A DNA stretch of 64,000 nucleotides from Sphingopyxis sp. USTB-05 (GTDB lineage: Bacteria > Pseudomonadota > Alphaproteobacteria > Sphingomonadales > Sphingomonadaceae): contig NZ_CP084712.1 in assembly GCF_023822045.1 (NCBI RefSeq), forward strand, positions 1,488,001-1,552,000. The letters are read 5' to 3'. The notes under the pieces are model-generated. The model searched no databases. It worked only from the letters and a program-made list of their open reading frames with translations, and was not told the origin of the DNA. The position numbers and the translations under genes were made by a program. Position 1 is the stretch's first letter. Every line of letters starts with the position of its first letter. Shown here piece by piece: positions 1 to 64,000 of the stretch.

Positions 1-681
1 CGGAGTCGTGAGGCCATAGAGATCGGCGCCGTCCATGCGGCGGCCAAGCTCCATTCCGTTGACGATATTACCCCACTGGTCCGATCCGCCCATCTGCAGC
101 CGGACATTCATGTCCTTCGACAGGTGGCGGAAGTCGTATCCCTGCAGGATCATGTAGTTGAATTCGAGGAAGGTCATCGGCTGCTCGCGCTCAAGCCGCA
201 GCTTGACGGAGTCGAATGTCATCATGCGGTTGATCGTGAAATGCGTGCCAACTTCTTGCAGCAGTTCGATGTAACCGAGTTTGCCGAGCCAAGACTGATT
301 ATCGACCATAACCGCGTCGGTCGGACCGTCGCCGAAGGTCAGAAACTGCTGAAAGATGCTAAAGATCGACGCGATGTTTGCGGCGATCGTCTCGTCCGAC
401 AGCATCTTGCGGCTTTCGTCGCGCCCGGTGGGGTCGCCAATCCGCGTCGTCCCGCCGCCCATCAGCACGATCGGCTTGTGCCCTGTCTGTTGCAGGCGCC
501 GTAGCATCATGATCTGGACAAGGCTGCCGACGTGCAAACTGGGGGCTGTTGCGTCGAAACCGATATATCCGGGGATGACCTGTTTGGCGGCAAGTGCATC
601 GAGCCCTTCCGCGTCGGTCGTCTGATGGATATAGCCTCGCTCGTCGAGCAGGCGCAGCAGGTCGGATTTGTAACTGGTCAT
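1..681 (-). CDS. tyrS: Tyrosyl-tRNA synthetase, N-terminal part (gene runs off the left edge)
   Basis: Reading the minus strand from the ATG at 681 gives [20 protein letters not shown] and continues open to base 1, so 227 codons are present and the C-terminal half lies outside the window. The class I signature is visible as [12 protein letters not shown] (the HIGH-type motif), followed by [13 protein letters not shown] and the tyrosine-pocket stretch [13 protein letters not shown]. The protein charges tRNA-Tyr in the cytoplasm. Identification is by strong resemblance to bacterial TyrRS; the KMSKS loop should lie beyond the edge. The gene is divergent from the next gene at 723, leaving about 40 bases for both promoters. 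Confidence 0.95.
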
Positions 682-722
682 AGCGGGCGGGCGCTTAGCA
701 TGGGGTTTGATATTTGGATAGC

Positions 723-1271
723 ATGCGCAGAACCCTCATCTGTCATCCCGACACGCCGGCGAAGGCCGTTCGGGCGGTTGCGGTCGAAATCACGCTGTCG
801 TTCGACGATGGCTTTGCGCTGCGCTATCTCGTCGAAGGCAGGATTGACGAACTCGTCGTGCCGAAGGGGGAGGGCGAATTGGTCATTGCCGATAGCGCGA
901 CCGACGGGCTCTGGCAGAGCACTTGCTTCGAAGTCTTCCTGACCGAAGAGGGACAGCCCGACTATACCGAATTCAATTACAGCCCCGACGGGCGCTGGGC
1001 CTGTTACCAGTTCGACGATTATCGCTCGTTGCTGCGTTCGGATGAACTCGCGCCATGGGAAATCTCGGCCGAGCGTGGTGAGCAAAGCTATGCCTTGCGC
1101 ATTGAGCCCGGCATCTTTCCCGACATGGGTGCGAAGCTCGCACTGTCGGCGGTGATCGAGGAACTCGACGGTACCAAAAGCTATTGGGCGCTCGCGCATC
1201 CGCCGGGCAAGCCCGACTTTCATCATCCCGATTGCTTTGCGCTCACGCTTGGGGCACCCGACGCGGCATGA
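723..1271 (+). CDS. DOMON-like domain protein
   Basis: A 182-residue soluble protein beginning [19 protein letters not shown]. An upstream TTG at 714 is also in frame, but the ATG at 723 gives the better start. The sequence is rich in beta-strand-like stretches, with a conserved-looking core [10 protein letters not shown] and [12 protein letters not shown] that resembles the DOMON-like (sugar- or haem-binding type) beta-sandwich proteins found in alphaproteobacteria. No signal peptide is seen. Its stop overlaps the start of the next gene (ATGA at 1268-1271), which suggests translational coupling with the muramidase-like protein. The function is not established; a carbohydrate-related role would fit the neighbour. 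Confidence 0.75.
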
Positions 1272-2473
1272 CAGTGAACTTCGGTATCGACCGCCTGCTC
1301 GCCGACCCGGCGCTTCGCAAACCGCTCGAAGGCAAGCGCGTAGCGCTGCTCGCGCATCCCGCCTCGGTCACCGCTGACCTGACGCACAGTCTCGACGCGC
1401 TTGTCGCGATGGGTCTCGATATCACCGCAGTGTTTGGGCCGCAGCATGGCGTTCGCGGTGACCTTCAGGACAATATGATGGAGTCTCCGGACTTCACCGA
1501 TCCGACCTATGGCATGCCGGTGTTCAGCCTTTACGGCGAGGTGCGGCGCCCATCGGGTCAGTCGATGCACACCTTCGACGTGATGCTCGTTGACCTGCAA
1601 GACCTTGGCTGTCGCATCTACACCTATGTGACGACCTTGCTCTATATCCTCGAAGCCGCGGCCCAGCATGGCAAGGCGGTGTGGGTGCTCGACCGGCCCA
1701 ATCCCGCGGGGCGCCCCGTCGAGGGCACGCGACTTCTGCCCGGCTGGGAAAGCTTTGTCGGTGCCGGGCCGATGGTGATGCGTCACGGTCTCACGATGGG
1801 TGAGATCGGGCACTGGTTCATCCGCCACTTCGGCCTCGACGTCGATTATCGCGTCATCGCAATGGACGGCTGGGATCCCAAAGGCCCCGGCTTCGGCTGG
1901 CCTGAGGATCGCGTGTGGATCAACCCCAGCCCGAACGCCGCGAACGTCAATATGGCGCGCGCATATGCGGGCACGGTGATGGTCGAAGGAGCCACGCTCA
2001 GCGAGGGCAGGGGAACCACGCGCCCGCTTGAACTGTTTGGCGCGCCTGACATCGATGCGAAGGCGGTGATTGCAGAAATGCATCGTCTCGCACCCGAATG
2101 GCTCGGCGGATGCAAGCTACGCGACATCTGGTTCCAGCCGACTTTCCACAAACATGTCGGCCAGCTCAACAGCGGCGTTCATATCCATGCCGATGGTCCC
2201 TGGTACGACGACGATGCGTTCCAGCCCTGGCGCGTGCAGGCGCTGGGGTTCAAGGCGATCCGCTCGCTGTACCCCGATTATCCGATCTGGCGCGGCAAGG
2301 ATTTCAAATATGAGTACACCGACGATGTCCTCGCGATCGACGTGATCAACGGCGGCCCCGGCCTGCGTGAATGGGTCGACGATGCAGGCGCGGCGGCGGG
2401 CGATCTCGATGCGCTGGCGCAGCCCGACGAGGCCTCTTGGCGTGAGGAAATCGCCGATCTTCTGATTTATTGA
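1268..2473 (+). CDS. DUF1343 protein, NamZ-type exo-beta-N-acetylmuramidase
   Basis: A 401-residue protein with the DUF1343 hallmarks: PASVTADLTHSLDAL, then FGPQHGVRGDLQDNM near residues 57-71, VDLQDLGCRIYTYV, the DRPNPAGRPVEG block and INPSPNAANVNMARAYAG. NamZ enzymes of this family release N-acetylmuramic acid from the non-reducing end of peptidoglycan fragments, so a role in cell-wall recycling or salvage is likely. No convincing export signal is visible in this copy. The ATG at 1268 overlaps the stop of the upstream gene (ATGA). The M24 peptidase starts 11 bases after the stop, so the three plus-strand genes probably form one transcript. Confidence 0.88.
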   Translation: MTVNFGIDRLLADPALRKPLEGKRVALLAHPASVTADLTHSLDALVAMGLDITAVFGPQHGVRGDLQDNMMESPDFTDPTYGMPVFSLYGEVRRPSGQSMHTFDVMLVDLQDLGCRIYTYVTTLLYILEAAAQHGKAVWVLDRPNPAGRPVEGTRLLPGWESFVGAGPMVMRHGLTMGEIGHWFIRHFGLDVDYRVIAMDGWDPKGPGFGWPEDRVWINPSPNAANVNMARAYAGTVMVEGATLSEGRGTTRPLELFGAPDIDAKAVIAEMHRLAPEWLGGCKLRDIWFQPTFHKHVGQLNSGVHIHADGPWYDDDAFQPWRVQALGFKAIRSLYPDYPIWRGKDFKYEYTDDVLAIDVINGGPGLREWVDDAGAAAGDLDALAQPDEASWREEIADLLIY

Positions 2474-2484
2474 CGAAGGGGAAA

Positions 2485-3735
2485 ATGATGCATCGACGGC
2501 AATTTCTGGGAACGGCGACGCTGGCTGGCTTTGCGGCGACTTTGCCGGCACCCGTGTTCGCCGCCGCCGATACCGCCGGTCTCCCCAACCTCGCCGCCAA
2601 GGCCGTCCCGATCGGCAAGGCCGAGCGTGTAGCGCGGATCGCCAAGGCGAAAGAGCTGATGCGCGCGAACGACATTGGCGCTTTGTTGATCGAGCCTGGA
2701 TCGAGCCTCATCTATTTCACCGGCGTCGAATGGTGGCGCAGCGAGCGGCTGACCGCCGCGGTGCTGACGCGTGAGGGCGAGGTTGCGATCGTCACGCCAT
2801 TTTTCGAGGAACCGTCGGTGCGCGAAAGCCTGGGCATCGACGCCGAGGTGCTGACATGGAATGAGGATGAGAATCCGCTTGCTGCAGTTGCCGCATGGCT
2901 CGGCAAGCGCGGCCTTGCCAAGGGCCGCATCGGTGTCGAGGAAACGGTCCGCTATTTTGCGGTCGATGGGCTGGAAAAGGCGATGCCCGGCGCGACGGTG
3001 GTCAATGGCGCGCCCGTCGTGCGCGGATGCCGGATGCACAAATCCCCCGCAGAAATCGCGCTGATGCAGATCGCCGCCGACATCACGGTCGCCGCCTATC
3101 GCCACACCGCGCCGCGGGTCCAGGTTGGAATGACTCCCGCCGACATCGGCGCGATCATGGCCGCCGCGACGAGGGCGCTCGGCGGCAAGAGCGAGTTCGA
3201 GTTGATCCTGCTCGGCGAGGCGAGCGCTTATCCGCACGGATCGGGCAAGCCGCAGGCGGTGAGGGATGGGGAGGTTGTGCTGATGGACTGCGGCGCGACT
3301 GTGCATGGATATCAGTCGGACATCTCGCGGACCTTCGTTCACGGCAAGGCGTCGGCGCGCCAGCGGCAGGTGTGGGATCAAATGCGCAAGGGGCAGGATG
3401 TCGCCTTTGCCGCCGCGAAGCTCGGCACGCCCGCGGGCAAGGTCGATGATGCAGTGCGCGCTTATTATGAAAGCCTCGGTTGGGGCCCGGGCTACAAGCT
3501 CCCCGGTACTTCGCACCGCACCGGCCACGGGATCGGCCTCGATGGACACGAGCCGGTCAATCTGGTGCGCGGCGAAACGACGAAGCTGGCACCCGGCATG
3601 TGTTTCTCGAACGAGCCGGGCATCTATATTCCGGGCGAGTTTGGCATCCGCCTCGAAGATTGTTTCTACATGACCGACACCGGCCCGAAATGGTTCAGTG
3701 AGCCGCCGCCGTCAATCGACCGGCCGTTCGGCTAA
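2485..3735 (+). CDS. Twin-arginine-exported M24 metallopeptidase (Xaa-Pro peptidase-like)
   Basis: A 416-residue protein. The start at 2485 (or 2488) lies just after the Shine-Dalgarno-like AAGGGG; a TTG at 2470 is less likely. The N-terminus MMHRRQFLGTATLAGFAAT has an RRQFLG twin-arginine motif, so export of the folded enzyme is expected. An N-terminal creatinase-like domain is followed by the pita-bread fold with metal ligands in MDCGATVHGYQSDISRTF (two Asp), HRTGHGIGLDGHE (His), NEPGIY (Glu) and RLEDCF (Glu). These are the five ligands of aminopeptidase P/prolidase enzymes that cut N-terminal to or at proline. The last 24 bases overlap the 3' end of the convergent DUF817 gene. Confidence 0.9.
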   Translation: MMHRRQFLGTATLAGFAATLPAPVFAAADTAGLPNLAAKAVPIGKAERVARIAKAKELMRANDIGALLIEPGSSLIYFTGVEWWRSERLTAAVLTREGEVAIVTPFFEEPSVRESLGIDAEVLTWNEDENPLAAVAAWLGKRGLAKGRIGVEETVRYFAVDGLEKAMPGATVVNGAPVVRGCRMHKSPAEIALMQIAADITVAAYRHTAPRVQVGMTPADIGAIMAAATRALGGKSEFELILLGEASAYPHGSGKPQAVRDGEVVLMDCGATVHGYQSDISRTFVHGKASARQRQVWDQMRKGQDVAFAAAKLGTPAGKVDDAVRAYYESLGWGPGYKLPGTSHRTGHGIGLDGHEPVNLVRGETTKLAPGMCFSNEPGIYIPGEFGIRLEDCFYMTDTGPKWFSEPPPSIDRPFG

Positions 3736-4947
3736 GGGCTCTTCTTGCTCCCAAACGATAAAATTAGCGTTGTCGGTAGACGCCACCGCTTCGATCATTT
3801 TCGCATGGTCGAAGCCACGTAGCTTAGTGATCCGATCGAGGACGAGGGCTTCGCCCCTTGCGCCTTGCGGGTACAATAATGTTGGCTGACCATCCGACCC
3901 GAAGAACAGCCACCAAACATCGGCCCCCCAAGGTCCGCTGTCGTTGGTTTCGATCGCGATCCCCGCGATGTCCGATAGCGCGCAGGTGCTTCTCCCGCCT
4001 GTGCCATCGATTACCGTCAACACATCATCGTCGATCGCCACAAGCCAGCGAGCTTCCGGATGAAGAGCGGGTGCGATCTCTGCACTGCTCGCGTCCGGCA
4101 CCTTCGGCCGCTGAACCAGACTGACCAGCACGAACGAGATGATCATCAGCAGATACCAGCTGCCGAGCTTTTCCAGCCCGACCATGTGCCAGCCGTCGTC
4201 CTGGCTCGGATAGGTCCAGGCGCGCGCGAAGGTGCCGATATTTTCGGCGAACCAGATGAAGAGCGCGACGAGGCCCCAGCCGACGAGCAACGGCATGCGG
4301 CGATGGATGTGGAGCGGGCGGAACCACACCTGACAGCGCCAGAAGAGCAGCGCGGTTGCCATGAACAGCAGCCATCGGATGTCGTACAGCCAATGATGCG
4401 CGAAGAAATTGACATAGATCGCCGCCGCCAGCGCATAGCTTGTCCAGGCAGGCGGATAGCCGGAGTAGCGAAAGTCGAAGATGCGCCAGACGCGCGCGAT
4501 ATAGCTGCCGACCGCGGCGTACATGAAGCCGGAGAAGAGGGGGACGGCGCCAATGTGGAGCAAGCTTGCTTCGGGATATTGCCACGATCCTGCGGCGGTC
4601 TTGAACAGCTCCATCACCGTGCCGACGATGTGGAAGATGAGGATAACCACAGCTTCCCTAGGCGTCTCCAGCCGGAAGGCGAGCATGCCGAGCTGGATTA
4701 GCACCGCACCGATCGTGATCGCGTCATAGCGGTGGAGCGGCGCGCCATCGGGCCAGAAGAGATGCGTGCCGAGCAGCAGCGCGAGCATCAGCCCGCCGAA
4801 CAGGCACGCCCAGCCCTGTTTGAAGCCGAAGACCAGAAATTCGAGAAACCAGCCCCGCGGTCCGGGCTCGATCGCCATCGCCTCCAACCGCGCCCGGACG
4901 GCATGAAAGCGGCTGTGGCTTCGTGGAGATTCAGGCACGAAGGGCAA
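3712..4947 (-). CDS. DUF817 integral membrane protein with a C-terminal soluble extension
   Basis: A 411-residue protein. The first 270 or so residues match the DUF817 membrane family: FLEFLVFGFKQGWACLFGGLM, then several hydrophobic helices, with NFFAHHWLYDIRW and WFAENIGTFARAW as conserved polar-aromatic blocks. From about residue 280 a soluble tail of some 130 residues follows (WWLFFGSDGQPTLLYPQGARG), which ordinary DUF817 proteins do not have as far as I recall. The start is uncertain: the ORF opens at a TTG with no strong ribosome site. The gene lies 11 bases downstream of the VOC gene, in a minus-strand run with the Amj-like gene. Molecular function is unknown. Confidence 0.82.
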   Translation of the reverse strand: MPFVPESPRSHSRFHAVRARLEAMAIEPGPRGWFLEFLVFGFKQGWACLFGGLMLALLLGTHLFWPDGAPLHRYDAITIGAVLIQLGMLAFRLETPREAVVILIFHIVGTVMELFKTAAGSWQYPEASLLHIGAVPLFSGFMYAAVGSYIARVWRIFDFRYSGYPPAWTSYALAAAIYVNFFAHHWLYDIRWLLFMATALLFWRCQVWFRPLHIHRRMPLLVGWGLVALFIWFAENIGTFARAWTYPSQDDGWHMVGLEKLGSWYLLMIISFVLVSLVQRPKVPDASSAEIAPALHPEARWLVAIDDDVLTVIDGTGGRSTCALSDIAGIAIETNDSGPWGADVWWLFFGSDGQPTLLYPQGARGEALVLDRITKLRGFDHAKMIEAVASTDNANFIVWEQEEPLAERPVD

Positions 4948-4958
4948 TCGGCATCGCG

Positions 4959-5348
4959 TCAGGCCGGTTCCGAGTGAAGAGCGATACGGTTTCCTTCGCT
5001 ATCCTCGATTTCCGCGACGAACCCGGCCAATCCGATCGCCGTTTTGGGATACAACACCGACCCACCCTCAGCCTCGGCTCTTTTCAGCGCAACGTCGACA
5101 TCGTCCACCGTGAAGTAGACGATGGCGCCCGTCTTTGACGGTATATAGACGTCGCCCCTGGCTAGAGCGCCGCTTGCCCCCGGGGCATCATCGCTCCGGG
5201 GGAACAGGGCCATGTCGTAACCGTCGATTGTCTGGCGTTCGAGCCGGAGCCCGAAAACAGCAGTGTAGAAGCCTATCGCCCTGTCCAGATCAACCACGGG
5301 GATTTCGAAATAGCCCACCGGGTTGCGGCGCCTTTCTCCTGCGGTCAT
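4959..5348 (-). CDS. VOC family protein (glyoxalase/dioxygenase fold)
   Basis: A 129-residue protein with one vicinal-oxygen-chelate unit: NPVGYFEIPVVDLDRAIGFY (first strand and metal/edge motif), FGLRLERQTIDGYDMALFP, AIVYFTVDDVDVALKRAEAEGG, and the closing EIEDSEGNRIALHS with its typical Glu. The size and the order of motifs fit single-module VOC proteins that dimerise to make two active sites. Substrate cannot be predicted. The gene sits between the Amj-like gene (12-base gap upstream) and DUF817 (11-base gap downstream), all on the minus strand, so co-transcription is likely. Confidence 0.9.
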   Translation of the reverse strand: MTAGERRRNPVGYFEIPVVDLDRAIGFYTAVFGLRLERQTIDGYDMALFPRSDDAPGASGALARGDVYIPSKTGAIVYFTVDDVDVALKRAEAEGGSVLYPKTAIGLAGFVAEIEDSEGNRIALHSEPA

Positions 5349-5360
5349 GCGCCTCGGCCC

Positions 5361-6167
5361 TCAGACATAAACGGCGACGTAGGCGATCAATGCGGCAGCG
5401 GGCAAAAGGAGCGCTTGCGCGAGGACCGTGCCGGCGAGGCGGCTCAGCGAAATGAAGGTGATCGCGCGGCGGAAATCGGCCTCGTCGACTTTGCCCTCGA
5501 CCGCATCGTCGGTCATCACCGACAATTGCGGGTCGATGAAGGCGAAGAGCAGGATGGTCGCAAAGCCGTTGATCAGCGCCGAGAGCTGCGATGCGGTGAC
5601 GCGGAATTCGGGGGCGAGATACCCGGCGTAGAGCGAGGCGACGACGCCGACCGCCAGCAGCGACTGCGCAAGGCAGTTGGCGATCAGCACGCCCCAACCA
5701 ATACCTTTCGGCATCTTCCAGCTTTTGAGGTGCGAAAGGCTGGGGATGGTCAGCGACCGGCCCAATGTGCGCAGACCGCTCGGGCTGGCAGCCTTCAGCG
5801 CCAGCTTCGTCGTCGAGCGATTGTTCTGATACCAGCCGATCGCGGTGGCGAACATGCGCTGCCCTGTCGGCACGAGCAGGATACCGATCAGCGTCGCGAC
5901 GCTAGCCGCAGCAAGCACGAACTGCATGTCGATGAACAGCGAAGCGCCGCTGCCGTCGTGGATACGCGTCTCGATCCGCTTGGCGAGGAAGGGGCCGAGG
6001 AAACTGTTCGAGGTGCGCGAGAAGAGCACGAGAATGTTGAAGAGCGCGAACGACATTGCGATCCGCCGGGTGCGAACGCCCGCGATGCGCGCGGCATAGG
6101 CAAGCGCGCCGATGAGGTTGATGAAGGCTGTGAGGAGCAGGATGGTGACGAGGGGGAGGTCGATCAT
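5361..6167 (-). CDS. amj: Amj-like lipid II flippase family protein (DUF2837)
   Basis: A 268-residue polytopic membrane protein starting MIDLPLVTILLLTAFINLIGALAYA. Characteristic stretches are ARIAGVRTRRIAMSFALFN, LFSRTSNSFLGPFLAKRIE and the C-terminal ITFISLSRLAGTVLAQALLLPAA. This pattern fits the Amj family first described in Bacillus subtilis as an alternative lipid II flippase to MurJ. About six hydrophobic segments can be picked out. In this organism it would act in peptidoglycan precursor transport at the inner membrane; that role is inferred from the family. Its stop lies 12 bases before the VOC gene start. Confidence 0.82.
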   Translation of the reverse strand: MIDLPLVTILLLTAFINLIGALAYAARIAGVRTRRIAMSFALFNILVLFSRTSNSFLGPFLAKRIETRIHDGSGASLFIDMQFVLAAASVATLIGILLVPTGQRMFATAIGWYQNNRSTTKLALKAASPSGLRTLGRSLTIPSLSHLKSWKMPKGIGWGVLIANCLAQSLLAVGVVASLYAGYLAPEFRVTASQLSALINGFATILLFAFIDPQLSVMTDDAVEGKVDEADFRRAITFISLSRLAGTVLAQALLLPAAALIAYVAVYV

Positions 6168-6208
6168 CGTCGGGGATTAGCCGCGTGGCGGCGCGATTTC
6201 GAGCGATT

Positions 6209-6901
6209 TCACTCGGAGCTTCGCATTTCCGTGGGGACGAATTTGCCTGTGCTCCAGTCGCGTAGAAAGGCGCTACCGACCGGTTCGTCGATCAGGTGAA
6301 GCCAACTATCATCCTTGTTCAACACCTTGCCGACGGCGATGTAGCTGAAACTCGGACTATTATATTCCTCGTCGGTCAGGTTGCGCGTGTCACATCGAAA
6401 ACGCCAGCCGCTGTCCGGAAATTTGTCGCCGTCACGTGGTGGGTCAGGTTCTTCGCGATAGAGATACTCCACCTTGAGCCGGCCATCGAGAATTTGATCA
6501 TCGACGAAGCAGCGTTCCCAATACCAGCGGCGTTCAGGCCCGGATGGTGGCGGGACAAGGCGATCCTTGGCCCAATCGATATCGATGATGTATCCGCGCC
6601 GGAATTGTACGATGTCGCCATATTCCAACTGGGGCATGTCGGCCGGGTTATTGTCGAGCGTACCAGTCAGCTCGTCGCCGTCGGCGGCGGTGACGATAAC
6701 CCACATCCGCTCGGCACCCCACTCGTCGCTTGGCGGAATCGATTCGAAGATGATCTTGACGAGATCGCCCGGCGCGACAGCAAGCAGCTCGTTCTCCGAC
6801 GGCAGATAATAGGTGTAGGGCGCGCCTGCAGCCGTGGGGCGAGGGTCGTCTATCCGGTATTTGCCGAACCAGCCGCGCAACCAGTCGCTGAATCCCGCCA
6901 A
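6209..6901 (-). CDS. DUF2314/DUF2185 (Imm33-like) two-domain protein
   Basis: A 230-residue acidic soluble protein. The N-terminal half has the DUF2314 pattern (AERMWVIVTAADGDELTGTLDNNP, then YGDIVQFRRGYIIDIDWAKD). The C-terminal half matches the DUF2185/immunity-protein-33 pattern: YLYREEPDPPRDGDKFPDSGWRF, DEEYNSPSFSYIAVGKVLN and a closing LIDEPVGSAFLRD. Members are often orphan or polymorphic-toxin immunity proteins, but no toxin gene lies next to this copy, so the family label should not be taken as function. It sits 7 bases downstream of the VWA gene on the same strand. Confidence 0.75.
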   Translation of the reverse strand: MAGFSDWLRGWFGKYRIDDPRPTAAGAPYTYYLPSENELLAVAPGDLVKIIFESIPPSDEWGAERMWVIVTAADGDELTGTLDNNPADMPQLEYGDIVQFRRGYIIDIDWAKDRLVPPPSGPERRWYWERCFVDDQILDGRLKVEYLYREEPDPPRDGDKFPDSGWRFRCDTRNLTDEEYNSPSFSYIAVGKVLNKDDSWLHLIDEPVGSAFLRDWSTGKFVPTEMRSSE

Positions 6902-6908
6902 CGTCGGC

Positions 6909-8087
6909 TCAATGCTTTCGCGTCAGCTCGCGCATGGCATCGTCGAGCCCGGCGAGGCTGAGCGGGTACATGCGGTCGTTCATCAGCTGTTTGATCAGCT
7001 TCACCGACTGGGTGTAGCCCCAATGCGCCTCGGGCACCGGGTTGAGCCAGACCGCGGCGGGGTAGACATGGGTGATCCGCCCGAGCCAGACGGCGCCGGA
7101 CTCTTCGTTGAAATGTTCGACGCTGCCGCCCGGATGGGTGATTTCATACGCGCTCATCGACGCGTCGCCGACAAAGATCACTTTATAATCATGGCCATAT
7201 TTGTGGAGGATGTCCCACATCTGGTGGCGTTCGGACCAGCGGCGCTTATTGTCTTTCCACACGCCTTCGTAGGGGCAGTTGTGGAAATAGAAGAATTCGA
7301 GATTCTTGAATTCGGTCGTCGCCGCGCTGAACAATTCTTCGCAGAGCTTGATGAACGGGTCCATCGATCCGCCGACGTCCAGGAACAGCAGCAGCTTGAC
7401 GGCATTGCGCCGTTCGGGACGCATCTTGATGTCGAGCCAACCCTGCCGCGCGGTGCCGTCGATCGTGCCCGGAATGTCGAGCTCGTCCGCCGCCCCCTCG
7501 CGCGCAAATTTGCGGAGGCGGCGCAGCGCGATCTTGATGTTGCGGGTGCCGAGTTCCTTGGTGTTGTCGAGATTCTGGAACTCGCGCTTTTCCCAGACTT
7601 TCAGCGCGCGTTTATGCTTGCTCTCGCCGCCGATCCGTACGCCTTCGGGATTATAGCCCGAGTTGCCGAAGGGCGAGGTGCCGCCGGTCCCGATCCACTT
7701 GCTACCGCCTTCGTGGCGCTTCTGCTGTTCCTCGAGCCGCTCTTTCAGCGTCTCCATGATCTTGTCCCAGTCGCCGAGCGACTCGATCGCGGCCATTTCC
7801 TCGGGCGTCAGAAATTTCTCGGCGACGGCCTTCAGCCAGTCGGCGGGGACGTCGACGGGGTTCTGGCCGTAATCGGAGATGATGCCCTTGAAGACCTTGT
7901 TGAACACCTGGTCAAAGCGGTCGAGCAGACCTTCGTCCTTCACGTAAATCGCGCGGGACAGGTAATAGAATTGCTCGGGGCTACGGTCGATCACCTCGCG
8001 GTCGAGCGCCTCGAGCAACATGAGATGTTCTTTCAGGCTGGCGGGAATGCCCGCAGCGCGAAGCTCGTCGAGAAAGCCGAAAAACAT
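6909..8087 (-). CDS. VWA domain protein, CoxE-like (partner of MoxR ATPases)
   Basis: A 392-residue protein with an N-terminal helical part (MFFGFLDELRAAGIPASLKEHLMLLEAL; DRFDQVFNKVFKG) and a C-terminal von Willebrand A domain. The metal-ion-dependent adhesion site reads LFLDVGGSMDPF, where the first serine of the usual DxSxS is glycine. Proteins of this group pair with MoxR AAA+ ATPases as co-chaperones for metallo-enzyme assembly. A MoxR gene is present nearby at 10,502-11,347 on the same strand, separated by the MCP and GFA genes. The ATG at 8087 is followed by a typical N-terminus, and the 3' end is close to the DUF2314 gene. Confidence 0.88.
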   Translation of the reverse strand: MFFGFLDELRAAGIPASLKEHLMLLEALDREVIDRSPEQFYYLSRAIYVKDEGLLDRFDQVFNKVFKGIISDYGQNPVDVPADWLKAVAEKFLTPEEMAAIESLGDWDKIMETLKERLEEQQKRHEGGSKWIGTGGTSPFGNSGYNPEGVRIGGESKHKRALKVWEKREFQNLDNTKELGTRNIKIALRRLRKFAREGAADELDIPGTIDGTARQGWLDIKMRPERRNAVKLLLFLDVGGSMDPFIKLCEELFSAATTEFKNLEFFYFHNCPYEGVWKDNKRRWSERHQMWDILHKYGHDYKVIFVGDASMSAYEITHPGGSVEHFNEESGAVWLGRITHVYPAAVWLNPVPEAHWGYTQSVKLIKQLMNDRMYPLSLAGLDDAMRELTRKH

Positions 8088-8688
8088 GGGACATGACTAT
8101 CCTGTCGGGCGCGCGGGCGCAATCACTTTACGTTTACGGAAAGTGACGGGCTGGGCGGTGAATAATTGCGCGACCTTACGCGCAAATCGCAATTCAGGAC
8201 CGGGGTGTAGTCTGCTTAAAGCCACAAAAGCCTCGCATGCACGAACCAAAATCGAGTCCTTTGTGGCGTCAAGAACAAGGGATGCGCATGAGCTCAGCGC
8301 AAAAGTCTTCTTTGTCACATCAAGCGGCGGACGGCTTGCGGAGATCTGCGGGAGATAGGTGGAGGAAAGCGAGCGTCGCATCTGGCAGGATAGATCATCG
8401 CCCGGCCTTTTTTGGAAAGCGGTTTTTGCGTTGATGGAGGGGCGGCGAATTTCGACCGATTGCTGCCCTCCACATCGTCGTCACCCCGGGCTTGACCCGG
8501 GGTCCCGCTTGAGGTCGAAGCCAGTGAGTGCGTCAAAACGCAGGATCCCGGGTCCAGCCCGGGATGACGGAAGTGGGTGACTGAACCTCCGCCTACCACC
8601 CCAAAGCTGCGTCCATTCCTACCCATTGACCCGCCGTTAACCAATGTTGGGCATAGCTTCGCGATCATTCAGGGACGCGGGCAAGCCA
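8088..8688. other. Intergenic region between the VWA and MCP genes
   Basis: Six hundred bases between divergent genes. I see no convincing coding region; short ORFs here have no recognisable features. The stretch holds one copy of a dispersed repeat (8480-8568) and presumably the promoters of both flanking genes. The run ggcctttttt near 8403 follows no clear stem. Confidence 0.6.
8480..8568. repeat. Dispersed palindromic intergenic repeat, copy 1
   Basis: An 89-base element with complementary ends: it opens GTCACCCCGGGCTTGACCC and closes with a CCCGGGATGAC-type end. A second copy of the same size and layout lies at 13,031-13,120; the two share the exact block GGGGTCCCGCTTGA and both outer ends. 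Elements of this type are common in sphingomonads and other alphaproteobacteria and fold into long hairpins. Confidence 0.85.
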
Positions 8689-10086
8689 ATGAAATATGAT
8701 CCGATCAATCCGTCGGCGCAAATCCTCGATCAGTCGGTTGCGAGCGATTGCGGCGAGCTGGCCGTTGGGTGCAGCGATGCCGCGGGGCGGATCAAGCTTG
8801 CGACCGACCAGATGGATCGTCAGATCGGCGAGCTTGGCCGGCTTGAGGAATATGTCGTCAGTCTTGAAGCGGACCAGCGTCAGATCGCCGATTCGACAGA
8901 CGAGGCGAAGATATTGTCCGCGCGCGCATGCGAGCAGCTCGACGCCGGGGCCGAACGCGTCAACGCTGCGGTCACCGAATTCCGCTCAGTCATCGACCTA
9001 GTCGCGCGGCTTGGCACGCATGTCACGAATTTCGCCGCGGTGATGGAGCAGGTTCAGCAGGTCAGTCAGTCGATCGAGTCGATCGCCAAGACCACCAACA
9101 TGCTCGCATTGAACGCAGCGATCGAAGCCGAGCGCGCCGGCGATGCCGGACGTACCTTTGCGGTGGTCGCCGCCGAGGTGAAGAAGCTGGCGCAGAATAC
9201 GCGCGGTGCGACCGACGAGATTCGCCGTTCGATCGGCAGCCTCGCCGCCGAGGCGAGCGGGCTCGTCACCGAAATCCAGTCGGGGGTCGAACAGTCGAGC
9301 CGCGCCGAGGCGCAATTCGAGACGATCACCGATGCGCTGCACGACGCAACGCATCTTGTCGCCCTGCTAGACGATCAGAGCGATCGCATCGCGCAAAGCT
9401 CCGCGATGGTGCATGCGAATGGCGCGAAAGTGCGCGAGGCGCTCGACAGCGTCGTCACTTCGGTGCGCGACAATAGTTCAACGCTGGAAGGCACGCGCGA
9501 TTCGATCCTGTCGATGGAGCATGTGTCGAAGCGCATGTTCAACGCCGTGATTTCGGCGGGGGTGTCTCCGCAGGATTCGGCGATCGTCGAATTGGCGGCA
9601 AAGGTACGCAATGAATTCGTCGGCCTTGCAGAAGCCGCGATCGCGCGCGGCGAACTGACGATGGAGCAATTGTTCGACGCCAATTATGTCCGCGTGCCGA
9701 ACTCGAACCCCGAACGTTTTCGCACGACGCTGTGCGACTGGGCCGATGACAACTGGCGGCCGCTGTTCGATCGCATCGTCGCCAGCCATCCGGAGATCAA
9801 GATGTCATCGGCGGGCGACATGAACGGCTTCCTGCCGACGCATATCACCGACTGCTCGCGTGCGCCGACGGGCGACATCGAACATGACACCGCCCACTGC
9901 CGCAACGGCCGCATTCTCTATGACGAGACCGATGCAGCGGCGAAGCGCAGCACCGCGCCCTTTTTCATGACCGTCTATCGGCAGGAGGGCGATGGCATCA
10001 ACTATCTGACCGTGCGCAACGTCTATATGCCCGCGGTGATAGGCGGCCGCCGCTGGGGCGACGTCGAGGTTGCCTATCAACTCTGA
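8689..10086 (+). CDS. Soluble methyl-accepting chemotaxis-type protein with a C-terminal sensor-like region
   Basis: A 465-residue protein. I prefer the ATG at 8689 (MKYDPINPSAQILDQ) over an in-frame ATG at 8644. No membrane helix is visible, so it should be cytoplasmic. Residues of about 60-290 form a coiled-coil MCP signalling domain with the hairpin tip sequence SIESIAKTTNMLALNAAIEAERAG, which binds CheA/CheW. The C-terminal 170 residues (GELTMEQLFDANYVRVPNSN, then FFMTVYRQEGDGINYLTVRN) resemble a Cache/PAS-like sensor. Having the sensor after the signalling part is less usual than N-terminal sensing. The end overlaps the convergent GFA gene by 10 bases. Confidence 0.9.
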   Translation: MKYDPINPSAQILDQSVASDCGELAVGCSDAAGRIKLATDQMDRQIGELGRLEEYVVSLEADQRQIADSTDEAKILSARACEQLDAGAERVNAAVTEFRSVIDLVARLGTHVTNFAAVMEQVQQVSQSIESIAKTTNMLALNAAIEAERAGDAGRTFAVVAAEVKKLAQNTRGATDEIRRSIGSLAAEASGLVTEIQSGVEQSSRAEAQFETITDALHDATHLVALLDDQSDRIAQSSAMVHANGAKVREALDSVVTSVRDNSSTLEGTRDSILSMEHVSKRMFNAVISAGVSPQDSAIVELAAKVRNEFVGLAEAAIARGELTMEQLFDANYVRVPNSNPERFRTTLCDWADDNWRPLFDRIVASHPEIKMSSAGDMNGFLPTHITDCSRAPTGDIEHDTAHCRNGRILYDETDAAAKRSTAPFFMTVYRQEGDGINYLTVRNVYMPAVIGGRRWGDVEVAYQL

Positions 10087-10502
10087 GGGCTGGGCGGTGC
10101 CGGCGGCTGCGCCGGGAAAGCTTCCATCGCGGGATCGATGATCGCCCATTCGGGCGCCTCGCTCGTCCAGATCGCCATCGTCGGCTTGAGGTCGTGCGGC
10201 TGGTCGAGCACGCCGAGGCGCACGACGCGCATCTGTGGCCGCGCCGAAGATCCACTAAACATCGGGGTGCCGCATGTGGGGCAGTGCGAGCGGGTCAGCG
10301 TGTTGCCGCTGTCGGCGACATAGCTGTCCGACGCCGTGACGCCCTCGACGACGATATCGTCGGTCCGGAAAATGGCGTTATGCGTAGGTCCGCCCGCCGC
10401 GATCTTCTGGCAGCGCCTGCACCAGCACTGGCGCACCGCGATCGGCTGGCCATCGATGCGCACTTCGACCGCGCCGCACGAGCAGCGTCCGGTATAGCCC
10501 AT
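10077..10502 (-). CDS. GFA family zinc protein (CENP-V/GFA domain)
   Basis: A 141-residue protein with the zinc-binding cysteine pattern of the glutathione-dependent formaldehyde-activating family: GRCSCGAVEV, then RQCWCRRCQK, and SHCPTCGTPMF. The fold binds two zinc ions. Most such proteins are not proven formaldehyde enzymes, so only the fold is assigned. Its ATG at 10502 shares its A with the TGA stop of the MoxR gene (TGATG), which implies translational coupling. The 3' end overlaps the MCP gene on the other strand. Confidence 0.92.
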   Translation of the reverse strand: MGYTGRCSCGAVEVRIDGQPIAVRQCWCRRCQKIAAGGPTHNAIFRTDDIVVEGVTASDSYVADSGNTLTRSHCPTCGTPMFSGSSARPQMRVVRLGVLDQPHDLKPTMAIWTSEAPEWAIIDPAMEAFPAQPPAPPSPQS

Positions 10503-11347
10503 CAGCTTCCCTGACGGCGCGCCATGAAGGCCAGCTTTTCGAACAGCATCACATCCTGCTCATTCTTGAGCAATGCGCCGTGGAGCGGCGGGATCGCCTT
10601 GCCGACGTCGCGGTTCTGGAGCACCTCAAGCGGCATGTCCTCGTTGAGGAGCAGTTTCAGCCAATCGATCAATTCGCTCGTCGACGGCTTTTTCTTGAGG
10701 CCGGGAACTTCGCGGACCTCATAGAAGATGTCCATCGCGCGGCTGACCAGCGTTTTCTGGATGCCGGGGAAATGGACGTCGACGATCGACGCCATCGTGT
10801 CGCGGTCGGGGAATTTGATATAGTGAAAGAAACAGCGGCGCAGAAAAGCGTCGGGCAGTTCCTTTTCATTGTTCGAGGTGATGACGACGATCGGGCGTTC
10901 CTTTGCGGTCACCGTCTCGTCGGTCTCGTAGACATGGAAGGCCATGCGATCGAGTTCCTGAAGCAGGTCGTTCGGGAATTCGATGTCGGCCTTGTCGATC
11001 TCGTCGATCAGCAGCACGGGCAGCTTGGGCGAGGTGAAGGCTTCCCACAATTTGCCCTTGCGGATGTAATTGCGAATGTCGTGGACGCGCTCTTCGCCAA
11101 GCTGGCCGTCGCGCAGGCGCGCGACCGCGTCATATTCGTACAGGCCCTGCTGCGCCTTCGTCGTCGACTTGATGTTCCAGGTGATCAGCGGCGCATCGAA
11201 CGCCTTGGCGATTTCCTCGGCCAGCACGGTCTTGCCGGTGCCGGGCTCGCCCTTCACGAGCAGCGGACGGCGGAGCAATGTCGCGGCATTGACCGCGACC
11301 TTCAGGTCGTCGGTCGCGATATAGGCGCTGGTACCTTCAAAACGCAT
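10502..11347 (-). CDS. MoxR family AAA+ ATPase
   Basis: A 281-residue ATPase. The Walker A is GEPGTGKTVLAEEIA, Walker B is PVLLIDEIDKAD, and VVITSNNEKELPDAFLRRC contains sensor 1 and the arginine finger. Length and motif order fit the MoxR proper subfamily, which works with VWA proteins in maturation of enzyme complexes. The likely VWA partner is encoded at 6,909-8,087. The stop is fused with the start of the GFA gene. Confidence 0.93.
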   Translation of the reverse strand: MRFEGTSAYIATDDLKVAVNAATLLRRPLLVKGEPGTGKTVLAEEIAKAFDAPLITWNIKSTTKAQQGLYEYDAVARLRDGQLGEERVHDIRNYIRKGKLWEAFTSPKLPVLLIDEIDKADIEFPNDLLQELDRMAFHVYETDETVTAKERPIVVITSNNEKELPDAFLRRCFFHYIKFPDRDTMASIVDVHFPGIQKTLVSRAMDIFYEVREVPGLKKKPSTSELIDWLKLLLNEDMPLEVLQNRDVGKAIPPLHGALLKNEQDVMLFEKLAFMARRQGS

Positions 11348-11452
11348 GCGTCGCAGCCTTCCCTTAACGTGAACGTCAAGCCGGCATAGCGGGCGCGGGG
11401 GAGCGGTGCAAGCCGGAGGGAAAGACAGTGGCTATCGCTGACGGGGGCAGGG

Positions 11453-12124
11453 TCAGGGATGCGCGCGGCTGGCGGCGCGCGCTGCCATCAGATCCCAGAG
11501 GCCGCTGTGCTGGGTAACCAGCTGCTGCGCCCCGAAAACCATCGCGCGTTCGACCGCGGGCGTGCCTGCGACCGTCGCCGCGAGCCTGGCCGTGTCGCGC
11601 AGGTCGGGCAGGGTGCAAGTCGGCGGGGTCAGGTCGAGCCGCTGCGCACTGATGTCGAGCAATACCCGGATCGTGCGCCAGTCGAGGGTCAGCGCGATCG
11701 CGGCGCCGACAGCGCAGCCGTTGCGATCCGATTCGGCGAGCATGTCGATGGCCTTGCGCTGCGCGGCGACCGCGGCCTCGCATTGCGCCTGGCCCTGCGT
11801 ACTCGGTACGGGGCCGACGGCAGACGCGATCTTGGTCAGGAAGGCTCGCTCTTGGACAAAGGCTTCGGCGGCCTGGTTCATCCACTGACGCGTAGTGGGG
11901 TCGACTGTCTTGCGCGCGACATTGTCGATCACGCCGGGATAGCGTCCGTGGAGCAGGCAGAGGAAATGGACGGCGTCGGCGAGGTTGCGCATCGCGTCCG
12001 GCCCGTTCGACAGCGCGCCAGAGCGGACGTGCGGATGCGCGCCGGTGCCGTCGCTGGCGACCAGCGAATCGAGCAGTTCGGCGACGCCGCGCGTCTGCGC
12101 TAGGGGCTGGGTCGACTGGCTCAA
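11453..12124 (-). CDS. Conserved hypothetical protein (possibly DUF6975)
   Basis: A 223-residue, mostly helical soluble protein. The reading frame opens at a TTG (12,124) preceded by GAGGAT at a suitable distance. Visible features are RSGALSNGPDAMRNLADAVHF, LLHGRYPGVIDNVA and a cluster of cysteines (CEAAVAAQ, NGCAVGAA, PTCTLPD). I recall similar proteins in sphingomonads, labelled DUF6975, but cannot confirm that here. There is no signal peptide or membrane segment. Codon use matches the neighbours and supports a real gene. Function is unknown. Confidence 0.7.
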   Translation of the reverse strand: MSQSTQPLAQTRGVAELLDSLVASDGTGAHPHVRSGALSNGPDAMRNLADAVHFLCLLHGRYPGVIDNVARKTVDPTTRQWMNQAAEAFVQERAFLTKIASAVGPVPSTQGQAQCEAAVAAQRKAIDMLAESDRNGCAVGAAIALTLDWRTIRVLLDISAQRLDLTPPTCTLPDLRDTARLAATVAGTPAVERAMVFGAQQLVTQHSGLWDLMAARAASRAHP

Positions 12125-12280
12125 CGCTTGATCCTCGCTGGGGCCGGGGCGCTGGGACCCAAGCCGATGGAATTACAGCGATCGGTTATAGAACGACGTC
12201 GTAAACGACGCGTTTATAGAGGGCGGTTTGATTTGCCGCGGGTCTGTTCCAGTCAGGGACAAGGAGCTCGAAAACGAAGA

Positions 12281-12312
12281 GACCGGCAAGCCCCGGGGGA
12301 AGCTTGCCGGTC
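12281..12312 (-). terminator. Hairpin downstream of the PspC-like gene
   Basis: A perfect 11-base stem (GACCGGCAAGC at 12,281-12,291 with GCTTGCCGGTC at 12,302-12,312) lies about 75 bases after the stop of the minus-strand PspC-like gene. No clear U-run follows, so it is only terminator-like. Confidence 0.5.
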
Positions 12313-12385
12313 CCGTCGATGCGGCGTCCTAGGACGCCGTTAAAGCGGAGGGCCAGACGGGGAGAGGGTGCCCGGCCGGTACCGC

Positions 12386-12682
12386 TCAAGCTGCGAGCGC
12401 GAGTTCCTCGGCCTTTTCGGCTTTGGGTGCATCGGCCTCGACCGCGCTCAGCGTCGGCTGGGCGGCGGCGGCCGTCTTCGCGGGGAAGATCAGGCGCGAG
12501 GCGAGGACGACAAGACCGAGGGCGAAATAGCCAACGAAGGTCTCTGCCGGAAAGAAGAAGAGCGGCGCGACGAAGGCGAGGCGCAGCCACAGGGGATTGA
12601 AGCCAAAATCCTGGCCAACGGCCTCGCAGATACCGAAGAAGGTGTCGCGGCGGCGGAAGAGGTTGGTGGTTTCGTTTTCCAT
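12386..12682 (-). CDS. PspC domain membrane protein
   Basis: A 98-residue protein starting MENETTNLFRRRDTFFGICEAVG at the ATG at 12,682, preceded by AAAGGGAAAG. It has the PspC pattern of a short N-terminal motif and two membrane helices (NPLWLRLAFVAPLFFFPAE and GYFALGLVVLASRLIF), then an Ala/Glu-rich tail. Members are inner-membrane proteins linked to envelope stress in other bacteria. No pspA/B partner is seen here, so it is a stand-alone copy. Confidence 0.85.
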   Translation of the reverse strand: MENETTNLFRRRDTFFGICEAVGQDFGFNPLWLRLAFVAPLFFFPAETFVGYFALGLVVLASRLIFPAKTAAAAQPTLSAVEADAPKAEKAEELALAA

Positions 12683-13283
12683 CTTTTTTGTCTTTCCCTT
12701 TGGCTGCAGGCACTGCCCTGCGCCGATGCCCAATGCATCGCAAAGGCCGTGCCAATTTTCGCGAGACCCGGATTTCTGAGCTTTTTTGTGTCAGCCGCGA
12801 ACGGCCGCTTGCTCTCTGTCCTGAATCAATTCCCACTCTGTGGGAACGATTGCCATTTGGTGGGTGGCTCCTGAACCTTTCATGAAGCCCCCGCATCCCG
12901 ATGACGAGCGCTATCTGGGCGTCAAAGATGAAGATTTAAAGAGCGTCAGTGAAAAAAATTGTGCGCCGCAACATTGATGCAAGCATTTGTTTTCGCGGCA
13001 AACGGCCGATTGCTGACATAGTTTATCCTCGTCACCCGCGACTTGATCCGGGGTCCCGCTTGATATCGAAGTCAATGGGTGCGTTAAAAAAGCGGAATGC
13101 CGGATCAAGTCCGGGATGACGAATGGAGAAATCTGCCGGGAGCTGCCGCTTCTTCTCCCCTCCCTAAAAGGGAGGAGGGCGTCGGCTCAATACCCCGCAG
13201 ACGACATTCCGCTTAATGTCTGTTACAGATATCGCGGGGCTGTCGGCGCCGGTCGCGCGAAAATCGTGAGGGAGCAGGGCGAC
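12683..13283. other. Intergenic region containing a dispersed repeat
   Basis: Six hundred bases without a convincing gene. It contains the promoter side of the PspC-like gene, a repeat copy at 13,031-13,120, and a small hairpin (CCTCCC/GGGAGG near 13,159-13,175). An in-frame upstream ATG at 13,116 for the next gene falls inside the repeat and is unlikely to be used. Confidence 0.6.
13031..13120. repeat. Dispersed palindromic intergenic repeat, copy 2
   Basis: A 90-base relative of the element at 8,480-8,568: same outer ends (GTCACCC and GGGATGAC), same internal GGGGTCCCGCTTGA, and an internal GCGTnAAAA segment. The arms can fold into a long hairpin. Confidence 0.85.
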
Positions 13284-13523
13284 ATGACGGAGAGTTTCGG
13301 GGCACTGGTTGGCTGGACACACCATGATGCGGGCGACCGCATCATGCTACGGCTCGAAAGCGTACAATCCCCGGAAGCGGCCAAGAAGCACGATCCCGAT
13401 TTGTTTCGGTGCCTCATGACCAAGCAGCAAGCCGCCATCCTGGGCAATTATCTGGTGCAGCTTTCCGGTCAGCCCCCGCTCGTGCCGAAAAAGCGGAGTT
13501 GGTTTCGTCGTCACTTCGGTTGA
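13284..13523 (+). CDS. Small conserved hypothetical protein
   Basis: A 79-residue protein beginning MTESFGALVGWTHHDAGDRI, with the Shine-Dalgarno-like GGGAGCAGGG 4-10 bases upstream. An ORF with 56 extra N-terminal codons exists, but its start lies inside a repeat. The protein ends in a basic tail (KKRSWFRRHFG). No known domain or membrane helix is recognised. I believe similar short proteins occur in other sphingomonads; function is unknown. It is convergent with ychF, 48 bases apart. Confidence 0.6.
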   Translation: MTESFGALVGWTHHDAGDRIMLRLESVQSPEAAKKHDPDLFRCLMTKQQAAILGNYLVQLSGQPPLVPKKRSWFRRHFG

Positions 13524-13571
13524 CCGGATACGCTTTCAGCATCCAGCCACCTTGCAACGACGAATTCCCGA

Positions 13572-14669
13572 TCAGCTATGCAGGAAATGCATCACGTCGC
13601 CATCGTGGACGACATAGGCCTTGCCTTCGGCGCGCAGCTTGCCCGCCTCGCGCGCCTTCGCTTCGCCGCCGAGCGTGACATAGTCGTCATAGGCGATCGT
13701 TTCGGCGCGGATGAAGCCCTTTTGGAAATCGCTGTGGATTTCGCCCGCGGCTTCGGGTGCGGTGGCTCCGGTGTGAACGGTCCATGCGCGCGCTTCCTGC
13801 GGTCCGACGGTGAAGAAGGTGATGAGGTGGAGCAACTCGTAACCGGCGCGGATGACACGCGCGAGGCCGGTTTCGTGCAAACCCATTTCTTCGAGGAACT
13901 CAAGCCGGTCGGCCATGTCCATGGTGACCAATTCGCTTTCGATCGCGGCTGACACGACGACGGCCTGTGCGCCCTCCGATGCAGCCTTGGCGAAGACCTT
14001 TTCGGAAAAGGCGTTGCCGTTCGCGGCGCTGCCCTCGTCCACATTGCAGACGTAGAGCACCGGCTTTGACGTCAGGAGCTGGGCGGTGCGCAGCACACGG
14101 GCTTCCTCGTCATCCTTCGGCTCAACGAGCCGTGCTGGTTTGCCTTCGCGCAGCAGGTCGAGGGCTTGCCCGAGCACCGAGGCGGCAATCTTCGCTTCCT
14201 TATCCCCCTGCGCGGCCTTCTTGGCGAAGGCGGGAACGCGCTTTTCGAGGCTTTCGAGGTCGGCGAGCAGCAGCTCGGTTTCAACGGTTTCGGCGTCGGC
14301 GACGGGATCGACCTTGTTTTCGACGTGCTGGATGTCGTCATCTTCGAAACAGCGCAGCACATGGACGATCGCGTCGACTTCACGGATATTGCCGAGGAAC
14401 TGGTTGCCCAGGCCTTCACCCTTCGACGCGCCGCGAACCAGGCCCGCAATGTCGACGAAGGCGAGCTGGGTCGCGATGATCTTCTTGCTGCTCGCGATCG
14501 CGGCGAGCTTTTCAAGCCGCGCGTCGGGCACCGCGACGTTGCCGATGTTCGGCTCGATCGTGCAGAAAGGATAGTTCGCCGCCTGCGCTGCTGCCGTTTC
14601 GGTCAGCGCGTTGAACAGGGTGGACTTGCCGACGTTGGGCAGGCCGACGATCCCGCATTTGAAACCCAT
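13572..14669 (-). CDS. ychF: YchF/Ola1 family redox-regulated ATPase
   Basis: A 365-residue protein, the normal length. The P-loop GLPNVGKSTLFNALT is near residue 8, the G3 region DIAGLVRGASKGEGLGNQFL follows, and the G4 position reads CNVDE instead of NKxD, as expected for this ATP-preferring member of the Obg-like family. The C-terminal TGS domain includes ITFFTVGPQEARAWTV and the closing VVHDGDVMHF. YchF binds ribosomes and influences oxidative-stress responses. The ATG at 14,669 fits the family N-terminus (MGFKCGIVGLPN). Confidence 0.97.
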   Translation of the reverse strand: MGFKCGIVGLPNVGKSTLFNALTETAAAQAANYPFCTIEPNIGNVAVPDARLEKLAAIASSKKIIATQLAFVDIAGLVRGASKGEGLGNQFLGNIREVDAIVHVLRCFEDDDIQHVENKVDPVADAETVETELLLADLESLEKRVPAFAKKAAQGDKEAKIAASVLGQALDLLREGKPARLVEPKDDEEARVLRTAQLLTSKPVLYVCNVDEGSAANGNAFSEKVFAKAASEGAQAVVVSAAIESELVTMDMADRLEFLEEMGLHETGLARVIRAGYELLHLITFFTVGPQEARAWTVHTGATAPEAAGEIHSDFQKGFIRAETIAYDDYVTLGGEAKAREAGKLRAEGKAYVVHDGDVMHFLHS

Positions 14670-14811
14670 AAAAACTCCGTGAGGTTCGGCGCATTGTTGA
14701 GTGGGCGCCGGTGTTGCAGCGCCCCTAGCGCCAGATTGCTCTGTGCGCCAGTCTTTGCGGGCGGTTTCGCCGTTGCGCGCCGTTCAGATTTGCGGCTCTA
14801 TCGCTGCGGCC

Positions 14812-15468
14812 ATGACGAAACCCAGCTTCCTTGTTGCCGCCGGCGTTCTTGTGTTTTTCGGCGTATCCGCCGCGGCCACCGCACAGAGCCGTTTCGAAGA
14901 GGGCGTCTTCACCGAACTCAACCGCTTTCGGAGCGACCCGGCTGCCTATACCGACTATCTGCGCGACTATCGTCCGCGCTTCGAGGGCAAGCTGCTGGTC
15001 GCTGAAGACGATAGCGAGATCGACATCATGACGCGCGAAGGTGTTGTCGCAGTCGATGAGGCGATCAGCGACCTCGGCCGCGAAAAGCCGCTGCCGACGC
15101 TGGAATGGAGCGACGCGTTGTCGCGCGCCGCGGCCGATCATGTCGCGATCCAGTCACGGTCGGGGGAGGTAGGCCACTATACGAAGGGGCGCGGCCCCGG
15201 CGAGCGCATGAAGGCGCGCGGCGGCGGGCCTTATGTGAACGAAGTCATCACCTACGGCCATCACACACCCGAAGGCGTGGTCGACCAGTTGCTGATCGAC
15301 GACGGGGTTCCCGATCGCGGGCACCGCCACAGCCTGCTGCGTTCGACACACCGCTATGCCGGCGTTGCATGCGGCTCGCATCCCGTGCACCGGACGATGT
15401 GCGTCATCTTGATGTCGCAGACGCGCGACGGATCGCCGCCGCCGCCTCCACAAAGAAAATCGCCCTGA
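14812..15468 (+). CDS. CAP/SCP domain secreted protein
   Basis: A 218-residue protein from the ATG at 14,812 (MTKPSFLVAAGVLVFFGVSA), with a clear Sec signal peptide ending around ATAQ. The CAP (cysteine-rich secretory/antigen 5/PR-1) core is seen in VFTELNRFRSDPAAYTDYL, ALSRAAADHVAIQS, GEVGHYTKGRGPGERM, NEVITYG and HRHSLLRSTHRYAGVACG. It ends in a proline-rich tail. Bacterial members are secreted or periplasmic and of unknown activity. The beta-lactamase-fold gene follows 68 bases downstream on the same strand. Confidence 0.88.
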   Translation: MTKPSFLVAAGVLVFFGVSAAATAQSRFEEGVFTELNRFRSDPAAYTDYLRDYRPRFEGKLLVAEDDSEIDIMTREGVVAVDEAISDLGREKPLPTLEWSDALSRAAADHVAIQSRSGEVGHYTKGRGPGERMKARGGGPYVNEVITYGHHTPEGVVDQLLIDDGVPDRGHRHSLLRSTHRYAGVACGSHPVHRTMCVILMSQTRDGSPPPPPQRKSP

Positions 15469-15536
15469 CGGCAGCATCTTGCATGGTGTATTGCTATAAT
15501 ATAGCAGTCTCTGTGTCTTGATATCGGGAGGTCGCG

Positions 15537-16688
15537 ATGCGCGTTGCGAAACTTGGCTGGTTGCTGCCGTTACTGATGCCGACACCCGCAGCGGCCAAAT
15601 CTATCCCCGACCGAGAGGCTATTGCCAGGACTGCGCAAAAGGCGATGAGCGCGACCGGCGCACGCGGCCTCGCGATCGCGACGATCGACAGGGGCAAGGT
15701 CGTCTCGGTGCAGGCGTTCGGCGAGCGCAACGCCAAAGGTGACCCGCTCACACCTCATACGATCATGTATGGCGCGTCCCTGACCAAGGCGGTCTTTGCC
15801 TATAGCGTGCTGCGGCTGGTCGACGAGGGCAAGGTCGATCTCGACAAGCCGATTGCAGGCATGTTGACGAAACCGCTTCCCGACTATGGCAATCTCGACG
15901 CCTATGGCAATTGGGGCGACCTTGCGGGCGACGATCGGTGGCGGACGATCACGCCGCGCATCGTGTTGAACCACAGCACCGGTTTTGCGAATTTCCATTT
16001 CCTCGAACCCGATGAAAAGCTGCGCATCCATTTCGACCCCGGCAGCCGCTATGGCTATTCGGGTGAAGGTATCATGCTGCTTCAGTTCGGCATCGAGAAG
16101 GGGCTCGGCCTCGACGCGGGCAAGGAAATCCAGCGGCTTGTATTCGATCCGCTGAAAATGCCGAACAGCAGCCTCGTCTGGCGCCCCGATTTCGCGGCCA
16201 ATCTGGCCGATGGCTGGGAGATCGACGGCAAAGCGGTGCCGCATGACGAGCGCGGCCGCGTTCGGGCGGCCGGGTCGATGGATACGACGATTTCCGATCT
16301 GGCCAATTTCGCGGCGGCACTGGTGTCGGGGCAGGGGCTGTCGAAGGCGTCGCGCAATGAACTTTTGCGGCCGGGCCTTGCCATCCGCTCGCGATCCCAA
16401 TTCCCGACGCTGGACGGGGACGCCCCGGCGGGAGAGCAGCCGACGGGCGTCGCATCGAGCGTCGGCTTGATCACTTTTACCGGACCGCAGGGTGCCGCCT
16501 TCTTCCGCGGCGGGCACAATGATTCGACGGGCAACACCCTCGTCTGCCTTGAAAAGGGTCAGCGCTGCGTGCTGATCATGTCGAACGACGTTCGCGCCGA
16601 GGCGGCGTTTCCGATGATCGTGCGCGATATATTGGGTGAAACCGGTGCGCCGTGGCGCTGGATCTTCGGCGATATGAAATTCGTATGA
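15537..16688 (+). CDS. Serine hydrolase of the class C beta-lactamase/esterase family
   Basis: A 383-residue exported protein (signal MRVAKLGWLLPLLMPTPAAA). The catalytic SxxK is S81-L-T-K84 in MYGASLTKAVF, the second motif is a YSG-type (RYGYSGEGIMLLQ), and the third region reads FFRGGHND near residue 325. Family members include penicillin-binding proteins, esterases and D-aminopeptidases, so antibiotic resistance should not be assumed. It is followed by a strong hairpin shared with the convergent phoX gene. Confidence 0.88.
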   Translation: MRVAKLGWLLPLLMPTPAAAKSIPDREAIARTAQKAMSATGARGLAIATIDRGKVVSVQAFGERNAKGDPLTPHTIMYGASLTKAVFAYSVLRLVDEGKVDLDKPIAGMLTKPLPDYGNLDAYGNWGDLAGDDRWRTITPRIVLNHSTGFANFHFLEPDEKLRIHFDPGSRYGYSGEGIMLLQFGIEKGLGLDAGKEIQRLVFDPLKMPNSSLVWRPDFAANLADGWEIDGKAVPHDERGRVRAAGSMDTTISDLANFAAALVSGQGLSKASRNELLRPGLAIRSRSQFPTLDGDAPAGEQPTGVASSVGLITFTGPQGAAFFRGGHNDSTGNTLVCLEKGQRCVLIMSNDVRAEAAFPMIVRDILGETGAPWRWIFGDMKFV

Positions 16689-16692
16689 GGCG

Positions 16693-16723
16693 GCCGCCCG
16701 CTTCCATGGCGGAAGCGGGCGGC
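16693..16723. terminator. Strong bidirectional terminator hairpin between convergent genes
   Basis: A perfect 13-base stem (GCCGCCCGCTTCC at 16,693-16,705, loop ATGGC, complement at 16,711-16,723) sits between the stop of the serine hydrolase and the stop of phoX. It most likely ends transcription from both sides. Confidence 0.75.
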
Positions 16724-16731
16724 GCGCGATA

Positions 16732-18606
16732 TCAATTCCCGACAGGCTGATTGTCGGTCCGCCGCACGACGATCGTCGACGAGCGCGGTTGCTGTCCGGC
16801 AACCGGCCAGTTTCCGGTCGGGTGCTGGATGTTGACGAAGAAGGTGCGCAGGTCGGGCGTATAAGCAAGGCCCGTGATCTCGCAGCCGAGCGGTCCGACG
16901 AGGAAGCGCTTCGACTGCTTGCTCACCTGATCGACATAGAACATCGCATTGTGGCCAAAGGCCTGATCGATCGTTCTGCCAGCCACGCCCGAATTGCCCG
17001 GGACGCTGTGGTCGGTCTGCACCCACATACGGCCCTGCGGGTCTATGCGGAGACCGTCGGGGCTGGAAAAGGTGTCGCCGACGATGTTGCCGACCAGATT
17101 GCTGCCGCCAGCCGAAAGCGACGGGTCGCCAGCGGTCAGGAAGATTTCCCATGTAAATTTGGTGGCCAGCGGCGAATCGCCTTCTTCACGGAACTTGATG
17201 ATGTGCCCGTGCAGGTTGGTGACACGCGGGTTGGCGGGGTCGACGACGCGGCGGCCGCTATTGTTGGTCAGCGTGCAATAGACCGCCTTGTTGTCGGGAG
17301 CGACGGTCAGCCATTCGGGGCGATCCATCACGGTGCCGCCTGCGACGCGCGCTGCCGACTGGCAGTTGAGCAGCACATCGGCCTGGTTGTTGAAATTGAC
17401 GATCGTCGGGGTGGGCGGCGTCGTGCTCTGGCTGACGTTGCCCGGATCCGACGCGGCTGCGGTCAGGCCGTTCTGCCCGGCGATCAGCGCGCGCCATTCG
17501 CCCGTGCCGTCGGCATTGAACCGCGCGACATAGAGCGTGCCATTGTCGAGCAGGTCGGTATTCGCTGCGCGGTTCGTCGTGCTGTACGCCTGGGCAGGGA
17601 TGAACTTATAGATGCAGCCCGGCGTGGTGTCGTCGCCCATGTAGAATGCGACGCGATTGGCGCTGTTCGTCATATAGGCCACATTTTCGTGGTTGAAGCG
17701 GCCCATCGCGGTACGCTTCGTCGGCTGCGCCAGTTCGCGCCGCGGGTCGATCTCGACAACCCAGCCATAGTCCGTGGTCGGCTGCGTCGGGTCGAAATAA
17801 TTGTCCATCGTCTCTTCACAGGTGAGATAGGTGTCCCACGGCGTGCGGCCGCTCGAACAATTGTTGAGCATTCCCTTGATCGAGGACGACAGCCGGCTGG
17901 CGGCCGGGCCGCTCGGGCGATAGCTGCTGTTGCCCGTATAGCGGCGGTTATAGGTCGATCCGGCCTGGACCGCCCATTTTCCGTCGCTGCCCTTGGCGAT
18001 TTCGACGACGCCGATGCCGACGGCCGAGAGTGCGATCGCCTTCTGGTCGGCGGTCGCGGTTGCCGCGTTGTACGTGCCTGCCATCAGGATGTTGAAGTCG
18101 GGATATTCATAGTTCATCGCCAAGAGGCCGCGGTTGTTCGCGTCGACGCCCGGAAAAGCGAAATATTCCATGCCGTCGTGATTGCCGCCGGCCCATTTCT
18201 CGGCAATCGCGGGGGTCGGGAAGCTGCCGGTATAGGGCGCACCCGCCTCGACCGAATCGCCCGCTTTCAGCAGCACGTCGACAGTGTAGCCCGCAGGCAC
18301 GGTCACGGCGTCGTTCTGGTTCGCAGCGACCGCGGCGAAGCTGGCTGCAAAGCTCGGCGGCGGGGTCGGCGTGGGGGTCGGCGTCGGGGTCGGGTTGGGC
18401 GGAAGGGTGACGGTCGGATCGCCGCTGGTGTCATCGCAAGCGGCGAGGGCCATGACGGGGAGGATCGACAAGCCGAACAGGCCGTTTCTCAGCAGCGTAC
18501 GGCGCGTCGGATTTTGGGCAACGATGGCCTCGAGACTGTCCGGCCCCGGCAGGCCGTCAGTTTCGCCGCGAAAAGGCGCGCGGGCTTCGTCGGTAAGATG
18601 TGACAA
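16732..18606 (-). CDS. phoX: PhoX-type alkaline phosphatase (DUF839)
   Basis: A 624-residue protein. The N-terminus carries a twin-arginine motif (TRRTLLRNGLFGLS) followed by a hydrophobic stretch ending LAAC, so it may be a Tat-exported lipoprotein. A threonine-proline repeat linker (PTPTPTPTPTPPP) precedes the catalytic part. PhoX blocks are visible: DGMEYFAFPGVDANNRGLL, TCEETMDNYFDP, GRFNHENVAYM, PGCIYKFIP, WLTVAPDNKAVYCTLTNN and SPDGLRIDPQGRMWVQTDHS. PhoX enzymes are calcium/iron phosphatases that release phosphate from organic esters outside the cytoplasm. A PHO-box-like site lies about 120 bases upstream of the start. Confidence 0.92.
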   Translation of the reverse strand: MSHLTDEARAPFRGETDGLPGPDSLEAIVAQNPTRRTLLRNGLFGLSILPVMALAACDDTSGDPTVTLPPNPTPTPTPTPTPPPSFAASFAAVAANQNDAVTVPAGYTVDVLLKAGDSVEAGAPYTGSFPTPAIAEKWAGGNHDGMEYFAFPGVDANNRGLLAMNYEYPDFNILMAGTYNAATATADQKAIALSAVGIGVVEIAKGSDGKWAVQAGSTYNRRYTGNSSYRPSGPAASRLSSSIKGMLNNCSSGRTPWDTYLTCEETMDNYFDPTQPTTDYGWVVEIDPRRELAQPTKRTAMGRFNHENVAYMTNSANRVAFYMGDDTTPGCIYKFIPAQAYSTTNRAANTDLLDNGTLYVARFNADGTGEWRALIAGQNGLTAAASDPGNVSQSTTPPTPTIVNFNNQADVLLNCQSAARVAGGTVMDRPEWLTVAPDNKAVYCTLTNNSGRRVVDPANPRVTNLHGHIIKFREEGDSPLATKFTWEIFLTAGDPSLSAGGSNLVGNIVGDTFSSPDGLRIDPQGRMWVQTDHSVPGNSGVAGRTIDQAFGHNAMFYVDQVSKQSKRFLVGPLGCEITGLAYTPDLRTFFVNIQHPTGNWPVAGQQPRSSTIVVRRTDNQPVGN

Positions 18607-18723
18607 TGCAGTTCCCCTGTTTTCGGTTGAGCTCCGGACTCGTTGTCCGGATGAGGTGGCGCACCGATTGCAGAGGGAGGTGTCAGCTAGATGGCTTCAC
18701 CAAGTCGGGAGAGTATGATTCAT

Positions 18724-18741
18724 ATGACGCTTCAGTGACAT
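18724..18741 (-). promoter_or_regulatory. PHO-box-like PhoB site upstream of phoX
   Basis: On the minus strand this reads ATGTCACTGAAGCGTCAT: two 7-base half-sites (ATGTCAC and GCGTCAT) 11 bases apart with a 4-base spacer, each matching CTGTCAT at 5 of 7 positions. The geometry is that of PhoB tandem repeats. It lies in the short gap between the GNAT stop and phoX, 118 bases before the phoX ATG, which fits phosphate-starvation control. Confidence 0.6.
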
Positions 18742-18750
18742 GGTGAGCGG

Positions 18751-19179
18751 TCAGTTACGCCCATCTTCACCAGCGAGCCATCGGGCGAAGACGCGGACGT
18801 CCTGCGGTTCCCAGCCAAGATGCTCGTAAAGGCCCGCTGCGGGGTTGCCGTCGCGCAGCATCAGTTCGACCTTTGGGCAGCCACGCAGCCGCAGCCATTC
18901 GCATGAAGCGTCGAGCAACTGGCGCGCGATACCCTGACCCTGTTGGTCCGGGGCGACGCCCAGATAATAGATCCATCCCCGGTGCCCGTCGAAACCCGTC
19001 ATGGCGGTGCCAATAATGCGCGTATCGCGCTCGGCGAGGATGACGGTCGACGCATTATGACCCAGCGCGCGAAGGAAGTCCGCTCCGGGGTCGTTCCAGG
19101 GCCGCGTCAGGCCGCATGCTTCCCAGATTGCGACGACCGCATCGCGGTCGGCGACGGTCGCAGTGCGCGTCGCGATCAC
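18751..19179 (-). CDS. GNAT acetyltransferase, YpeA-like
   Basis: A 142-residue protein starting at the GTG at 19,179, which overlaps the pth stop (GTGA). A longer ORF would run into pth and is rejected. The sequence closely follows the YpeA pattern: DAVVAIWEACGLTRPWNDP, GTAMTGFDGHRGWIYYLGV, the acetyl-CoA loop DQQGQGIARQLLD, and GCPKVELMLRDGNPAAGLYEHLGW. It transfers acetyl groups to an unknown acceptor. Probably co-transcribed with pth and rplY. Confidence 0.88.
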   Translation of the reverse strand: MIATRTATVADRDAVVAIWEACGLTRPWNDPGADFLRALGHNASTVILAERDTRIIGTAMTGFDGHRGWIYYLGVAPDQQGQGIARQLLDASCEWLRLRGCPKVELMLRDGNPAAGLYEHLGWEPQDVRVFARWLAGEDGRN

Positions 19180-19745
19180 GCCTGCAGGCGCAGCGCGAGG
19201 TCGCTCTGGAAGCGAACATCGTCGCCGTCGGCGAGCCACTTCGCTTCGGCAGCGATCGCACCCAAAAGGTCGATCAGCGGTTCCATTTCGCTTTTGTGAT
19301 AATTGCCGAGCACATGACCGGTGACGCGGTCCTTGTGGCCCGGATGACCGATACCGATGCGCACGCGGCGGAAATCCTCGCCGATATGCTGGATCATACT
19401 GCGAATGCCATTGTGGCCGGCGGCCCCACCGCCTTGCTTCACCTTGACCTTCATCGGCGCGAGGTCGAGCTCGTCGTAAAAGGCGGTGACGTCCTGCGCG
19501 GTCAATTTATAGAAATCGAGCGCGGCGCGCACGCTACGACCGCTTTCGTTCATGAAGGTGCCGGGTTTCAGCAGCAGGATGCGCTGCGATCCGATACGGC
19601 CTTCCTGGACCCAGCCCTGAAACTTCTTGGCTGGCGCGGGAAAGTCATAAAGGTCGGCGATGACGTCCGCGGCCATGAAGCCGACATTGTGACGGTGCAT
19701 CGCATATTGGGGCCCGGGATTTCCGAGGCCGACCCAGAGCTGCAT
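19176..19745 (-). CDS. pth: Peptidyl-tRNA hydrolase
   Basis: A 189-residue enzyme of normal length, MQLWVGLGNPGPQYAMHRHN at the start. The catalytic His is H19 in HRHNVGF, with the conserved Asp in FYDELDLAPMKVK and Asn in GHNGIRSMIQHIG. It frees tRNA from peptidyl-tRNA that drops off ribosomes. The gene lies 69 bases downstream of rplY and overlaps the GNAT gene, a layout (rplY-pth) conserved in many proteobacteria. Confidence 0.97.
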   Translation of the reverse strand: MQLWVGLGNPGPQYAMHRHNVGFMAADVIADLYDFPAPAKKFQGWVQEGRIGSQRILLLKPGTFMNESGRSVRAALDFYKLTAQDVTAFYDELDLAPMKVKVKQGGGAAGHNGIRSMIQHIGEDFRRVRIGIGHPGHKDRVTGHVLGNYHKSEMEPLIDLLGAIAAEAKWLADGDDVRFQSDLALRLQA

Positions 19746-19776
19746 GAGACTGCCTTTCTCAGGGTCTGTCGTTGGC

Positions 19777-19802
19777 GGCCCCCTCCGATCGAGGAAGGGG
19801 CC
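19777..19802 (-). terminator. Hairpin between rplY and pth
   Basis: A GC-rich stem (GGCCCCCTCC at 19,777-19,786 with GGAAGGGGCC at 19,793-19,802, one mismatch) just after the rplY stop. It could reduce read-through into pth or stabilise the rplY mRNA end. Confidence 0.45.
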
Positions 19803-19814
19803 GGCCGAACGGGA

Positions 19815-20450
19815 TTAGGCTTCGTCGCCGCCTTCGGCAGCTTCGCCTTCGTCCTTCGTCGTGTCGCCGTCGCTCGACTTGAGCGCCGACGGGGCGACGA
19901 TGGTGGCGATGGTGAAGTCGCGATCGGTGATCGCGCTTTCGCTGCCCTTGGGAAGGGTGACGTTGCTGATGTGGATCGAATCGCCGACGTCGAAACCGGT
20001 GACGTCGATCGTGATCTCGTCAGGAATCTTGTCCGCGTCACAGGCGATTTCCAGCTCGTGACGGACGATGTTCAGCACACCGCCGCGCTTCAGGCCCGGC
20101 GAGGCTTCTTCGTTCGCGAACACGACGGGAACCGCCACGGTGACCTTGGCGTCCTTCGAGATGCGGAGGAAATCGGCGTGGATCGGACGATCCTTGACCG
20201 GGTGGAAAGCGACGTCCTTGGGCAGGGTGCGGATGGTCTTGCCACCCACGTCGATCATCACGACCGAGTTCATGAAATGACCCGTCATGAGCTGCTTCAT
20301 CAGCAGCTTTTCTTCGACGTGGATCATCAGGGGTTCTTCTTTGCCGCCATAGACAACGGCGGGGACGCGGCCATTACGACGCAGGTCACGCGAGGCTCCC
20401 TTGCCTCCGCGTTCGCGCGTCTCGGCCGTCAGCGTCAGCTGATCGCTCAT
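19815..20450 (-). CDS. rplY: 50S ribosomal protein L25/general stress protein Ctc
   Basis: A 211-residue long-form L25 (TL5/CTC type). The N-terminal 5S rRNA-binding domain starts [20 protein letters not shown] and includes [11 protein letters not shown], followed by the C-terminal beta domain ([35 protein letters not shown]) and an acidic tail rich in Glu/Gly. It binds 5S rRNA in the large subunit. The ATG at 20,450 is preceded by a GGAGAAATAT-type leader. Confidence 0.96.
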
Positions 20451-20603
20451 GATATTTCTCCGAGAAACAGTTACACAGTTCCGCCACGCCTCCAGGGATG
20501 ACCATGACGGAAGCCGGGGCGCTTAGCGGGGAAGCGGCGGAAATGCAAGCGTGAGTGATTTCTGGCTACGCTTCTCTTGCTTCGTCATGGCTGGTAAACC
20601 CGC

Positions 20604-21503
20604 TTATTGTACGCGCGTGACCTTCAGCCCTTCGGCCTCAAGCATCGCGGGCACGCCGTCGGACCCAACCAGATGCCCCGCGCCGACTGCCATCAGTACC
20701 GTGCCGGGCTGCTCCAGCCGCTTTTGCACCCATAGGCTCCAGCGCCGGTTGCGGTCGGTGAGGATCGCCTTGCGCGCTGCGGGGACGGCATCGACATCTT
20801 CGTTGATGACCCGTTCCAGCGCCGCGACATCGCCGCGGCCCCACGCAGTAGTGAGGGCGCCGACGTCTTTCACGGCATTGCCCGCCTTCTCGGCCGCGCG
20901 GGTCAGGAGCGTGCGCTGCGTCGCCGGGTCGAGCGTTTCGAAGAACATGATCTGTTCCTGCGCCGTCTCTAGGCCGCCAATTCGCTTTCGCGCGTCCTTG
21001 AATCGCGCGGTCAGGCGCGTTTCGACGCCGTTCGACGAATCAAGCTCGGCCTTTTGCGCCACCCGCTGGCCCATCATCACCATCACCGCCCAGTCGTCGA
21101 GTGCGTCGCCGCCGAAATCGCCCCCGGCGGCCTCCAGCGCGCGGTAACCGGCGAGCGCTTCCGGCGGGAGCCGTTTCGCCATCGCGAGCGGCTCAGTTCG
21201 CGGGGCGAGCGTCTGAAAGACGGCGCCCGCATTCGCGAGTTCGGCGGGCGACAATTCCATCACCAACTCGTCGGCCGCGGCGATGGCGTCGGCGACCTTG
21301 CCGCCATCCCAGTCAGTGCCGCGCGGCAGCGCGTGCATCGCGCCGAGCATATAGATTTGCGTGTCCTCGTCGGCGACCAGCCACATTGCGGGACGCGCCT
21401 GTTGTGCCGGGTCTGCGGTACCGCATGCGGCGAGCAGGCACGGCAAAAGGGCCACCGCAAAGCGGCGACCCCAATGATGCGAAGGGCGCGATGCTCCCTT
21501 CAA
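20604..21503 (-). CDS. TraB/GumN family lipoprotein, second of a tandem pair
   Basis: A 299-residue protein. The best start is the TTG at 21,503, which overlaps the stop of the upstream paralogue (TTGA) and gives an N-terminus MKGASRPSHHWGRRFAVALL with a lipobox LLAAC. Longer ORF starts lie inside the neighbour. TraB/GumN features are ARPAMWLVADEDTQIYMLGAMHALP, DELVMELSP and the closing GTVLMAVGAGHLVGSDGV. Family members are proposed metal-dependent peptidases resembling Tiki proteins; activity in bacteria is unproven. It is probably translated by coupling with the upstream gene. Confidence 0.82.
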   Translation of the reverse strand: MKGASRPSHHWGRRFAVALLPCLLAACGTADPAQQARPAMWLVADEDTQIYMLGAMHALPRGTDWDGGKVADAIAAADELVMELSPAELANAGAVFQTLAPRTEPLAMAKRLPPEALAGYRALEAAGGDFGGDALDDWAVMVMMGQRVAQKAELDSSNGVETRLTARFKDARKRIGGLETAQEQIMFFETLDPATQRTLLTRAAEKAGNAVKDVGALTTAWGRGDVAALERVINEDVDAVPAARKAILTDRNRRWSLWVQKRLEQPGTVLMAVGAGHLVGSDGVPAMLEAEGLKVTRVQ

Positions 21504-22426
21504 TATTTGACCCGCTTGGCGATGAGCCCATTTGCCTTGAGGTAATCCTGGACGCTCTTCTCGCCCGCGAGATGGCCTGCTCCAACGGCGACGAACACCG
21601 TGCCGGGCTGATCCATCCGCGCCTTCAACTGATCGGCCCACCGCGCATTGCGATCCCAAAGCAGCACCTTGGCGAGTTCAGGCGTCTTGGCCAGGCTTTC
21701 GTTCATCGTCACCGCGAGCCCCTCGGGATCGCCCTTCGCCCATTGCACGACCATCTTGTCGAGCTGCGGCCCCAGCTTGTCGAGATCACTGACAACCGAA
21801 TTCAGAAAGCTGATCTGCTGGCTTTCGGGAAGTGTATCGAAATAGCCGAGTTGCTGGTTCAGCGTTTCGAAGCCCGCAATCGGCTTGCCGGCCTTCTTGG
21901 CGGAGCTCGTCAGAAGTTTTTCGACGCCCTGTTCGGGGTCGTAACCGAGTTTGGTGACGGGCAGCACCGACAGGGTCATTGCGGCAAACCAAGGCTCGAA
22001 CAAATCGAACTGCGCCGGCGCTATCCCAAGGCTCGCGAGCGCGGCCTGATAAGCCTTGAGCTGTTCGGCATCGAGGCGGGAGGAGAGTGTCTTGCCGCTC
22101 TGGTCCATCGCCAGCGGCATCATTTCCTTTGCCATCGCCGCCTGATCCTCGGGCATCACCATTTCGAGCATCAGTTCATCGGACTTGTCGAAGGCTGCCT
22201 TCACCGCTTCGTCGAACCAGCCGAGGCCGGGTTTCAGAACGTGGACCGTTCCGAAGAGATAGATCGTCGTGTCATCGTCCTTGACGACCCACAGCGCGGG
22301 GTCGGCGTCGGTCGTCGGCGTAGCCGCTGCCGTCGCGGGTTCGGCGGCGTGGACGGAAAAAACCGCAACCGGGGTCAGCGCGGCGATCGCGCATCCTGCG
22401 GTAAGCGTCTTGAACCAGGTCTTCAT
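21500..22426 (-). CDS. TraB/GumN family exported protein, first of a tandem pair
   Basis: A 308-residue protein starting MKTWFKTLTAGCAIAALTPV, with AAGAAAGG upstream; an ATG 11 codons earlier is less likely. A Sec signal peptide ends near SVHAAE. The GumN signatures are PALWVVKDDDTTIYLFGTVHVLKP, DELMLEMVMPED and GTVFVAVGAGHLAGEKSV. It shares the same domain layout with the next gene (both hold the GxxHxL and GAGHL motifs), which points to a local duplication. Confidence 0.88.
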   Translation of the reverse strand: MKTWFKTLTAGCAIAALTPVAVFSVHAAEPATAAATPTTDADPALWVVKDDDTTIYLFGTVHVLKPGLGWFDEAVKAAFDKSDELMLEMVMPEDQAAMAKEMMPLAMDQSGKTLSSRLDAEQLKAYQAALASLGIAPAQFDLFEPWFAAMTLSVLPVTKLGYDPEQGVEKLLTSSAKKAGKPIAGFETLNQQLGYFDTLPESQQISFLNSVVSDLDKLGPQLDKMVVQWAKGDPEGLAVTMNESLAKTPELAKVLLWDRNARWADQLKARMDQPGTVFVAVGAGHLAGEKSVQDYLKANGLIAKRVKY

Positions 22427-22481
22427 CGGAGAATTGCCTTTCTTGAGCGGCTTAAACATTTGCGCGGAAAGCGGAAAGGGG

Positions 22482-22919
22482 TCAGCGAAACTTCAGCCAT
22501 AGATATACGATGCAGTTCGCCACCAGTGAGAAGACGAACAAAATCATCGCATCGACGGGCGGTGCCATGCCGGCGCGGTGGAGGACCCACCAGACGGGAG
22601 CCGGAAAGATAAAGGCGTACCATCCGGCCATGCTGGCCCAGAGCCAGGCGCGTTCCTCATGATCGTCGATCGCGCGGTGATAAATGATCATGCAGATCGC
22701 GAGGCCGATTGCCCATGCCAGCGAGGCGCCGATGGCGAAGCCCGGCGTCAGCGCGCCGCTGAACAGCGTCGCGGCGGAATGCGGTGCATCGGCCTGATCG
22801 GCGACCATCCAGCCGCCGACGATCCCGCCGATCACCGCGGCGAGTCCGAGCGAGGTCCAGTAGCGCTTTTGCCGGGGAGACATACGGCGACGGGGCTTCG
22901 AAACATCGGCATCAGTCAT
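22482..22919 (-). CDS. Four-helix membrane protein paired with an XRE regulator
   Basis: A 145-residue protein. The ATG at 22,919 has GAAGGA at ideal spacing and overlaps the end of the upstream regulator gene. After a basic N-terminus (RRRMSPRQKRYW) four hydrophobic segments follow: LGLAAVIGGIVGGWMV, IGASLAWAIGLAICMIIYH, AWYAF/IFPAPVWWVL and AMILFVFSLVANCIVYLWL. No domain is recognised. Small membrane proteins next to a 70-residue XRE regulator of this type are common, and the pair is presumably one unit. Confidence 0.75.
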   Translation of the reverse strand: MTDADVSKPRRRMSPRQKRYWTSLGLAAVIGGIVGGWMVADQADAPHSAATLFSGALTPGFAIGASLAWAIGLAICMIIYHRAIDDHEERAWLWASMAGWYAFIFPAPVWWVLHRAGMAPPVDAMILFVFSLVANCIVYLWLKFR

Positions 22920-23124
22920 TGTCATTTCCTTCGTGGCCGTCGTCGAAGATTTCCTCGATCGGCATGTCGAACAGGCGCGCGAGCTTGAAGGCGAGCGGCA
23001 GCGACGGGTCATATTTCCCCGTTTCGATCGCATTCACCGCCTGCCGCGAGACATCGAGCCGGTCGGCAAGCTCCGCCTGGCTCCAGTTCCGCATCGCGCG
23101 CAGCACTTTCAACTTGTTGTTCAT
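22912..23124 (-). CDS. Small XRE-family transcriptional regulator
   Basis: A 70-residue protein that is nearly all helix-turn-helix: MNNKLKVLRAMRNWSQAELADRL, then DVSRQAVNAIETGKYDPSLPLAFKLA and RLFDMPIEEIFDD. This is the YozG/YgzD-like minimal XRE group often encoded before a membrane protein. It probably regulates its own operon. It overlaps the start of the membrane-protein gene by 8 bases. Confidence 0.92.
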   Translation of the reverse strand: MNNKLKVLRAMRNWSQAELADRLDVSRQAVNAIETGKYDPSLPLAFKLARLFDMPIEEIFDDGHEGNDND

Positions 23125-23283
23125 CGGCGCCTCGCCAGTTTTTCCGCCCGAAGGATCATCGACATCCCATAGCCATCAAATTGGCGGCGAAGGGGAATAT
23201 TTTGTCGAGCCTCTTCGGGCGGTCGGGGTTGGAGCGACAGGGGCGGATAGGCTTCGCCAGACAGGAAATTGAGGAACAAGGGA

Positions 23284-23318
23284 CTGGAGCGCCGCCACCG
23301 GGGGGAAGGGCGCTCCAG
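23284..23318 (-). terminator. Hairpin downstream of urcA
   Basis: A perfect 10-base stem (CTGGAGCGCC at 23,284-23,293 with its complement at 23,309-23,318) lies 60 bases past the stop of the minus-strand UrcA gene. No U-run follows. Confidence 0.45.
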
Positions 23319-23377
23319 CCCAAGTCGCCTGCCGCCACCGGATCGGAGCGGCGCGAACGAAGCCGTTGCTTCCGCAC

Positions 23378-23704
23378 TTATCGAGCGGCGCTGACCATCA
23401 GCAGCGCAAGCTGCGTGCCGCCTTGCGCCCGAGCGATCGCGCGCTGGGCGTGGCTTTCGGCCTGTGCCAACGCTGCGGACACACATACCGCGCGGCGGCC
23501 GTTTTCTGCGGCGCCGCGAGTCCGGTTGTCGCAGACGCTGCGCGCGGCGCTTTTCAGGCGGGTGTTCAACTGGTCGCGATCCGCGGCGCGAGCCAGATTA
23601 AGGTCGTCGATACGAACGACGGCCGTCTCGTCTTTGGCCTGCGCTGTGGCGGGCATTGCGACCGCGGTGAGCGAGAGGGCGAGGATCAGCGTGCGGGTCA
23701 TCAT
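23378..23704 (-). CDS. UrcA family protein
   Basis: A 108-residue exported protein: signal peptide MMTRTLILALSLTAVAMPATA, then the UrcA pattern VRIDDLNLARAADRDQLNTR, LKSAARSVCDN and AVCVSAALAQAESHA. UrcA proteins are small secreted proteins of sphingomonads and caulobacters, with two cysteines likely forming a disulphide; function is unknown. AAGGAG precedes the start by 8 bases. Confidence 0.9.
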   Translation of the reverse strand: MMTRTLILALSLTAVAMPATAQAKDETAVVRIDDLNLARAADRDQLNTRLKSAARSVCDNRTRGAAENGRRAVCVSAALAQAESHAQRAIARAQGGTQLALLMVSAAR

Positions 23705-23882
23705 GTCTTGTCTCCTTGGATCGATGGGTCTTGGTCAACTGAACCTGTCTTCATGTCAGGTATGCATGACTATATGTCGCGATTTGCTGACTGTGTCAAT
23801 GACACCTTACAAAAAGTTCTGAAGACCTGACTAAAGCGAGCATTTTCGCGCCGTGGCGAAGGGATGGGAGCCTTGACCATGC

Positions 23883-23914
23883 GCCGCCGCTGGGCCAATG
23901 CGGCGGCGATTTTT
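23883..23914 (+). terminator. Intrinsic-terminator-like hairpin in the glyQ leader
   Basis: GCCGCCGC at 23,883-23,890 pairs with GCGGCGGC at 23,900-23,907 and is followed at once by GATTTTT. On the plus strand this is a compact stem with five U residues, ending only 23 bases before the glyQ start. No plus-strand gene lies upstream, so it may be an attenuator rather than an end-of-gene terminator. Confidence 0.5.
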
Positions 23915-23937
23915 GCACCTGCGAAGGAATTGCGGCC

Positions 23938-24861
23938 GTGGCCGACGGGGCGGACAAGACACCACTCAGCTTTCAGGACATGATCCTGACGCTGCACGCC
24001 TATTGGGCGGCGCGCGGTTGCGCGATTCTACAACCTTATGACATGCGCGTGGGGGCGGGGACTTTTCACCCGTCGACAACGCTGCGCAGCCTCGGCCCCG
24101 AGCCGTGGAACGTCGCCTATGTCCAGCCGAGCCGCCGTCCGACCGATGGCCGCTATGGCGAGAACCCGAACCGGCTCCAGCATTATTACCAATATCAGGT
24201 GATTTTGAAGCCGTCGCCCGCCGACCTGCAGGAACAATATCTGGGCAGCCTTGCCGCGATCGGCATCGATCCGCTTCTCCACGATATCCGCTTCGTCGAG
24301 GACGATTGGGAATCGCCGACGCTTGGCGCATGGGGTTTGGGCTGGGAAGTCTGGTGCGACGGGATGGAAGTCACCCAGTTTACCTATTTTCAGCAGATGG
24401 GCGGCTTCGACTGCAAGCCCGTCGCGGGCGAGCTCACTTACGGGCTCGAACGGCTGGCCATGTATATTCAGAATGTCGATAATGTGTACGACCTGCGCTT
24501 TTCCGACGCGGTCGGCGATGTCGCGGCGGTCAGCTATGGCGATGTGTTCCTGGAGAATGAAAAGCAGTTCTCGAAATGGAATTTCGAGGTCGCCGACACC
24601 GATACCTTGTTCGCGGGCTTCAAGGCGGCCGAAGCCGAATGTCAGCGCGCGATTGCGGCGAATGTCCCGCTCGCCGCTTATGATCAGGCGATCGAGGCGA
24701 GCCACCTCTTCAACCTGCTCCAGGCGCGCGGCGTGATCAGCGTGCAGGAACGCGCCAATTATATGGCGCGCGTCCGCGACCTCGCGAAGGGTAGCTGCAA
24801 GGCGTGGATCGACAGCCAGTCCGAACGCTGGACCGCCAAATATCCGGGGTGGACGCTGTGA
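23938..24861 (+). CDS. glyQ: Glycyl-tRNA synthetase alpha subunit
   Basis: A 307-residue protein starting at a GTG with GAAGGA upstream; the N-terminus ([20 protein letters not shown]) fits the family. Class II core sequences are visible: [52 protein letters not shown] and [22 protein letters not shown]. Together with GlyS it forms the alpha2beta2 bacterial glycyl-tRNA synthetase. An inverted repeat separates it from glyS. Confidence 0.98.
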
Positions 24862-24886
24862 TGGATATTGTCGCCACCTCGCTTTC

Positions 24887-24967
24887 CGTTCGTGTCGAGC
24901 GTAGTCGAGACACCCTTCGGAATGGCGCCGTCCTTCGGGGCATCTCGACTTCGCTCGATGCGAACGG
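24887..24967. repeat. Inverted dispersed repeat between glyQ and glyS
   Basis: An 81-base imperfect palindrome: CCGTTCGTGTCGAGCGTAGT on the left and the complementary ACTTCGCTCGATGCGAACGG on the right, with an internal CCCTTCGG/CCTTCGGGG part. 'TCGAGCGNAGTCGAGA' elements are frequent in sphingomonad intergenic DNA. Here it interrupts an operon whose subunits must be made in balance. Confidence 0.8.
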
Positions 24968-24991
24968 AGTTTGGGGTTCGGAGGATTTGCA

Positions 24992-26989
24992 ATGACCGAT
25001 TTTCTTCTTGAACTGCGCAGCGAGGAAATTCCGGCGCGGATGCAGGCTGGCGCGCGCGCCGAGCTTGAAAAGCTGTTCCGGGCGCAATTGTCGGCCGCGG
25101 GACTGGAAGCGGCCGATCTCACCATCTGGTCGACCCCGCGCCGCCTTGCGCTGATCGCCAAGAGCCTTCCCGAAGCAACCGCCGCGGTCAGCGAGGAACT
25201 CAAGGGCCCGCGCAGCAGCGCGCCGCCGCAGGCGCTCGAAGGCTTTCTGCGCAAAACCGGCCTGACGCAGGACCAGCTTGAGGACCGCGACGGCGTCTAT
25301 TTCGCCGTGATCGACAAGCCCGGCCGGGCAACCGCCGACGTGCTTGCCGAAGCGATCCCCGCGATCGTCCGCGCCTTCGCCTGGCCCAAGTCGATGCGCT
25401 GGGGCAAGGAAAGCGCGAGCAGCGAAAGCCTGCGCTGGGTGCGCCCACTTTCGGGCATCGTCGCGATCTTTGGCGAAGAGCTGATCGCGTGTGAAGTTAG
25501 CGGGATTTCCGCGGGTTTCGCGACGCGCGGTCATCGCTTCCACTGCCCGGGCGAGATCACGATCGGCTCGGCATCCGACTATGCCGAGAAGCTGCGCGCG
25601 TGCCATGTCATCGTCGATCATGAGGAACGCCAGTCGATCATCCGCGACGGCGCCGCCAAATCCGCGGCCGACGCCGCGCTGACGCTGGTCGAGGATGAGG
25701 GACTGGTGATCGAGAATGCCGGCCTGACCGAATGGCCGGTGCCGTTGCTCGGCCGCTTCGATGAAGCGTTTCTGGAAGTGCCGCCCGAGGTCATTCAGCT
25801 CACGGCGCGCGTGAACCAGAAATATTTCGTCGTGAACGACGCGGCGGGCAAGCTGGCGAACGGCTTCGTCTGCACTGCGAACATCGACGCGGTCGACGGC
25901 GGCGCAGAGATCGTTGCGGGCAATCGCAAGGTTCTGGCGGCGCGGTTATCGGATGCGCGTTTCTTCTGGGATCAGGATCGCAAGACTAGGCTCGAAGATC
26001 ACGCCAAAAAGCTCAACCGCATCACCTTCCACGAAAAGCTCGGCACCGTTGCCGACAAGGTCGAACGCGTCGCGAAGCTCGCCGAATTGCTGGCGAGCGA
26101 AGGCATCGTCCCCAACTGCGACCCCGCGCTAGCGCGACAGGCCGCAGAACTCGCGAAGGCCGACCTCGTCACCGAAATGGTCGGCGAATTCCCAGAACTA
26201 CAGGGGCTGATGGGCGGCTATTACGCCCGCGCCGAAGGCCTGCCTGACGCCATCTCCAACGCGATCCGCGACCATTACAAACCGGTCGGACAGGGCGATG
26301 ATGTGCCGACGGCGCCGGTAACGGTGGCTGTGGCGCTTGCGGACAAGCTGGATACGCTGCGCAGCTTCTTTTCGATCGATGAAAAGCCCACAGGGTCGAA
26401 GGATCCGTTCGCTCTTCGCCGAGCGGCGCTGGGCGTCATCCGGACCCTGACCGAAAATGGGCTGCGCTTTGCGGTCGCTGACGGCGAACTGCTCGACTTC
26501 TTCGCCGACCGCCTCAAGGTCCAGCAGCGTGAAGCCGGCGTCCGCCACGACCTGATCGACGCGGTGTTTGCGCTCGGGGGCGAAGACGATCTCGTCCGCC
26601 TGCTCGCTCGCGTGAAAGCGCTTCAGGCGTTCATGGCGACCGAGGACGGCACCAACCTGTTCGCGGGTTACAAGCGCGCGGCGAATATCCTGAAGCAGGC
26701 AGGCGAGGTGAGCGGCGCCGCCGCTGTGACGCCGCCGACCGATGCCGACGCGATCTTGCTCAAGGCCCTCGACGCGGCCGAACCCGCAGCCTCTGCGGCC
26801 GTCGCCGACGAACGCTTTACCGATGCCATGGCCGCGCTGGCCAGCCTCCGCGCTCCAATCGATGCCTTTTTCGATGGCGTGATGGTCAACGATCCCGACG
26901 AAGCAATCCGCGCCTATCGCCTCGGATTGCTCGCCCGATTTACCGGCGCGGTGCATGGCGTGGCCGATTTCTCGAAGATCGAGGGCTGA
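24992..26989 (+). CDS. glyS: Glycyl-tRNA synthetase beta subunit
   Basis: A 665-residue protein, start at the ATG 24,992 with GGAGG 7 bases upstream. It begins MTDFLLELRSEEIPARMQ, the usual GlyS opening. Other family blocks are WPKSMRWGKESASSESLRWVRPL, TRGHRFHCPG, QLTARVNQKYFVV and ARLSDARFFWDQD. The C-terminal part includes the DALR-like anticodon-binding region (MVNDPDEAIRAYRLGLLA). It binds tRNA-Gly and works with GlyQ. Confidence 0.98.
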   Translation: MTDFLLELRSEEIPARMQAGARAELEKLFRAQLSAAGLEAADLTIWSTPRRLALIAKSLPEATAAVSEELKGPRSSAPPQALEGFLRKTGLTQDQLEDRDGVYFAVIDKPGRATADVLAEAIPAIVRAFAWPKSMRWGKESASSESLRWVRPLSGIVAIFGEELIACEVSGISAGFATRGHRFHCPGEITIGSASDYAEKLRACHVIVDHEERQSIIRDGAAKSAADAALTLVEDEGLVIENAGLTEWPVPLLGRFDEAFLEVPPEVIQLTARVNQKYFVVNDAAGKLANGFVCTANIDAVDGGAEIVAGNRKVLAARLSDARFFWDQDRKTRLEDHAKKLNRITFHEKLGTVADKVERVAKLAELLASEGIVPNCDPALARQAAELAKADLVTEMVGEFPELQGLMGGYYARAEGLPDAISNAIRDHYKPVGQGDDVPTAPVTVAVALADKLDTLRSFFSIDEKPTGSKDPFALRRAALGVIRTLTENGLRFAVADGELLDFFADRLKVQQREAGVRHDLIDAVFALGGEDDLVRLLARVKALQAFMATEDGTNLFAGYKRAANILKQAGEVSGAAAVTPPTDADAILLKALDAAEPAASAAVADERFTDAMAALASLRAPIDAFFDGVMVNDPDEAIRAYRLGLLARFTGAVHGVADFSKIEG

Positions 26990-27098
26990 CGTTACGGCTA
27001 TGCGCCTCTCTTTATACCGCACGAAGTAAATCTGAATCGACGATAACAACTCTCCACCCTATCCAGCCGCAACCTCCTCCCCGGGGCAGCAGGAGCAT

Positions 27099-29762
27099 AT
27101 GATGACGAAGATGGTGCATTTGTTCGGCGGCGCGGCCACGACGGCCGAGCGCTCGAAGGAATTGCTGGGCGGCAAAGGTTCGAACCTCGCCGAAATGGCC
27201 TCGATCGGCTTGCCGGTGCCCCCGGGCTTTACGATCACCACTGACGTCTGCACCGCATATTACGCCAATGGCGAGCAATTCCCGGCCGGGCTGGTCGGGG
27301 ATGTCGCGGCGGGTATCGCGCATATCGAGGGCATCACGGGCAAGAAGTTCGGCGATGCCGCCGACCCGCTTCTTGTGTCGGTCCGTTCGGGCGCGCGCGT
27401 GTCGATGCCTGGCATGATGGACACCGTGCTTAACCTCGGGCTCAACGACCGCACGGTCGTCGGCCTGTCCGAAGCCTCTGGCGATCCGCGCTTCGCATGG
27501 GACAGCTATCGCCGCTTCGTCCAGATGTACGCCGACGTCGTCATGGGGCTCGACCATGCCGAGTTCGAAGAGGCGCTGGAAATCGCCAAGGAAGACAAAG
27601 GCTTTTACCTCGACACCGAGATGTCGGCCGAAGACTGGCAGGCGCTGGTCAAGGAATATCAGGCGATCGTCGAGCGCGAGACCGGCGCACCATTCCCCCA
27701 GGAACCGAACGACCAGCTTTGGGGCGCCGTCGGCGCCGTCTTCGCAAGCTGGGAAAGCGACCGCGCGAAAGTCTATCGCCGCCTGAACGCGATCCCCGGC
27801 GAATGGGGCACCGCGGTCAATGTGCAGGCGATGGTGTTCGGCAACATGGGCGACACCTCGGCAACGGGCGTGGCGTTCACGCGCGACCCGGCGACCGGTG
27901 AGCGCGCCTGGTACGGCGAATGGCTGATCAACGCGCAGGGTGAGGACGTCGTCGCGGGCATCCGCACGCCGCAATATCTGACCAAGATCGCGCGCGAGAA
28001 TGCCGGTGCCAAGCCGCTGAGCATGGAAGAGGCGATGCCCGAGACCTTCACGGAACTCGGCCGCGTCTTCGATACGCTGGAAACACACTACCGCGACATG
28101 CAGGACATCGAGTTCACCGTCGAACGCGGGACGCTTTGGATGTTGCAGACGCGCTCGGGCAAGCGGACCGCAAAGGCCGCGCTCAAGATCGCGGTCGATA
28201 TGGCGGCCGAGGGGCTGATCACCGAAGAAGAAGCCGTCGGCCGCGTCGATCCGGGCGCGCTCGACCAGCTTCTCCACCCGACGCTCGACCCCAATGCATC
28301 GCGCGACGTGCTGACGAAGGGGCTTCCCGCAAGCCCCGGCGCGGCGTCGGGCAAGATCATGTTCGACGCCGACAGCGCCGAAAAGGCGGCAGCGATGGGC
28401 GAGGCGGTGATCTTGGTTCGCGTCGAAACCAGCCCCGAGGATATTCACGGAATGCACGCCGCAAAGGGCATATTGACCGCCCGCGGCGGGATGACCAGTC
28501 ATGCGGCAGTCGTCGCACGCGGCATGGGGCGTCCCTGCGTCTCGGGCGCAGGCGGGCTGTCGATCGACGGCAATGCGCGCGTGTTGCGCGTTGCGGGACG
28601 CGAACTGCGCGAGGGCGACATATTGACGCTCGACGGTTCGACCGGCGAAGTGATGGCGGGCGAGGTCCCGACCTTGCTCCCCGAACTGGTCGGTGACTTC
28701 GGTACCTTGATGGGCTGGGCCGACAAGGTCCGCCGCATGAAGGTCCGCACCAACGCCGAAACGCCGCAGGATGCGCAGGTCGCGCGCGATTTCGGCGCCG
28801 AGGGTATCGGTCTGTGCCGCACCGAGCATATGTTCTTCGACGCTGCGCGCATCACGGCGGTGCGTGAGATGATCCTGGCGGACAGCGAGGACGGCCGCCG
28901 TGCGGCGCTCGCCAAGCTACTGCCCGAACAGCGCGGCGATTTTGCTGCGATCTTCGGCGTGATGGCGGGGCTTCCCGTGACGATCCGTCTGCTCGATCCG
29001 CCGCTCCACGAATTCCTGCCGACGCGTGAGGAAGATTTCGCCGATGTTGCCGAGGCCGCGGGAGTGGGGATCGAAGCGCTGAAGGCGCGTGCGAACGAAC
29101 TTCATGAATTCAACCCGATGCTCGGTCACCGCGGCTGCCGCCTCGGCGTCACCTATCCCGAAATCTACGAGATGCAGGCCCGCGCAATCTTCGAGGCGGC
29201 GTGTGACGTTGCCGCCGAAACGGGCGCTGCGCCGATTCCCGAAGTGATGATCCCGCTGGTGGCGACGCGCCGCGAATTCGACTTGATGAAGGCAGTCGTC
29301 GACACCCAGGCGAAGGCGGTGTTCGCCGAAAAGGGGCGCGAGATCGCCTATCTCGTCGGCACGATGATCGAACTGCCCCGCGCTGCGCTGATGGCTGGCG
29401 AGATCGCGGAGACGGCCGAATTCTTCAGCTTTGGTACCAACGATCTGACTCAGACGACGATCGGCATCAGCCGCGATGACGCCGGGCGTTTCCTCACCCA
29501 ATATGTGGACAAGGGGATTTTCCTGACCGACCCATTCGTCAGCCTTGACGTCGAGGGTGTCGGTCAGCTCATCGAGATCGCGGCGGATCGCGGCCGCGCC
29601 ACGCGTCCGGCGGTCAAGCTAGGCATTTGCGGCGAGCATGGCGGCGATGCGCCGAGCATCCATTTCTGCGAAAAGACGGGCCTCGACTATGTCAGTGCCT
29701 CGCCCTACCGTGTGCCCATCGCACGTCTGGCGGCAGCTCAGGCGGCGCTTAAAAGGGGGTAG
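27099..29762 (+). CDS. ppdK: Pyruvate, phosphate dikinase
   Basis: An 887-residue enzyme of normal length. AGGAG lies just before the tandem ATGs at 27,099 and 27,102. The N-terminal ATP-grasp part opens VHLFGGAATTAERSKELLGGKG; the phosphohistidine domain has GGMTSHAAVVARGMGRPCV with the catalytic His at residue 468; the C-terminal PEP/pyruvate barrel has GIGLCRTEHMFF and EIAETAEFFSFGTNDLTQTT. It interconverts pyruvate, ATP and phosphate with PEP, AMP and pyrophosphate, serving gluconeogenesis or glycolysis. Confidence 0.97.
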   Translation: MMTKMVHLFGGAATTAERSKELLGGKGSNLAEMASIGLPVPPGFTITTDVCTAYYANGEQFPAGLVGDVAAGIAHIEGITGKKFGDAADPLLVSVRSGARVSMPGMMDTVLNLGLNDRTVVGLSEASGDPRFAWDSYRRFVQMYADVVMGLDHAEFEEALEIAKEDKGFYLDTEMSAEDWQALVKEYQAIVERETGAPFPQEPNDQLWGAVGAVFASWESDRAKVYRRLNAIPGEWGTAVNVQAMVFGNMGDTSATGVAFTRDPATGERAWYGEWLINAQGEDVVAGIRTPQYLTKIARENAGAKPLSMEEAMPETFTELGRVFDTLETHYRDMQDIEFTVERGTLWMLQTRSGKRTAKAALKIAVDMAAEGLITEEEAVGRVDPGALDQLLHPTLDPNASRDVLTKGLPASPGAASGKIMFDADSAEKAAAMGEAVILVRVETSPEDIHGMHAAKGILTARGGMTSHAAVVARGMGRPCVSGAGGLSIDGNARVLRVAGRELREGDILTLDGSTGEVMAGEVPTLLPELVGDFGTLMGWADKVRRMKVRTNAETPQDAQVARDFGAEGIGLCRTEHMFFDAARITAVREMILADSEDGRRAALAKLLPEQRGDFAAIFGVMAGLPVTIRLLDPPLHEFLPTREEDFADVAEAAGVGIEALKARANELHEFNPMLGHRGCRLGVTYPEIYEMQARAIFEAACDVAAETGAAPIPEVMIPLVATRREFDLMKAVVDTQAKAVFAEKGREIAYLVGTMIELPRAALMAGEIAETAEFFSFGTNDLTQTTIGISRDDAGRFLTQYVDKGIFLTDPFVSLDVEGVGQLIEIAADRGRATRPAVKLGICGEHGGDAPSIHFCEKTGLDYVSASPYRVPIARLAAAQAALKRG

Positions 29763-29767
29763 GGCGC

Positions 29768-30343
29768 ATGAAGAGCTGGCACCGCTATGCTATCACTCTG
29801 GTGGGCGGATTAGCGGTGGGGCTCGGGGGCGCATGGGCGCTTACCAACGGCGGCCTTGGCGACGGAGGGATCCGGAACGGGCCGTGGACGACTTCGCTCG
29901 GTTACGGCACGAAGGCCACCGACCCGCTGACGCGCGCCATGGTCGCGCGCTCAGGCCTGCTCGCGCTGCCTGCCAAGGAAACCATCTATTGGATGGCGAA
30001 AAGCGATGCGGCCGGCGCGCCGCTCGACGGCAATTGCCGTTACAGCCTGTCGGGAAAGCCGCTCGATGCGCGCTGGTGGAGCGTGACGGTTTATGACGAC
30101 AAAGGCTATCTCGTCGATAATCCGGGGCGCATATGGTCGGTCAACGGCGCCAATGTCGCGCTCGACGGCAAGGGCGAGTGGCGCGTCACCATATCGCCCG
30201 AAAAGCCCGCGGACGGTGCCTGGCTGCCCGGTATAAAGGGGCAGCCCTTCCAACTGACGCTTCGTATGTATAATCCCGGCAAGGCATTCCGTGCGAACCC
30301 GGCGAAGGCCGCGCTGCCGCGCCTCGTCAAGGAGGGGTGCTGA
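29768..30343 (+). CDS. DUF1214 membrane-anchored protein
   Basis: A 191-residue protein with an N-terminal signal/anchor (YAITLVGGLAVGLGGAWAL). The DUF1214 pattern is clear: WTTSLGYGTKATDPLTRAMVARSG, ETIYWMAKSDAAG, WWSVTVYDDKGYLVDN and FQLTLRMYNPGKA. It starts 5 bases after ppdK and is followed after one base by the DUF1254 gene; DUF1254 and DUF1214 are usually linked or fused. Function is unknown. Confidence 0.88.
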   Translation: MKSWHRYAITLVGGLAVGLGGAWALTNGGLGDGGIRNGPWTTSLGYGTKATDPLTRAMVARSGLLALPAKETIYWMAKSDAAGAPLDGNCRYSLSGKPLDARWWSVTVYDDKGYLVDNPGRIWSVNGANVALDGKGEWRVTISPEKPADGAWLPGIKGQPFQLTLRMYNPGKAFRANPAKAALPRLVKEGC

Positions 30344-30344
30344 G

Positions 30345-30872
30345 ATGCGCAAATGGCTTGGTCCCATCCTCCTCGGCCTGGTCTTCGCAGCGGCGACGGC
30401 ATGGGCGGCGATCGCATATATTCCCTATGGGCTGATGAATGTCGCGATGGACCGGCTGGGGCAGGGGGGCGTCAACAGCATGTCCTACGGCAATCTCGCG
30501 ACGCCCGAGCGCCAGCCCGTCGTGCGGCCCAGTCCCGACCTTGCCTATTCGAGCTGTCCCTATGATCTGTCGAAGGGGCCGGTGGCCATCGACGTGGCGC
30601 CGGCACCGGGGCGTTACAGCTCGCTCAGCCTATTCGACGCCGCGACCGACGTCATCTTCGTGCGCAACGATGTCGAGGCGGGCGGCAAGCCATATCGAAT
30701 CATCGTCGCACGTCAGGGGCAGGCTGTTCCCGCGGGCGCCGAAATTGTCCGTACGAGCCATGATCGCGGGATCGCGCTGATCCGGCTTCTGCTGAAAGAT
30801 CCCACGGAAATTGGCGCCCTCGACGCGGTCCGCCGCCAATCGTCGTGCCGGACGGTCACAAATCCGAAATAG
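30345..30872 (+). CDS. DUF1254 membrane-anchored protein
   Basis: A 175-residue protein starting MRKWLGPILLGLVFAAATAW, with GGAGGGGTGCTGAG upstream; it begins one base after the DUF1214 stop. After the anchor, DUF1254-type sequence follows: RPSPDLAYSSCPYDLSKGPVAI, APAPGRYSSLSLFDAATDV and HDRGIALIRLLLKDP. The DUF1214/DUF1254 pair makes a two-gene unit behind ppdK. Two cysteines (YSSCPYD and QSSCRTV) could form a periplasmic disulphide. Confidence 0.85.
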   Translation: MRKWLGPILLGLVFAAATAWAAIAYIPYGLMNVAMDRLGQGGVNSMSYGNLATPERQPVVRPSPDLAYSSCPYDLSKGPVAIDVAPAPGRYSSLSLFDAATDVIFVRNDVEAGGKPYRIIVARQGQAVPAGAEIVRTSHDRGIALIRLLLKDPTEIGALDAVRRQSSCRTVTNPK

Positions 30873-30916
30873 GGGGTTGCGCCCCCGCCAAACGGGTCTT
30901 AAAGGCGCCTCTCCAC

Positions 30917-30993
30917 GCACCCGTAGCTCAGCTGGATAGAGCATCAGACTACGAATCTGAGGGTCGGACGTTCGAATCGTTCCGGGTGCGCCA
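30917..30993 (+). tRNA. tRNA-Arg (anticodon ACG)
   Basis: A 77-base tRNA with encoded CCA. The acceptor GCACCCG pairs with CGGGTGC, the D-arm is GCTCAGCTGGATAGAGC, the anticodon stem TCAGA/TCTGA encloses CTACGAA with ACG at 30,951-30,953, and the T-loop is TTCGAAT. The ACG anticodon is read as ICG by TadA editing and decodes CGN arginine codons. Its 3' end does not match the island repeats at 35,761 and 46,607. Confidence 0.97.
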
Positions 30994-31196
30994 TTCCCCT
31001 CCTGCCATTGTCCCCTGCGGTCGGAAGAGCGGGTTTCTCACCATCCATATAGAACGAAGCGGGCTTCGGGTCGGCGTCAGCTTGACGGCGTCGGCGAGCG
31101 GCCGCGTCAAACACTGTCAGCGGGCCGCATCTTGCTGTAAAGAGCCGCCGGATCGTCAAATTCGCAAGATACACCCGATATCCGGAGACAGTGCAG

Positions 31197-32648
31197 ATGG
31201 CGGACGAGGTCGAGCTGAAACTCGAAATTGCGAGCGAAGACGCGGAAAAATTCGCTGCGTCGGATTTGCTGGCGGGCGCCGCCAAGAGCGTGCGCCAGAT
31301 ATCGATCTATTTCGATACGCCCGATCATGACGTCGCGAACGCTGGCTTTTCGCTCCGTATCCGCCGGTCGGGAAAGAAGCGGATACAGACGATCAAGGCG
31401 GATGGTGCCAGCGCCGCCGGCCTTTTCATTCGATCCGAATGGGATCGCGCGGTGGAAAGCGACACGCCGGTCCTCGACTATGCGACGCCGCTGCCATCGC
31501 TGCTCGGCGACAAGGTCGATGCCATCATCCCGGCCTTTGAAGTGGAGATCGACCGCCGAAAATGGAACATCGTCGAAGGCGACGCGATCATCGAACTGGT
31601 CCTCGATCGCGGCCAGATCACGGTCGGCGATCGCCGGTCGCCGGTGTGCGAGATCGAACTTGAGCTGAAGGCGGGCGATCCCGCCGCGCTTTTCACTTTC
31701 GCACGCCGGATCGACGCTATCGTGCCCATACGCCTTGGGGTCCTGAGCAAGTCGGAGCGCGGTTATCGGCTGATCCAGACGGCACCGTCAAAGGTTTCGG
31801 CGCATGCCGTGACACTCGGCGGCGACACCACGGCTGGAGAGGCGCTTGGGCTGATTGTGCAATCGTGCATCCGGCAGTTCCGGCTCAACGAAACCCTTCT
31901 GCTCGCCAACCGGAATGCGGACGCGTTGCATCAGGCACGCGTGGCGCTGCGCCGCCTTCGGTCGGCCTTCTCCATCTTCAAGCCGATGATCGGAGATGCG
32001 GCCATGGATTTGCGAGCGGAATTGCGTTGGCTGGCATCGGAACTGGGCAATGCGCGCGATCTCGACGTGCTGTTGAAGCGTGCCGAGGGTGGGCCGTTAT
32101 ATGAGCGGATCGCGGCGATGCGCGAAACCGCCTACGACCAGGTGTGTGAACTCCTCTCTGCCACGCGGGCGCGCTCGCTGATGTTCGATGTGACGGCGTG
32201 GATCGCGACGGCGAATTGGTCGGAGGAGGCTGGGGGTGAGCGTCAGGCCAACCGGCCAGCGCGCGACTTTGCGGCGAAGGCGCTCGATCGGTATCGGCGA
32301 AAGGTCAAACGCAAGGGACGCAATCTCGCCGCTCTCGATGATGAAATGCGGCATGAGGTACGGAAGAGTGCGAAGAAGCTGCGTTATGCAGCAGAGTTCT
32401 TCACCCCCTTGTTTGAGCGCAAAGGCGAGAAACGGCGGTACAAGCGCTTCATCAAGACGCTTGAGGCGTTGCAGGACCAGCTCGGCGCGCTCAACGATCT
32501 TGCGACCGCACCTGCTCTGTTGACCAGGCTTGGCATTGCGGAAAGCCCCGGCGCGGACGAATTGGGCGGCAATGGCAAGCGAGCAAGGCTCGTCGAAGCC
32601 GCAGCGGATGCGTATGAGGATTTCATCGACACCAAACGGTTCTGGTAA
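31197..32648 (+). CDS. CYTH and CHAD domain protein
   Basis: A 483-residue protein; the ATG at 31,197 has GGAG 10 bases upstream (a GTG lies two codons earlier). The N-terminal CYTH domain has the ELKLE motif of triphosphate tunnel enzymes plus ISIYFDTPDHDVANAGFSLRIRR. The C-terminal CHAD domain is helical and histidine/arginine-rich (DALHQARVALRRLRSAFSIFKP; MRHEVRKSAKKLRYAAEFFTP). CYTH-CHAD proteins are linked to inorganic polyphosphate: the first cleaves triphosphates, the second binds polyphosphate. Confidence 0.93.
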   Translation: MADEVELKLEIASEDAEKFAASDLLAGAAKSVRQISIYFDTPDHDVANAGFSLRIRRSGKKRIQTIKADGASAAGLFIRSEWDRAVESDTPVLDYATPLPSLLGDKVDAIIPAFEVEIDRRKWNIVEGDAIIELVLDRGQITVGDRRSPVCEIELELKAGDPAALFTFARRIDAIVPIRLGVLSKSERGYRLIQTAPSKVSAHAVTLGGDTTAGEALGLIVQSCIRQFRLNETLLLANRNADALHQARVALRRLRSAFSIFKPMIGDAAMDLRAELRWLASELGNARDLDVLLKRAEGGPLYERIAAMRETAYDQVCELLSATRARSLMFDVTAWIATANWSEEAGGERQANRPARDFAAKALDRYRRKVKRKGRNLAALDDEMRHEVRKSAKKLRYAAEFFTPLFERKGEKRRYKRFIKTLEALQDQLGALNDLATAPALLTRLGIAESPGADELGGNGKRARLVEAAADAYEDFIDTKRFW

Positions 32649-32668
32649 GCACGCCGAACGTAACGGCT

Positions 32669-32712
32669 GACACGCATACCACCGCATTTTGAAACGCGGG
32701 GGTATGCGTGTC
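32669..32712. terminator. Bidirectional hairpin between convergent genes
   Basis: Perfect 12-base arms GACACGCATACC (32,669-32,680) and GGTATGCGTGTC (32,701-32,712), with an extra CCGC/GCGG pair inside the loop. It lies between the stops of the CYTH-CHAD gene and the TonB receptor gene, so it probably terminates both. Confidence 0.65.
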
Positions 32713-32734
32713 GAGCTTTATCCCGGACTTGCGC

Positions 32735-35590
32735 CTACATCTTGAAGCTGGCGCGAACGTAGTAGTAGCGGCCAGGCAGGTCGTAAGCGGTCGGATCGAA
32801 ATTGTTGAGGTCGCAACTGATGCAGCCGGGCGCCTTAACGTTGAACAGATTGTTCACGCCGAGCGCAAAACCGAATGCGTCGGGCGCATCTTCCGGAAAC
32901 CAGCGCAGCTGGAAATCGGTGTAGAAGCGCGCCTTCATCCGATTGTCGTCGGCGAGCGGTTCGCGGATCGCCGAAACGTAGCGGCCGGTCAGCGTCGCGC
33001 CGATCGATTTGCCGTCCCAATCGAGGATGCCGACCGATTTCCATTTCGGGAAAGTCTGGCTGGGGCTGCCCTGCTCGGTCCCCTCGCGGCTGACGACGAG
33101 GCGGCCGTCGGCGGTTGGCACGATCACATCATATTTGGTCAGGATCGTGTTGTTCCAGGTAAAGCCGAACCGGCCAGCGGACGTCTCCTGCGTCCGATAT
33201 GTCAGGTTGAGGTCGATGCCTGTGGTTCGGATTCCGGCGATATTCTGGAGCAACCCTTCGACAAAGGTAAGCTGGCCGCCCGGCGCGCGGGTAACGAGCG
33301 CGCAAGCATCGGAGTCATTTTGTCCGACGCATTGCGCCAGCGTGATTTCGGCATTCACCGACTGGATCGCGCCCTTGATCTTGATGTCGTAATAATTGCC
33401 CTCGAACGACAGGCCGGGAATAAAGCCCGGACTATAAACGCCGCCGAAGATCCAGCTACGCGAGCTTTCGGGTGCCAGATCCTGATTGCCGCCGACAAGG
33501 ACCGAGATTTGCGGGTTGGCCTGCGCATAGCCTGCGGTCGGTACGCCTTGCGCGATGCAGTTGGCGCGGACGGTCGTGTTGTTACTCCAGTTCTGGCCCG
33601 CGGTGGTGGAGGTAGAGCAGGGATCGTTGATCGACTGGTCGAAGCGCGACTGGGTACCGAACAATTCGCCGATCGATGGCGCTCGGAAGCCCTCGGCATA
33701 AGAAGCGCGCAGGCGCAGATCCTGTACCGGTTTCCAGTTCACGCCGCCCTTCAGCGTCGTCGTCGAGCCCGAGGTCGAATAATCCGACCAGCGCACGGCA
33801 CCAGTCAATTCGAGCAGGTTGAAGAAGGGCGTATCGGACAGGATCGGGGCGCTGAGTTCGGCATAGGCTTCCTTGACATTATAGCTGCCGCGCGTCGGCA
33901 ATGCCGGGATATCCGAGCTGAAGCCCGCCGCGACGATCGGGTCGGGGTCGAAGCTGCCTTTCAGTTTTCGATATTCGACCCCGATCGCGACCCCGAACGG
34001 GCCGCCGGGCAGGTCGAACAGGCTGCCCGTCACGTTCGCCGAGGCGCTGAAGGTCGACTGGCGGCTGCGATCACGCTGGTCGAACATGACATAGTCGAGC
34101 ATCGGCTGCGTGATCGAGCCGACCCCGCCGAAGATGTTAAAGGGCACGCATTCGCCGGTACAGTCGGCGACCGGCCCGAGCGCGCGGCGCAGGCGGTCGG
34201 AGTTGATATTGCCGTACATCGTCTGCTTGGCCTTATTGCGGCCATAGGCGGCATTGACGTCCCAATACCATTTGCCGCCGCCGACATCGAAGCTGCCATC
34301 GAGCGTCGCGACGCCATAGATCGTCGTTACCGACTGATTGAACCGACGCGGGCCGCCCTCGACGAAACGACGATAGACGAAATCGGTGTTGGTCGAATCG
34401 AGCGTTACCCCGAATGGATTATAGGGGTTGCTGGCGTCGACGGTGATCGCGTCGAGCACCGGCGTCAGCCCCGCGGCAACGCCGAAGCCGAAGGGCAGGG
34501 GGGCCGCCTGGTTCTTCGACTTGCGCTGATTCCATATGCCGCGGACCGAGAAGTTGATGCTGTCGCTGAGTTCCTGCCGGGCATTGACGAAGGCGCCATA
34601 TCGCTCGACCGGGATTTGCAAATAGTTGAACGGGCCGAAATTGAAGCGGTCCGCATCACCGAAAGCCTTGAAATCGCTTGCCGGATCGGTCGGATTTCCA
34701 GCGTTATAGACCGGATTGCGGCCGATTACCGGGCCGCGCAGCGTCAGGTCGTTGCCGAAAACTGCGAAGCGGCCGAGCGGGACGAAGCCCGAACAGCCGC
34801 CGTCAAGGCAGGTGTCCGAATAGGGCGCCGGGAAGCGCGAGATATCGCGGCTGCCGGCAAGGACGCCGCTTTGATGGACATAGTTTGCGCCGACGACGAT
34901 CTGTGTCGGCCCACGGCCGTTGCCCCAGCTGACCTGCGCACTCTTGGTAAAGCCATCGCCCTGGCCATAGCCGCCGACCTGCGCGCTGGCGCGAAGCCCT
35001 TCCTGGTTGCGCTTGGTGATGATGTTGACGACGCCGGCGATCGCGTCCGAGCCGTAGATCGCCGAAGCCCCGTCTTGCAGCACTTCGATCCGTTCGATCG
35101 CGCTTTCGGGGATTGAGTTGAGGTCGGTCGAGCCGGGGACGCCGCTGGCCGATGCGCCGTTCACATAACGGATGCCGTCGACGAGCACGAGGACTCGGCG
35201 CGACCCGAGATAGCGCAGGTCGATTTCGGCCGCGCCGGCGCCGACGCCGCCGCCGTCGGGCGGGTTGCCGAGGTTGCCGCTGTTGTTGAACTTGCTGTTG
35301 AGACCGCCGCCCGAACTCGGCAGGCGCTGGAGCACGTCGTTGACCGAGTTGAGGCCGGTCTTTGCGATATCCTCCTGACCGATGTGGGCGATCGGGGCGT
35401 CCTGATCGAGCGGGTCGCGGCGGATGCGCGAGCCCGTGACGACAATGGTTTCGCCAGACGCTTCCGCCGCACTATCCTGCGGTATTTGTTCCGATTGCTG
35501 TGCGTTGCCGGGCGAAGCCCCTGCCAAGGCCGCTGCGATGGCGATGCCGGCCGTTCCCGACCGGGCAAAAAGCTCGAACTTGGTCATCAT
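32735..35590 (-). CDS. TonB-dependent outer-membrane receptor
   Basis: A 951-residue receptor with signal peptide ([18 protein letters not shown]) and an excellent ribosome site (AGGAGG). The plug domain starts [20 protein letters not shown] and contains [26 protein letters not shown], and [25 protein letters not shown]. The beta-barrel ends in a typical aromatic strand ([12 protein letters not shown]). It would import a large substrate across the outer membrane using TonB energy. No transporter or enzyme lies next to it, so the substrate is open. The island at 35,761 begins 170 bases upstream of its start. Confidence 0.94.
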
Positions 35591-35760
35591 CCTCTCCTCC
35601 TGTTATTTTTCAGGCATATGTCGTGGGTCGGCGGACGGAGTCCGGCGACCGCATCTGCAACGCTTGCGAAAAGGATTAGGGTGAGCGGAAAGCGACGGCG
35701 CGACACGAATCGCGCAAGACTGTGGCCTGAAGGTCACAGTGTGCCGGGCTATTGGATGGA

Positions 35761-35775
35761 TGGCGGAGCGGGAGG
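35761..35775 (-). other. Left attachment-site-like direct repeat
   Basis: TGGCGGAGCGGGAGG, identical to 46,607-46,621 and in the same orientation. On the minus strand it reads CCTCCCGCTCCGCCA, the acceptor end of a tRNA with CCA. It sits exactly where the sequence turns AT-rich. Confidence 0.6.
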
Positions 35776-35820
35776 TATTTAGAATATAATTGTATGTATT
35801 TGATATACTTTTCTAAATAC
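35775..35820. repeat. AT-rich inverted repeat at the left island end
   Basis: Perfect 10-base arms GTATTTAGAA (35,775-35,784) and TTCTAAATAC (35,811-35,820) separated by 26 AT-rich bases. It touches the left direct repeat. It could be a hairpin, a terminator or an integrase/excisionase binding site. Confidence 0.6.
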
Positions 35821-36095
35821 TGTTGCTGCTTGTTCGGTCCCACGCAAGTCTCCCTGCGCGTCTGAATTCATCATTCAGTCCGTAAAACCCATATGCCAGA
35901 TTACGCCATTGCTGTCTAACATTATCTATTCGTCGCCGGAGTGTTGTGACCGGAATTGTTAGACCTACATCGACCTGTGTAGTTCATTACAGCGGCAGTC
36001 GAATCCTCGCCCGTAGGTAATCATCGGCTGAGAGTGAATACGCTTCATATCTCGGCGGGGATGTCGTCACTTGCTTAACCGACGATTTAACCGGC

Positions 36096-38315
36096 ATGAT
36101 GGCGGATATGGCCGCCGACAAGACTGTTCCACCCGACGATATTAGCGAAGCCGCGATGGTGGCCGCCATACCCGGCTTTGGCCTTTCAAAACTGGCGGAA
36201 TATGCCCAACGCCTTGGACAAGATCCCGACCCTCGCAGCACGCTTCGGGAAACGCAGCAAGCGTTGCTCCGTTTTCTTGCGGTTCGCGAGCCCGCCGCTT
36301 TCCTAGCGCGCACCGGCCTTTATGTAATTGAGCAGAGCTCGCGGACTTCCACGGATATAATCTTTGAACAATCCGAGGCTGAACTCCTCCAAGGCCTCGC
36401 TCTCACCGTGGCGAACGCGCCCCCAGTACCAACTGCTCCCAACTCTTTGGTTCGCGGCTGGGACTTGGCGCAGCGCAATCTGCGCGCCTTCGCCAATGTT
36501 ACTGGCGAGACTATTGATCCGAACGATCCGATTACGCGCATCGTTGCCCAAGCAAGAGTTCAGACGCTCTACTATCGAAACTTCTTCAGCAGCGACGACG
36601 CCAAGGACATTTTGCCAACCCTGCTGCAGCCGCTTGATCGCCTGTCATTGGAACGTCTCGGCTATCTTCTTTCAGACCTCGCAGCGGCGTTGTTCGATCT
36701 CTTAGAGAAAATCGGGAGTCGTATCAGTGATTTCGATGCGGCTACGGAATTTTGGCACGGACGCGTCGACGAGGCCAAGCTTTCGGCGGTTCTGGAGGCG
36801 GTCCCGATGCTCAAGCGGGCTTGGCGCTTTTCGGAAGGACGTCCGACAGCCTCGCGAAGCCAATGCGCGTTCCAGCTTAGCGAAATGGCGTGGGCGCCGA
36901 TTTTTACTTTCTCCCAGAGCGAGCTTCGGCAGTGGTACGGCGACCCAATCGCTGAGGCGCTGACGCGCTTGTCGCTTCGGTTCGGTGACCTCGCGGAGTT
37001 TGATCTCGAAAAGCTGTACCTCGATAGTCCGGTCCGTGAACAACCATTTGTCCGGCTCGATAATGACGCGCTGTTCCTTCCCATACCCGGTCTGCTTGTC
37101 AGCTTTCCCTTTCTGATTATCGAACGCCTCATTCGTGGTGATGCGGCACTCGAAGCTTCATATTCCGCCGCGCGCGCCCGATATCTAGAGGATGCAGCTG
37201 AAAAGATTTTTCGAACCGCACTCCCATCAGCCAAAATCTACCATCCTGTGCGATGGAAGGATCCAGATACCGGCGCTGTGTTCGAAAACGATCTCTTCGT
37301 CATGCTCGGCAACCACATATTTCTGATCGAATCGAAGTCCGGAAAGGTCAAAGCAGCTTCGCGTCGCGGCGGCCCGGACAGCTTGCGAAAGAACTTTAAG
37401 CAGCTCTACGTGGAGCCCGGTATTCAGGCCCGTCGGCTAGAGGCCCTCTTGCGCAAGGGCTCCGAGGCGGCGAACCTCTTGCGCGACGGAAAAGGACGGC
37501 CGTTAGATATTGATCTATCCCGCCCCGTGATCGTCCACAGCTTCGGTGTCTGTCTCGAACATTTTGCGGCAATTACGAGCAATCGGGAGCAGTTCGAAAC
37601 GCTCGGCCTGATTGAGCCCGACGAACCTTGGTCTCCGATCCTGTCTCTCGGCGAGCTGAGAATGATCGCCGCTCATCTCGATACAGAGGTTTCATTCTTT
37701 CATTATCTGACCCGTCGCGCGACCATAGAAGAACAAATCAGCTTCCATGGCGATGAGCAAGATTTGCTATCCATGTACCTTGTTAACGGCTTCCAGCTTG
37801 ATGCAGACGCGCTCGCTGGCCGACAGGTTAGATTTGGCATGGCTGACGCGCCAGTGCGGGGGCCCAAGGTGGCGCGGGAGGACCGAACCGAATTTGCGAC
37901 GCCGGGTGTTGAGCTGCCATCCTCGTGGCGGCGGGTCGCCGCCGAGCTTTACGCCAGCGATAATCGTAATCGTTTTGATATGCTCGAAACGATCATGAAC
38001 CAGCATCCCGGGGCACTCGCCGGTCTTGAGAAGCGAGCGCGAAGTTACCGTTCTGGTGCGCGAGGTGGTGCCGATGACTTAGCTGTGATGCGCTACAAGA
38101 TCGGCGATCGCACCTTTGTCCTCGCGCAACTTCTAAGTAGGAAGCAGTTCGAGTCAGAGATGGACTGGCATGAACATGCTCGCGAGATCGCTGGCGGGCT
38201 TCAAAGTCAATTCGGCGCGACCGAGTGCGTCGTCGTGCTGCGGGCTCGAAAGTCGCGAGCGGCATTTGACGCGATCAGCTTCTTTCGCATGGTGAGGCGG
38301 CGCCGGTTGCCATAA
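36096..38315 (+). CDS. Large uncharacterised protein with a PD-(D/E)XK-like nuclease motif
   Basis: A 739-residue soluble protein I cannot place in a named family. The N-terminal 350 residues look helical (IPGFGLSKLAEYAQRLGQD; LGYLLSDLAAALFDLLEKIG). In the middle, IYHPVRWKDPDTGAVFEND is followed by LFVMLGNHIFLIESKSGKVK, giving D399, E412 and K414. This D-(12)-E-x-K spacing with hydrophobic strands is the signature of the PD-(D/E)XK nuclease fold. The C-terminal third ends in a basic RRRRLP tail. Lower GC and codon use fit acquired DNA. As the first gene of the island it may be a defence or DNA-processing nuclease; this is inference. Confidence 0.7.
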   Translation: MMADMAADKTVPPDDISEAAMVAAIPGFGLSKLAEYAQRLGQDPDPRSTLRETQQALLRFLAVREPAAFLARTGLYVIEQSSRTSTDIIFEQSEAELLQGLALTVANAPPVPTAPNSLVRGWDLAQRNLRAFANVTGETIDPNDPITRIVAQARVQTLYYRNFFSSDDAKDILPTLLQPLDRLSLERLGYLLSDLAAALFDLLEKIGSRISDFDAATEFWHGRVDEAKLSAVLEAVPMLKRAWRFSEGRPTASRSQCAFQLSEMAWAPIFTFSQSELRQWYGDPIAEALTRLSLRFGDLAEFDLEKLYLDSPVREQPFVRLDNDALFLPIPGLLVSFPFLIIERLIRGDAALEASYSAARARYLEDAAEKIFRTALPSAKIYHPVRWKDPDTGAVFENDLFVMLGNHIFLIESKSGKVKAASRRGGPDSLRKNFKQLYVEPGIQARRLEALLRKGSEAANLLRDGKGRPLDIDLSRPVIVHSFGVCLEHFAAITSNREQFETLGLIEPDEPWSPILSLGELRMIAAHLDTEVSFFHYLTRRATIEEQISFHGDEQDLLSMYLVNGFQLDADALAGRQVRFGMADAPVRGPKVAREDRTEFATPGVELPSSWRRVAAELYASDNRNRFDMLETIMNQHPGALAGLEKRARSYRSGARGGADDLAVMRYKIGDRTFVLAQLLSRKQFESEMDWHEHAREIAGGLQSQFGATECVVVLRARKSRAAFDAISFFRMVRRRRLP

Positions 38316-38329
38316 GCAAAGCCGCGATT

Positions 38330-38494
38330 TTGCAGTGCTGGTGGGGCGATTACTGGGGTGGCTGCGCGGACGCGCGCAGGGCGGGCGTGGCTCCGATTTA
38401 CCGGGGCGAACTGGGATACCGCGAAGGCTTAGACGCTGACGCGGACGGAGTAGCGTGTGAGCCCTACCGGGACAATAGGACAGAGTTTCAGTAA
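38330..38494 (+). CDS. Short ORF with an excalibur calcium-binding domain, possibly a fragment
   Basis: A 54-codon frame (possible TTG start at 38,330) that reads WGGCADARRAGVAPIYRG, then YREGLDADADGVACEPYR before the TAA at 38,494. This is a nearly complete excalibur domain: the two cysteines, the ARRAGVAPI core and the DxDxDGVACE loop are all present. There is no ATG and no strong ribosome site, and the frame continues upstream without a start until a stop at about 38,267 inside the nuclease gene. It may be a decayed remnant, or read from an alternative start. Confidence 0.5.
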   Translation: MQCWWGDYWGGCADARRAGVAPIYRGELGYREGLDADADGVACEPYRDNRTEFQ

Positions 38495-38556
38495 GTTTGG
38501 CCGTTTGCAGTCAAGCCGCTTTGCAACCACCGCAGCAGTTGAAGCGAGCCTTTTGT

Positions 38557-38847
38557 TCAACGGCCTGCCAGTGCAAGTTGAGAGAGCGGAACGCACTTTT
38601 CTCTCGCTACAAACTGTGTGTGGAGCGCTTCTGATGGCAGCATATATAGTATGTGTAGTGGCAAGGATTCCCCAGCGGAACGGAGCTCACTTTTGACCTC
38701 GGACAAATGCAAGCCGCCGGGACCGATGATGAGAATGTCGATATCCGCCCCGACCCCTGCTACGGTCGAACCGAACATGTAGGCCTCAAAATGCTCTAAC
38801 GACGGGCAAGACGCCAGGAGGTGGATCGCAACCTCGTTAGCCGACAT
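38557..38847 (-). CDS. Minimal nucleotidyltransferase (MNT-like), third gene of the HNH operon
   Basis: A 96-residue protein from the ATG at 38,847, whose A is shared with the TAA of the upstream gene (TAATG). It carries the polymerase-beta-type motif FEAYMFGSTVAGVGADIDIL: Gly26-Ser27, then D35-x-D37. The third acidic residue expected on a later strand is not obvious (LPLHILYM has His there), so activity may be altered. Size fits minimal nucleotidyltransferases that act as antitoxins or AMPylators beside HEPN partners; no HEPN protein is in this operon. A longer start at 38,883 is possible. Confidence 0.75.
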   Translation of the reverse strand: MSANEVAIHLLASCPSLEHFEAYMFGSTVAGVGADIDILIIGPGGLHLSEVKSELRSAGESLPLHILYMLPSEALHTQFVAREKCVPLSQLALAGR

Positions 38848-39485
38848 TATTCCCGCGCCAGTCGCTCTCTCAATTCGTTCCATAGCATCACCTCGCACCC
38901 CAACTCTCTTCCGGCTTCGTTCGCTTCGGGCTGCGGCGTGCCATTCGGATTGATGTTCCAGATGATGTCGACCGGTCCAAAACGATCCCACAACGTCCGA
39001 ACCTGATCAGCGGTCGGCTCGTAATCGGCTATCATCCCAATACGCAGTTCCTCGCCGTTCCTTAGCGTAACCCGGTGAATTCGGTCGAACTCCCGATCGA
39101 CGGTCACGACAGGGCCATATTGCCGAAGAAGCCGATCCGAGAATTTGTAGACCTTGTGCTGAGCGGAGTTGGCGTTGCCGTCGAGCACCGCCGAACCCAA
39201 TGTGCCGAAACTGCCCCAGCCTACCCGGTTCTCCTCGAGAAACCGTATCGCCTCGCCCTCCCACACACACTCCGCGCGGTAACCGCACAAGAAATCGAGT
39301 CCCTCGACGCTGTTCCGGTAGTCGACCGCAGTGGCCTCATCGACATTTGCGGCGGCCGTAATGGCCGCGACGACGTCGGGCCGATCCTCGGTTACGATCC
39401 GGATTACTTCACCGCCAAGATGCTCCGCCCGCGATCGACCTTCTTTCGCAAAATTGGCGAGCGCATATTTGACCTGCCAGTTCAT
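38847..39485 (-). CDS. Unrecognised protein, middle gene of the HNH-nucleotidyltransferase operon
   Basis: A 212-residue protein starting MNWQVKYALANFAKEGRSRA, with GAAGGAG upstream; its ATG overlaps the HNH stop (ATGA at 39,485-39,482) and its own stop overlaps the next start. No family is recognised. The N-terminal half appears helical (ITAAANVDEATAVDYRNSVEGLDFLCGY). The C-terminal half alternates strands and helices: YGPVVTVDREFDRIHRVTLRNG, then FGPVDIIWNINPNGTPQP and ELGCEVMLWNELRERL. No membrane segment or signal. Coupling at both ends argues that it works with its neighbours. Confidence 0.75.
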   Translation of the reverse strand: MNWQVKYALANFAKEGRSRAEHLGGEVIRIVTEDRPDVVAAITAAANVDEATAVDYRNSVEGLDFLCGYRAECVWEGEAIRFLEENRVGWGSFGTLGSAVLDGNANSAQHKVYKFSDRLLRQYGPVVTVDREFDRIHRVTLRNGEELRIGMIADYEPTADQVRTLWDRFGPVDIIWNINPNGTPQPEANEAGRELGCEVMLWNELRERLARE

Positions 39486-40174
39486 GCGAACATCTCCTTC
39501 ATCGACGCCGGAAAGCGGATGGCGCGACCGGAGACGCCGCATATGTGCCTCTCAGACAAGCCACGAACATGCTCCTGATACTCAGCGAAGGTGCGACGTT
39601 CCTCCTCCGTGGCAAGGCCGAGATTGGCCTCAATGATTGCCAAGGTGCGATAGTGGTTGGGCAGGATCACGCTTCTCATCCGCTCGTCCCACGCAGGAGC
39701 GGTGGCCGATTCCGGGTCATACTCAAAGTCCGAACCTTCCTCCGGCGCGAACTTCTCCCAAATGGCCCGGTTCTCGGCCATAATGCCGGCAACCGCAGCT
39801 CGCGCATGCTCGCGATCGTCGTAAGCCCGGATGCCTTGTTTGTGTGCCAGCCGCGCGAGATGATTGGCCTTCCAATCAAGGAGGACATTCCGCGGATAAG
39901 CCTCGGGATCCTTATCAATCTTCGTATGGCAGGTCGGACACAGCAGGATGAGGTTTTCGAAGGCATCGGGATCGAAGTCGTCCGCCGGTCGGTCGCCATG
40001 GCGCGGGCCTGCATCGCCATGCGGAATAACGTGCGCCATTTCGGCGATGTGCTTATCACCACCCATTTCCGCCGGAAACAGGGCTTCCAAGCAGTCGGGT
40101 TTCTGGCAGAAGCCCGCCGCATCCGAGAATAGGTGCAGTCGAGTTGCCGCCGGTATCGCCTTTCTTTCCGCCAT
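39482..40174 (-). CDS. HNH endonuclease, first gene of a three-gene operon
   Basis: A 230-residue protein. The N-terminal HNH zinc-finger nuclease is complete: C23/C28 (FCQKPDC), the AHVIPH motif with H48, N74 in FENLILLCPTCHTKID with C79, C82 and H83. The GPRHGDRP and DWKANHLARL stretches resemble the HNH subtype found in defence effectors such as Cap5. The C-terminal 110 residues are helical (HARAAVAGIMAENRAIWEKFAP) and are too short for a SAVED domain. It is followed with 4-base overlap by the unknown gene. A role as DNA-cutting effector is inferred. Confidence 0.85.
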   Translation of the reverse strand: MAERKAIPAATRLHLFSDAAGFCQKPDCLEALFPAEMGGDKHIAEMAHVIPHGDAGPRHGDRPADDFDPDAFENLILLCPTCHTKIDKDPEAYPRNVLLDWKANHLARLAHKQGIRAYDDREHARAAVAGIMAENRAIWEKFAPEEGSDFEYDPESATAPAWDERMRSVILPNHYRTLAIIEANLGLATEEERRTFAEYQEHVRGLSERHICGVSGRAIRFPASMKEMFA

Positions 40175-40376
40175 TCAAATTCCCCCCTCTTTTGCCGCCA
40201 CGCATATAGGAATGTCTGCTACCCGCGTCAGCATATGAAACTATTCTCGCGGCCAGCAATCCACGTCAGCTCTTCTGACTTTACGGGTTGGGAAGCCGGA
40301 ATGCGTCCTGCTCCAACTAGCGATAGGCCTTCCGCACGCGGTTTCGTAAGCAGATATTATAAAGGCGCGAAGCTGC

Positions 40377-40724
40377 CTAATCCCGCTCGAAGAGGGGAAT
40401 AGAGGAGTATTCGTTGGCCGCGCGCTCGCTGCGAGATTGCGGCCCAGACTTTGGGACTCTGCGCTGATCGCTGCGGGGTCGGATCGGCGTCGCCGTCCGG
40501 CTGGTAGAAGTTCCGCGCTGCCGCTCAATCAAGTTGCGAAGGCTTTCCGTCAAGACCAAGGTCGCGGTGCCCATCTTCACGATCTCGACATCGCCTCTCG
40601 CAATGAGCAGATAGAGTGAACTGCGACTTAGGCCCGTAAACCGACATGCGTCGGGTACCCGCATGCTGATGGGCTCGATTGCAAGTGGTGACGATGGTGA
40701 TGGGGCAGGGGACTGGAAAGGCAT
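40377..40724 (-). CDS. Excisionase/AlpA-like helix-turn-helix protein
   Basis: A 115-residue protein. Residues 17-70 form a MerR/excisionase-type DNA-binding unit: SMRVPDACRFTGLSRSSLYLL, then ARGDVEIVKMGTATLVLTESL. The tail is basic and rich in Ser/Arg (TSRTATPIRPRSDQRR), probably disordered. Small proteins of this type direct excision or regulate integrase genes in P4-like islands. It stands alone, about 200 bases upstream of the divergently regulated HNH operon region, on the same strand as the integrase. Confidence 0.8.
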   Translation of the reverse strand: MPFQSPAPSPSSPLAIEPISMRVPDACRFTGLSRSSLYLLIARGDVEIVKMGTATLVLTESLRNLIERQRGTSTSRTATPIRPRSDQRRVPKSGPQSRSERAANEYSSIPLFERD

Positions 40725-41339
40725 AAAGGCGCTCTCGCTGGAACGGTGGCGGGACGGCCGTAAGGGGCGCCGCCCCGTCGCGCTCGATTATCCAGATTTG
40801 TGCTGTGCCATTCCACACGACGTTTGTACGCCAACGCCTGTTTTCCTACGCCCGGCTGCCACACCTCGGCCGAATGGATACCTTTGATTGTCGCTGGACG
40901 GCTCGGCATACGGAAGGATCGCCACGCATTCTCGGACGCGGACGGAGTGCCGGTGATAGCGGCAATAGCCCAGAGGGCGGGGGCGCCAGGTCACCCCGGC
41001 GCCGGTTCAGCGTTGCCAATTCGCGCGCGGCTCATCCGCCCCTCGCGTCATTTTCATCCGCCATGTTCTTGTCCAGCGAGAGTGCGATGTGCAGCCTCGG
41101 AAAATCGCAGAAAAGCGTCAGTTTACGATAGCGAGGCAGCGCGCGCTGCCGGATCGCACCCTCGAAATGTGGCGGAAAAGCGCTATGCACCCGTGCGTAA
41201 GGTGTGTGATTATGAAATGTGGGTCCGATGCGTAGCATCGCGGCCCGAAAAATCGTGCGGGGCTGCGAAGAAAGCCTAGGGGCGATTGACCGCTTTGGGG
41301 TGGGCATGCGCGGTGCCCCCATTGGCAAAGCGCAGCATG
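40725..41339. other. Gap in the island without a convincing gene
   Basis: About 615 bases. Several short ORFs exist on both strands, but none shows a domain, a good ribosome site or consistent codon use; some may be remains of island genes. The minus-strand frame ending near 41,032 is the most coding-like but I cannot support it. Confidence 0.5.
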
Positions 41340-41759
41340 TTATGACGTGGTGGCACGGCCACTTTTGTCAGCATCGACAGATTCATTCGTTGACGATTCA
41401 GGTAAAGTTGCTCCCTCCCGTGCTTTTCCAGCCTTGATAGCTGCCTCCTCAGCATGTGTCGCGGAGACTTTGAGAACCTCAAGGAACGTCGTTCCAATTG
41501 AAAGCGGCACGTAAATGCAGACGAAAATCAGGCCGATCACCAGAGAGGCGCGTTCTGTGCTAAGTTTGCCCAGATCGGAATCTTGAAATCGCGACATATC
41601 GCGTAAAAGAAAGCCGCTAGTGACGAGACTAAAGCTCGAGACCGCTACAAGCGCAGCTTGGCCTTTATAGTCGAGTTCATTTAGATGATAATAGGATAGC
41701 CCAGCATACATCACTCCAACGAGGAGTGAAAGGCCGATCCCGACGGCAATTCTATTCAA
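41340..41759 (-). CDS. Small membrane protein of unknown function
   Basis: A 139-residue protein with three hydrophobic segments: IAVGIGLSLLVGVMYAGLSYY, QAALVAVSSFSLVTSGFLL and SLVIGLIFVCIYVPLSIGTTF. A hydrophilic C-terminal tail of about 40 residues follows (ATHAEEAAIKAGKAREG). No family is recognised. It lies 23 bases downstream of the 107-residue gene on the same strand, and the two may form an operon with the 108-residue gene. Confidence 0.6.
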   Translation of the reverse strand: MNRIAVGIGLSLLVGVMYAGLSYYHLNELDYKGQAALVAVSSFSLVTSGFLLRDMSRFQDSDLGKLSTERASLVIGLIFVCIYVPLSIGTTFLEVLKVSATHAEEAAIKAGKAREGATLPESSTNESVDADKSGRATTS

Positions 41760-41782
41760 CGATAGCCCCCCACAGACCGTTA

Positions 41783-42106
41783 TCAGGAAGGCCGATTATG
41801 GCTGTTGAGCCAAGTAAATCCTAGCCCGGTCAGAACGCTCAACCCCAATGCTGGCAAAGCGGCGAGGCCTGCTGTCGCTGCCGCCGCAAATGCTCCGATC
41901 ATTGCTGGCAACCCGTTCCGCACTAACGAACTTTTCGCAAAAGGGTGACGCAGTTCAGGGACTTCAATTGTTGCCGCCGCGCCGGGTGCGATTTCGGCGA
42001 ACTCAAAGTGAACAGCCGCTGGCGGGACTCGGTATGAATGGGCCATATGATTCTCGGCAGGCGCGTCACCTAGCTCTGGGAGCGATGTCAATTTTTGTTC
42101 AATCAT
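41783..42106 (-). CDS. Small protein with a Gly/Ala-rich hydrophobic C-terminus
   Basis: A 107-residue protein: a soluble N-terminal part (MIEQKLTSLPELGDAPAENH; IAPGAAATIEVPELRHPFAKS) and a C-terminal hydrophobic hairpin (LPAMIGAFAAAATAGLAALP, then ALGLSVLTGLGFTWL). AAGGTAGCC precedes the ATG. No known family. The Gly/Ala-rich hairpin recalls membrane-inserting small proteins, but there is no leader-processing site or export gene to support a bacteriocin. Confidence 0.55.
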   Translation of the reverse strand: MIEQKLTSLPELGDAPAENHMAHSYRVPPAAVHFEFAEIAPGAAATIEVPELRHPFAKSSLVRNGLPAMIGAFAAAATAGLAALPALGLSVLTGLGFTWLNSHNRPS

Positions 42107-42207
42107 GGTGGCTACCTTTCATCAAAGATAGGCGAAGGCAAAGGTTGCTTCAAGCCATTCCGTGCGGTTCTCGTGATCCGCATTCGATCCATCGTGATAA
42201 GGATAGA

Positions 42208-42534
42208 TCATCCTTCTGCGTATGCGTCCTCATAGTCGGGGTCGTACCGGTCGCATTCGCGAGGAAGACCGTCGCCGTTGAACATCTCTTCGGGGTCCGT
42301 CTTCATCATCTGCTCGCCGAGCAGCTTGCAGACGGCTTTGTGATCGCGTTTGAGATCGCTCCGGTAGCTCATTCCTTGCAGCAGCAGATAATAGGCTAAG
42401 GCAATGGTGACGATGTACGCTTCGCGGGACGGCTCTTTGCCTTTGATCTGGAATCGAAGAAACAGGAAAAGCCCGGGGCCGAAGGCGACGACCAGCGGCC
42501 AAAACCCCAATATTTCTGTCCAAATCCGTTCCAT
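42208..42534 (-). CDS. Small membrane protein of unknown function
   Basis: A 108-residue protein starting MERIWTEILGFWPLVVAFGP at 42,534, with GGAGG 7 bases upstream; an ATG 21 codons earlier is rejected on that ground. Two hydrophobic segments (LGFWPLVVAFGPGLFLFL and AYIVTIALAYYLLLQGM) are followed by an acidic tail (CDRYDPDYEDAYAEG). No family recognised. It is divergent from the DUF2726 gene, 93 bases away. Confidence 0.62.
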   Translation of the reverse strand: MERIWTEILGFWPLVVAFGPGLFLFLRFQIKGKEPSREAYIVTIALAYYLLLQGMSYRSDLKRDHKAVCKLLGEQMMKTDPEEMFNGDGLPRECDRYDPDYEDAYAEG

Positions 42535-42627
42535 AGGTTGACCTCCGCCGCGCCCGCTAGCGCGACTTATATGCGCAAGCGGGAAATTCTTTTGCATCGA
42601 GTCTAATCGAAGTAGAAATAGCTCAAT

Positions 42628-43500
42628 ATGCTCCGACTGCTAAACCGCCATGAAGAGGTCGTCTTCGATCACATTTCCGAAGTCGGGAATAGGTACGGGC
42701 TTTCGGTTTACCCGAAGGTACGGGTTGCCGATGTGATAAATCTCGATGCCGTGGGCATCGACTTTTCACATAAATCATTCGGATTGCGGGCGCATTTCGA
42801 TTTCACCATTTCGCGTGGATACGACCCGCTTTATGCCGTTGAATTTGACGGACCAAGTCACCTTACGGATGTGCAGCGTGAGCGCGATGGAAAAAAGGAC
42901 AGGCTTTGCCAACTGAGCGGCCTGCCGATCCTTCGAGTGAACAGCCGCCACATAACCCAAGATTTCGGCGAGCTGACATTACTCGCATGGATCATGGAAA
43001 CCTACGAGATGCAGTGTGGCTTTTACGAAGCGCAGGAGCGCGGGCAAATACCTTTTGATGAACCATTTGATCCATTCAATTTGATGACGATGCAGGACGG
43101 CAAATTCGTTCATCCGCTTTTTCTCAGCGAGAGCCATCGTCGGCAGATGCGGCTGCTAAAAGAGAGCGGCCGACTGCAAGATTTTGCTTCGTCCGGCATA
43201 ATTGCGGATAGTATCGACGGCACCATGCGCGGGCTCGAATTCATCCGCGTCAGCCCAACACATGGCCTTCGCGTAGAAACGGCGATGCGAGCGCAACAGT
43301 TTCCAATTCTGTTTAGTGACCTTCTCGGCGAAATTTTGGTGATCCAATTGATGGAGCGAATCGCTGCATACCTTGCCGGCGAGATATCCGCCGAGCCGCT
43401 CGTTACTATCGATCAGCGGATTAAACATATCCAAGCGAAATGCAGGATGCGATGCAGTCATTCGGTCAGCAGCCTAGCTCGTGAACAGGCGGCGACTTAG
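42628..43500 (+). CDS. DUF2726-like protein with a nuclease-type core
   Basis: A 290-residue soluble protein. The region 23-115 follows the DUF2726 pattern: GLSVYPKVRVADVINL, then RAHFDFTISRGYDPLYAVEFDG with PSH, and DRLCQLSGLPILRVNSR. D58, E72 and D74 are placed like the acidic residues of restriction-endonuclease folds, and H78 follows. The C-terminal 180 residues are unassigned. It is followed by an 86-residue gene 21 bases downstream. Together they look like a two-gene unit; a DNA-cleaving or DNA-binding role is inferred from the fold only. Confidence 0.75.
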   Translation: MLRLLNRHEEVVFDHISEVGNRYGLSVYPKVRVADVINLDAVGIDFSHKSFGLRAHFDFTISRGYDPLYAVEFDGPSHLTDVQRERDGKKDRLCQLSGLPILRVNSRHITQDFGELTLLAWIMETYEMQCGFYEAQERGQIPFDEPFDPFNLMTMQDGKFVHPLFLSESHRRQMRLLKESGRLQDFASSGIIADSIDGTMRGLEFIRVSPTHGLRVETAMRAQQFPILFSDLLGEILVIQLMERIAAYLAGEISAEPLVTIDQRIKHIQAKCRMRCSHSVSSLAREQAAT

Positions 43501-43521
43501 ATCGATCAACAAGGAAGGGAA

Positions 43522-43782
43522 GTGCGTGTGAAAGACGATGGATATGCCGATGCCGCGGATCGTGCATGGAGCTTCAGCGGTAGTCTCATTTCCGGGCTGA
43601 ACCTGTCCGCGACAATGATGACAATTCTCGTCGCGAAGGGCGTTCTTACCAAGGACGACGCACTATGGGCAATCGACGAGGCTGCGGCCAGTTCGGCGAA
43701 CATGGATTTGCCCGAGCCATATGCCAGCGGGATCGCGGGCACTTTCGCTCGCATCCGATCATCGTTTGATATGGCGTTCTAA
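43522..43782 (+). CDS. Small partner protein downstream of the DUF2726 gene
   Basis: An 86-residue protein that opens at a GTG (43,522, or the in-frame GTG at 43,528, which is better spaced from AAGGAAGGGA). The sequence (AWSFSGSLISGLNLSATMMT; VLTKDDALWAIDEAAASSAN) is mildly amphipathic helical and not clearly membrane spanning. No family recognised. Spacing suggests co-expression with the upstream nuclease-like protein. Confidence 0.6.
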   Translation: MRVKDDGYADAADRAWSFSGSLISGLNLSATMMTILVAKGVLTKDDALWAIDEAAASSANMDLPEPYASGIAGTFARIRSSFDMAF

Positions 43783-44085
43783 CTGAATTGGTGCCCAGAG
43801 GACTGGGCCTCTAGTCGTCATCGACCGCCGAAGCCTGAACAATTCGGATTGGCGCAAAGGAGGCCGGTGGATAGGGGCCAATGACTTGCCGAAATGAGAA
43901 CCGACGATGAGAAAGACTTCGAAAATCAGGGAGCCAAATAGGAAGGCAAGATAAAAAACGTGCCAGCTTCGGGCCCAAGATGGTCGGTTTTCTGCGGCTT
44001 TGAGCGTATGGCACGGCGCGAAAATGCCATACCCGGCGCGCGAAACGGCGCGCAACCGCGCGCATTTCGTATGGCATTTGGACAA
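43783..44085. other. Gap with a palindrome cluster and a hydrophobic frame
   Basis: About 300 bases. A minus-strand frame encodes a hydrophobic segment (WHVFYLAFLFGSLIFEVFLI) that could belong to a small membrane protein, but its only starts are poor and overlap the palindromic DNA at 44,006-44,077. I do not call a gene here. Confidence 0.45.
44006..44077. repeat. Cluster of GTATGGCA palindromes with GGCGCG spacers
   Basis: GTATGGCA at 44,006, ATGCCATAC at 44,024-44,032 and GTATGGCAT at 44,069-44,077 are complementary copies of the same 8-9-mer. Between them GGCGCG occurs repeatedly. The layout allows alternative hairpins and looks like a protein-binding or replication/transfer site. Confidence 0.6.
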
Positions 44086-45015
44086 TCAGGGGCGAATTGA
44101 TGCGGTTGCTTCGAGCTGCGCGATCCGCTCCGAGCAGATCGCGTGGACCGCGCGGCCGAGCTCCTCGACGCAGCCGCCGAGCCACGTCAGCTCCTCTTCG
44201 GTGATGCGGTAATGCTTCGAATAACGGGCCTTCACATAGGCCTCTTTCAGCTTCTCGAACCGTGCTCGACCCTCGCGGCGCTCGCGCGGCCAAGCATCAA
44301 CCAGTCGCATGTCGATGCGCTCAGCCTGCGTGCGCAGGAAGGCGAGATTGTGCACGTGTGGCGTGTAGAACGTGCAGGCCAACAAAACGCAGTGGTAAAG
44401 TCTCTCGGCCGACTGGTGAAGAATGAAAGCTGCTTCCTTCGGGCGCCTCTGGCCGATGAGATCCCGCGAGGTGTTCAAATAAACTATCGCGCTCGGATAC
44501 CACTCGTCGAAATACTCCCGTGCCATCGCCAGCGCCTGCTCGGGCGTCTTGGGCTTCGGGGTGTGAAGCGGTTTGTCGTCATATTCGTAGAGCGCGATGC
44601 CGTCGCGCGCGACGTCCATGAAGAAATAACGCCCATGGGCCAGCCCGTCGTTCACCTCCTGCAAGGTGTGAACGATGAAGTTGACCGGCGTCTTGAGCGT
44701 CTTGTCGATCGCGAGTTCGCGAATGAGCCGGTCTTCGAGCTTGCCCCAAAAATCGACCTTCTCGGTGAGGCGCTTGTCGTTGACGATGATGAGAAGGTCG
44801 AAGTCCGAGCGGTATCCCTTGGCGGTGTGCGGCTCGTCGACCCAGCCGCCGCGGGCATAGCTGCCGTACAGGATGACCTTGTCGATCCGGCCCTTCTTCT
44901 TCCAGCCCATAGTGCCCAGCGCGATGGCATCTTCGAATTCTTCGAAGACGATCGCTTTAACGCGTTCGAGCTCGCGCTGCTTGTTGGCGGGAAGATGGTC
45001 GAGGTCGGTTTTCAT
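44086..45015 (-). CDS. Nucleotidyltransferase-HEPN fusion protein
   Basis: A 309-residue protein from the ATG at 45,015; a start 13 codons earlier is less likely. Residues 40-110 are a nucleotidyltransferase: VILYGSYARGGWVDEPH with G51-S52, then YRSDFDLLIIV with D71 and D73. A C-terminal HEPN domain (about 175-300) includes EAAFILHQSAERLYHCVLLA and HVHNLAFLRTQAERID. Separate MNT/HEPN pairs are toxin-antitoxin systems in which the transferase AMPylates the HEPN RNase; here both are in one chain, a known fusion type. Cellular role unproven. Confidence 0.88.
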   Translation of the reverse strand: MKTDLDHLPANKQRELERVKAIVFEEFEDAIALGTMGWKKKGRIDKVILYGSYARGGWVDEPHTAKGYRSDFDLLIIVNDKRLTEKVDFWGKLEDRLIRELAIDKTLKTPVNFIVHTLQEVNDGLAHGRYFFMDVARDGIALYEYDDKPLHTPKPKTPEQALAMAREYFDEWYPSAIVYLNTSRDLIGQRRPKEAAFILHQSAERLYHCVLLACTFYTPHVHNLAFLRTQAERIDMRLVDAWPRERREGRARFEKLKEAYVKARYSKHYRITEEELTWLGGCVEELGRAVHAICSERIAQLEATASIRP

Positions 45016-45067
45016 CGCTGGCGGCACCCTGTCGGCGCGGCAGCTGATTGGCAAGGTCTAGGCGGCC

Positions 45068-45316
45068 TTATCGCCTCCAGAATTGCCACCACCTGCGGTT
45101 CTTTCTCTCGACCGACTGGGCGATGATCCGCAAACTGCGGATCAGCGCCTCCTCGACCTCGGCTACGCTGACGCCATGGCGCTCGGCGAGCTGGCGATAG
45201 CTTAGCTCCTCGACCCGGTGCCCGAGAAAGATCGCGCGGTCGACCTCGTCGATGCGATCGACTGCGCGTTCATATTGGCGGAGCAGGTATCGCCGCGCGC
45301 GGGTGTAGCGGCTCAT
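45068..45316 (-). CDS. Small sigma-70 region 4-like helix-turn-helix protein
   Basis: An 82-residue protein whose ATG (45,316) overlaps the integrase stop (ATGA) and has GGAGG upstream. The sequence resembles region 4 of sigma factors: VDRIDEVDRAIFLGHRVEEL, then SYRQLAERHGVSVAEVEEALIRSL. It lacks region 2, so it is not a complete sigma factor. Position argues for a regulator made together with the integrase. Confidence 0.8.
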   Translation of the reverse strand: MSRYTRARRYLLRQYERAVDRIDEVDRAIFLGHRVEELSYRQLAERHGVSVAEVEEALIRSLRIIAQSVERKNRRWWQFWRR

Positions 45317-46356
45317 CGCCTCCTCCCGTCGCAATAGTTTGCCCAATCCTCCATCATGAGACGGCGCTTTTCGAGGAGATTGCCCCGCCGGTAGGCCGCC
45401 TCAACCTTGTTGGCGACGGTATGGGCGAGGGCGGCTTCGGCAACATCGCTCGGGTGGTTCGTTTCCTCGCTCACCCAATCGCGGAACGATGAGCGGAACC
45501 CATGCGCCGTGTATGGCTCGCCCATTTCCTTGAGCAGCTTGGTCAGCGTCTGATCCGACAGCGGGCGATTGCGCCGCATGCCGGGAAAGACAAGGTCGCA
45601 TCCCTTGATCCGCAACCGCGCGCACCGCTCGACGATGCGCAGCGGGCGGCGGGTGAGGGGAACCACATGCTCCCGATATGCCTTCATGCGGTCCTTGGAG
45701 AGCTTCCACAGGCCCTTTTCGAGGTCGAACTCTCCCCATGTGGCGCCGCGAACCTCGCCCGACCGTGCCGCCGTGAAAATGGCAAATTCGAGGGCGAGGC
45801 GGCTGAACGAGTCCCGCTCCCGGAGGCGCTGCACGAAGGCGGGCACATCCTCATATGGCATCGCTGCGAAATGATTGTCCCGGCGTGGCTGGCGGGGCAG
45901 ACCCTTCGTGATTGCCCGCATTGGCGCGTCTGTTTCGCGGTAGCCAGACGCATAGGCCCAATCCAGCACGGCACCGACGCGCTGCCGGACGCGGCGCGCC
46001 GTCTCGGGCTTGGCTAGCCATATTTCCGCAAGCAGGTCGCGGATCATAGGACCGTTGATCTGATCGACCTTGAATTTGCCGATATGCGGAAACGCGTAGA
46101 GTTCGAGTGTCCGCGTCCACTGCGCGTGATGCTTACCGTTGCGCCATGTCTTCGAATGGATTTCGTAGGTCTTGGCGGCGGCTTCGATGAAGGTCGGCAC
46201 GGCCTGCCGCTTGCGCCGCTCGAAATGCGGGTCGATGCCGATCTCGACCTGCTCGCGGATTTCCTGCGCCAGCTCGCGCGCCTGCGCCAGACTGACTTTC
46301 TGGCAACTGCCAAGACCGAAGTCCCGGCGTACACCGTCCTTCTGGACCCGGCACAC
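45313..46356 (-). CDS. P4-type tyrosine integrase; N-terminus uncertain
   Basis: At least 347 residues from a GTG at 46,356. The catalytic set is complete: R198 (FTAARSGEVRG), H285-x-x-R288 (AHGFRSSF), H312 and nucleophile Y322. The central SAM-like domain includes YAFPHIGKFKVDQINGPMIR. The same frame stays open further upstream and encodes family-like sequence (VSLGDGLVRLDRPGGTSSW), but no start codon is found there; a shift at the run of six C at 46,461-46,466 would join it to an ATG at 46,475. The N-terminal DUF4102-like part may therefore be frameshifted, or use a non-standard start. Confidence 0.88.
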   Translation of the reverse strand: MCRVQKDGVRRDFGLGSCQKVSLAQARELAQEIREQVEIGIDPHFERRKRQAVPTFIEAAAKTYEIHSKTWRNGKHHAQWTRTLELYAFPHIGKFKVDQINGPMIRDLLAEIWLAKPETARRVRQRVGAVLDWAYASGYRETDAPMRAITKGLPRQPRRDNHFAAMPYEDVPAFVQRLRERDSFSRLALEFAIFTAARSGEVRGATWGEFDLEKGLWKLSKDRMKAYREHVVPLTRRPLRIVERCARLRIKGCDLVFPGMRRNRPLSDQTLTKLLKEMGEPYTAHGFRSSFRDWVSEETNHPSDVAEAALAHTVANKVEAAYRRGNLLEKRRLMMEDWANYCDGRRR

Positions 46357-46483
46357 CCAGCTGCTGGTGCCTCCCGGCCGATCGAGCCGGACGAGTCCGT
46401 CGCCAAGGCTGACCCGGCGCTGTTTGCCCTTGGGCTTCGCGAGCCCGTTCGAAGGGTTTTCCCCCCTTGAATCATAAGATTTA

Positions 46484-46524
46484 GTCCCACATTGGCAAAA
46501 GTGTCGGACTGGACGATGTGGGAC
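46484..46524. promoter_or_regulatory. Inverted repeat upstream of the integrase
   Basis: GTCCCACAT (46,484-46,492) and ATGTGGGAC (46,516-46,524) form a perfect 9-base inverted repeat between the integrase gene and the right repeat. Position suits integrase arm-type or regulator binding sites. Confidence 0.5.
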
Positions 46525-46606
46525 GCACAGGGATGCGAAGCGCCCTTCAAACCCGCAGCTAAGCTGGGGTCTTGGGGACGGTTCGGGAGAGAGTGGGATT
46601 AGAACT

Positions 46607-46632
46607 TGGCGGAGCGGGAGGGATTCGAACTC
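46607..46632 (-). other. Right attachment-like repeat: tRNA 3'-end fragment
   Basis: On the minus strand this reads TTCGAATCCCTCC followed by CGCTCCGCCA: the T-loop, 3' T-stem strand, acceptor strand and CCA of a tRNA (Ser-like). The preceding bases (CTGAG) do not pair with CCCTC, and no D or anticodon arm follows, so it is only a fragment. Its last 15 bases equal 35,761-35,775. Confidence 0.7.
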
Positions 46633-46795
46633 AGGCCGTAAGTGGCTGAAATCCTTGTCCTCGCGGCTGCGCTTTCGCGTAAAATACCATGGAATATACC
46701 ACGGCAGGTCGCTCGAAAATTCTCGCCTGAAATCAGAGGCTTGTCGCTTCAGTTCGACGGAGGCCCTCTCTATCGAACCCTCTATACATTGGCAA

Positions 46796-46816
46796 CCAAA
46801 ATCGGCGTGATTTTGG
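46796..46816 (-). terminator. Hairpin downstream of the CRTAC1 gene
   Basis: CCAAAATC and GATTTTGG form a perfect 8-base stem around GGCGT, 70 bases past the stop of the minus-strand CRTAC1 gene. A possible operon end. Confidence 0.5.
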
Positions 46817-46885
46817 TCTGCGATGCAGGCGGAATCGAGGCGGTCACCGGGCCTAAACTCGCCAGCCGAATATCGGTCCGACAGC

Positions 46886-48376
46886 TTATTTTTGCCGTAT
46901 GACCAGCTCCTTTCCGGCGTAGCGGGCCGGGCTGATGCGCTCGACGCGCTGCGTGCGGCGTCCCGCCTTGTCCATGAAGCTGACCTCGACGGTTACCGGC
47001 TCCATCGATGCAAGGCCGAAGTGGAGCGGCTGCGTGCCTTGCGAATTATAGCCTTCGCCGGTCGAGACCTGGCGCGTCGCGAGGATCTTTCCGGAAGCGT
47101 CGTAGAGGCGGACCTCGGCGCCCATGCGGGTGAAGTGTCCGGCCTTGTCGAGCACGCGTACCGAGAGGCTGCGGCGCGCAGCCGCCTTGCCGAGATCGTT
47201 GTGGAACAGGAAATGGCCGCCGGTGTCGGTATATCCGCGCGTCACCGAGAGATCGAGCGCACCATCGCGATCATAGTCGATCCACTGGACTCCATGATCG
47301 GCGACGTCGAGCGCCGAACCGGCGGGCAGGATATTCTCGAATCCTTTGCCGCCGAGGTTGCGGTAGAGCCGGTTCGCGGGCTGCTGCGCACCCGACTTGC
47401 CGGTGTAGGCGGCAACGAAGAGGTCGAGCCAGCCGTCATTGTCGAAATCGCCCCAAGCGGCTCCGACCGCGTGATTGTCCTCGGCGAGGCCGAGCGCCGG
47501 GGCGACATTCTCGAAGCTGCCGTCGCCCTTGTTTCGGTAGAGGATGTTGACCCCGTAGCTCGCGACGAACAGGTCGAGGTGGCCGTCATTGTCATAGTCG
47601 CCGACCGCGCAGCCAACGCTGCCTTCGGTGCGTGGGCGGCCCGGGCGGTCCATGCCGAGCGCGGGAGCAACGTCGGTGAAGCGGTCGCCGTCGTTCCGCC
47701 ACAGCGCGTCGTTGGCGCCCGACTGGTTGGCAAGGAAGAGATCGAGGTCGCCGTCGCGGTCGTAATCGAACCAGCAGGCGCCGACGGTCGGCCTTGGATC
47801 GTCTCCCGCCTGGTCCGCGGGGACGCGCACGAAGCGGCCTGCGTCCTGGCGATAGAGGGCGTTGGGCCCCGAACGGTTCGCGGCGAAAAGATCGAGGTCG
47901 CCGTCATTGTCGAAATCGACCCAGCTCGACTGGCGCGCCGAGCGTCCGGCGGCAACGGGATCGGCGGTTTGTGCGACGAAGCGGCGGCCGCGATCGTTGC
48001 GGAAGAGAAGGTTCGCGGCATCCTCTTCGGTGGCACCCGCGTAGAGATCGGGCCAACCGTCGCCATTATAATCGCCCCAGGCGAGGCCGCGTATCTCCGC
48101 ACCCGAGACGGGAAGGCCCATCATGGCGCCGATGCTGGTGAATCGGCCCTTGTCGTTGCGATAGAGGCGAATCTCGCCGCTCTCGAGCGAGACGGCGAGA
48201 TCGAGGTCGCCGTCGCGATCGAAGTCGGCCCAACTGTTCGACAGCGACCCGGGCAGGCTGAAGTCGGCGGTCTGGACGGGCGTAAAGGCCGGGCCGGTCG
48301 CCCCGGCCGCCCCGCCGCCGGCAATACCGGTCGACAGGACGGCCCAGGACAGGATCCGCATCAGTTCATCGCGCAT
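46886..48376 (-). CDS. CRTAC1-like FG-GAP/VCBS protein with ASPIC/UnbV domain
   Basis: A 496-residue exported protein (hydrophobic N-terminus MRDELMRILSWAVLSTGIAG). Seven or so FG-GAP/VCBS repeats carry calcium-type loops such as FDRDGDLDLAV, YNGDGWPDLYAG, FDNDGDLDLFAAN and YDNDGHLDLFVAS, making a beta-propeller. The C-terminal ASPIC/UnbV domain has GHFTRMGAEVRLYDASGKIL and GEGYNSQGTQPLHFGL. In sphingomonads and Bacteroidetes such proteins accompany TonB receptors. It lies 27 bases after the TonB receptor gene and is probably the last gene of the sigma-metC-TonB operon. Confidence 0.9.
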   Translation of the reverse strand: MRDELMRILSWAVLSTGIAGGGAAGATGPAFTPVQTADFSLPGSLSNSWADFDRDGDLDLAVSLESGEIRLYRNDKGRFTSIGAMMGLPVSGAEIRGLAWGDYNGDGWPDLYAGATEEDAANLLFRNDRGRRFVAQTADPVAAGRSARQSSWVDFDNDGDLDLFAANRSGPNALYRQDAGRFVRVPADQAGDDPRPTVGACWFDYDRDGDLDLFLANQSGANDALWRNDGDRFTDVAPALGMDRPGRPRTEGSVGCAVGDYDNDGHLDLFVASYGVNILYRNKGDGSFENVAPALGLAEDNHAVGAAWGDFDNDGWLDLFVAAYTGKSGAQQPANRLYRNLGGKGFENILPAGSALDVADHGVQWIDYDRDGALDLSVTRGYTDTGGHFLFHNDLGKAAARRSLSVRVLDKAGHFTRMGAEVRLYDASGKILATRQVSTGEGYNSQGTQPLHFGLASMEPVTVEVSFMDKAGRRTQRVERISPARYAGKELVIRQK

Positions 48377-48403
48377 GATACGGACTCCAGTGGATGGTCT
48401 TGA

Positions 48404-50878
48404 TCAGAAATCGAGCGAGATCCGACCATAATAATAGCCGCCATATTGGCCGAACGGTCCGGCGCCATAGGGGGCGAGCCCGATGGTGTTGGCGACGGTC
48501 GTGCGGTCGGGATAGACGTCGAAGATGTTATAGGCGCCTGCGGCGACCCGCAACTTCTCGGTCACGCCGTAGGACACCTCGAGATCGGTGATCCACTTGG
48601 CGCCGAAGCTCTGGTCGCTGACGGGCAGGCCGCCGACGAGATTATCGAGCGACTTGAACTTGTCGTAGCGGGTTTCCTTGAGGTTGATCGCGAACGGGCC
48701 CGATTCGAAGTTGGCGCCGAGGATCAGCTTCGTCTTGGGAGCCGAAGTGAACCAGCCCTGGGTACGCCGGTCGAACAGGGTCAGGCCGAGGCCCGAAAGT
48801 TCGCTCGGATTGGGCGCGATCTTCCTGATGTCGGTATCATTATAGTTGAAGCCGACGCTCGTGCGCAGGCGTCCGGCGCTGCCGACATCGAACGCATAGG
48901 TGCCGACGACGTCGACGCCGCGCGTGCGGGTGTCGACGGCGTTGGTGAAGAAGCGCACCGACTGGTCACCCGAGAAGCCGTTGGCGATCAGGATGTTCCG
49001 GATCCCCGTGCCCGACAACAGGCCGGTGAGGGTGATGCGGTCGTCAAGATCGATCTGATAGGCGTCGACCGAGAGCGAGAGGCCCGACGCCGGCGTCAAG
49101 GTGAAGCCGAGGCTGAAGTTCTTCGACTTTTCGGGCTTGAGCGGCTGCGCGCCGAGGGCCTGTGCGACCGCCGAGTTCGTCTTCACGATCTTGGTGAGCA
49201 CCGGGATATAGACGCCTCCGACGAGGTTGATCGACGTCGAGGTCTGCGCGAAGTCCTGCTGCGCGAGCGACGGTGCGCGGAAGCCGTTGCTGAACGCGCC
49301 GCGGAACGCGAGCCAGTCGGTGACTTCGTAGCGCGCGCTGACTTTGCCGCTGAAGACGCTGCCCGAGCTGTCGTCGAAATGCTCGAAGCGACCCGCCGCG
49401 GTGACGAGGAAGCGCGGGCTGACGTCGAGCGCGAGGTCGACATAGCCGGCCCAGATGTTGCGGTTGATGTCCGCGGCATCTTCGGGGGTGACGACGATCG
49501 CACCCTGCGCACCGACCTGTGCCGGGCGTCCGGCGAGCGGACCGGTCGGGTAGAAATATCCCCCGGCCCGGTAGCTGTCGACGTCGAGCGGCTTGGTGAC
49601 GTAATTCTCGTAGCGATATTCAGCGCCAAGCGAGACCTGGAGCGCCGTCTCTCCACCCAGTTCGAAGCGGCGCGTCAGGTCGAGATTGTTCGTCCATTGG
49701 TCGAACGCCGAGCTGAAAGTCTTGAACTCGGTCGGGCTCGACGGGCCGATCGACGCGTTGAGCGTGTTTTCGGCTCCATTCTTGGCATAGTTGCGGCCAT
49801 AGGTGCTGCTGAGATCGATGTTCCAGCCGGCCGTCTCGCCGCGCAGGCCGCCGGTGAACTGGAAGTCGGTTTCCTGCAGCGTGTAGTAAGGCGTGAAACC
49901 GTCGGGATAGATTTCGATGATATTCTGGTTGCTGTTCGGGCGGCGGCCGGCCTGGCCGACGCGCGCATCGCGGTAACCGAAGGTGCCATCCGAATAGAAG
50001 GTGACGTTGCCGAGCGGCAGGACGAGCGTTTGCGCGACCTTGACGTCCTTCACGTCGGGAAGGCCGCCCTGATAGGTGCGGCGGTTGGCGGTGAGTTCGC
50101 GCGGATCGGGCACGCCGCCGGCGAGCGGGAAATAAAGCGCCCCGGTCACATCGGTGTTGCGCACGGCGGCGTTGGCCTTCTTGCCTTCGACCGACAGGGT
50201 GAACGAGCCGCCATCGCCGACCGCGAAGCCGTGCGATACGCTGCCCGAGATGGTTTCGCCGTCGCTGCCGCTGCCGTCGCGGCCATAGCGCTGGCCGGCT
50301 TCGAGCGTCGCCTTGCCCCCCGAGTCATTGGTCTTCAGGATGACGTTGATCACGCCCGCGATCGCATCCGAGCCATATTGCGCCGAGGCACCGTCGCGCA
50401 GCACTTCGATGCGCTCGATCGCGCTCGAGGGAATGAGATCGAGATCGACCGGATTGCCGCCTTGCGAGGTTGCGCCCGAGTTGAAGTCGATGATCGAGCT
50501 GTTGTGGCGGCGCTTGCCGTTGACGAGCACGAGCACATGGACGCCCGACAGGCCGCGAAGGCCCGCGGGACGCGTCAGGCTGTTGAACGACGAGCTGCCC
50601 ACGGTCGTCGACTGGAAAGACGGCACGAGCTGGGTCAGCGCATCGCGGAGCTGCATGCCGCCGCCGAGCTTTTCGAGGTCTTCGCCGCCGATCACGTCGA
50701 TCGGGGTCGGGCTCGAAATCACGGTGCGCGCCTGGCCGCGGGTGCCGGTGACGATGATTTCCGACGCGGGCGCCGAATCGCTGGCCTCATCGGCCGGCGC
50801 ATCCTGCGCGAAAGCGGGCATGGACATGGTGGCGGCGACGCAGGACGCCCCCATCAGCAGTCTCGTATATGTTTTCAT
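48404..50878 (-). CDS. TonB-dependent outer-membrane receptor
   Basis: An 824-residue receptor starting MKTYTRLLMGASCVAATMSM with AGGAGC upstream; an ATG six codons earlier is less likely. Signal cleavage near AFAQDA. The plug begins ASEIIVTGTRGQARTVISSP and includes ALTQLVPSFQSTTVG, VLVLVNGKRRHNSS and [28 protein letters not shown]; the barrel closes YYYGRISLDF. The series is part of the sigma-metC-receptor-CRTAC1 run, so its substrate probably yields the compound handled by the lyase. Confidence 0.94.
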   Translation of the reverse strand: MKTYTRLLMGASCVAATMSMPAFAQDAPADEASDSAPASEIIVTGTRGQARTVISSPTPIDVIGGEDLEKLGGGMQLRDALTQLVPSFQSTTVGSSSFNSLTRPAGLRGLSGVHVLVLVNGKRRHNSSIIDFNSGATSQGGNPVDLDLIPSSAIERIEVLRDGASAQYGSDAIAGVINVILKTNDSGGKATLEAGQRYGRDGSGSDGETISGSVSHGFAVGDGGSFTLSVEGKKANAAVRNTDVTGALYFPLAGGVPDPRELTANRRTYQGGLPDVKDVKVAQTLVLPLGNVTFYSDGTFGYRDARVGQAGRRPNSNQNIIEIYPDGFTPYYTLQETDFQFTGGLRGETAGWNIDLSSTYGRNYAKNGAENTLNASIGPSSPTEFKTFSSAFDQWTNNLDLTRRFELGGETALQVSLGAEYRYENYVTKPLDVDSYRAGGYFYPTGPLAGRPAQVGAQGAIVVTPEDAADINRNIWAGYVDLALDVSPRFLVTAAGRFEHFDDSSGSVFSGKVSARYEVTDWLAFRGAFSNGFRAPSLAQQDFAQTSTSINLVGGVYIPVLTKIVKTNSAVAQALGAQPLKPEKSKNFSLGFTLTPASGLSLSVDAYQIDLDDRITLTGLLSGTGIRNILIANGFSGDQSVRFFTNAVDTRTRGVDVVGTYAFDVGSAGRLRTSVGFNYNDTDIRKIAPNPSELSGLGLTLFDRRTQGWFTSAPKTKLILGANFESGPFAINLKETRYDKFKSLDNLVGGLPVSDQSFGAKWITDLEVSYGVTEKLRVAAGAYNIFDVYPDRTTVANTIGLAPYGAGPFGQYGGYYYGRISLDF

Positions 50879-50955
50879 GGTCTTGCTCCTGAACACGGAA
50901 AAATGTTCCCCCTATTGAACCTGCTACATTTTCGTTTTTCGCCCGGTTTCGGCGC

Positions 50956-52161
50956 TTATCCTGCGGCCCTCAACTTGCGCTGCGGTGCCGCCATGTCCTG
51001 CGAAAGGGTGTCGAGCCCTTGCCGCAAATCCGCGATGAGGTCATCCACCCTTTCGAGCCCGATGTGCAATCTTAGCAAGGGGCCGGGATAGCTGACCTTG
51101 TGCGTCCGCGCCTTGAGCTGCGGATCGACGGGGATCGCTAGACTCTCATAGCCGCCCCAACTGAAACCGAGACCGAAGAGTTCGAGGCGTTCGACCATCG
51201 CCGAGACCGCTGCTTCGGACGTCGGGTGGAGAACCGCCCCGATCAATCCGCAAATTCCGGTGAAGTCGCGGCTCCACACCGCGTGGCCGGGGTCGCTAGG
51301 AAGCGCGGGGCACATGACCGAATGAATTTCGGGCTGCGCTTCGAGCCATTGCGCGACCTGGAGCGCCGAGGCGCCGTGATGAGCAAGGCGCGTATGGAGC
51401 GTGCGCAGGCCCCGGATCGCCATATAGGCATCGTCGGGCGACACGGCCCAGCCGGTCTCGTAGCTCGAACTCGCAAGGAGGTCGGCGGCCTGGCCCTTGG
51501 CAGCGGCGAGACCCATGAAGACGTCCGAATGGCCGCACACATATTTGGTGAGCGACTGGATGCTGACATCGACCCCGTGATCAAGCGGCTTGAAGAGAAC
51601 GCCGGCCGCCCAGGTATTGTCGATGACCGTCATCACGCCGGCTTCCTTCGCCATGGCGGCGATCGCCGGGATGTCCTGCATCTCGAAGCTCAGCGAACCC
51701 GGAGATTCGAGGAAGATCACGCGGGTCTTGGGCGTGATCATCGCACGGATCGTCTCGGCGTCGTCCGCCGGGTCGAAATAGCGCGCGGTGACGCCATAGC
51801 GTCCGAGCGTACCGGCGAGGAAGCGCCGCGTGGGGTTGTAGACGGTGTCGCAGGCCAGCACTTCGTCGCCGGCGGAAAGCAGCGCGAGGAGGGTGCCGGT
51901 GATCGCGGTGAGGCCCGACGGATAGATGAAAGCCTCGTCGGCATTCTCGAGGTCGCGCAGCGCGTCGCGCAGCGTACGCTGGGTCGAAAGGCCGACGCGG
52001 CCATAGGTCACCTTGCCGCCATCATAGAGCGCTTCGCAGGTCGGCAGCAGCACCGTCGAGCCGCGCTGGATCGGCGGCCCCGGCGTCCGCTGGAGCGCGT
52101 CGCACGGGCTGTCGCCGTGGATGAGCCGCGTCTGCTCGTGAACCTTGCTGCAAAGCGTCAT
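50956..52161 (-). CDS. Cys/Met metabolism PLP enzyme, cystathionine beta-lyase-like
   Basis: A 401-residue enzyme of the Cys/Met-metabolism PLP family. The Schiff-base lysine is K206 in VSIQSLTKYVCGHSDVFMG; other family motifs are TYGRVGLSTQRTLRDALRDLE, AFIYPSGLTAITGTLLALL, FLESPGSLSFEMQDI and DNTWAAGVLFKPLDHG. Most similar to MetC-type beta-lyases, which split C-S bonds and release 2-aminoacrylate (then pyruvate and ammonia). It sits in a transport cluster, not with methionine genes, so a catabolic substrate is likely. It begins 14 bases after the sigma factor stop. Confidence 0.87.
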   Translation of the reverse strand: MTLCSKVHEQTRLIHGDSPCDALQRTPGPPIQRGSTVLLPTCEALYDGGKVTYGRVGLSTQRTLRDALRDLENADEAFIYPSGLTAITGTLLALLSAGDEVLACDTVYNPTRRFLAGTLGRYGVTARYFDPADDAETIRAMITPKTRVIFLESPGSLSFEMQDIPAIAAMAKEAGVMTVIDNTWAAGVLFKPLDHGVDVSIQSLTKYVCGHSDVFMGLAAAKGQAADLLASSSYETGWAVSPDDAYMAIRGLRTLHTRLAHHGASALQVAQWLEAQPEIHSVMCPALPSDPGHAVWSRDFTGICGLIGAVLHPTSEAAVSAMVERLELFGLGFSWGGYESLAIPVDPQLKARTHKVSYPGPLLRLHIGLERVDDLIADLRQGLDTLSQDMAAPQRKLRAAG

Positions 52162-52175
52162 TTATCTTTTCTTTC

Positions 52176-52865
52176 TCAGATGGAATTGGAGAGGAGTTTT
52201 TGCCGCTGCGGCGAGAGGCCGCTGCGGTGTGCCGCGACGAGATCGCTGCGGCGGACGACCGAGAGCGCCTTCGCGGCCTTGGTCACATGTTTTTCGATCG
52301 CGCTCGTCGAGATGTTGTAGCGGCTCGCGAGGCTCTTCAGGCTCGACCCTTCGACGCGGATCGCGACGAGGATTTCCTGCGTGCGTTCGGGGAGCTGGCT
52401 GAGGGTAGTCTCGACCGCGCGAACCTCGTCCTTGGCGAGCAGGATGCGCAGCGGGGACATCTCGTCGACCGGATGGTCGGGTTCGTCGAGCTGGCAATGG
52501 CAGTCGCTGCGGCGCGTGGTCTGGCGGCGGTGGCGGTCGATGAGCGCGGCCTGCGCGGCCTGAAACAGGTAGCATTTGGGATGGGCGACCGCGGCGGCAT
52601 CGGCGCGGCGAATGATGCTGAGGAGAACATCCTGAAGGACGTCGTCGAGGTCCGACACCGGAACGCGGCGGCGGAGATATTTCCGGAGGAGAGGGAGGTG
52701 GGGCCAGAAGGCTTCGACGAGATCGGGTGCACCATCGTCCGGTGCCGTGGCGGGGGCTGCCACCGGCTTTTCTACCGGCGGGGCGACGAACTCGAACGCC
52801 TGCCAGGCATCGCCTGCCGTGACGTTTTCAGTCTCATACTCTGCCCCATAGGCGCTGAATGTCAT
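52176..52865 (-). CDS. ECF-type sigma-70 factor
   Basis: A 229-residue factor. Region 2 is seen in FWPHLPLLRKYLRRRVPVSD, LDDVLQDVLLSIIRRAD and YLFQAAQAALIDRHRR; region 4 in LSQLPERTQEILVAIRVEG and LASRYNISTSAIEKHVTKAA. A 45-residue N-terminal extension and a short C-terminal tail are present. It resembles FecI-type factors that drive TonB receptor genes. No FecR anti-sigma gene is adjacent; instead metC-like, TonB and CRTAC1 genes follow on the same strand. Confidence 0.9.
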   Translation of the reverse strand: MTFSAYGAEYETENVTAGDAWQAFEFVAPPVEKPVAAPATAPDDGAPDLVEAFWPHLPLLRKYLRRRVPVSDLDDVLQDVLLSIIRRADAAAVAHPKCYLFQAAQAALIDRHRRQTTRRSDCHCQLDEPDHPVDEMSPLRILLAKDEVRAVETTLSQLPERTQEILVAIRVEGSSLKSLASRYNISTSAIEKHVTKAAKALSVVRRSDLVAAHRSGLSPQRQKLLSNSI

Positions 52866-53180
52866 CGTGCGTCCCCTTATGGCGACATTTTATGACATGG
52901 GTGCTGGGGTGAATTCTTCACCGACTTTGACGGTGATTTGGCTAATGTTGGGATGATTGAACCGAATTGACGGTATTTTGTCGATCAAATGATCGAAATC
53001 CTACATGAACGACGTCGGTTCGGTCGAATCGGCTGTCCCGGAGTCGCCTCGGAACTGCAACATTCGGCCAATGCCGCGAAACTTACTCGCGGAATCGCGC
53101 TTTGGGCGATGGGGTATTCGGTTCGTAGCGCGTCAAAGCCAAGGGGCCTCCCGCAACGAGGAGGCAAGAGGAGTGGTCGC
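52866..53180. promoter_or_regulatory. Divergent control region with a GGTGAA palindrome
   Basis: About 315 bases between the sigma factor and the DAACS symporter. GGTGAATTCTTCACC at 52,908-52,922 is a perfect 6+3+6 palindrome, followed by AT-rich DNA (TATTTTGTCGATCAAATGATCG) of the type bound by Lrp/AsnC regulators, one of which is encoded at 54,521. No gene is seen here. Confidence 0.45.
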
Positions 53181-54524
53181 ATGGCGAGAACCTGGCTCAT
53201 ATTGTCGTCGCTGGTCGCGGGGCTTGCGCTGGGCGTGGGATGGACGCGGCTCGGCCTTGCCGGTCTCACGGATGCGGTTTCGATTGCCGACAGCATCGGC
53301 GGCGTGTGGCTCGACGGCCTCCGGATGACGATCATTCCGCTCGTCGTCTCGCTTCTCATTACCGGGATCGCAAAGACGGTCGACAGCGCGCGGGGCGACC
53401 GCGTTGCGATGCGCTCCGTCGTCACCTTCATCGCGCTGCTGTGGATTTCGACCGCGATGGCGGCGGTACTCGTGCCCGCGCTGCTCGGCATCTTCCCGAT
53501 GCCCGCCGAGGCGGCGCGCTCGCTCGCGGCGAGCCTGACGACCTCGGCCCATGTCGAGGCGCCGACGGTCGGGATCGCGGCATTCCTGCGCTCGATCGTG
53601 CCCACCAATCCGATAGCCGCGGCTGCGAACGACGCGCTGTTGCCGCTCATCCTTTTCACTGCCGTCTTCGCCGTTGCGCTCGCGCGGCTGCCGGCCGCGC
53701 AGCGCGAACCGGTCACGGCCTTTTTCGACACGATCGCAAGTGCGGTGCTGCTCATCGTCGGCTGGGTGCTCGCGCTCGCGCCGATCGGTGTGCTTGCGCT
53801 CGCTTTCGGCGTCGGCGCGCGCGCGGGCACCTCGGCGATCGGCGCGCTTGCCCATTATGTCGTGATCGTGTCGAGCGCCGGGCTCGCGGCCTGGGCGCTC
53901 GCCTATCCGGTCGCGGTGTTCGGCGGCCGCGTCCGCCTGCTCGCCTTCGCAAAGGCGGTGGCACCGGCGCAAGCGGTCGCGCTCAGCACCCAGTCGTCGC
54001 TCGCGTCGCTCCCGCCGATGTTGAAAGCGTCGGCCGACCTCGGGGTCGACCGTTCGGTCTCGCGCGTGTCGCTGCCGGTCGCCGTCGCCATCTTCCGGGT
54101 GACGAGCCCCGCGATGAACCTCGCGGTCGCCATCTATGTCGCGCACTGGCTCGGCTTGCCGCTCGCCCCTTCGGCGATCGCGGCGGGCGCTGCGGTCGCG
54201 GCTATCACGACGATCGGGTCGGTGAGCCTTCCCGGACAGGTGAGTTTTCTCACCTCGATCGCACCGATCTGTGTCGCGATGGGCATTCCGATCGAGCCGC
54301 TCGCGCTGCTCATCGCGGTCGAGATGATCCCCGACCTCGTGCGCACCGTCGGCAATGTGACGATGGACGTCGCCGCGACGACGGCGATTGCGCGGATGGG
54401 GCCGGCGCACTCGGCCGTCGGCGATGCGGGGGCCGAAGGATTGGACGGCGGGGAGGGCGCCGCACCCTCGTTGCCCGCGCTCGCTACCGCTCGCGCGCAC
54501 GAATTTGAAGGAGCAAAGCCATGA
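53181..54524 (+). CDS. DAACS family dicarboxylate/amino acid:cation symporter, divergent motif
   Basis: A 447-residue membrane protein from the ATG at 53,181, with AGAGGAG upstream; 64 codons of upstream frame are not used. It shows about eight hydrophobic segments and the serine-rich hairpin AVALSTQSSLASLPPML. The usual sodium/substrate motif (NMDGT type) is replaced by IFRVTSPAMNLAVAI, so selectivity probably differs from aspartate/glutamate carriers. The stop overlaps the Lrp-type regulator start (ATGA). It probably imports an amino acid or related acid. Confidence 0.87.
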   Translation: MARTWLILSSLVAGLALGVGWTRLGLAGLTDAVSIADSIGGVWLDGLRMTIIPLVVSLLITGIAKTVDSARGDRVAMRSVVTFIALLWISTAMAAVLVPALLGIFPMPAEAARSLAASLTTSAHVEAPTVGIAAFLRSIVPTNPIAAAANDALLPLILFTAVFAVALARLPAAQREPVTAFFDTIASAVLLIVGWVLALAPIGVLALAFGVGARAGTSAIGALAHYVVIVSSAGLAAWALAYPVAVFGGRVRLLAFAKAVAPAQAVALSTQSSLASLPPMLKASADLGVDRSVSRVSLPVAVAIFRVTSPAMNLAVAIYVAHWLGLPLAPSAIAAGAAVAAITTIGSVSLPGQVSFLTSIAPICVAMGIPIEPLALLIAVEMIPDLVRTVGNVTMDVAATTAIARMGPAHSAVGDAGAEGLDGGEGAAPSLPALATARAHEFEGAKP

Positions 54525-55000
54525 CCCGCGTTTCACTCGACGATGCCGACGTCCGGATCCTGGGGTTCCTCCAGGAGGATGCGACGCTCTCGGTCGCTGC
54601 CGTCGCCGCGAAGGCCAATATGTCGCAAAATGCGTGCTGGCGGCGGATCAAGCGGCTCGAGGAGAGCGGGGTGATCTCGCGGCGCGTGACGATCCTCGAC
54701 GCGAGCGCGCTCGGGCTCGATCTCACCGTCTTCGTGAGCCTGCGGGCTTCCGAGCATAGCGAGGCCTGGCTCGAGATGCTCAATTCGGCGATCCGCGACA
54801 TTCCCGAGGTTGTCGAATTCTACCGCATGACCGGCGACGTCGACTATCTGCTCAAGCTCAGGGTCGAGAATATGGCCGCCTATGATGCGGTCTACCGGCG
54901 CATCATCCGTTCGATCCGGCTCACCGATGTGAGCTCGGCCTTCTCGATGGAAGAAATCAAGTTCACCACCGCGCTACCGCTCACGGCGCGCCCGTCCTGA
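54521..55000 (+). CDS. Lrp/AsnC family transcriptional regulator
   Basis: A 159-residue regulator. The N-terminal winged helix reads DADVRILGFLQEDATLSVAA, then ANMSQNACWRRIKRLEESGVIS. The C-terminal RAM ligand domain has VFVSLRASEHSEAWLEML, VVEFYRMTGDVDYLLKLRVEN and VYRRIIRSIRLTDVSSAFSM. Such proteins sense amino acids. GAAGGAG precedes the ATG, which overlaps the symporter stop. It likely controls the symporter and the divergent sigma operon. Confidence 0.94.
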   Translation: MTRVSLDDADVRILGFLQEDATLSVAAVAAKANMSQNACWRRIKRLEESGVISRRVTILDASALGLDLTVFVSLRASEHSEAWLEMLNSAIRDIPEVVEFYRMTGDVDYLLKLRVENMAAYDAVYRRIIRSIRLTDVSSAFSMEEIKFTTALPLTARPS

Positions 55001-55017
55001 TCGTCAGGGACGGGCGC
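54988..55017. terminator. Bidirectional terminator hairpin
   Basis: A perfect 10-base stem (GCGCCCGTCC at 54,988-54,997; complement at 55,008-55,017) spans the stop of the Lrp-type gene and faces the convergent amidohydrolase gene. Probably ends both transcripts. Confidence 0.65.
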
Positions 55018-55028
55018 GGCGCGGCGGG

Positions 55029-56276
55029 TCAGCGCGTGTAGCGCTTGCCGAGTTCGGTCGCGCGCGAGGTCAGCGGCTGTTCCTTGCCCGCGATGAAGAT
55101 CGCGGTCGGCTGGGTGAGCGGTTCGAGCGGATCGCCGTCCCAGATCACAATGTCGGCGGCCTTGCCGGGCGCGATCGAGCCCATCTGGTCGGCGACGCCG
55201 AAGATGCGCGCCGGCGCGAGCGTGAGCGCCTCGATGCCGGCGGCATAAGGAAGGCCGCGCGATACCGCGAGGCCCGCATTGTAGCGCATCTCGCGCACGC
55301 GGTGCCCGGCATCGTTGCCGCCGATCGCGATCTCGACCCCTGCCGCCTTCAGGATCGACGCGTTCTGGAGCGAAGCACCGAGCATGTCGAAGTTCGAGGG
55401 AATATTCGAGGTCGGGTTGATGAGCACGGGGACCTTTGCCGCCGCGATCTCGTCGGCGACACGCCAGGCCTCCTCGGCGCCCGAGAGGATGATCTTGAGC
55501 TTGTAGTCGCGCGCAAGCTTCAGCACCTGCTGGATGTCGGCGGCGCGGTGGACGACGACGATCAGCGGCATCGTGCCGGCGAGCACGGGTTTCAGCGCCG
55601 CGACGTCGGCCTGCGAGAGCTCGAAGGGATATTCGTCGCGCGGCGCCTGCCGAGCCAGATCGAAGATCTGGCGTAGCTGGACGAACTCTGCGGCACGCGA
55701 GCCGCCGATACGCGCGGCGCCGTCCTCGCCGAGTTCGAGCATCATGCCGACTCCGGGGCGATGCAAGATGGTCGCACCCTCGCCGAGCGAAATGAGCGCC
55801 GCCTTGCCCGCGAAGGGCAGTTCGCGTTCCTTCTCGCTGTCGTCATAGTCGGGCATCACGACCGCATGAGTGACGCCGCCGAGCCGGGCGATCGGAATGA
55901 GCGTCGAGGCGGGATTGAGCCCGTATTGGACGTCGAACGAGGCGCTGATCCCCGAATTATGGGTCTTGTTGTCGACCGAGCCGTCGACCGAGCTGACCTC
56001 GATGAGACCGAGCGCGGTGTTCACCGCGATGAGCCCGGGGGTGACGATCGCGCCCTTGGCATCGATTATGCGCACGCCCGCGGGGACCGCGACATTCGAA
56101 CCGGCGGCGGTAATCCGTCCGTCGCGCACGATCACCGTGCCATTCTCGACTTCGCCGACCGGGCCGGGGGTCAGGAGATGGGCGTTGGTGATAGCGAAAG
56201 TCTGCGCTGCGGCCGTGGGGGCAGCCGCAGCGAGGGCCAGGGCGAGGCTTACGAAAACTGGGAGCCGTCGTTGCAT
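55029..56276 (-). CDS. Amidohydrolase-fold protein lacking the HxH metal motif
   Basis: A 415-residue exported protein from the ATG at 56,276 (signal VFVSLALALAAAAPTAAAQ), one base after the upstream amidohydrolase stop, with GGGGAGGAA ahead. The fold is that of imidazolonepropionase-like amidohydrolases (GTVIVRDGRITAAGSNVAVP; APARIFGVADQMGSIAPGKA), but at the usual GLIDAHTH position it reads GLIAVNTALG, with N86-T87-A88 in place of HxH. It keeps VVVHRAADIQQ and NDAGHRVREM. It may be an inactive partner or use another metal site. The substrate is unknown. Confidence 0.85.
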   Translation of the reverse strand: MQRRLPVFVSLALALAAAAPTAAAQTFAITNAHLLTPGPVGEVENGTVIVRDGRITAAGSNVAVPAGVRIIDAKGAIVTPGLIAVNTALGLIEVSSVDGSVDNKTHNSGISASFDVQYGLNPASTLIPIARLGGVTHAVVMPDYDDSEKERELPFAGKAALISLGEGATILHRPGVGMMLELGEDGAARIGGSRAAEFVQLRQIFDLARQAPRDEYPFELSQADVAALKPVLAGTMPLIVVVHRAADIQQVLKLARDYKLKIILSGAEEAWRVADEIAAAKVPVLINPTSNIPSNFDMLGASLQNASILKAAGVEIAIGGNDAGHRVREMRYNAGLAVSRGLPYAAGIEALTLAPARIFGVADQMGSIAPGKAADIVIWDGDPLEPLTQPTAIFIAGKEQPLTSRATELGKRYTR

Positions 56277-56277
56277 C

Positions 56278-57741
56278 TCATTCCTCCCCGACCGGTTGGC
56301 CGATTTCAAAATCGCTTCGGTAGCGTGTGGCGGGATCGCTCGTGTCGAGGACGAGCGCGCCGTCGATGAAGACTTTCTCGGCGATCGCGTAGACGCTGAA
56401 CGGATTCTTGCTCCACAGCACGACGTCGGCCATCTTGCCGGGCTCTAGCGAGCCGGTCTTGTCGGCGATCCCCATGATCTTCGCGGGATTGATGGTGATC
56501 CACTTGATCGCCTCCTCCTGCGGAATGTCTATGCCTGCGCGGCGTCCGGCCGCCATGGCAACCGCGCTCTCGACGTTGAGCCGCTGGATCAGCCTTTGTT
56601 CGTCCGAATGGATCGCGACGCAGACCCCGGCCTTGCTCAGGATCGCGGCATTTTCCTCGATCGCGTCATAGGCTTCCATCTTGAAGCCCCAGCGGGTCGC
56701 CCAGGTCGCGACGCAGACGTCGTCGGCGACGAGCAGGTCGGCGATCTTGTAGGCTTCGACGGCGTGATGGAAAGCGCGCGTCTTGTAGCCGAACTCATGG
56801 CCGACATCGAGCATCACCGCCATTTCGTCGGCGCGGTAGCAATGGTTCTGGACGAGGATGTCGCCCTTGAGAACGCCGGCGAGCGTCTCGAGTCCGAGGT
56901 CGCGCTTCGGTGCTTCGCCGCCTTCGCCGCGCGCGCGCTTCTTTTCATAGGCGTCGACCTTGCGGCCATATTCGGCGGCGTCGATCCACGCGCGGCGGAA
57001 ACCGGCGACTTCGCCCATGCGGGTCGCGGGTGCACGGCCGCGGCTGCCGTAGCGGCCCTTGGGGTTCTCGCCGCACGCCATCTTGAGCGTGTAGGGCGCG
57101 CCCGGGAATTTCATCTGCTGGACCGTCACCGCGGGCACATTCTTCACGCTGACGCCGCGTCCGCCGAAGAGGTTGGCGGAGCCCGGCAGGATGAGGAGGC
57201 TGGTCACGCCGCCGGCGCGAGCCTTGGTGAAGACCGGGTCCTGCGGCCAGATCGAATGCTCGGCCCAGACATGCGCGGTATAGGGATCGATATTCTCGTT
57301 GCCGTCGGCATGGCCTTGGACGCCCGGCGCCGGGAAGACGCCAAGGTGCGAGTGGGCGTCGATGATGCCCGGGGTTACCCATTTGCCGCGCCCGTCGATG
57401 ACGCGCGCGCCCGAAGGCACGGCGATGTCGGCGCCGACCGCGACGATCTTGCCCGACGCCATCAGCACGGTGCCATTGTCGATCCGCGTGCCGGTTCCGG
57501 TGAGGATCGAGGCGCCGACGATCGCGGTGTCGGCGGCGGGGCGCGGTGCGTAGGTGCTCTGGAAAGGTTCGGGCGCCGGTTTGGCGGGCTCTGCTGCGGG
57601 CGCCGGGCTCGTCGCCGGACGGGCCGACGAGACATCGGAAGCGCAACCCGCAAGGAGTGCGAGTGCGGTGCCGAGGAGCGCGGCGCGCGCGGTGCAGCGG
57701 CTGCGGAGTGAGGGGGGAGCTATCGAGACATGTCGTGTCAC
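56278..57741 (-). CDS. Amidohydrolase lipoprotein with intact metal motif
   Basis: A 487-residue protein. The GTG at 57,741 gives an N-terminus with a lipoprotein signal (LLGTALALLAGC), preceded by AAGGTGA; longer frames overlap the TonB gene side and look non-coding. The amidohydrolase HxH is present in GIIDAHSHLGVF, further ligands lie in VQNHCYRADEM and AFHHAVEAYK, and the C-terminal NPAKIMGIADKTGSLEPGKMADVVLW is canonical. It forms a tandem pair with the HxH-less paralogue downstream; heteromeric function is possible. Confidence 0.88.
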   Translation of the reverse strand: MTRHVSIAPPSLRSRCTARAALLGTALALLAGCASDVSSARPATSPAPAAEPAKPAPEPFQSTYAPRPAADTAIVGASILTGTGTRIDNGTVLMASGKIVAVGADIAVPSGARVIDGRGKWVTPGIIDAHSHLGVFPAPGVQGHADGNENIDPYTAHVWAEHSIWPQDPVFTKARAGGVTSLLILPGSANLFGGRGVSVKNVPAVTVQQMKFPGAPYTLKMACGENPKGRYGSRGRAPATRMGEVAGFRRAWIDAAEYGRKVDAYEKKRARGEGGEAPKRDLGLETLAGVLKGDILVQNHCYRADEMAVMLDVGHEFGYKTRAFHHAVEAYKIADLLVADDVCVATWATRWGFKMEAYDAIEENAAILSKAGVCVAIHSDEQRLIQRLNVESAVAMAAGRRAGIDIPQEEAIKWITINPAKIMGIADKTGSLEPGKMADVVLWSKNPFSVYAIAEKVFIDGALVLDTSDPATRYRSDFEIGQPVGEE

Positions 57742-57826
57742 GCCGGGGTCACCTTGTGCGAAGCGATGGGAAGGGCGGCAATTCGGCCGCCGTGCGGAGG
57801 TGCACGGCGGCCGGACGGGAGACGGA

Positions 57827-60800
57827 TCAGAAGTTCTTCCTGACGCTCGCGTACCAGTAGCGCGGGTTCGGCGAATAGAGCGAGCCCATATAACCGAAGG
57901 CGCTGGAATCGAGCGGCGGATGCGCATTGGTGATGTTTCGCACGCCGACCCGGAGTTGGGTGCCGTCGGTGAAGCCGCCCTTGAGGTCGTACTGGAGATA
58001 GAGGTTTCCGGTCGTATAGGCCTTGAGCAGCAGATTTTCGCCGTTCACCGAAATATCGTTGTCGAGCACGCTTCCGGTGTAGCTCACGAAGCCGCCCGCG
58101 GTGAACTGACCAAGCTTCCACGTCAGCGAAGCCGAGCCGCGCCACTTGGGAAGCCCGTCCTGACGGATCAGGCTGCCGCCCTCGGGAATGATCGTGTCAA
58201 TGTTGATCGTTCCCGCCGCGCGCGCATCGAGCAGCGTCTGGATGTCGGGCGAGGCGTCGCGGAAATATTTGAGCAGATAGGCGGCGTTGGCATTGAAATC
58301 GAAGGTGCCGATGCCGGTATCGCGAACCGAAAGGTTGAAGCCGAAATCGATGCCGCGAACCGTTTGCGGTTCGAGGTTGCGATAGATGTCGTCGACATAC
58401 TGAACCTGCCCGACGGGCGCGATGCCGGTGCCGGCGAACAAGGCAATATCGTCGGCGGTCGGCGCCGCGCGCACGACATTAGGATCGGTCGAACCCTGCA
58501 GACGCTGGAGATAGTCGTTGATGAGCGCATTGCCCTCGCCATAGACGCCGACGATGCCCTTCTGCTTCACCTGCCAATAGTCGACGGTGAAGGTCGTGCG
58601 AACGCTGCCGCTGTTGAATATCGGCGGCTGGAGCACGGTACCGACGGTGAAGGTGCTCGACGTTTCGGGCTTGAGGTCGGGATTGCCGGCGCGGCGGCCG
58701 GTGGTCACGAAACTCTGTGCACAGTTGCCGAAGGTCGCGATGCGGCCCGCACGCAAGTCCGCCTCGCAGCGGATATAGTCGGTGCGCGTGTTGCCGCGGG
58801 TGACGATGGTGGCGTTGGTCTGTTCGAGGTTTGGAGCGCGGAAGCCCTGGGCCCAGGAGCCACGGATACGCCAGCCTTCGAACAGGTCCCAGGCCGCCGC
58901 GACCTTCGGCTTGGCGATGCTGCCGAAGTCCGAATAATGTTCGTAGCGGCCCGCAAGCTGCACTTCGAGACTGCGGATGAGCGGAATTTCCATCTCAGGC
59001 GCGATCAGCGGCACCGCGAGTTCGGCATAGGCGGCGTAGACGGTGCGCGAACCTTTAGTGTCGGGAGTCGGGCTGACCCCGAAGAGGTCGCTGTCCTGAA
59101 CGATACCGGTGACGGTGTCGGTCCATTTGATCGTGCCGTCGACCCGCTCGTCGCGGTCGTCGAGCTGCGAGTCCCGGCGGACTTCGCCGCCGATCGCCAT
59201 CCCGACATTGCCGGCGGGCAGCGCGAAGAGGTCGGCCTTCGACGCCTTGAAGTCCCACATGGCCAGCGTCGCCTTGCCGCGGCGTGTGCTTTTGATGCGG
59301 ATCGCGTCGAGCGCGGCCTGGTTGCTCGGGCTGGTGTCGATGCCGGTCGGGTCGGCCGGGTTGCCGCCGTTGAACGGATTATAGGCCTCGGGGGTGGAGA
59401 GGGCGAGATTGCGCTGGAGCAGCGTCGCGCTGATCCCGTCCTGCACGTCGCGCACGCTCGACTCCGAATAGACCGCGGCGGTTTCCCAGTTGAACCCGAG
59501 GGCTTCGCCTTTCAGGCCGAGAACGGCGCGATATTGCCGGTTGGTCACGTCGACGATCGTCGGCCCCAGATCGGTGAAGCGATAATTGGTCATCGTCACT
59601 GGAAGGCCTGCGGCGGGAGCGTCGATCCCCGGAAGGCGATTTGGGTTGACGCTGCCGTTTGCGAAGGTGACCGGCCCGAAGGGATTCCAATAGTTCGATG
59701 CCGGAATCGACATGCGGATCGAGCCGATCGTGAAAACGCTGTCCTGGACGCTCCGGGTCTTTCCGTAATAATAGCCGGCTTCGCCGAACAGCGTGACGCC
59801 GTCCGTAAGGTCGTAATGGCCGCTCGCGAACAGGTTGATGCGGTCGAGTTTCGGCGAAATCGAGATCGGGTAATTGGCCTGCGAGTTCCAGCGTGTGTTG
59901 CGATCGGCGCCGGTCGTCGCGCGGGTGCCGTCGTCGATGCAGATGCCGCCGGCAAGCGCCGCTGAGCATCCGCCGTTGGCGGTCGGCTGGATCGAGAAGA
60001 CCCCGGCGTTCGTCGTGACGTTGACGCCATTCTGACGGACACGGACCCCGGTGGTGAAGTCGCCCCATGGCGACAGCGTGTTGCGGTCGTCGAGCGCATT
60101 GTTGCCCGCAAAGACGGTGCCGGCGAAATCAGGGAAGTCGCGATGGTCGGCGGTCGCGGTGAAGTCCTGGTCCTGCGACGTCAGCGCGGTCCGGCGGGTA
60201 TAGTTGAAGAGGACCGAGATATTGCCGCGGTTTTCGGCGAGGTCCTTGCCGAGATAGCCGGAGGCATTGAACTCGCGAAGGCCGGTGCCCTCGCCGCCGC
60301 CATATTGAAGCGACAGGCTGCCGCCGTCGATATTGTCGCGCAGCACGGTGTTGACGACACCTGCGACTGCATCGGTGCCATAGAGCGCCGCGGCGCCGTC
60401 GCGCAGGACTTCGACGCGCTGGACGCCGTACACGGGGATGGCGTTGGTGTTGTAGGTGATGACGGGAGCGAGCGAGGCGCTGGCCTGGCTTCCGGGATGC
60501 TGGACGACGCGGCGGCCGTTGAGGAGCACGAGCGTGTTGCCCACACCGAGACCGCGCAAATCGACCGAGCCGATGTCGCCGCGCGCAAAGTTGCTGCTCG
60601 TCTGACCGCTGCTGCTGTTGAAGGAGACGTCGCCCATTTGCGGGATCGAGCGGAAGAGGTCGTCGCCCGAGACGGCGGCGGTGGCTGCGATCTCGCTTTC
60701 ACCGACGACGGTGACAGGAAGCGCGTCGGTAATCTTCGAGCCCTGGATGCGGCTGCCCGTCACGACGATGTCGGAAGCGGCAGGATCGGCGGCATTTGTC

Positions 60801-60907
60801 TCCTCGCCTGCGCTATCTTGCGCAAAGGCGGCGCCGGTGCCTGCGAGGCAAAGCGATGAGGATGCGAGCAGCAAGGCCCGGCGAAGCGGTGTATTAAGCT
60901 TAAGCAT
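57827..60907 (-). CDS. Large TonB-dependent receptor
   Basis: A 1026-residue receptor starting MLKLNTPLRRALLLASSSLC at 60,907 with AGGGGA upstream; 35 upstream codons are not used. After a signal ending AAFAQDS the plug starts [20 protein letters not shown], with DLFRSIPQMGDVSFNSSSG, NTLVLLNGRRVVQHPGSQA and QRVEVLRDGAAALYGTDAVAGVVNTVL. It ends RYWYASVRKNF. The size and Ser/Asn-rich plug resemble sphingomonad receptors for larger organics. It is followed 85 bases later by the amidohydrolase pair. Confidence 0.94.
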   Translation of the reverse strand: MLKLNTPLRRALLLASSSLCLAGTGAAFAQDSAGEETNAADPAASDIVVTGSRIQGSKITDALPVTVVGESEIAATAAVSGDDLFRSIPQMGDVSFNSSSGQTSSNFARGDIGSVDLRGLGVGNTLVLLNGRRVVQHPGSQASASLAPVITYNTNAIPVYGVQRVEVLRDGAAALYGTDAVAGVVNTVLRDNIDGGSLSLQYGGGEGTGLREFNASGYLGKDLAENRGNISVLFNYTRRTALTSQDQDFTATADHRDFPDFAGTVFAGNNALDDRNTLSPWGDFTTGVRVRQNGVNVTTNAGVFSIQPTANGGCSAALAGGICIDDGTRATTGADRNTRWNSQANYPISISPKLDRINLFASGHYDLTDGVTLFGEAGYYYGKTRSVQDSVFTIGSIRMSIPASNYWNPFGPVTFANGSVNPNRLPGIDAPAAGLPVTMTNYRFTDLGPTIVDVTNRQYRAVLGLKGEALGFNWETAAVYSESSVRDVQDGISATLLQRNLALSTPEAYNPFNGGNPADPTGIDTSPSNQAALDAIRIKSTRRGKATLAMWDFKASKADLFALPAGNVGMAIGGEVRRDSQLDDRDERVDGTIKWTDTVTGIVQDSDLFGVSPTPDTKGSRTVYAAYAELAVPLIAPEMEIPLIRSLEVQLAGRYEHYSDFGSIAKPKVAAAWDLFEGWRIRGSWAQGFRAPNLEQTNATIVTRGNTRTDYIRCEADLRAGRIATFGNCAQSFVTTGRRAGNPDLKPETSSTFTVGTVLQPPIFNSGSVRTTFTVDYWQVKQKGIVGVYGEGNALINDYLQRLQGSTDPNVVRAAPTADDIALFAGTGIAPVGQVQYVDDIYRNLEPQTVRGIDFGFNLSVRDTGIGTFDFNANAAYLLKYFRDASPDIQTLLDARAAGTINIDTIIPEGGSLIRQDGLPKWRGSASLTWKLGQFTAGGFVSYTGSVLDNDISVNGENLLLKAYTTGNLYLQYDLKGGFTDGTQLRVGVRNITNAHPPLDSSAFGYMGSLYSPNPRYWYASVRKNF

Positions 60908-60994
60908 GCGTTGTCCCCTGATTGTCGACCCTGTGTCGTCCTCCATGCGAGCGGATGGATCGTTGACGCCCATCTCAATTCGCTCTGACGCAAC

Positions 60995-61040
60995 GCCGGT
61001 TGAAATCCCCACCGCAATACGGCAGAAAATTTCAACCGGC
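60995..61040. promoter_or_regulatory. Perfect 12-base inverted repeat upstream of the large TonB receptor
   Basis: GCCGGTTGAAAT (60,995-61,006) and ATTTCAACCGGC (61,029-61,040) flank 22 bases in the gap between ridA and the receptor start, 88 bases before the ATG. It may be a regulator operator or an RNA hairpin ending the ridA transcript. Confidence 0.55.
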
Positions 61041-61104
61041 TCTGCCGGAAGGCAATATTATGTGGGGAGAGCCCATAGCAGCCGTTCCGGCATTGTCTAT
61101 TGAT

Positions 61105-61566
61105 TTAATCGACAATCTCGAAAGAAGCGTCGACTTCGACCGCGAAATTGAACGGCAGGCGGTAGACGCCGATCGCGGATCGCGCATGTTTCCCGGCTTC
61201 GCCGAAGACGTCGACGATGAGGTCCGAGCAGCCGTTCATCACCGCCGGAATCTCGAAGAATTCGGGGCCGGCCTGGACATAGCCGCCGAGCCTGAGGACG
61301 CGGACGCGGTCGAGATCGCCATCGGCCGCCGCCTTGAACTGGGCGATGAGGTTGATCGCGCAGAGCCGCGCGGCGATGATGCCGTCGGCAAGGCTGCAAT
61401 CGACCCCGACAGTGCCCTTGATCCCGCCGTTGGCATGGGTCGAGAGCTGCCCCGAGACCTGCACGATATTGCCCGAGCGTGTCGCCGAAACATAGTTGGC
61501 GACGGGTGGGCAGACCTGCGGCAGTTCGATCCCGAGACTGGCGAGACGGCTTTCGATGCGAGACAT
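61105..61566 (-). CDS. RidA family (YjgF/YER057c/UK114) protein
   Basis: A 153-residue protein starting MSRIESRLASLGIELPQVCP with AAGGAGTG upstream. It belongs to the RidA-like family: NYVSATRSGNIVQVSGQLST, DCSLADGIIAARLCAINLIAQ, VLRLGGYVQAGPEFFEIPAV and GVYRLPFNFAVEVDASFEI. RidA enzymes hydrolyse reactive enamines such as 2-aminoacrylate. The arginine typical of active RidA (R105 type) is not at the usual place in this subfamily; here RLPFNFAVEV is the end block. It starts 2 bases after the symporter stop. Confidence 0.88.
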   Translation of the reverse strand: MSRIESRLASLGIELPQVCPPVANYVSATRSGNIVQVSGQLSTHANGGIKGTVGVDCSLADGIIAARLCAINLIAQFKAAADGDLDRVRVLRLGGYVQAGPEFFEIPAVMNGCSDLIVDVFGEAGKHARSAIGVYRLPFNFAVEVDASFEIVD

Positions 61567-61568
61567 AT

Positions 61569-62855
61569 TCACTCCTTGGTTGCGAGAGAGGGTAGGTGTT
61601 CGGCGGGCGCGGGTTCGCCCGCGGCGGCTTCGCGCGCCATGCGGCGGCCTTCCCAGCGGTCGATAACCGCGGCAGCGACCGAATTGCCGACGACGTTCGT
61701 GGCCGAGCGGCCCATGTCGAGCAGATGATCGACCGCGAGGATCAGGAGCAGCCCGGCTTCGGGCAGCTTGAAGTAAGCGAGCGTCGCCGAGATCACGACG
61801 AGCGAGGCGCGCGGGACGCCCGCCATGCCCTTCGAGGTCACCATGAGCAGGAGCAGCATGGTGATCTGCTGACCGATGGTCATGTCGATGCCGTAGGCCT
61901 GCGCGATGAAGAGCACGGCGAAGGTGCAATACATCATCGAGCCGTCGAGGTTGAAACTGTAGCCGAGCGGCAGGACGAAGGAGACGATGCGCCGATTGAC
62001 GCCCTGCTTTTCGAGCTCCTCCATCGTCCTGGGGTAAGCGGCTTCCGAGCTCGCGGTCGAAAAAGCGAGAAGGACCGGCGTGCGGATGCCGCGAAAGAGA
62101 CCGAAGGCGCGCGCGCCGATGATCGCGAGCGCCGCGAGGAAAAGCACGAGCCAGAGCACCCCGAGCGAGAGATAGAAGCCCGAGACGAAGCCCGCATAGG
62201 TGACGAGCACGCCCGGGCCCTGCGTCGCGACCGTGGAGGCGAGCGCGGCGAAGATCGCGACGGGCGCGGTCTTCATCACGAAACCCGTCACCTTGAGCAT
62301 GATCGCGGCGACCTGCTCGACGAGCGCGAGCACGGCGGGGGCCTTGTCGTCGATCGCGGCGACCGCCGAGCCCACGAGGACCGAGAAGACGACGATCTGG
62401 AGGATCTCGTTCTCGGCCATCGCCTGGACGATCGATTGCGGGATGAGATGCGTGACGAACTGCTTGAGCGAGAAGTCGCCGGTCGCGACGACGCCTTCGG
62501 CGCCCGTCGTCGGCAGCTCGAGCGCGAGGCTCGCGCCGGGCTGGAGCAGGTGGACCATGACGAGACCGATCGAGAGCGAGACGATCGAGGCGCCGATGAA
62601 CCAGCCCATGGTCTTCGCGCCGACGCGGCCGATCGCGGCGGCATCCTCCATATGCGCGATCCCGGCGACGAGCGTCGCGAAGACGAGCGGCGCGATGATC
62701 ATCTTGATGAGGCGCAGGAAGAGGTCGGTGAGGATCGAGAGATTGTCGGCGATTTCGGCCGCCTTGGCGGCGGGGAAATGTGAATTGACGAACCAGCCGG
62801 CCGAGATGCCGGCGGCCATGGCGAAGATGAGGATGAAGGCGAAAGCTCTGTTCAT
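61569..62855 (-). CDS. DAACS family dicarboxylate/amino acid:cation symporter
   Basis: A 428-residue membrane protein starting MNRAFAFILIFAMAAGISAG. The family serine-rich hairpin is AFSTASSEAAYPRTMEELEK and the substrate region is LPLGYSFNLDGSMMYC, close to the GltP/DctA consensus. KMIIAPLVFATLVAGIAHM is the typical early helix. It should import C4-dicarboxylates or acidic amino acids with sodium or protons. Two DAACS genes in one cluster with different substrate motifs suggest different products are taken up. Confidence 0.93.
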   Translation of the reverse strand: MNRAFAFILIFAMAAGISAGWFVNSHFPAAKAAEIADNLSILTDLFLRLIKMIIAPLVFATLVAGIAHMEDAAAIGRVGAKTMGWFIGASIVSLSIGLVMVHLLQPGASLALELPTTGAEGVVATGDFSLKQFVTHLIPQSIVQAMAENEILQIVVFSVLVGSAVAAIDDKAPAVLALVEQVAAIMLKVTGFVMKTAPVAIFAALASTVATQGPGVLVTYAGFVSGFYLSLGVLWLVLFLAALAIIGARAFGLFRGIRTPVLLAFSTASSEAAYPRTMEELEKQGVNRRIVSFVLPLGYSFNLDGSMMYCTFAVLFIAQAYGIDMTIGQQITMLLLLMVTSKGMAGVPRASLVVISATLAYFKLPEAGLLLILAVDHLLDMGRSATNVVGNSVAAAVIDRWEGRRMAREAAAGEPAPAEHLPSLATKE

Positions 62856-63058
62856 GACTGTCCCGTTCCGGCTTCGCCCCGGCCGGGGCGTACAGAAGGC
62901 AGAGACGCAGGCGCGGCGAGGTTCCGCAGCAGCAATGCGGTCGACAAGCGCATTTTGTTGCGACATGGCGGGCGCGGACCGAACAGGCTGGTGGGGTTAT
63001 CCGCCGCCGCTGCGTCAAAGCAGGGCAGGGTGCCAATCAGATAATCGAGGAGACGCGC

Positions 63059-64000
63059 GTGGCCAGTTTTCGGAAGATGCTTGTAGCGGGAACGGCAATT
63101 GCCGCCGGTCTTGGCTGGGCGGGCCAGTCGGTGCTTGCCAAGCCGGCCGGCGAGGTAGTCGCGATTACCGGCGCGACGATCTTCGATGCGACGGGCAAGG
63201 ATCCCTATCGCGGCACGGTTGTCGTGCGCGATGGCCGGATCGAGGCGGTCGGCGCCGACGTCAAGGTTCCGAAGGGCGCGACGATCGTGCGCGCCGATGG
63301 CAAGGCGCTCCTGCCGGGTTTCATCGACGTCCACACCCATTGGTCGCCGTCGGGTTCGCCCGGTACGCTGCCGCAGATCGCGAGCGCCTATCTGGCCAGC
63401 GGCGTGACGACGGTGAACGACTTCCATCAGCAGCCCGAGGCCTTTGCGCCGCGCCGTGCCTGGCTTGCGGACATCTATTCGCCCCACGTCAATTTCGTCG
63501 CGCGCATGAGCACGCCGGGCGGGCATGGCGCCGACTGGGGCGATACCAACACCACCAAATGGGTTGCGACCGCCGAGAGCGCGCGGCGCGAGGTGCAGGC
63601 TCTCCAGTCCTACCGTCCCGATTATATCAAGGCATTCGCCGACGGCTGGCGCTACGGGCAGCTCCCGGAAGAAACCTCGATGAATGTCGAGACGCTCGCC
63701 GCGCTCGCCGACGAGGCGCACAAGCATGGCCAGCGCGTCCTCACTCACACGGTGACCGTCGAGCGCGGCAAGCTCGCCGCCGACGCCGGGATCGACGTGA
63801 TCGCGCACAGCATCCAGGACGGCGTGCTCGACGCAGAGGCGATCGCCCGGATCAAGAAGGCGGGCACCTTCTACGCTCCGACGCTCGCTATCTATCAGCT
63901 CAAGCCCGATGAAATGGGCCCCGGGCGCAAGGACGATGCCGCGACGCGCCTGCGCATCCGCAAATATGGCTATGCCGAAGAAAATGTCCGCAATCTCCAT
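63059..64000 (+). CDS. Amidohydrolase, N-terminal part (runs off the right edge)
   Basis: From a GTG at 63,059 with GAGGAG upstream, 314 codons are present and the frame is open at base 64,000. The N-terminus MASFRKMLVAGTAIAAGLGW is a signal peptide. The amidohydrolase HxH is intact in LLPGFIDVHTHWSPSG; further blocks are YLASGVTTVNDFHQQPEA, YIKAFADGWRYGQLPEE (carboxylated Lys position), HGQRVLTHTVTVERGKLA and GIDVIAHSIQDGV. It is divergent from the symporter gene, with a 203-base gap. Confidence 0.9.
   Translation, partial: MASFRKMLVAGTAIAAGLGWAGQSVLAKPAGEVVAITGATIFDATGKDPYRGTVVVRDGRIEAVGADVKVPKGATIVRADGKALLPGFIDVHTHWSPSGSPGTLPQIASAYLASGVTTVNDFHQQPEAFAPRRAWLADIYSPHVNFVARMSTPGGHGADWGDTNTTKWVATAESARREVQALQSYRPDYIKAFADGWRYGQLPEETSMNVETLAALADEAHKHGQRVLTHTVTVERGKLAADAGIDVIAHSIQDGVLDAEAIARIKKAGTFYAPTLAIYQLKPDEMGPGRKDDAATRLRIRKYGYAEENVRNLH

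What the first reader, a model, noticed from the sequence alone, without database searches (positions are those of the whole stretch)
38557..40174. Translationally coupled HNH nuclease - unknown protein - minimal nucleotidyltransferase operon
Seen: three minus-strand genes overlap by 4 and 1 bases (ATGA, TAATG). The first has a complete HNH centre (C23, C28, H48, N74, C79, C82, H83) in a context (GPR..NLILLCPTCHTKID..DWK) like that of Cap5-type defence effectors. The last has a GS..DxD nucleotidyltransferase core of only 96 residues. The middle 212-residue protein matches no family I know. Known: NTase plus nuclease effector is the logic of CBASS and of MNT-based toxin systems. But here the HNH protein has no SAVED domain and the NTase is far too small for a CD-NTase. 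Inference: a distinct island-borne defence or toxin-antitoxin module.
Basis: partly seen in the sequence, partly recalled or inferred. Interest (0 to 1): 0.85.

Follow-up and report, generated by a model that had tools for sequence, protein, structure and literature searches.

The report
HNH–REase-like–mini-NTase three-gene module
Three tightly packed bacterial genes - a probable DNA-cutting enzyme, an undescribed protein with a restriction-enzyme-like predicted shape, and a tiny probable nucleotide-transferring enzyme - keep the same order in many bacteria, in some of them near antiviral genes, and look like an undescribed antiviral or toxin-antitoxin system that has not yet been tested at the bench.

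Summary
In detail: three minus-strand genes (HNH 39482-40174, middle 38847-39485, NTase 38557-38847). The module is real: all 33 relatives of the middle gene found in genome contigs have an HNH homologue directly before it and an NTase homologue directly after, with a 4-base stop/start overlap. Two further lineages keep the order: type 2 (middle about 26% identical; 2 of 2 loci read) and type 3 (short middle; 6 of 6 loci read, one with a truncated NTase). The middle protein matches nothing in Pfam, PADLOC or NCBIfam (PHROGs not tried). Its AlphaFold model (pLDDT 92.7) looks like two tandem restriction-endonuclease-like (PD-(D/E)XK-fold) domains without a conserved catalytic motif; type 3 has one. 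In 6 of 9 annotated regions read, neighbours look defence-related; occurrence is rare and patchy. Best mechanism (inferred): a Cap5-like HNH DNase effector held by the REase-like adaptor and a minimal NTase that nucleotidylates or guards it. Puzzle: the NTase's third catalytic aspartate is histidine in the window and in 15 of 33 type-1 relatives. No function was tested.

The parts
39482..40174 (-). HNH endonuclease gene, 230 aa: N-terminal HNH (C23,C28,H48,N74,C79,C82,H83) plus an about 113-aa C-terminal domain, predicted helical, with no significant database match
38847..39485 (-). middle gene, 212 aa: predicted two tandem restriction-endonuclease-like (PD-(D/E)XK-fold) domains, residues about 1-106 and 107-212, without a conserved catalytic motif
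38557..38847 (-). minimal nucleotidyltransferase gene, 96 aa; G26-S27-x7-D35-x-D37; third acidic position is H65; possible longer start at 38883
39482..39485 (-). 4-nt ATGA stop/start overlap of HNH and middle genes; NTGA in the relatives
40377..40724 (-). helix-turn-helix gene, AlpA/excisionase-like (both Pfam matches below cut-off), upstream; island gene, not part of the module
45313..46356 (-). phage-type integrase of the island
35761..35779 (.). left copy of a 19-bp direct repeat, possible attachment site
46607..46625 (.). right copy of the 19-bp direct repeat (18 of 19 identical)

Best explanation
A three-component nuclease module, most likely anti-phage (abortive) or anti-plasmid. SHOWN by sequence: the three genes form a conserved, overlapping, jointly inherited unit in three diverged lineages; the first protein has a complete HNH centre; the third has the GS..DxD core of a minimal polymerase-beta-type NTase. 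PREDICTED by model and profile: the second protein has one or two restriction-endonuclease-like domains without the catalytic motif. INFERRED: the HNH protein is the DNA-cutting effector; its helical C-terminal domain docks on the non-catalytic REase-like protein, which acts as adaptor and perhaps DNA or trigger sensor; the small NTase keeps the complex silent, probably by adding nucleotides to the HNH protein or the adaptor (as MntA does to HepT), or, where its third acid is lost, by binding nucleotide as a guard. Infection upsets that state and frees the HNH nuclease.
For: Order HNH-middle-NTase in 33 of 33 genome loci; 4 of 4 type-1 plasmid regions read (9 plasmid records matched, one of them the type-2 Vibrio); the one E. 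coli hit; 1 of 2 viral contigs; 2 of 2 type-2 loci read; 6 of 6 type-3 loci read. 4-nt stop/start overlap in 33 of 33. Pairwise distances of the three proteins correlate over 32 loci (Spearman 0.79-0.83, 0 of 2000 permutations as high). HNH domain closest to CBASS effectors and PDC-M68A. REase-like fold of both halves and internal duplication. Neighbours annotated as defence: Shedu, DRT3a/b; defence-like by my reading: NTase-HEPN, ABC-3C, NTase + ThiF. Rare: 1 of 196 relatives and 3 of 398 of the phylum, self included. MntA/HepT precedent: PMC7641770 (passages).
Against: No function tested. In the Acinetobacter plasmid the NTase frame ends after 70 aa just before IS66 genes while the HNH and middle frames are open; a strict antitoxin could not be lost if the HNH is active and toxic. 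The third catalytic acid is His in 16 of 34 type-1 NTases incl. the window, so transfer activity there is doubtful; the spacing is GSX7DXD, not the GSX10DXD of MntA. One viral contig (L047) has NTase and the end of the middle gene without HNH. Three of nine annotated regions show no named defence gene, and no enrichment statistic was computed. No phage or trigger link was found.
Confidence: 0.5

Rival explanations
1. Restriction-type system: the tandem REase-like protein is the DNA-reading part that brings the HNH nuclease to modified or foreign DNA, and the NTase licenses or regulates cutting (type IV-like logic).
Against: The proteins of the triad match no methyltransferase or modified-base reader model convincingly (orphan methyltransferase E 0.0073 in 2 of 34 middle proteins); the same rows include proteins that do not cut DNA, TIP26 and RPB5 (role recalled); an NTase is unusual in restriction systems (recalled).
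Confidence: 0.2
2. Plasmid/island addiction module: HNH toxin and NTase antitoxin with the middle protein as chaperone, kept for stability of the island and not for defence.
For: Found on plasmids and in an integrase-bearing island; the MNT superfamily is typical of type VII toxin-antitoxin pairs (PMC7641770 passages; PMC11586414 abstract start in the listing).
Against: Acinetobacter copy with truncated NTase next to open HNH and middle frames; the third acid is lost in one clade; a third obligatory gene is unusual for toxin-antitoxin modules (recalled).
Confidence: 0.15
3. Miniature CBASS-like signalling: the small NTase makes a nucleotide signal sensed by the C-terminal domain of the HNH protein.
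For: HNH domain similar to CBASS HNH effectors; NTase plus HNH effector in one operon.
Against: NTase of about 96-115 aa lacks the size of a CD-NTase; no SAVED or other sensor domain matched by the C-terminal domain in 17 members at profile level (one chance-level DACNH match, E 0.066); a third protein of REase-like fold is not a CBASS part (recalled).
Confidence: 0.08

Closest known systems
CBASS HNH effectors (Cap5 type, HNH-SAVED)
   Same: N-terminal HNH domain; best PADLOC match (E 1.2e-22)
   Different: No SAVED match: only about the first 140 residues match; no CD-NTase; a third gene of an undescribed family
HEPN-MNT (type VII, MntA/HepT) toxin-antitoxin
   Same: A small polymerase-beta-type NTase encoded beside a presumed nuclease effector
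   Different: Effector is an HNH protein; a third protein in all complete loci read; GSX7DXD; third acid lost in one clade
PDC-M68 (PADLOC candidate)
   Same: Its A protein has a similar HNH domain (2.9e-22; best match of the Vibrio HNH, 9.3e-32)
   Different: Its B model is 581 positions long and has no match in the window's genome
PD-(D/E)XK-fold proteins without catalysis (e.g. TBP-interacting protein TIP26, RPB5 jaw; role recalled)
   Different: No sequence relation found; here a tandem duplication tied to HNH and NTase genes

Membership tests
CBASS | CD-NTase (full-size cGAS/DncV-like nucleotidyltransferase) | tested here: not met
   The only NTase of the triad is 96 aa (up to 108 with the longer start) and matches no CD-NTase model
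CBASS | Effector with nucleotide sensor domain (SAVED in Cap5) | tested here: not met
   PADLOC effector models match the HNH part only; the C-terminal domain matches no SAVED model in 17 members. Profile level only; no fold search of this domain
CBASS | HNH effector domain | tested here: met
HEPN-MNT (type VII TA) | HEPN toxin with RX4HXY motif | tested here: not met
   No HEPN match for the three proteins or 17 C-terminal domains and no RX4HXY in them; the helical C-terminal domain was not fold-searched, so a very diverged HEPN fold is not excluded
HEPN-MNT (type VII TA) | MNT with GSX10DXD and a third metal-binding Asp | tested here: inconclusive
   GS and DXD invariant in 35 sequences but spaced GSX7DXD in the window; third acid D in 18 and H in 16 of 34 type-1 sequences
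PDC-M68 candidate system | Partner PDC-M68B (581 positions) | tested here: not met
   No match in the window's genome to PDLC04774, the one M68B model tried
Shedu (SduA) | DUF4263 nuclease domain | tested here: inconclusive
   P0003 residues 22-140 match positions 33-147 of 326 only
PD-(D/E)XK superfamily (middle protein) | Core alpha-beta3-alpha-beta fold | tested here: met
PD-(D/E)XK superfamily (middle protein) | Catalytic D ... (D/E)XK residues | tested here: not met
   No (D/E)XK conserved in the third strands (residues 38-43, 146-152) in the alignments read; D134 is invariant in A2

The most novel reading that the evidence does not exclude
A new class of immune module in which a minimal nucleotidyltransferase chemically locks (by nucleotidylation) an HNH DNase through a duplicated pseudo-restriction-endonuclease adaptor - and in which one lineage, including this window, has swapped the third catalytic aspartate for histidine, turning the enzyme into a nucleotide-binding guard or a different transferase. 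The helical tail of the HNH protein would be the target of the NTase, possibly a highly diverged HEPN-like domain.
Probability: 0.22. Interest if true: 0.88.

Novelty: new variant of a known kind. Interest (0 to 1): 0.7.

Why it matters
The middle protein belongs to a family with hundreds of clusters (491 at E <= 1e-3 in one search; 448 at E <= 0.01 with the type-2 query; the two sets may overlap) and no name in the libraries searched. In all but one of the loci read (a broken viral-contig copy) it sits with the same two partners. That makes a testable candidate defence system with obvious catalytic mutants, and a test of whether minimal NTases control DNases as they control RNases. The His-for-Asp swap is a natural experiment on whether catalysis is needed.

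Tried and rejected
CBASS: rejected as membership (small NTase, no SAVED match). PDC-M68: rejected (partner missing). PDC-S09 as a specific tag for the NTase: rejected; the model matches 137 of 204 genomes, so it is a general MNT model. HEPN motif in the HNH tail: R204-x5-H210 is invariant in the 30 type-1 sequences but the Arg is absent in the two type-2 sequences, and no RX4HXY; not pursued. Weak matches of the middle family to eL20 (E about 1) and orphan methyltransferase (E 0.0073, 2 of 34 members): taken as chance. Viral contigs with the type-2 alignment: 18 pattern matches, none confirmed. Phage records: no match for the type-1 and type-3 middle proteins. E. coli genomes with type-3 DNA: none. 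Foldseek against the PDB was never accepted, only VIA-align on Foldseek's candidates; the viral structure library and PHROGs were not searched. Not read: the neighbourhood of G1083 (L050) and plasmid records H4, H5, H7, H8, H13. Papers seen as passages that concern other proteins: PMC13083879, PMC12409345, PMC8565338, PMC12839542.

Full report
OBSERVATION. The three minus-strand genes are present at the stated coordinates: HNH 39482-40174 (230 aa), middle 38847-39485 (212 aa), NTase 38557-38847 (96 aa); overlaps ATGA and TAATG. The NTase has G26-S27-x7-D35-x-D37. Its start is uncertain: an in-frame ATG 36 nt upstream would give a 37-nt overlap; a start codon there exists in 27 of 33 relatives, an ATG with 1-nt overlap in 25 of 33.

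FAMILIES. Middle protein: no match in Pfam, PADLOC or NCBIfam; scanning 34 members against Pfam and PADLOC gave only scattered weak matches (best E 0.0073); no PDB sequence relative. PHROGs was not tried. HNH: Pfam HNH_2 above cut-off; PADLOC CBASS endonuclease effector 1.2e-22 and PDC-M68A 2.9e-22, covering the N-terminal part only. The C-terminal 113 residues of 17 members gave only scattered weak matches (best Pfam E 0.003, PADLOC 0.048). NTase: NTP_transf_2 0.0014, below cut-off for the window, above it for the Vibrio homologue; the type-3 NTases scanned (L059, L055) and the one of G290 stay below cut-off.

RELATIVES. One protein search gave 491 clusters at E <= 1e-3 (120 listed), a profile search 820 at E <= 0.01 among the 8000 candidates scored (120 listed), a type-2 search 448 (120 listed). 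The genome-contig scan gave 33 loci (of 73 pattern matches) in Alpha-, Beta- and Gammaproteobacteria and one Hydrogenedentota MAG. All 33 have an HNH homologue directly before and an NTase homologue directly after; in L010 the HNH is shortened at the contig start, and in L015 it lies in two frames. The HNH stop and middle start overlap by 4 nt in 33 of 33 by coordinates. One search read the four letters: 21 ATGA, 9 GTGA, 3 TTGA; for L015 it read them at the stop of the first HNH fragment, so that one letter set (a GTGA) does not count and the tally holds for 32. Plasmids: 9 records; 5 regions read (4 type 1, 1 type 2), all with the three genes. E. coli: 1 of 5,426 genomes by a DNA search with one query, L027, triad complete. 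Viral contigs: 2 loci; L046 complete, L047 has only the end of the middle gene and the NTase, no HNH. Phage records: none.

TWO MORE LINEAGES. Type 3: a search with the HNH tail (4 of 329 genomes: own, G290, G380, G421) led to G421, where the middle protein is only 136 aa. A search with that protein found G421 and two more genomes (3 of 197; the two at 19-20% identity, E about 1e-8), and a plasmid search 4 records, of which 3 were read. All six type-3 loci have HNH, a 128-138-aa middle protein and an NTase-motif ORF. The NTases of L060-L063 were recognised by reading their GS..DxD motif, not by a profile. In the Acinetobacter plasmid the NTase frame is only 70 aa, next to IS66 genes.

NTASE PUZZLE. 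GS and both DXD acids are invariant in 35 sequences. The third metal-binding position (D71 in MntA; PMC7641770 passages) is D in 18 and H in 16 of 34 type-1 NTases: H in the window, L002-L015 and L033; D in L016-L032 and L034 (the equivalence with D71 is by motif, not by structure). The Vibrio type-2 protein has H, G290 has D. Four pairs inside the His lineage show purifying selection (dN/dS 0.07-0.18), so this is not simple decay.

CO-EVOLUTION AND MOBILITY. Over 32 loci (window plus 31; L010 and L015 dropped for incomplete HNH frames, L001 being the window itself) the distance matrices correlate: HNH-middle 0.83, middle-NTase 0.81, HNH-NTase 0.79 (Spearman), 0 of 2000 permutations as high. 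Any linked set that moves together would show this; it says that the unit is inherited whole. Occurrence is patchy: 1 of 196 relatives, self included, 3 of 398 genomes of the phylum, self included, 2 of 297 and 1 of 369 in two further samples with the type-2 profile (the latter hit is a type-1 copy). In the window the module lies in a probable 10.8-kb island: integrase 45313-46356, AlpA-like gene 40377-40724, a 19-bp direct repeat at 35761 and 46607 (18 of 19; short two-copy repeats can be chance), GC 57.6% against 63.5% outside.

NEIGHBOURS. Named as defence in the records: Shedu (Phaeobacter) and DRT3a/b (Novosphingobium). Defence-like by my recollection of the families: ABC-3C and phospholipase D (Polymorphobacter), P-loop NTPase fold protein (Ensifer), DUF1837 (Rhizobium), NTase + ThiF and two HNH genes in the ypjA-yfj region (E. 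coli I4), NTase-HEPN (Novosphingobium). These are 6 of 9 annotated regions read; the Vibrio, Acinetobacter and Klebsiella regions show mobile-element genes but no named defence gene. The other loci were not annotated for neighbours and no background rate was computed.

MECHANISM. Most likely an HNH DNase effector whose helical tail docks on a non-catalytic REase-like adaptor, with the minimal NTase as the lock or guard; by precedent MntA adds three AMPs to HepT and blocks it (PMC7641770, passages). Steps after gene content and predicted folds are inference. Against the lock: the truncated Acinetobacter NTase and the His swap.

LITERATURE. Six searches of the open-licence PMC library listed no paper whose title or abstract start describes this three-gene set; only 15 of 995 and only 6 of 21 matching papers were listed, and only passages of five papers were read. 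Papers under other licences and preprints were not searchable. The term PDC-M68 occurs in no paper of the library.

VERDICT.

Noticed in passing
window 36096-38315 (+): 739-aa protein with a weak NERD nuclease-related match (E 0.00097, below cut-off) beside the module, inside the probable island; possible second defence gene.
   Followed up: no
window 42628-43500 (+): 290-aa protein with a DUF2726 domain (E 3.3e-11) in the same island.
   Followed up: no
window 46590-46640: The right copy of the direct repeat sits in a stretch that looks like a tRNA 3' end (recalled), but ARAGORN finds no tRNA there; a tRNA remnant is possible.
   Followed up: partly
L009 (whole 3130-base contig): A contig binned as Candidatus Hydrogenedentota carries a triad 73% identical in the middle protein to the window; recent transfer or binning error.
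   Followed up: no
L043:11989-25598: E. coli I4 carries the triad in the ypjA-yfj region with two more HNH genes and an NTase + ThiF pair, a dense candidate defence island.
   Followed up: partly
L061:5368-5580: Acinetobacter plasmid copy: NTase frame ends after 70 aa just before IS66 genes, with HNH and middle frames open.
   Followed up: partly
L047:6013-6488: Viral-collection contig with only the end of the middle gene and the NTase: a broken copy.
   Followed up: no
L015:376-1673: MAG copy whose HNH lies in two frames and whose middle frame is only 201 aa: decayed copy or assembly error.
   Followed up: no
window 47392-48234: Four divergent copies (62-79% to the reference) of a 66-nt repeat within the open frame 46823-48403.
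   Followed up: no
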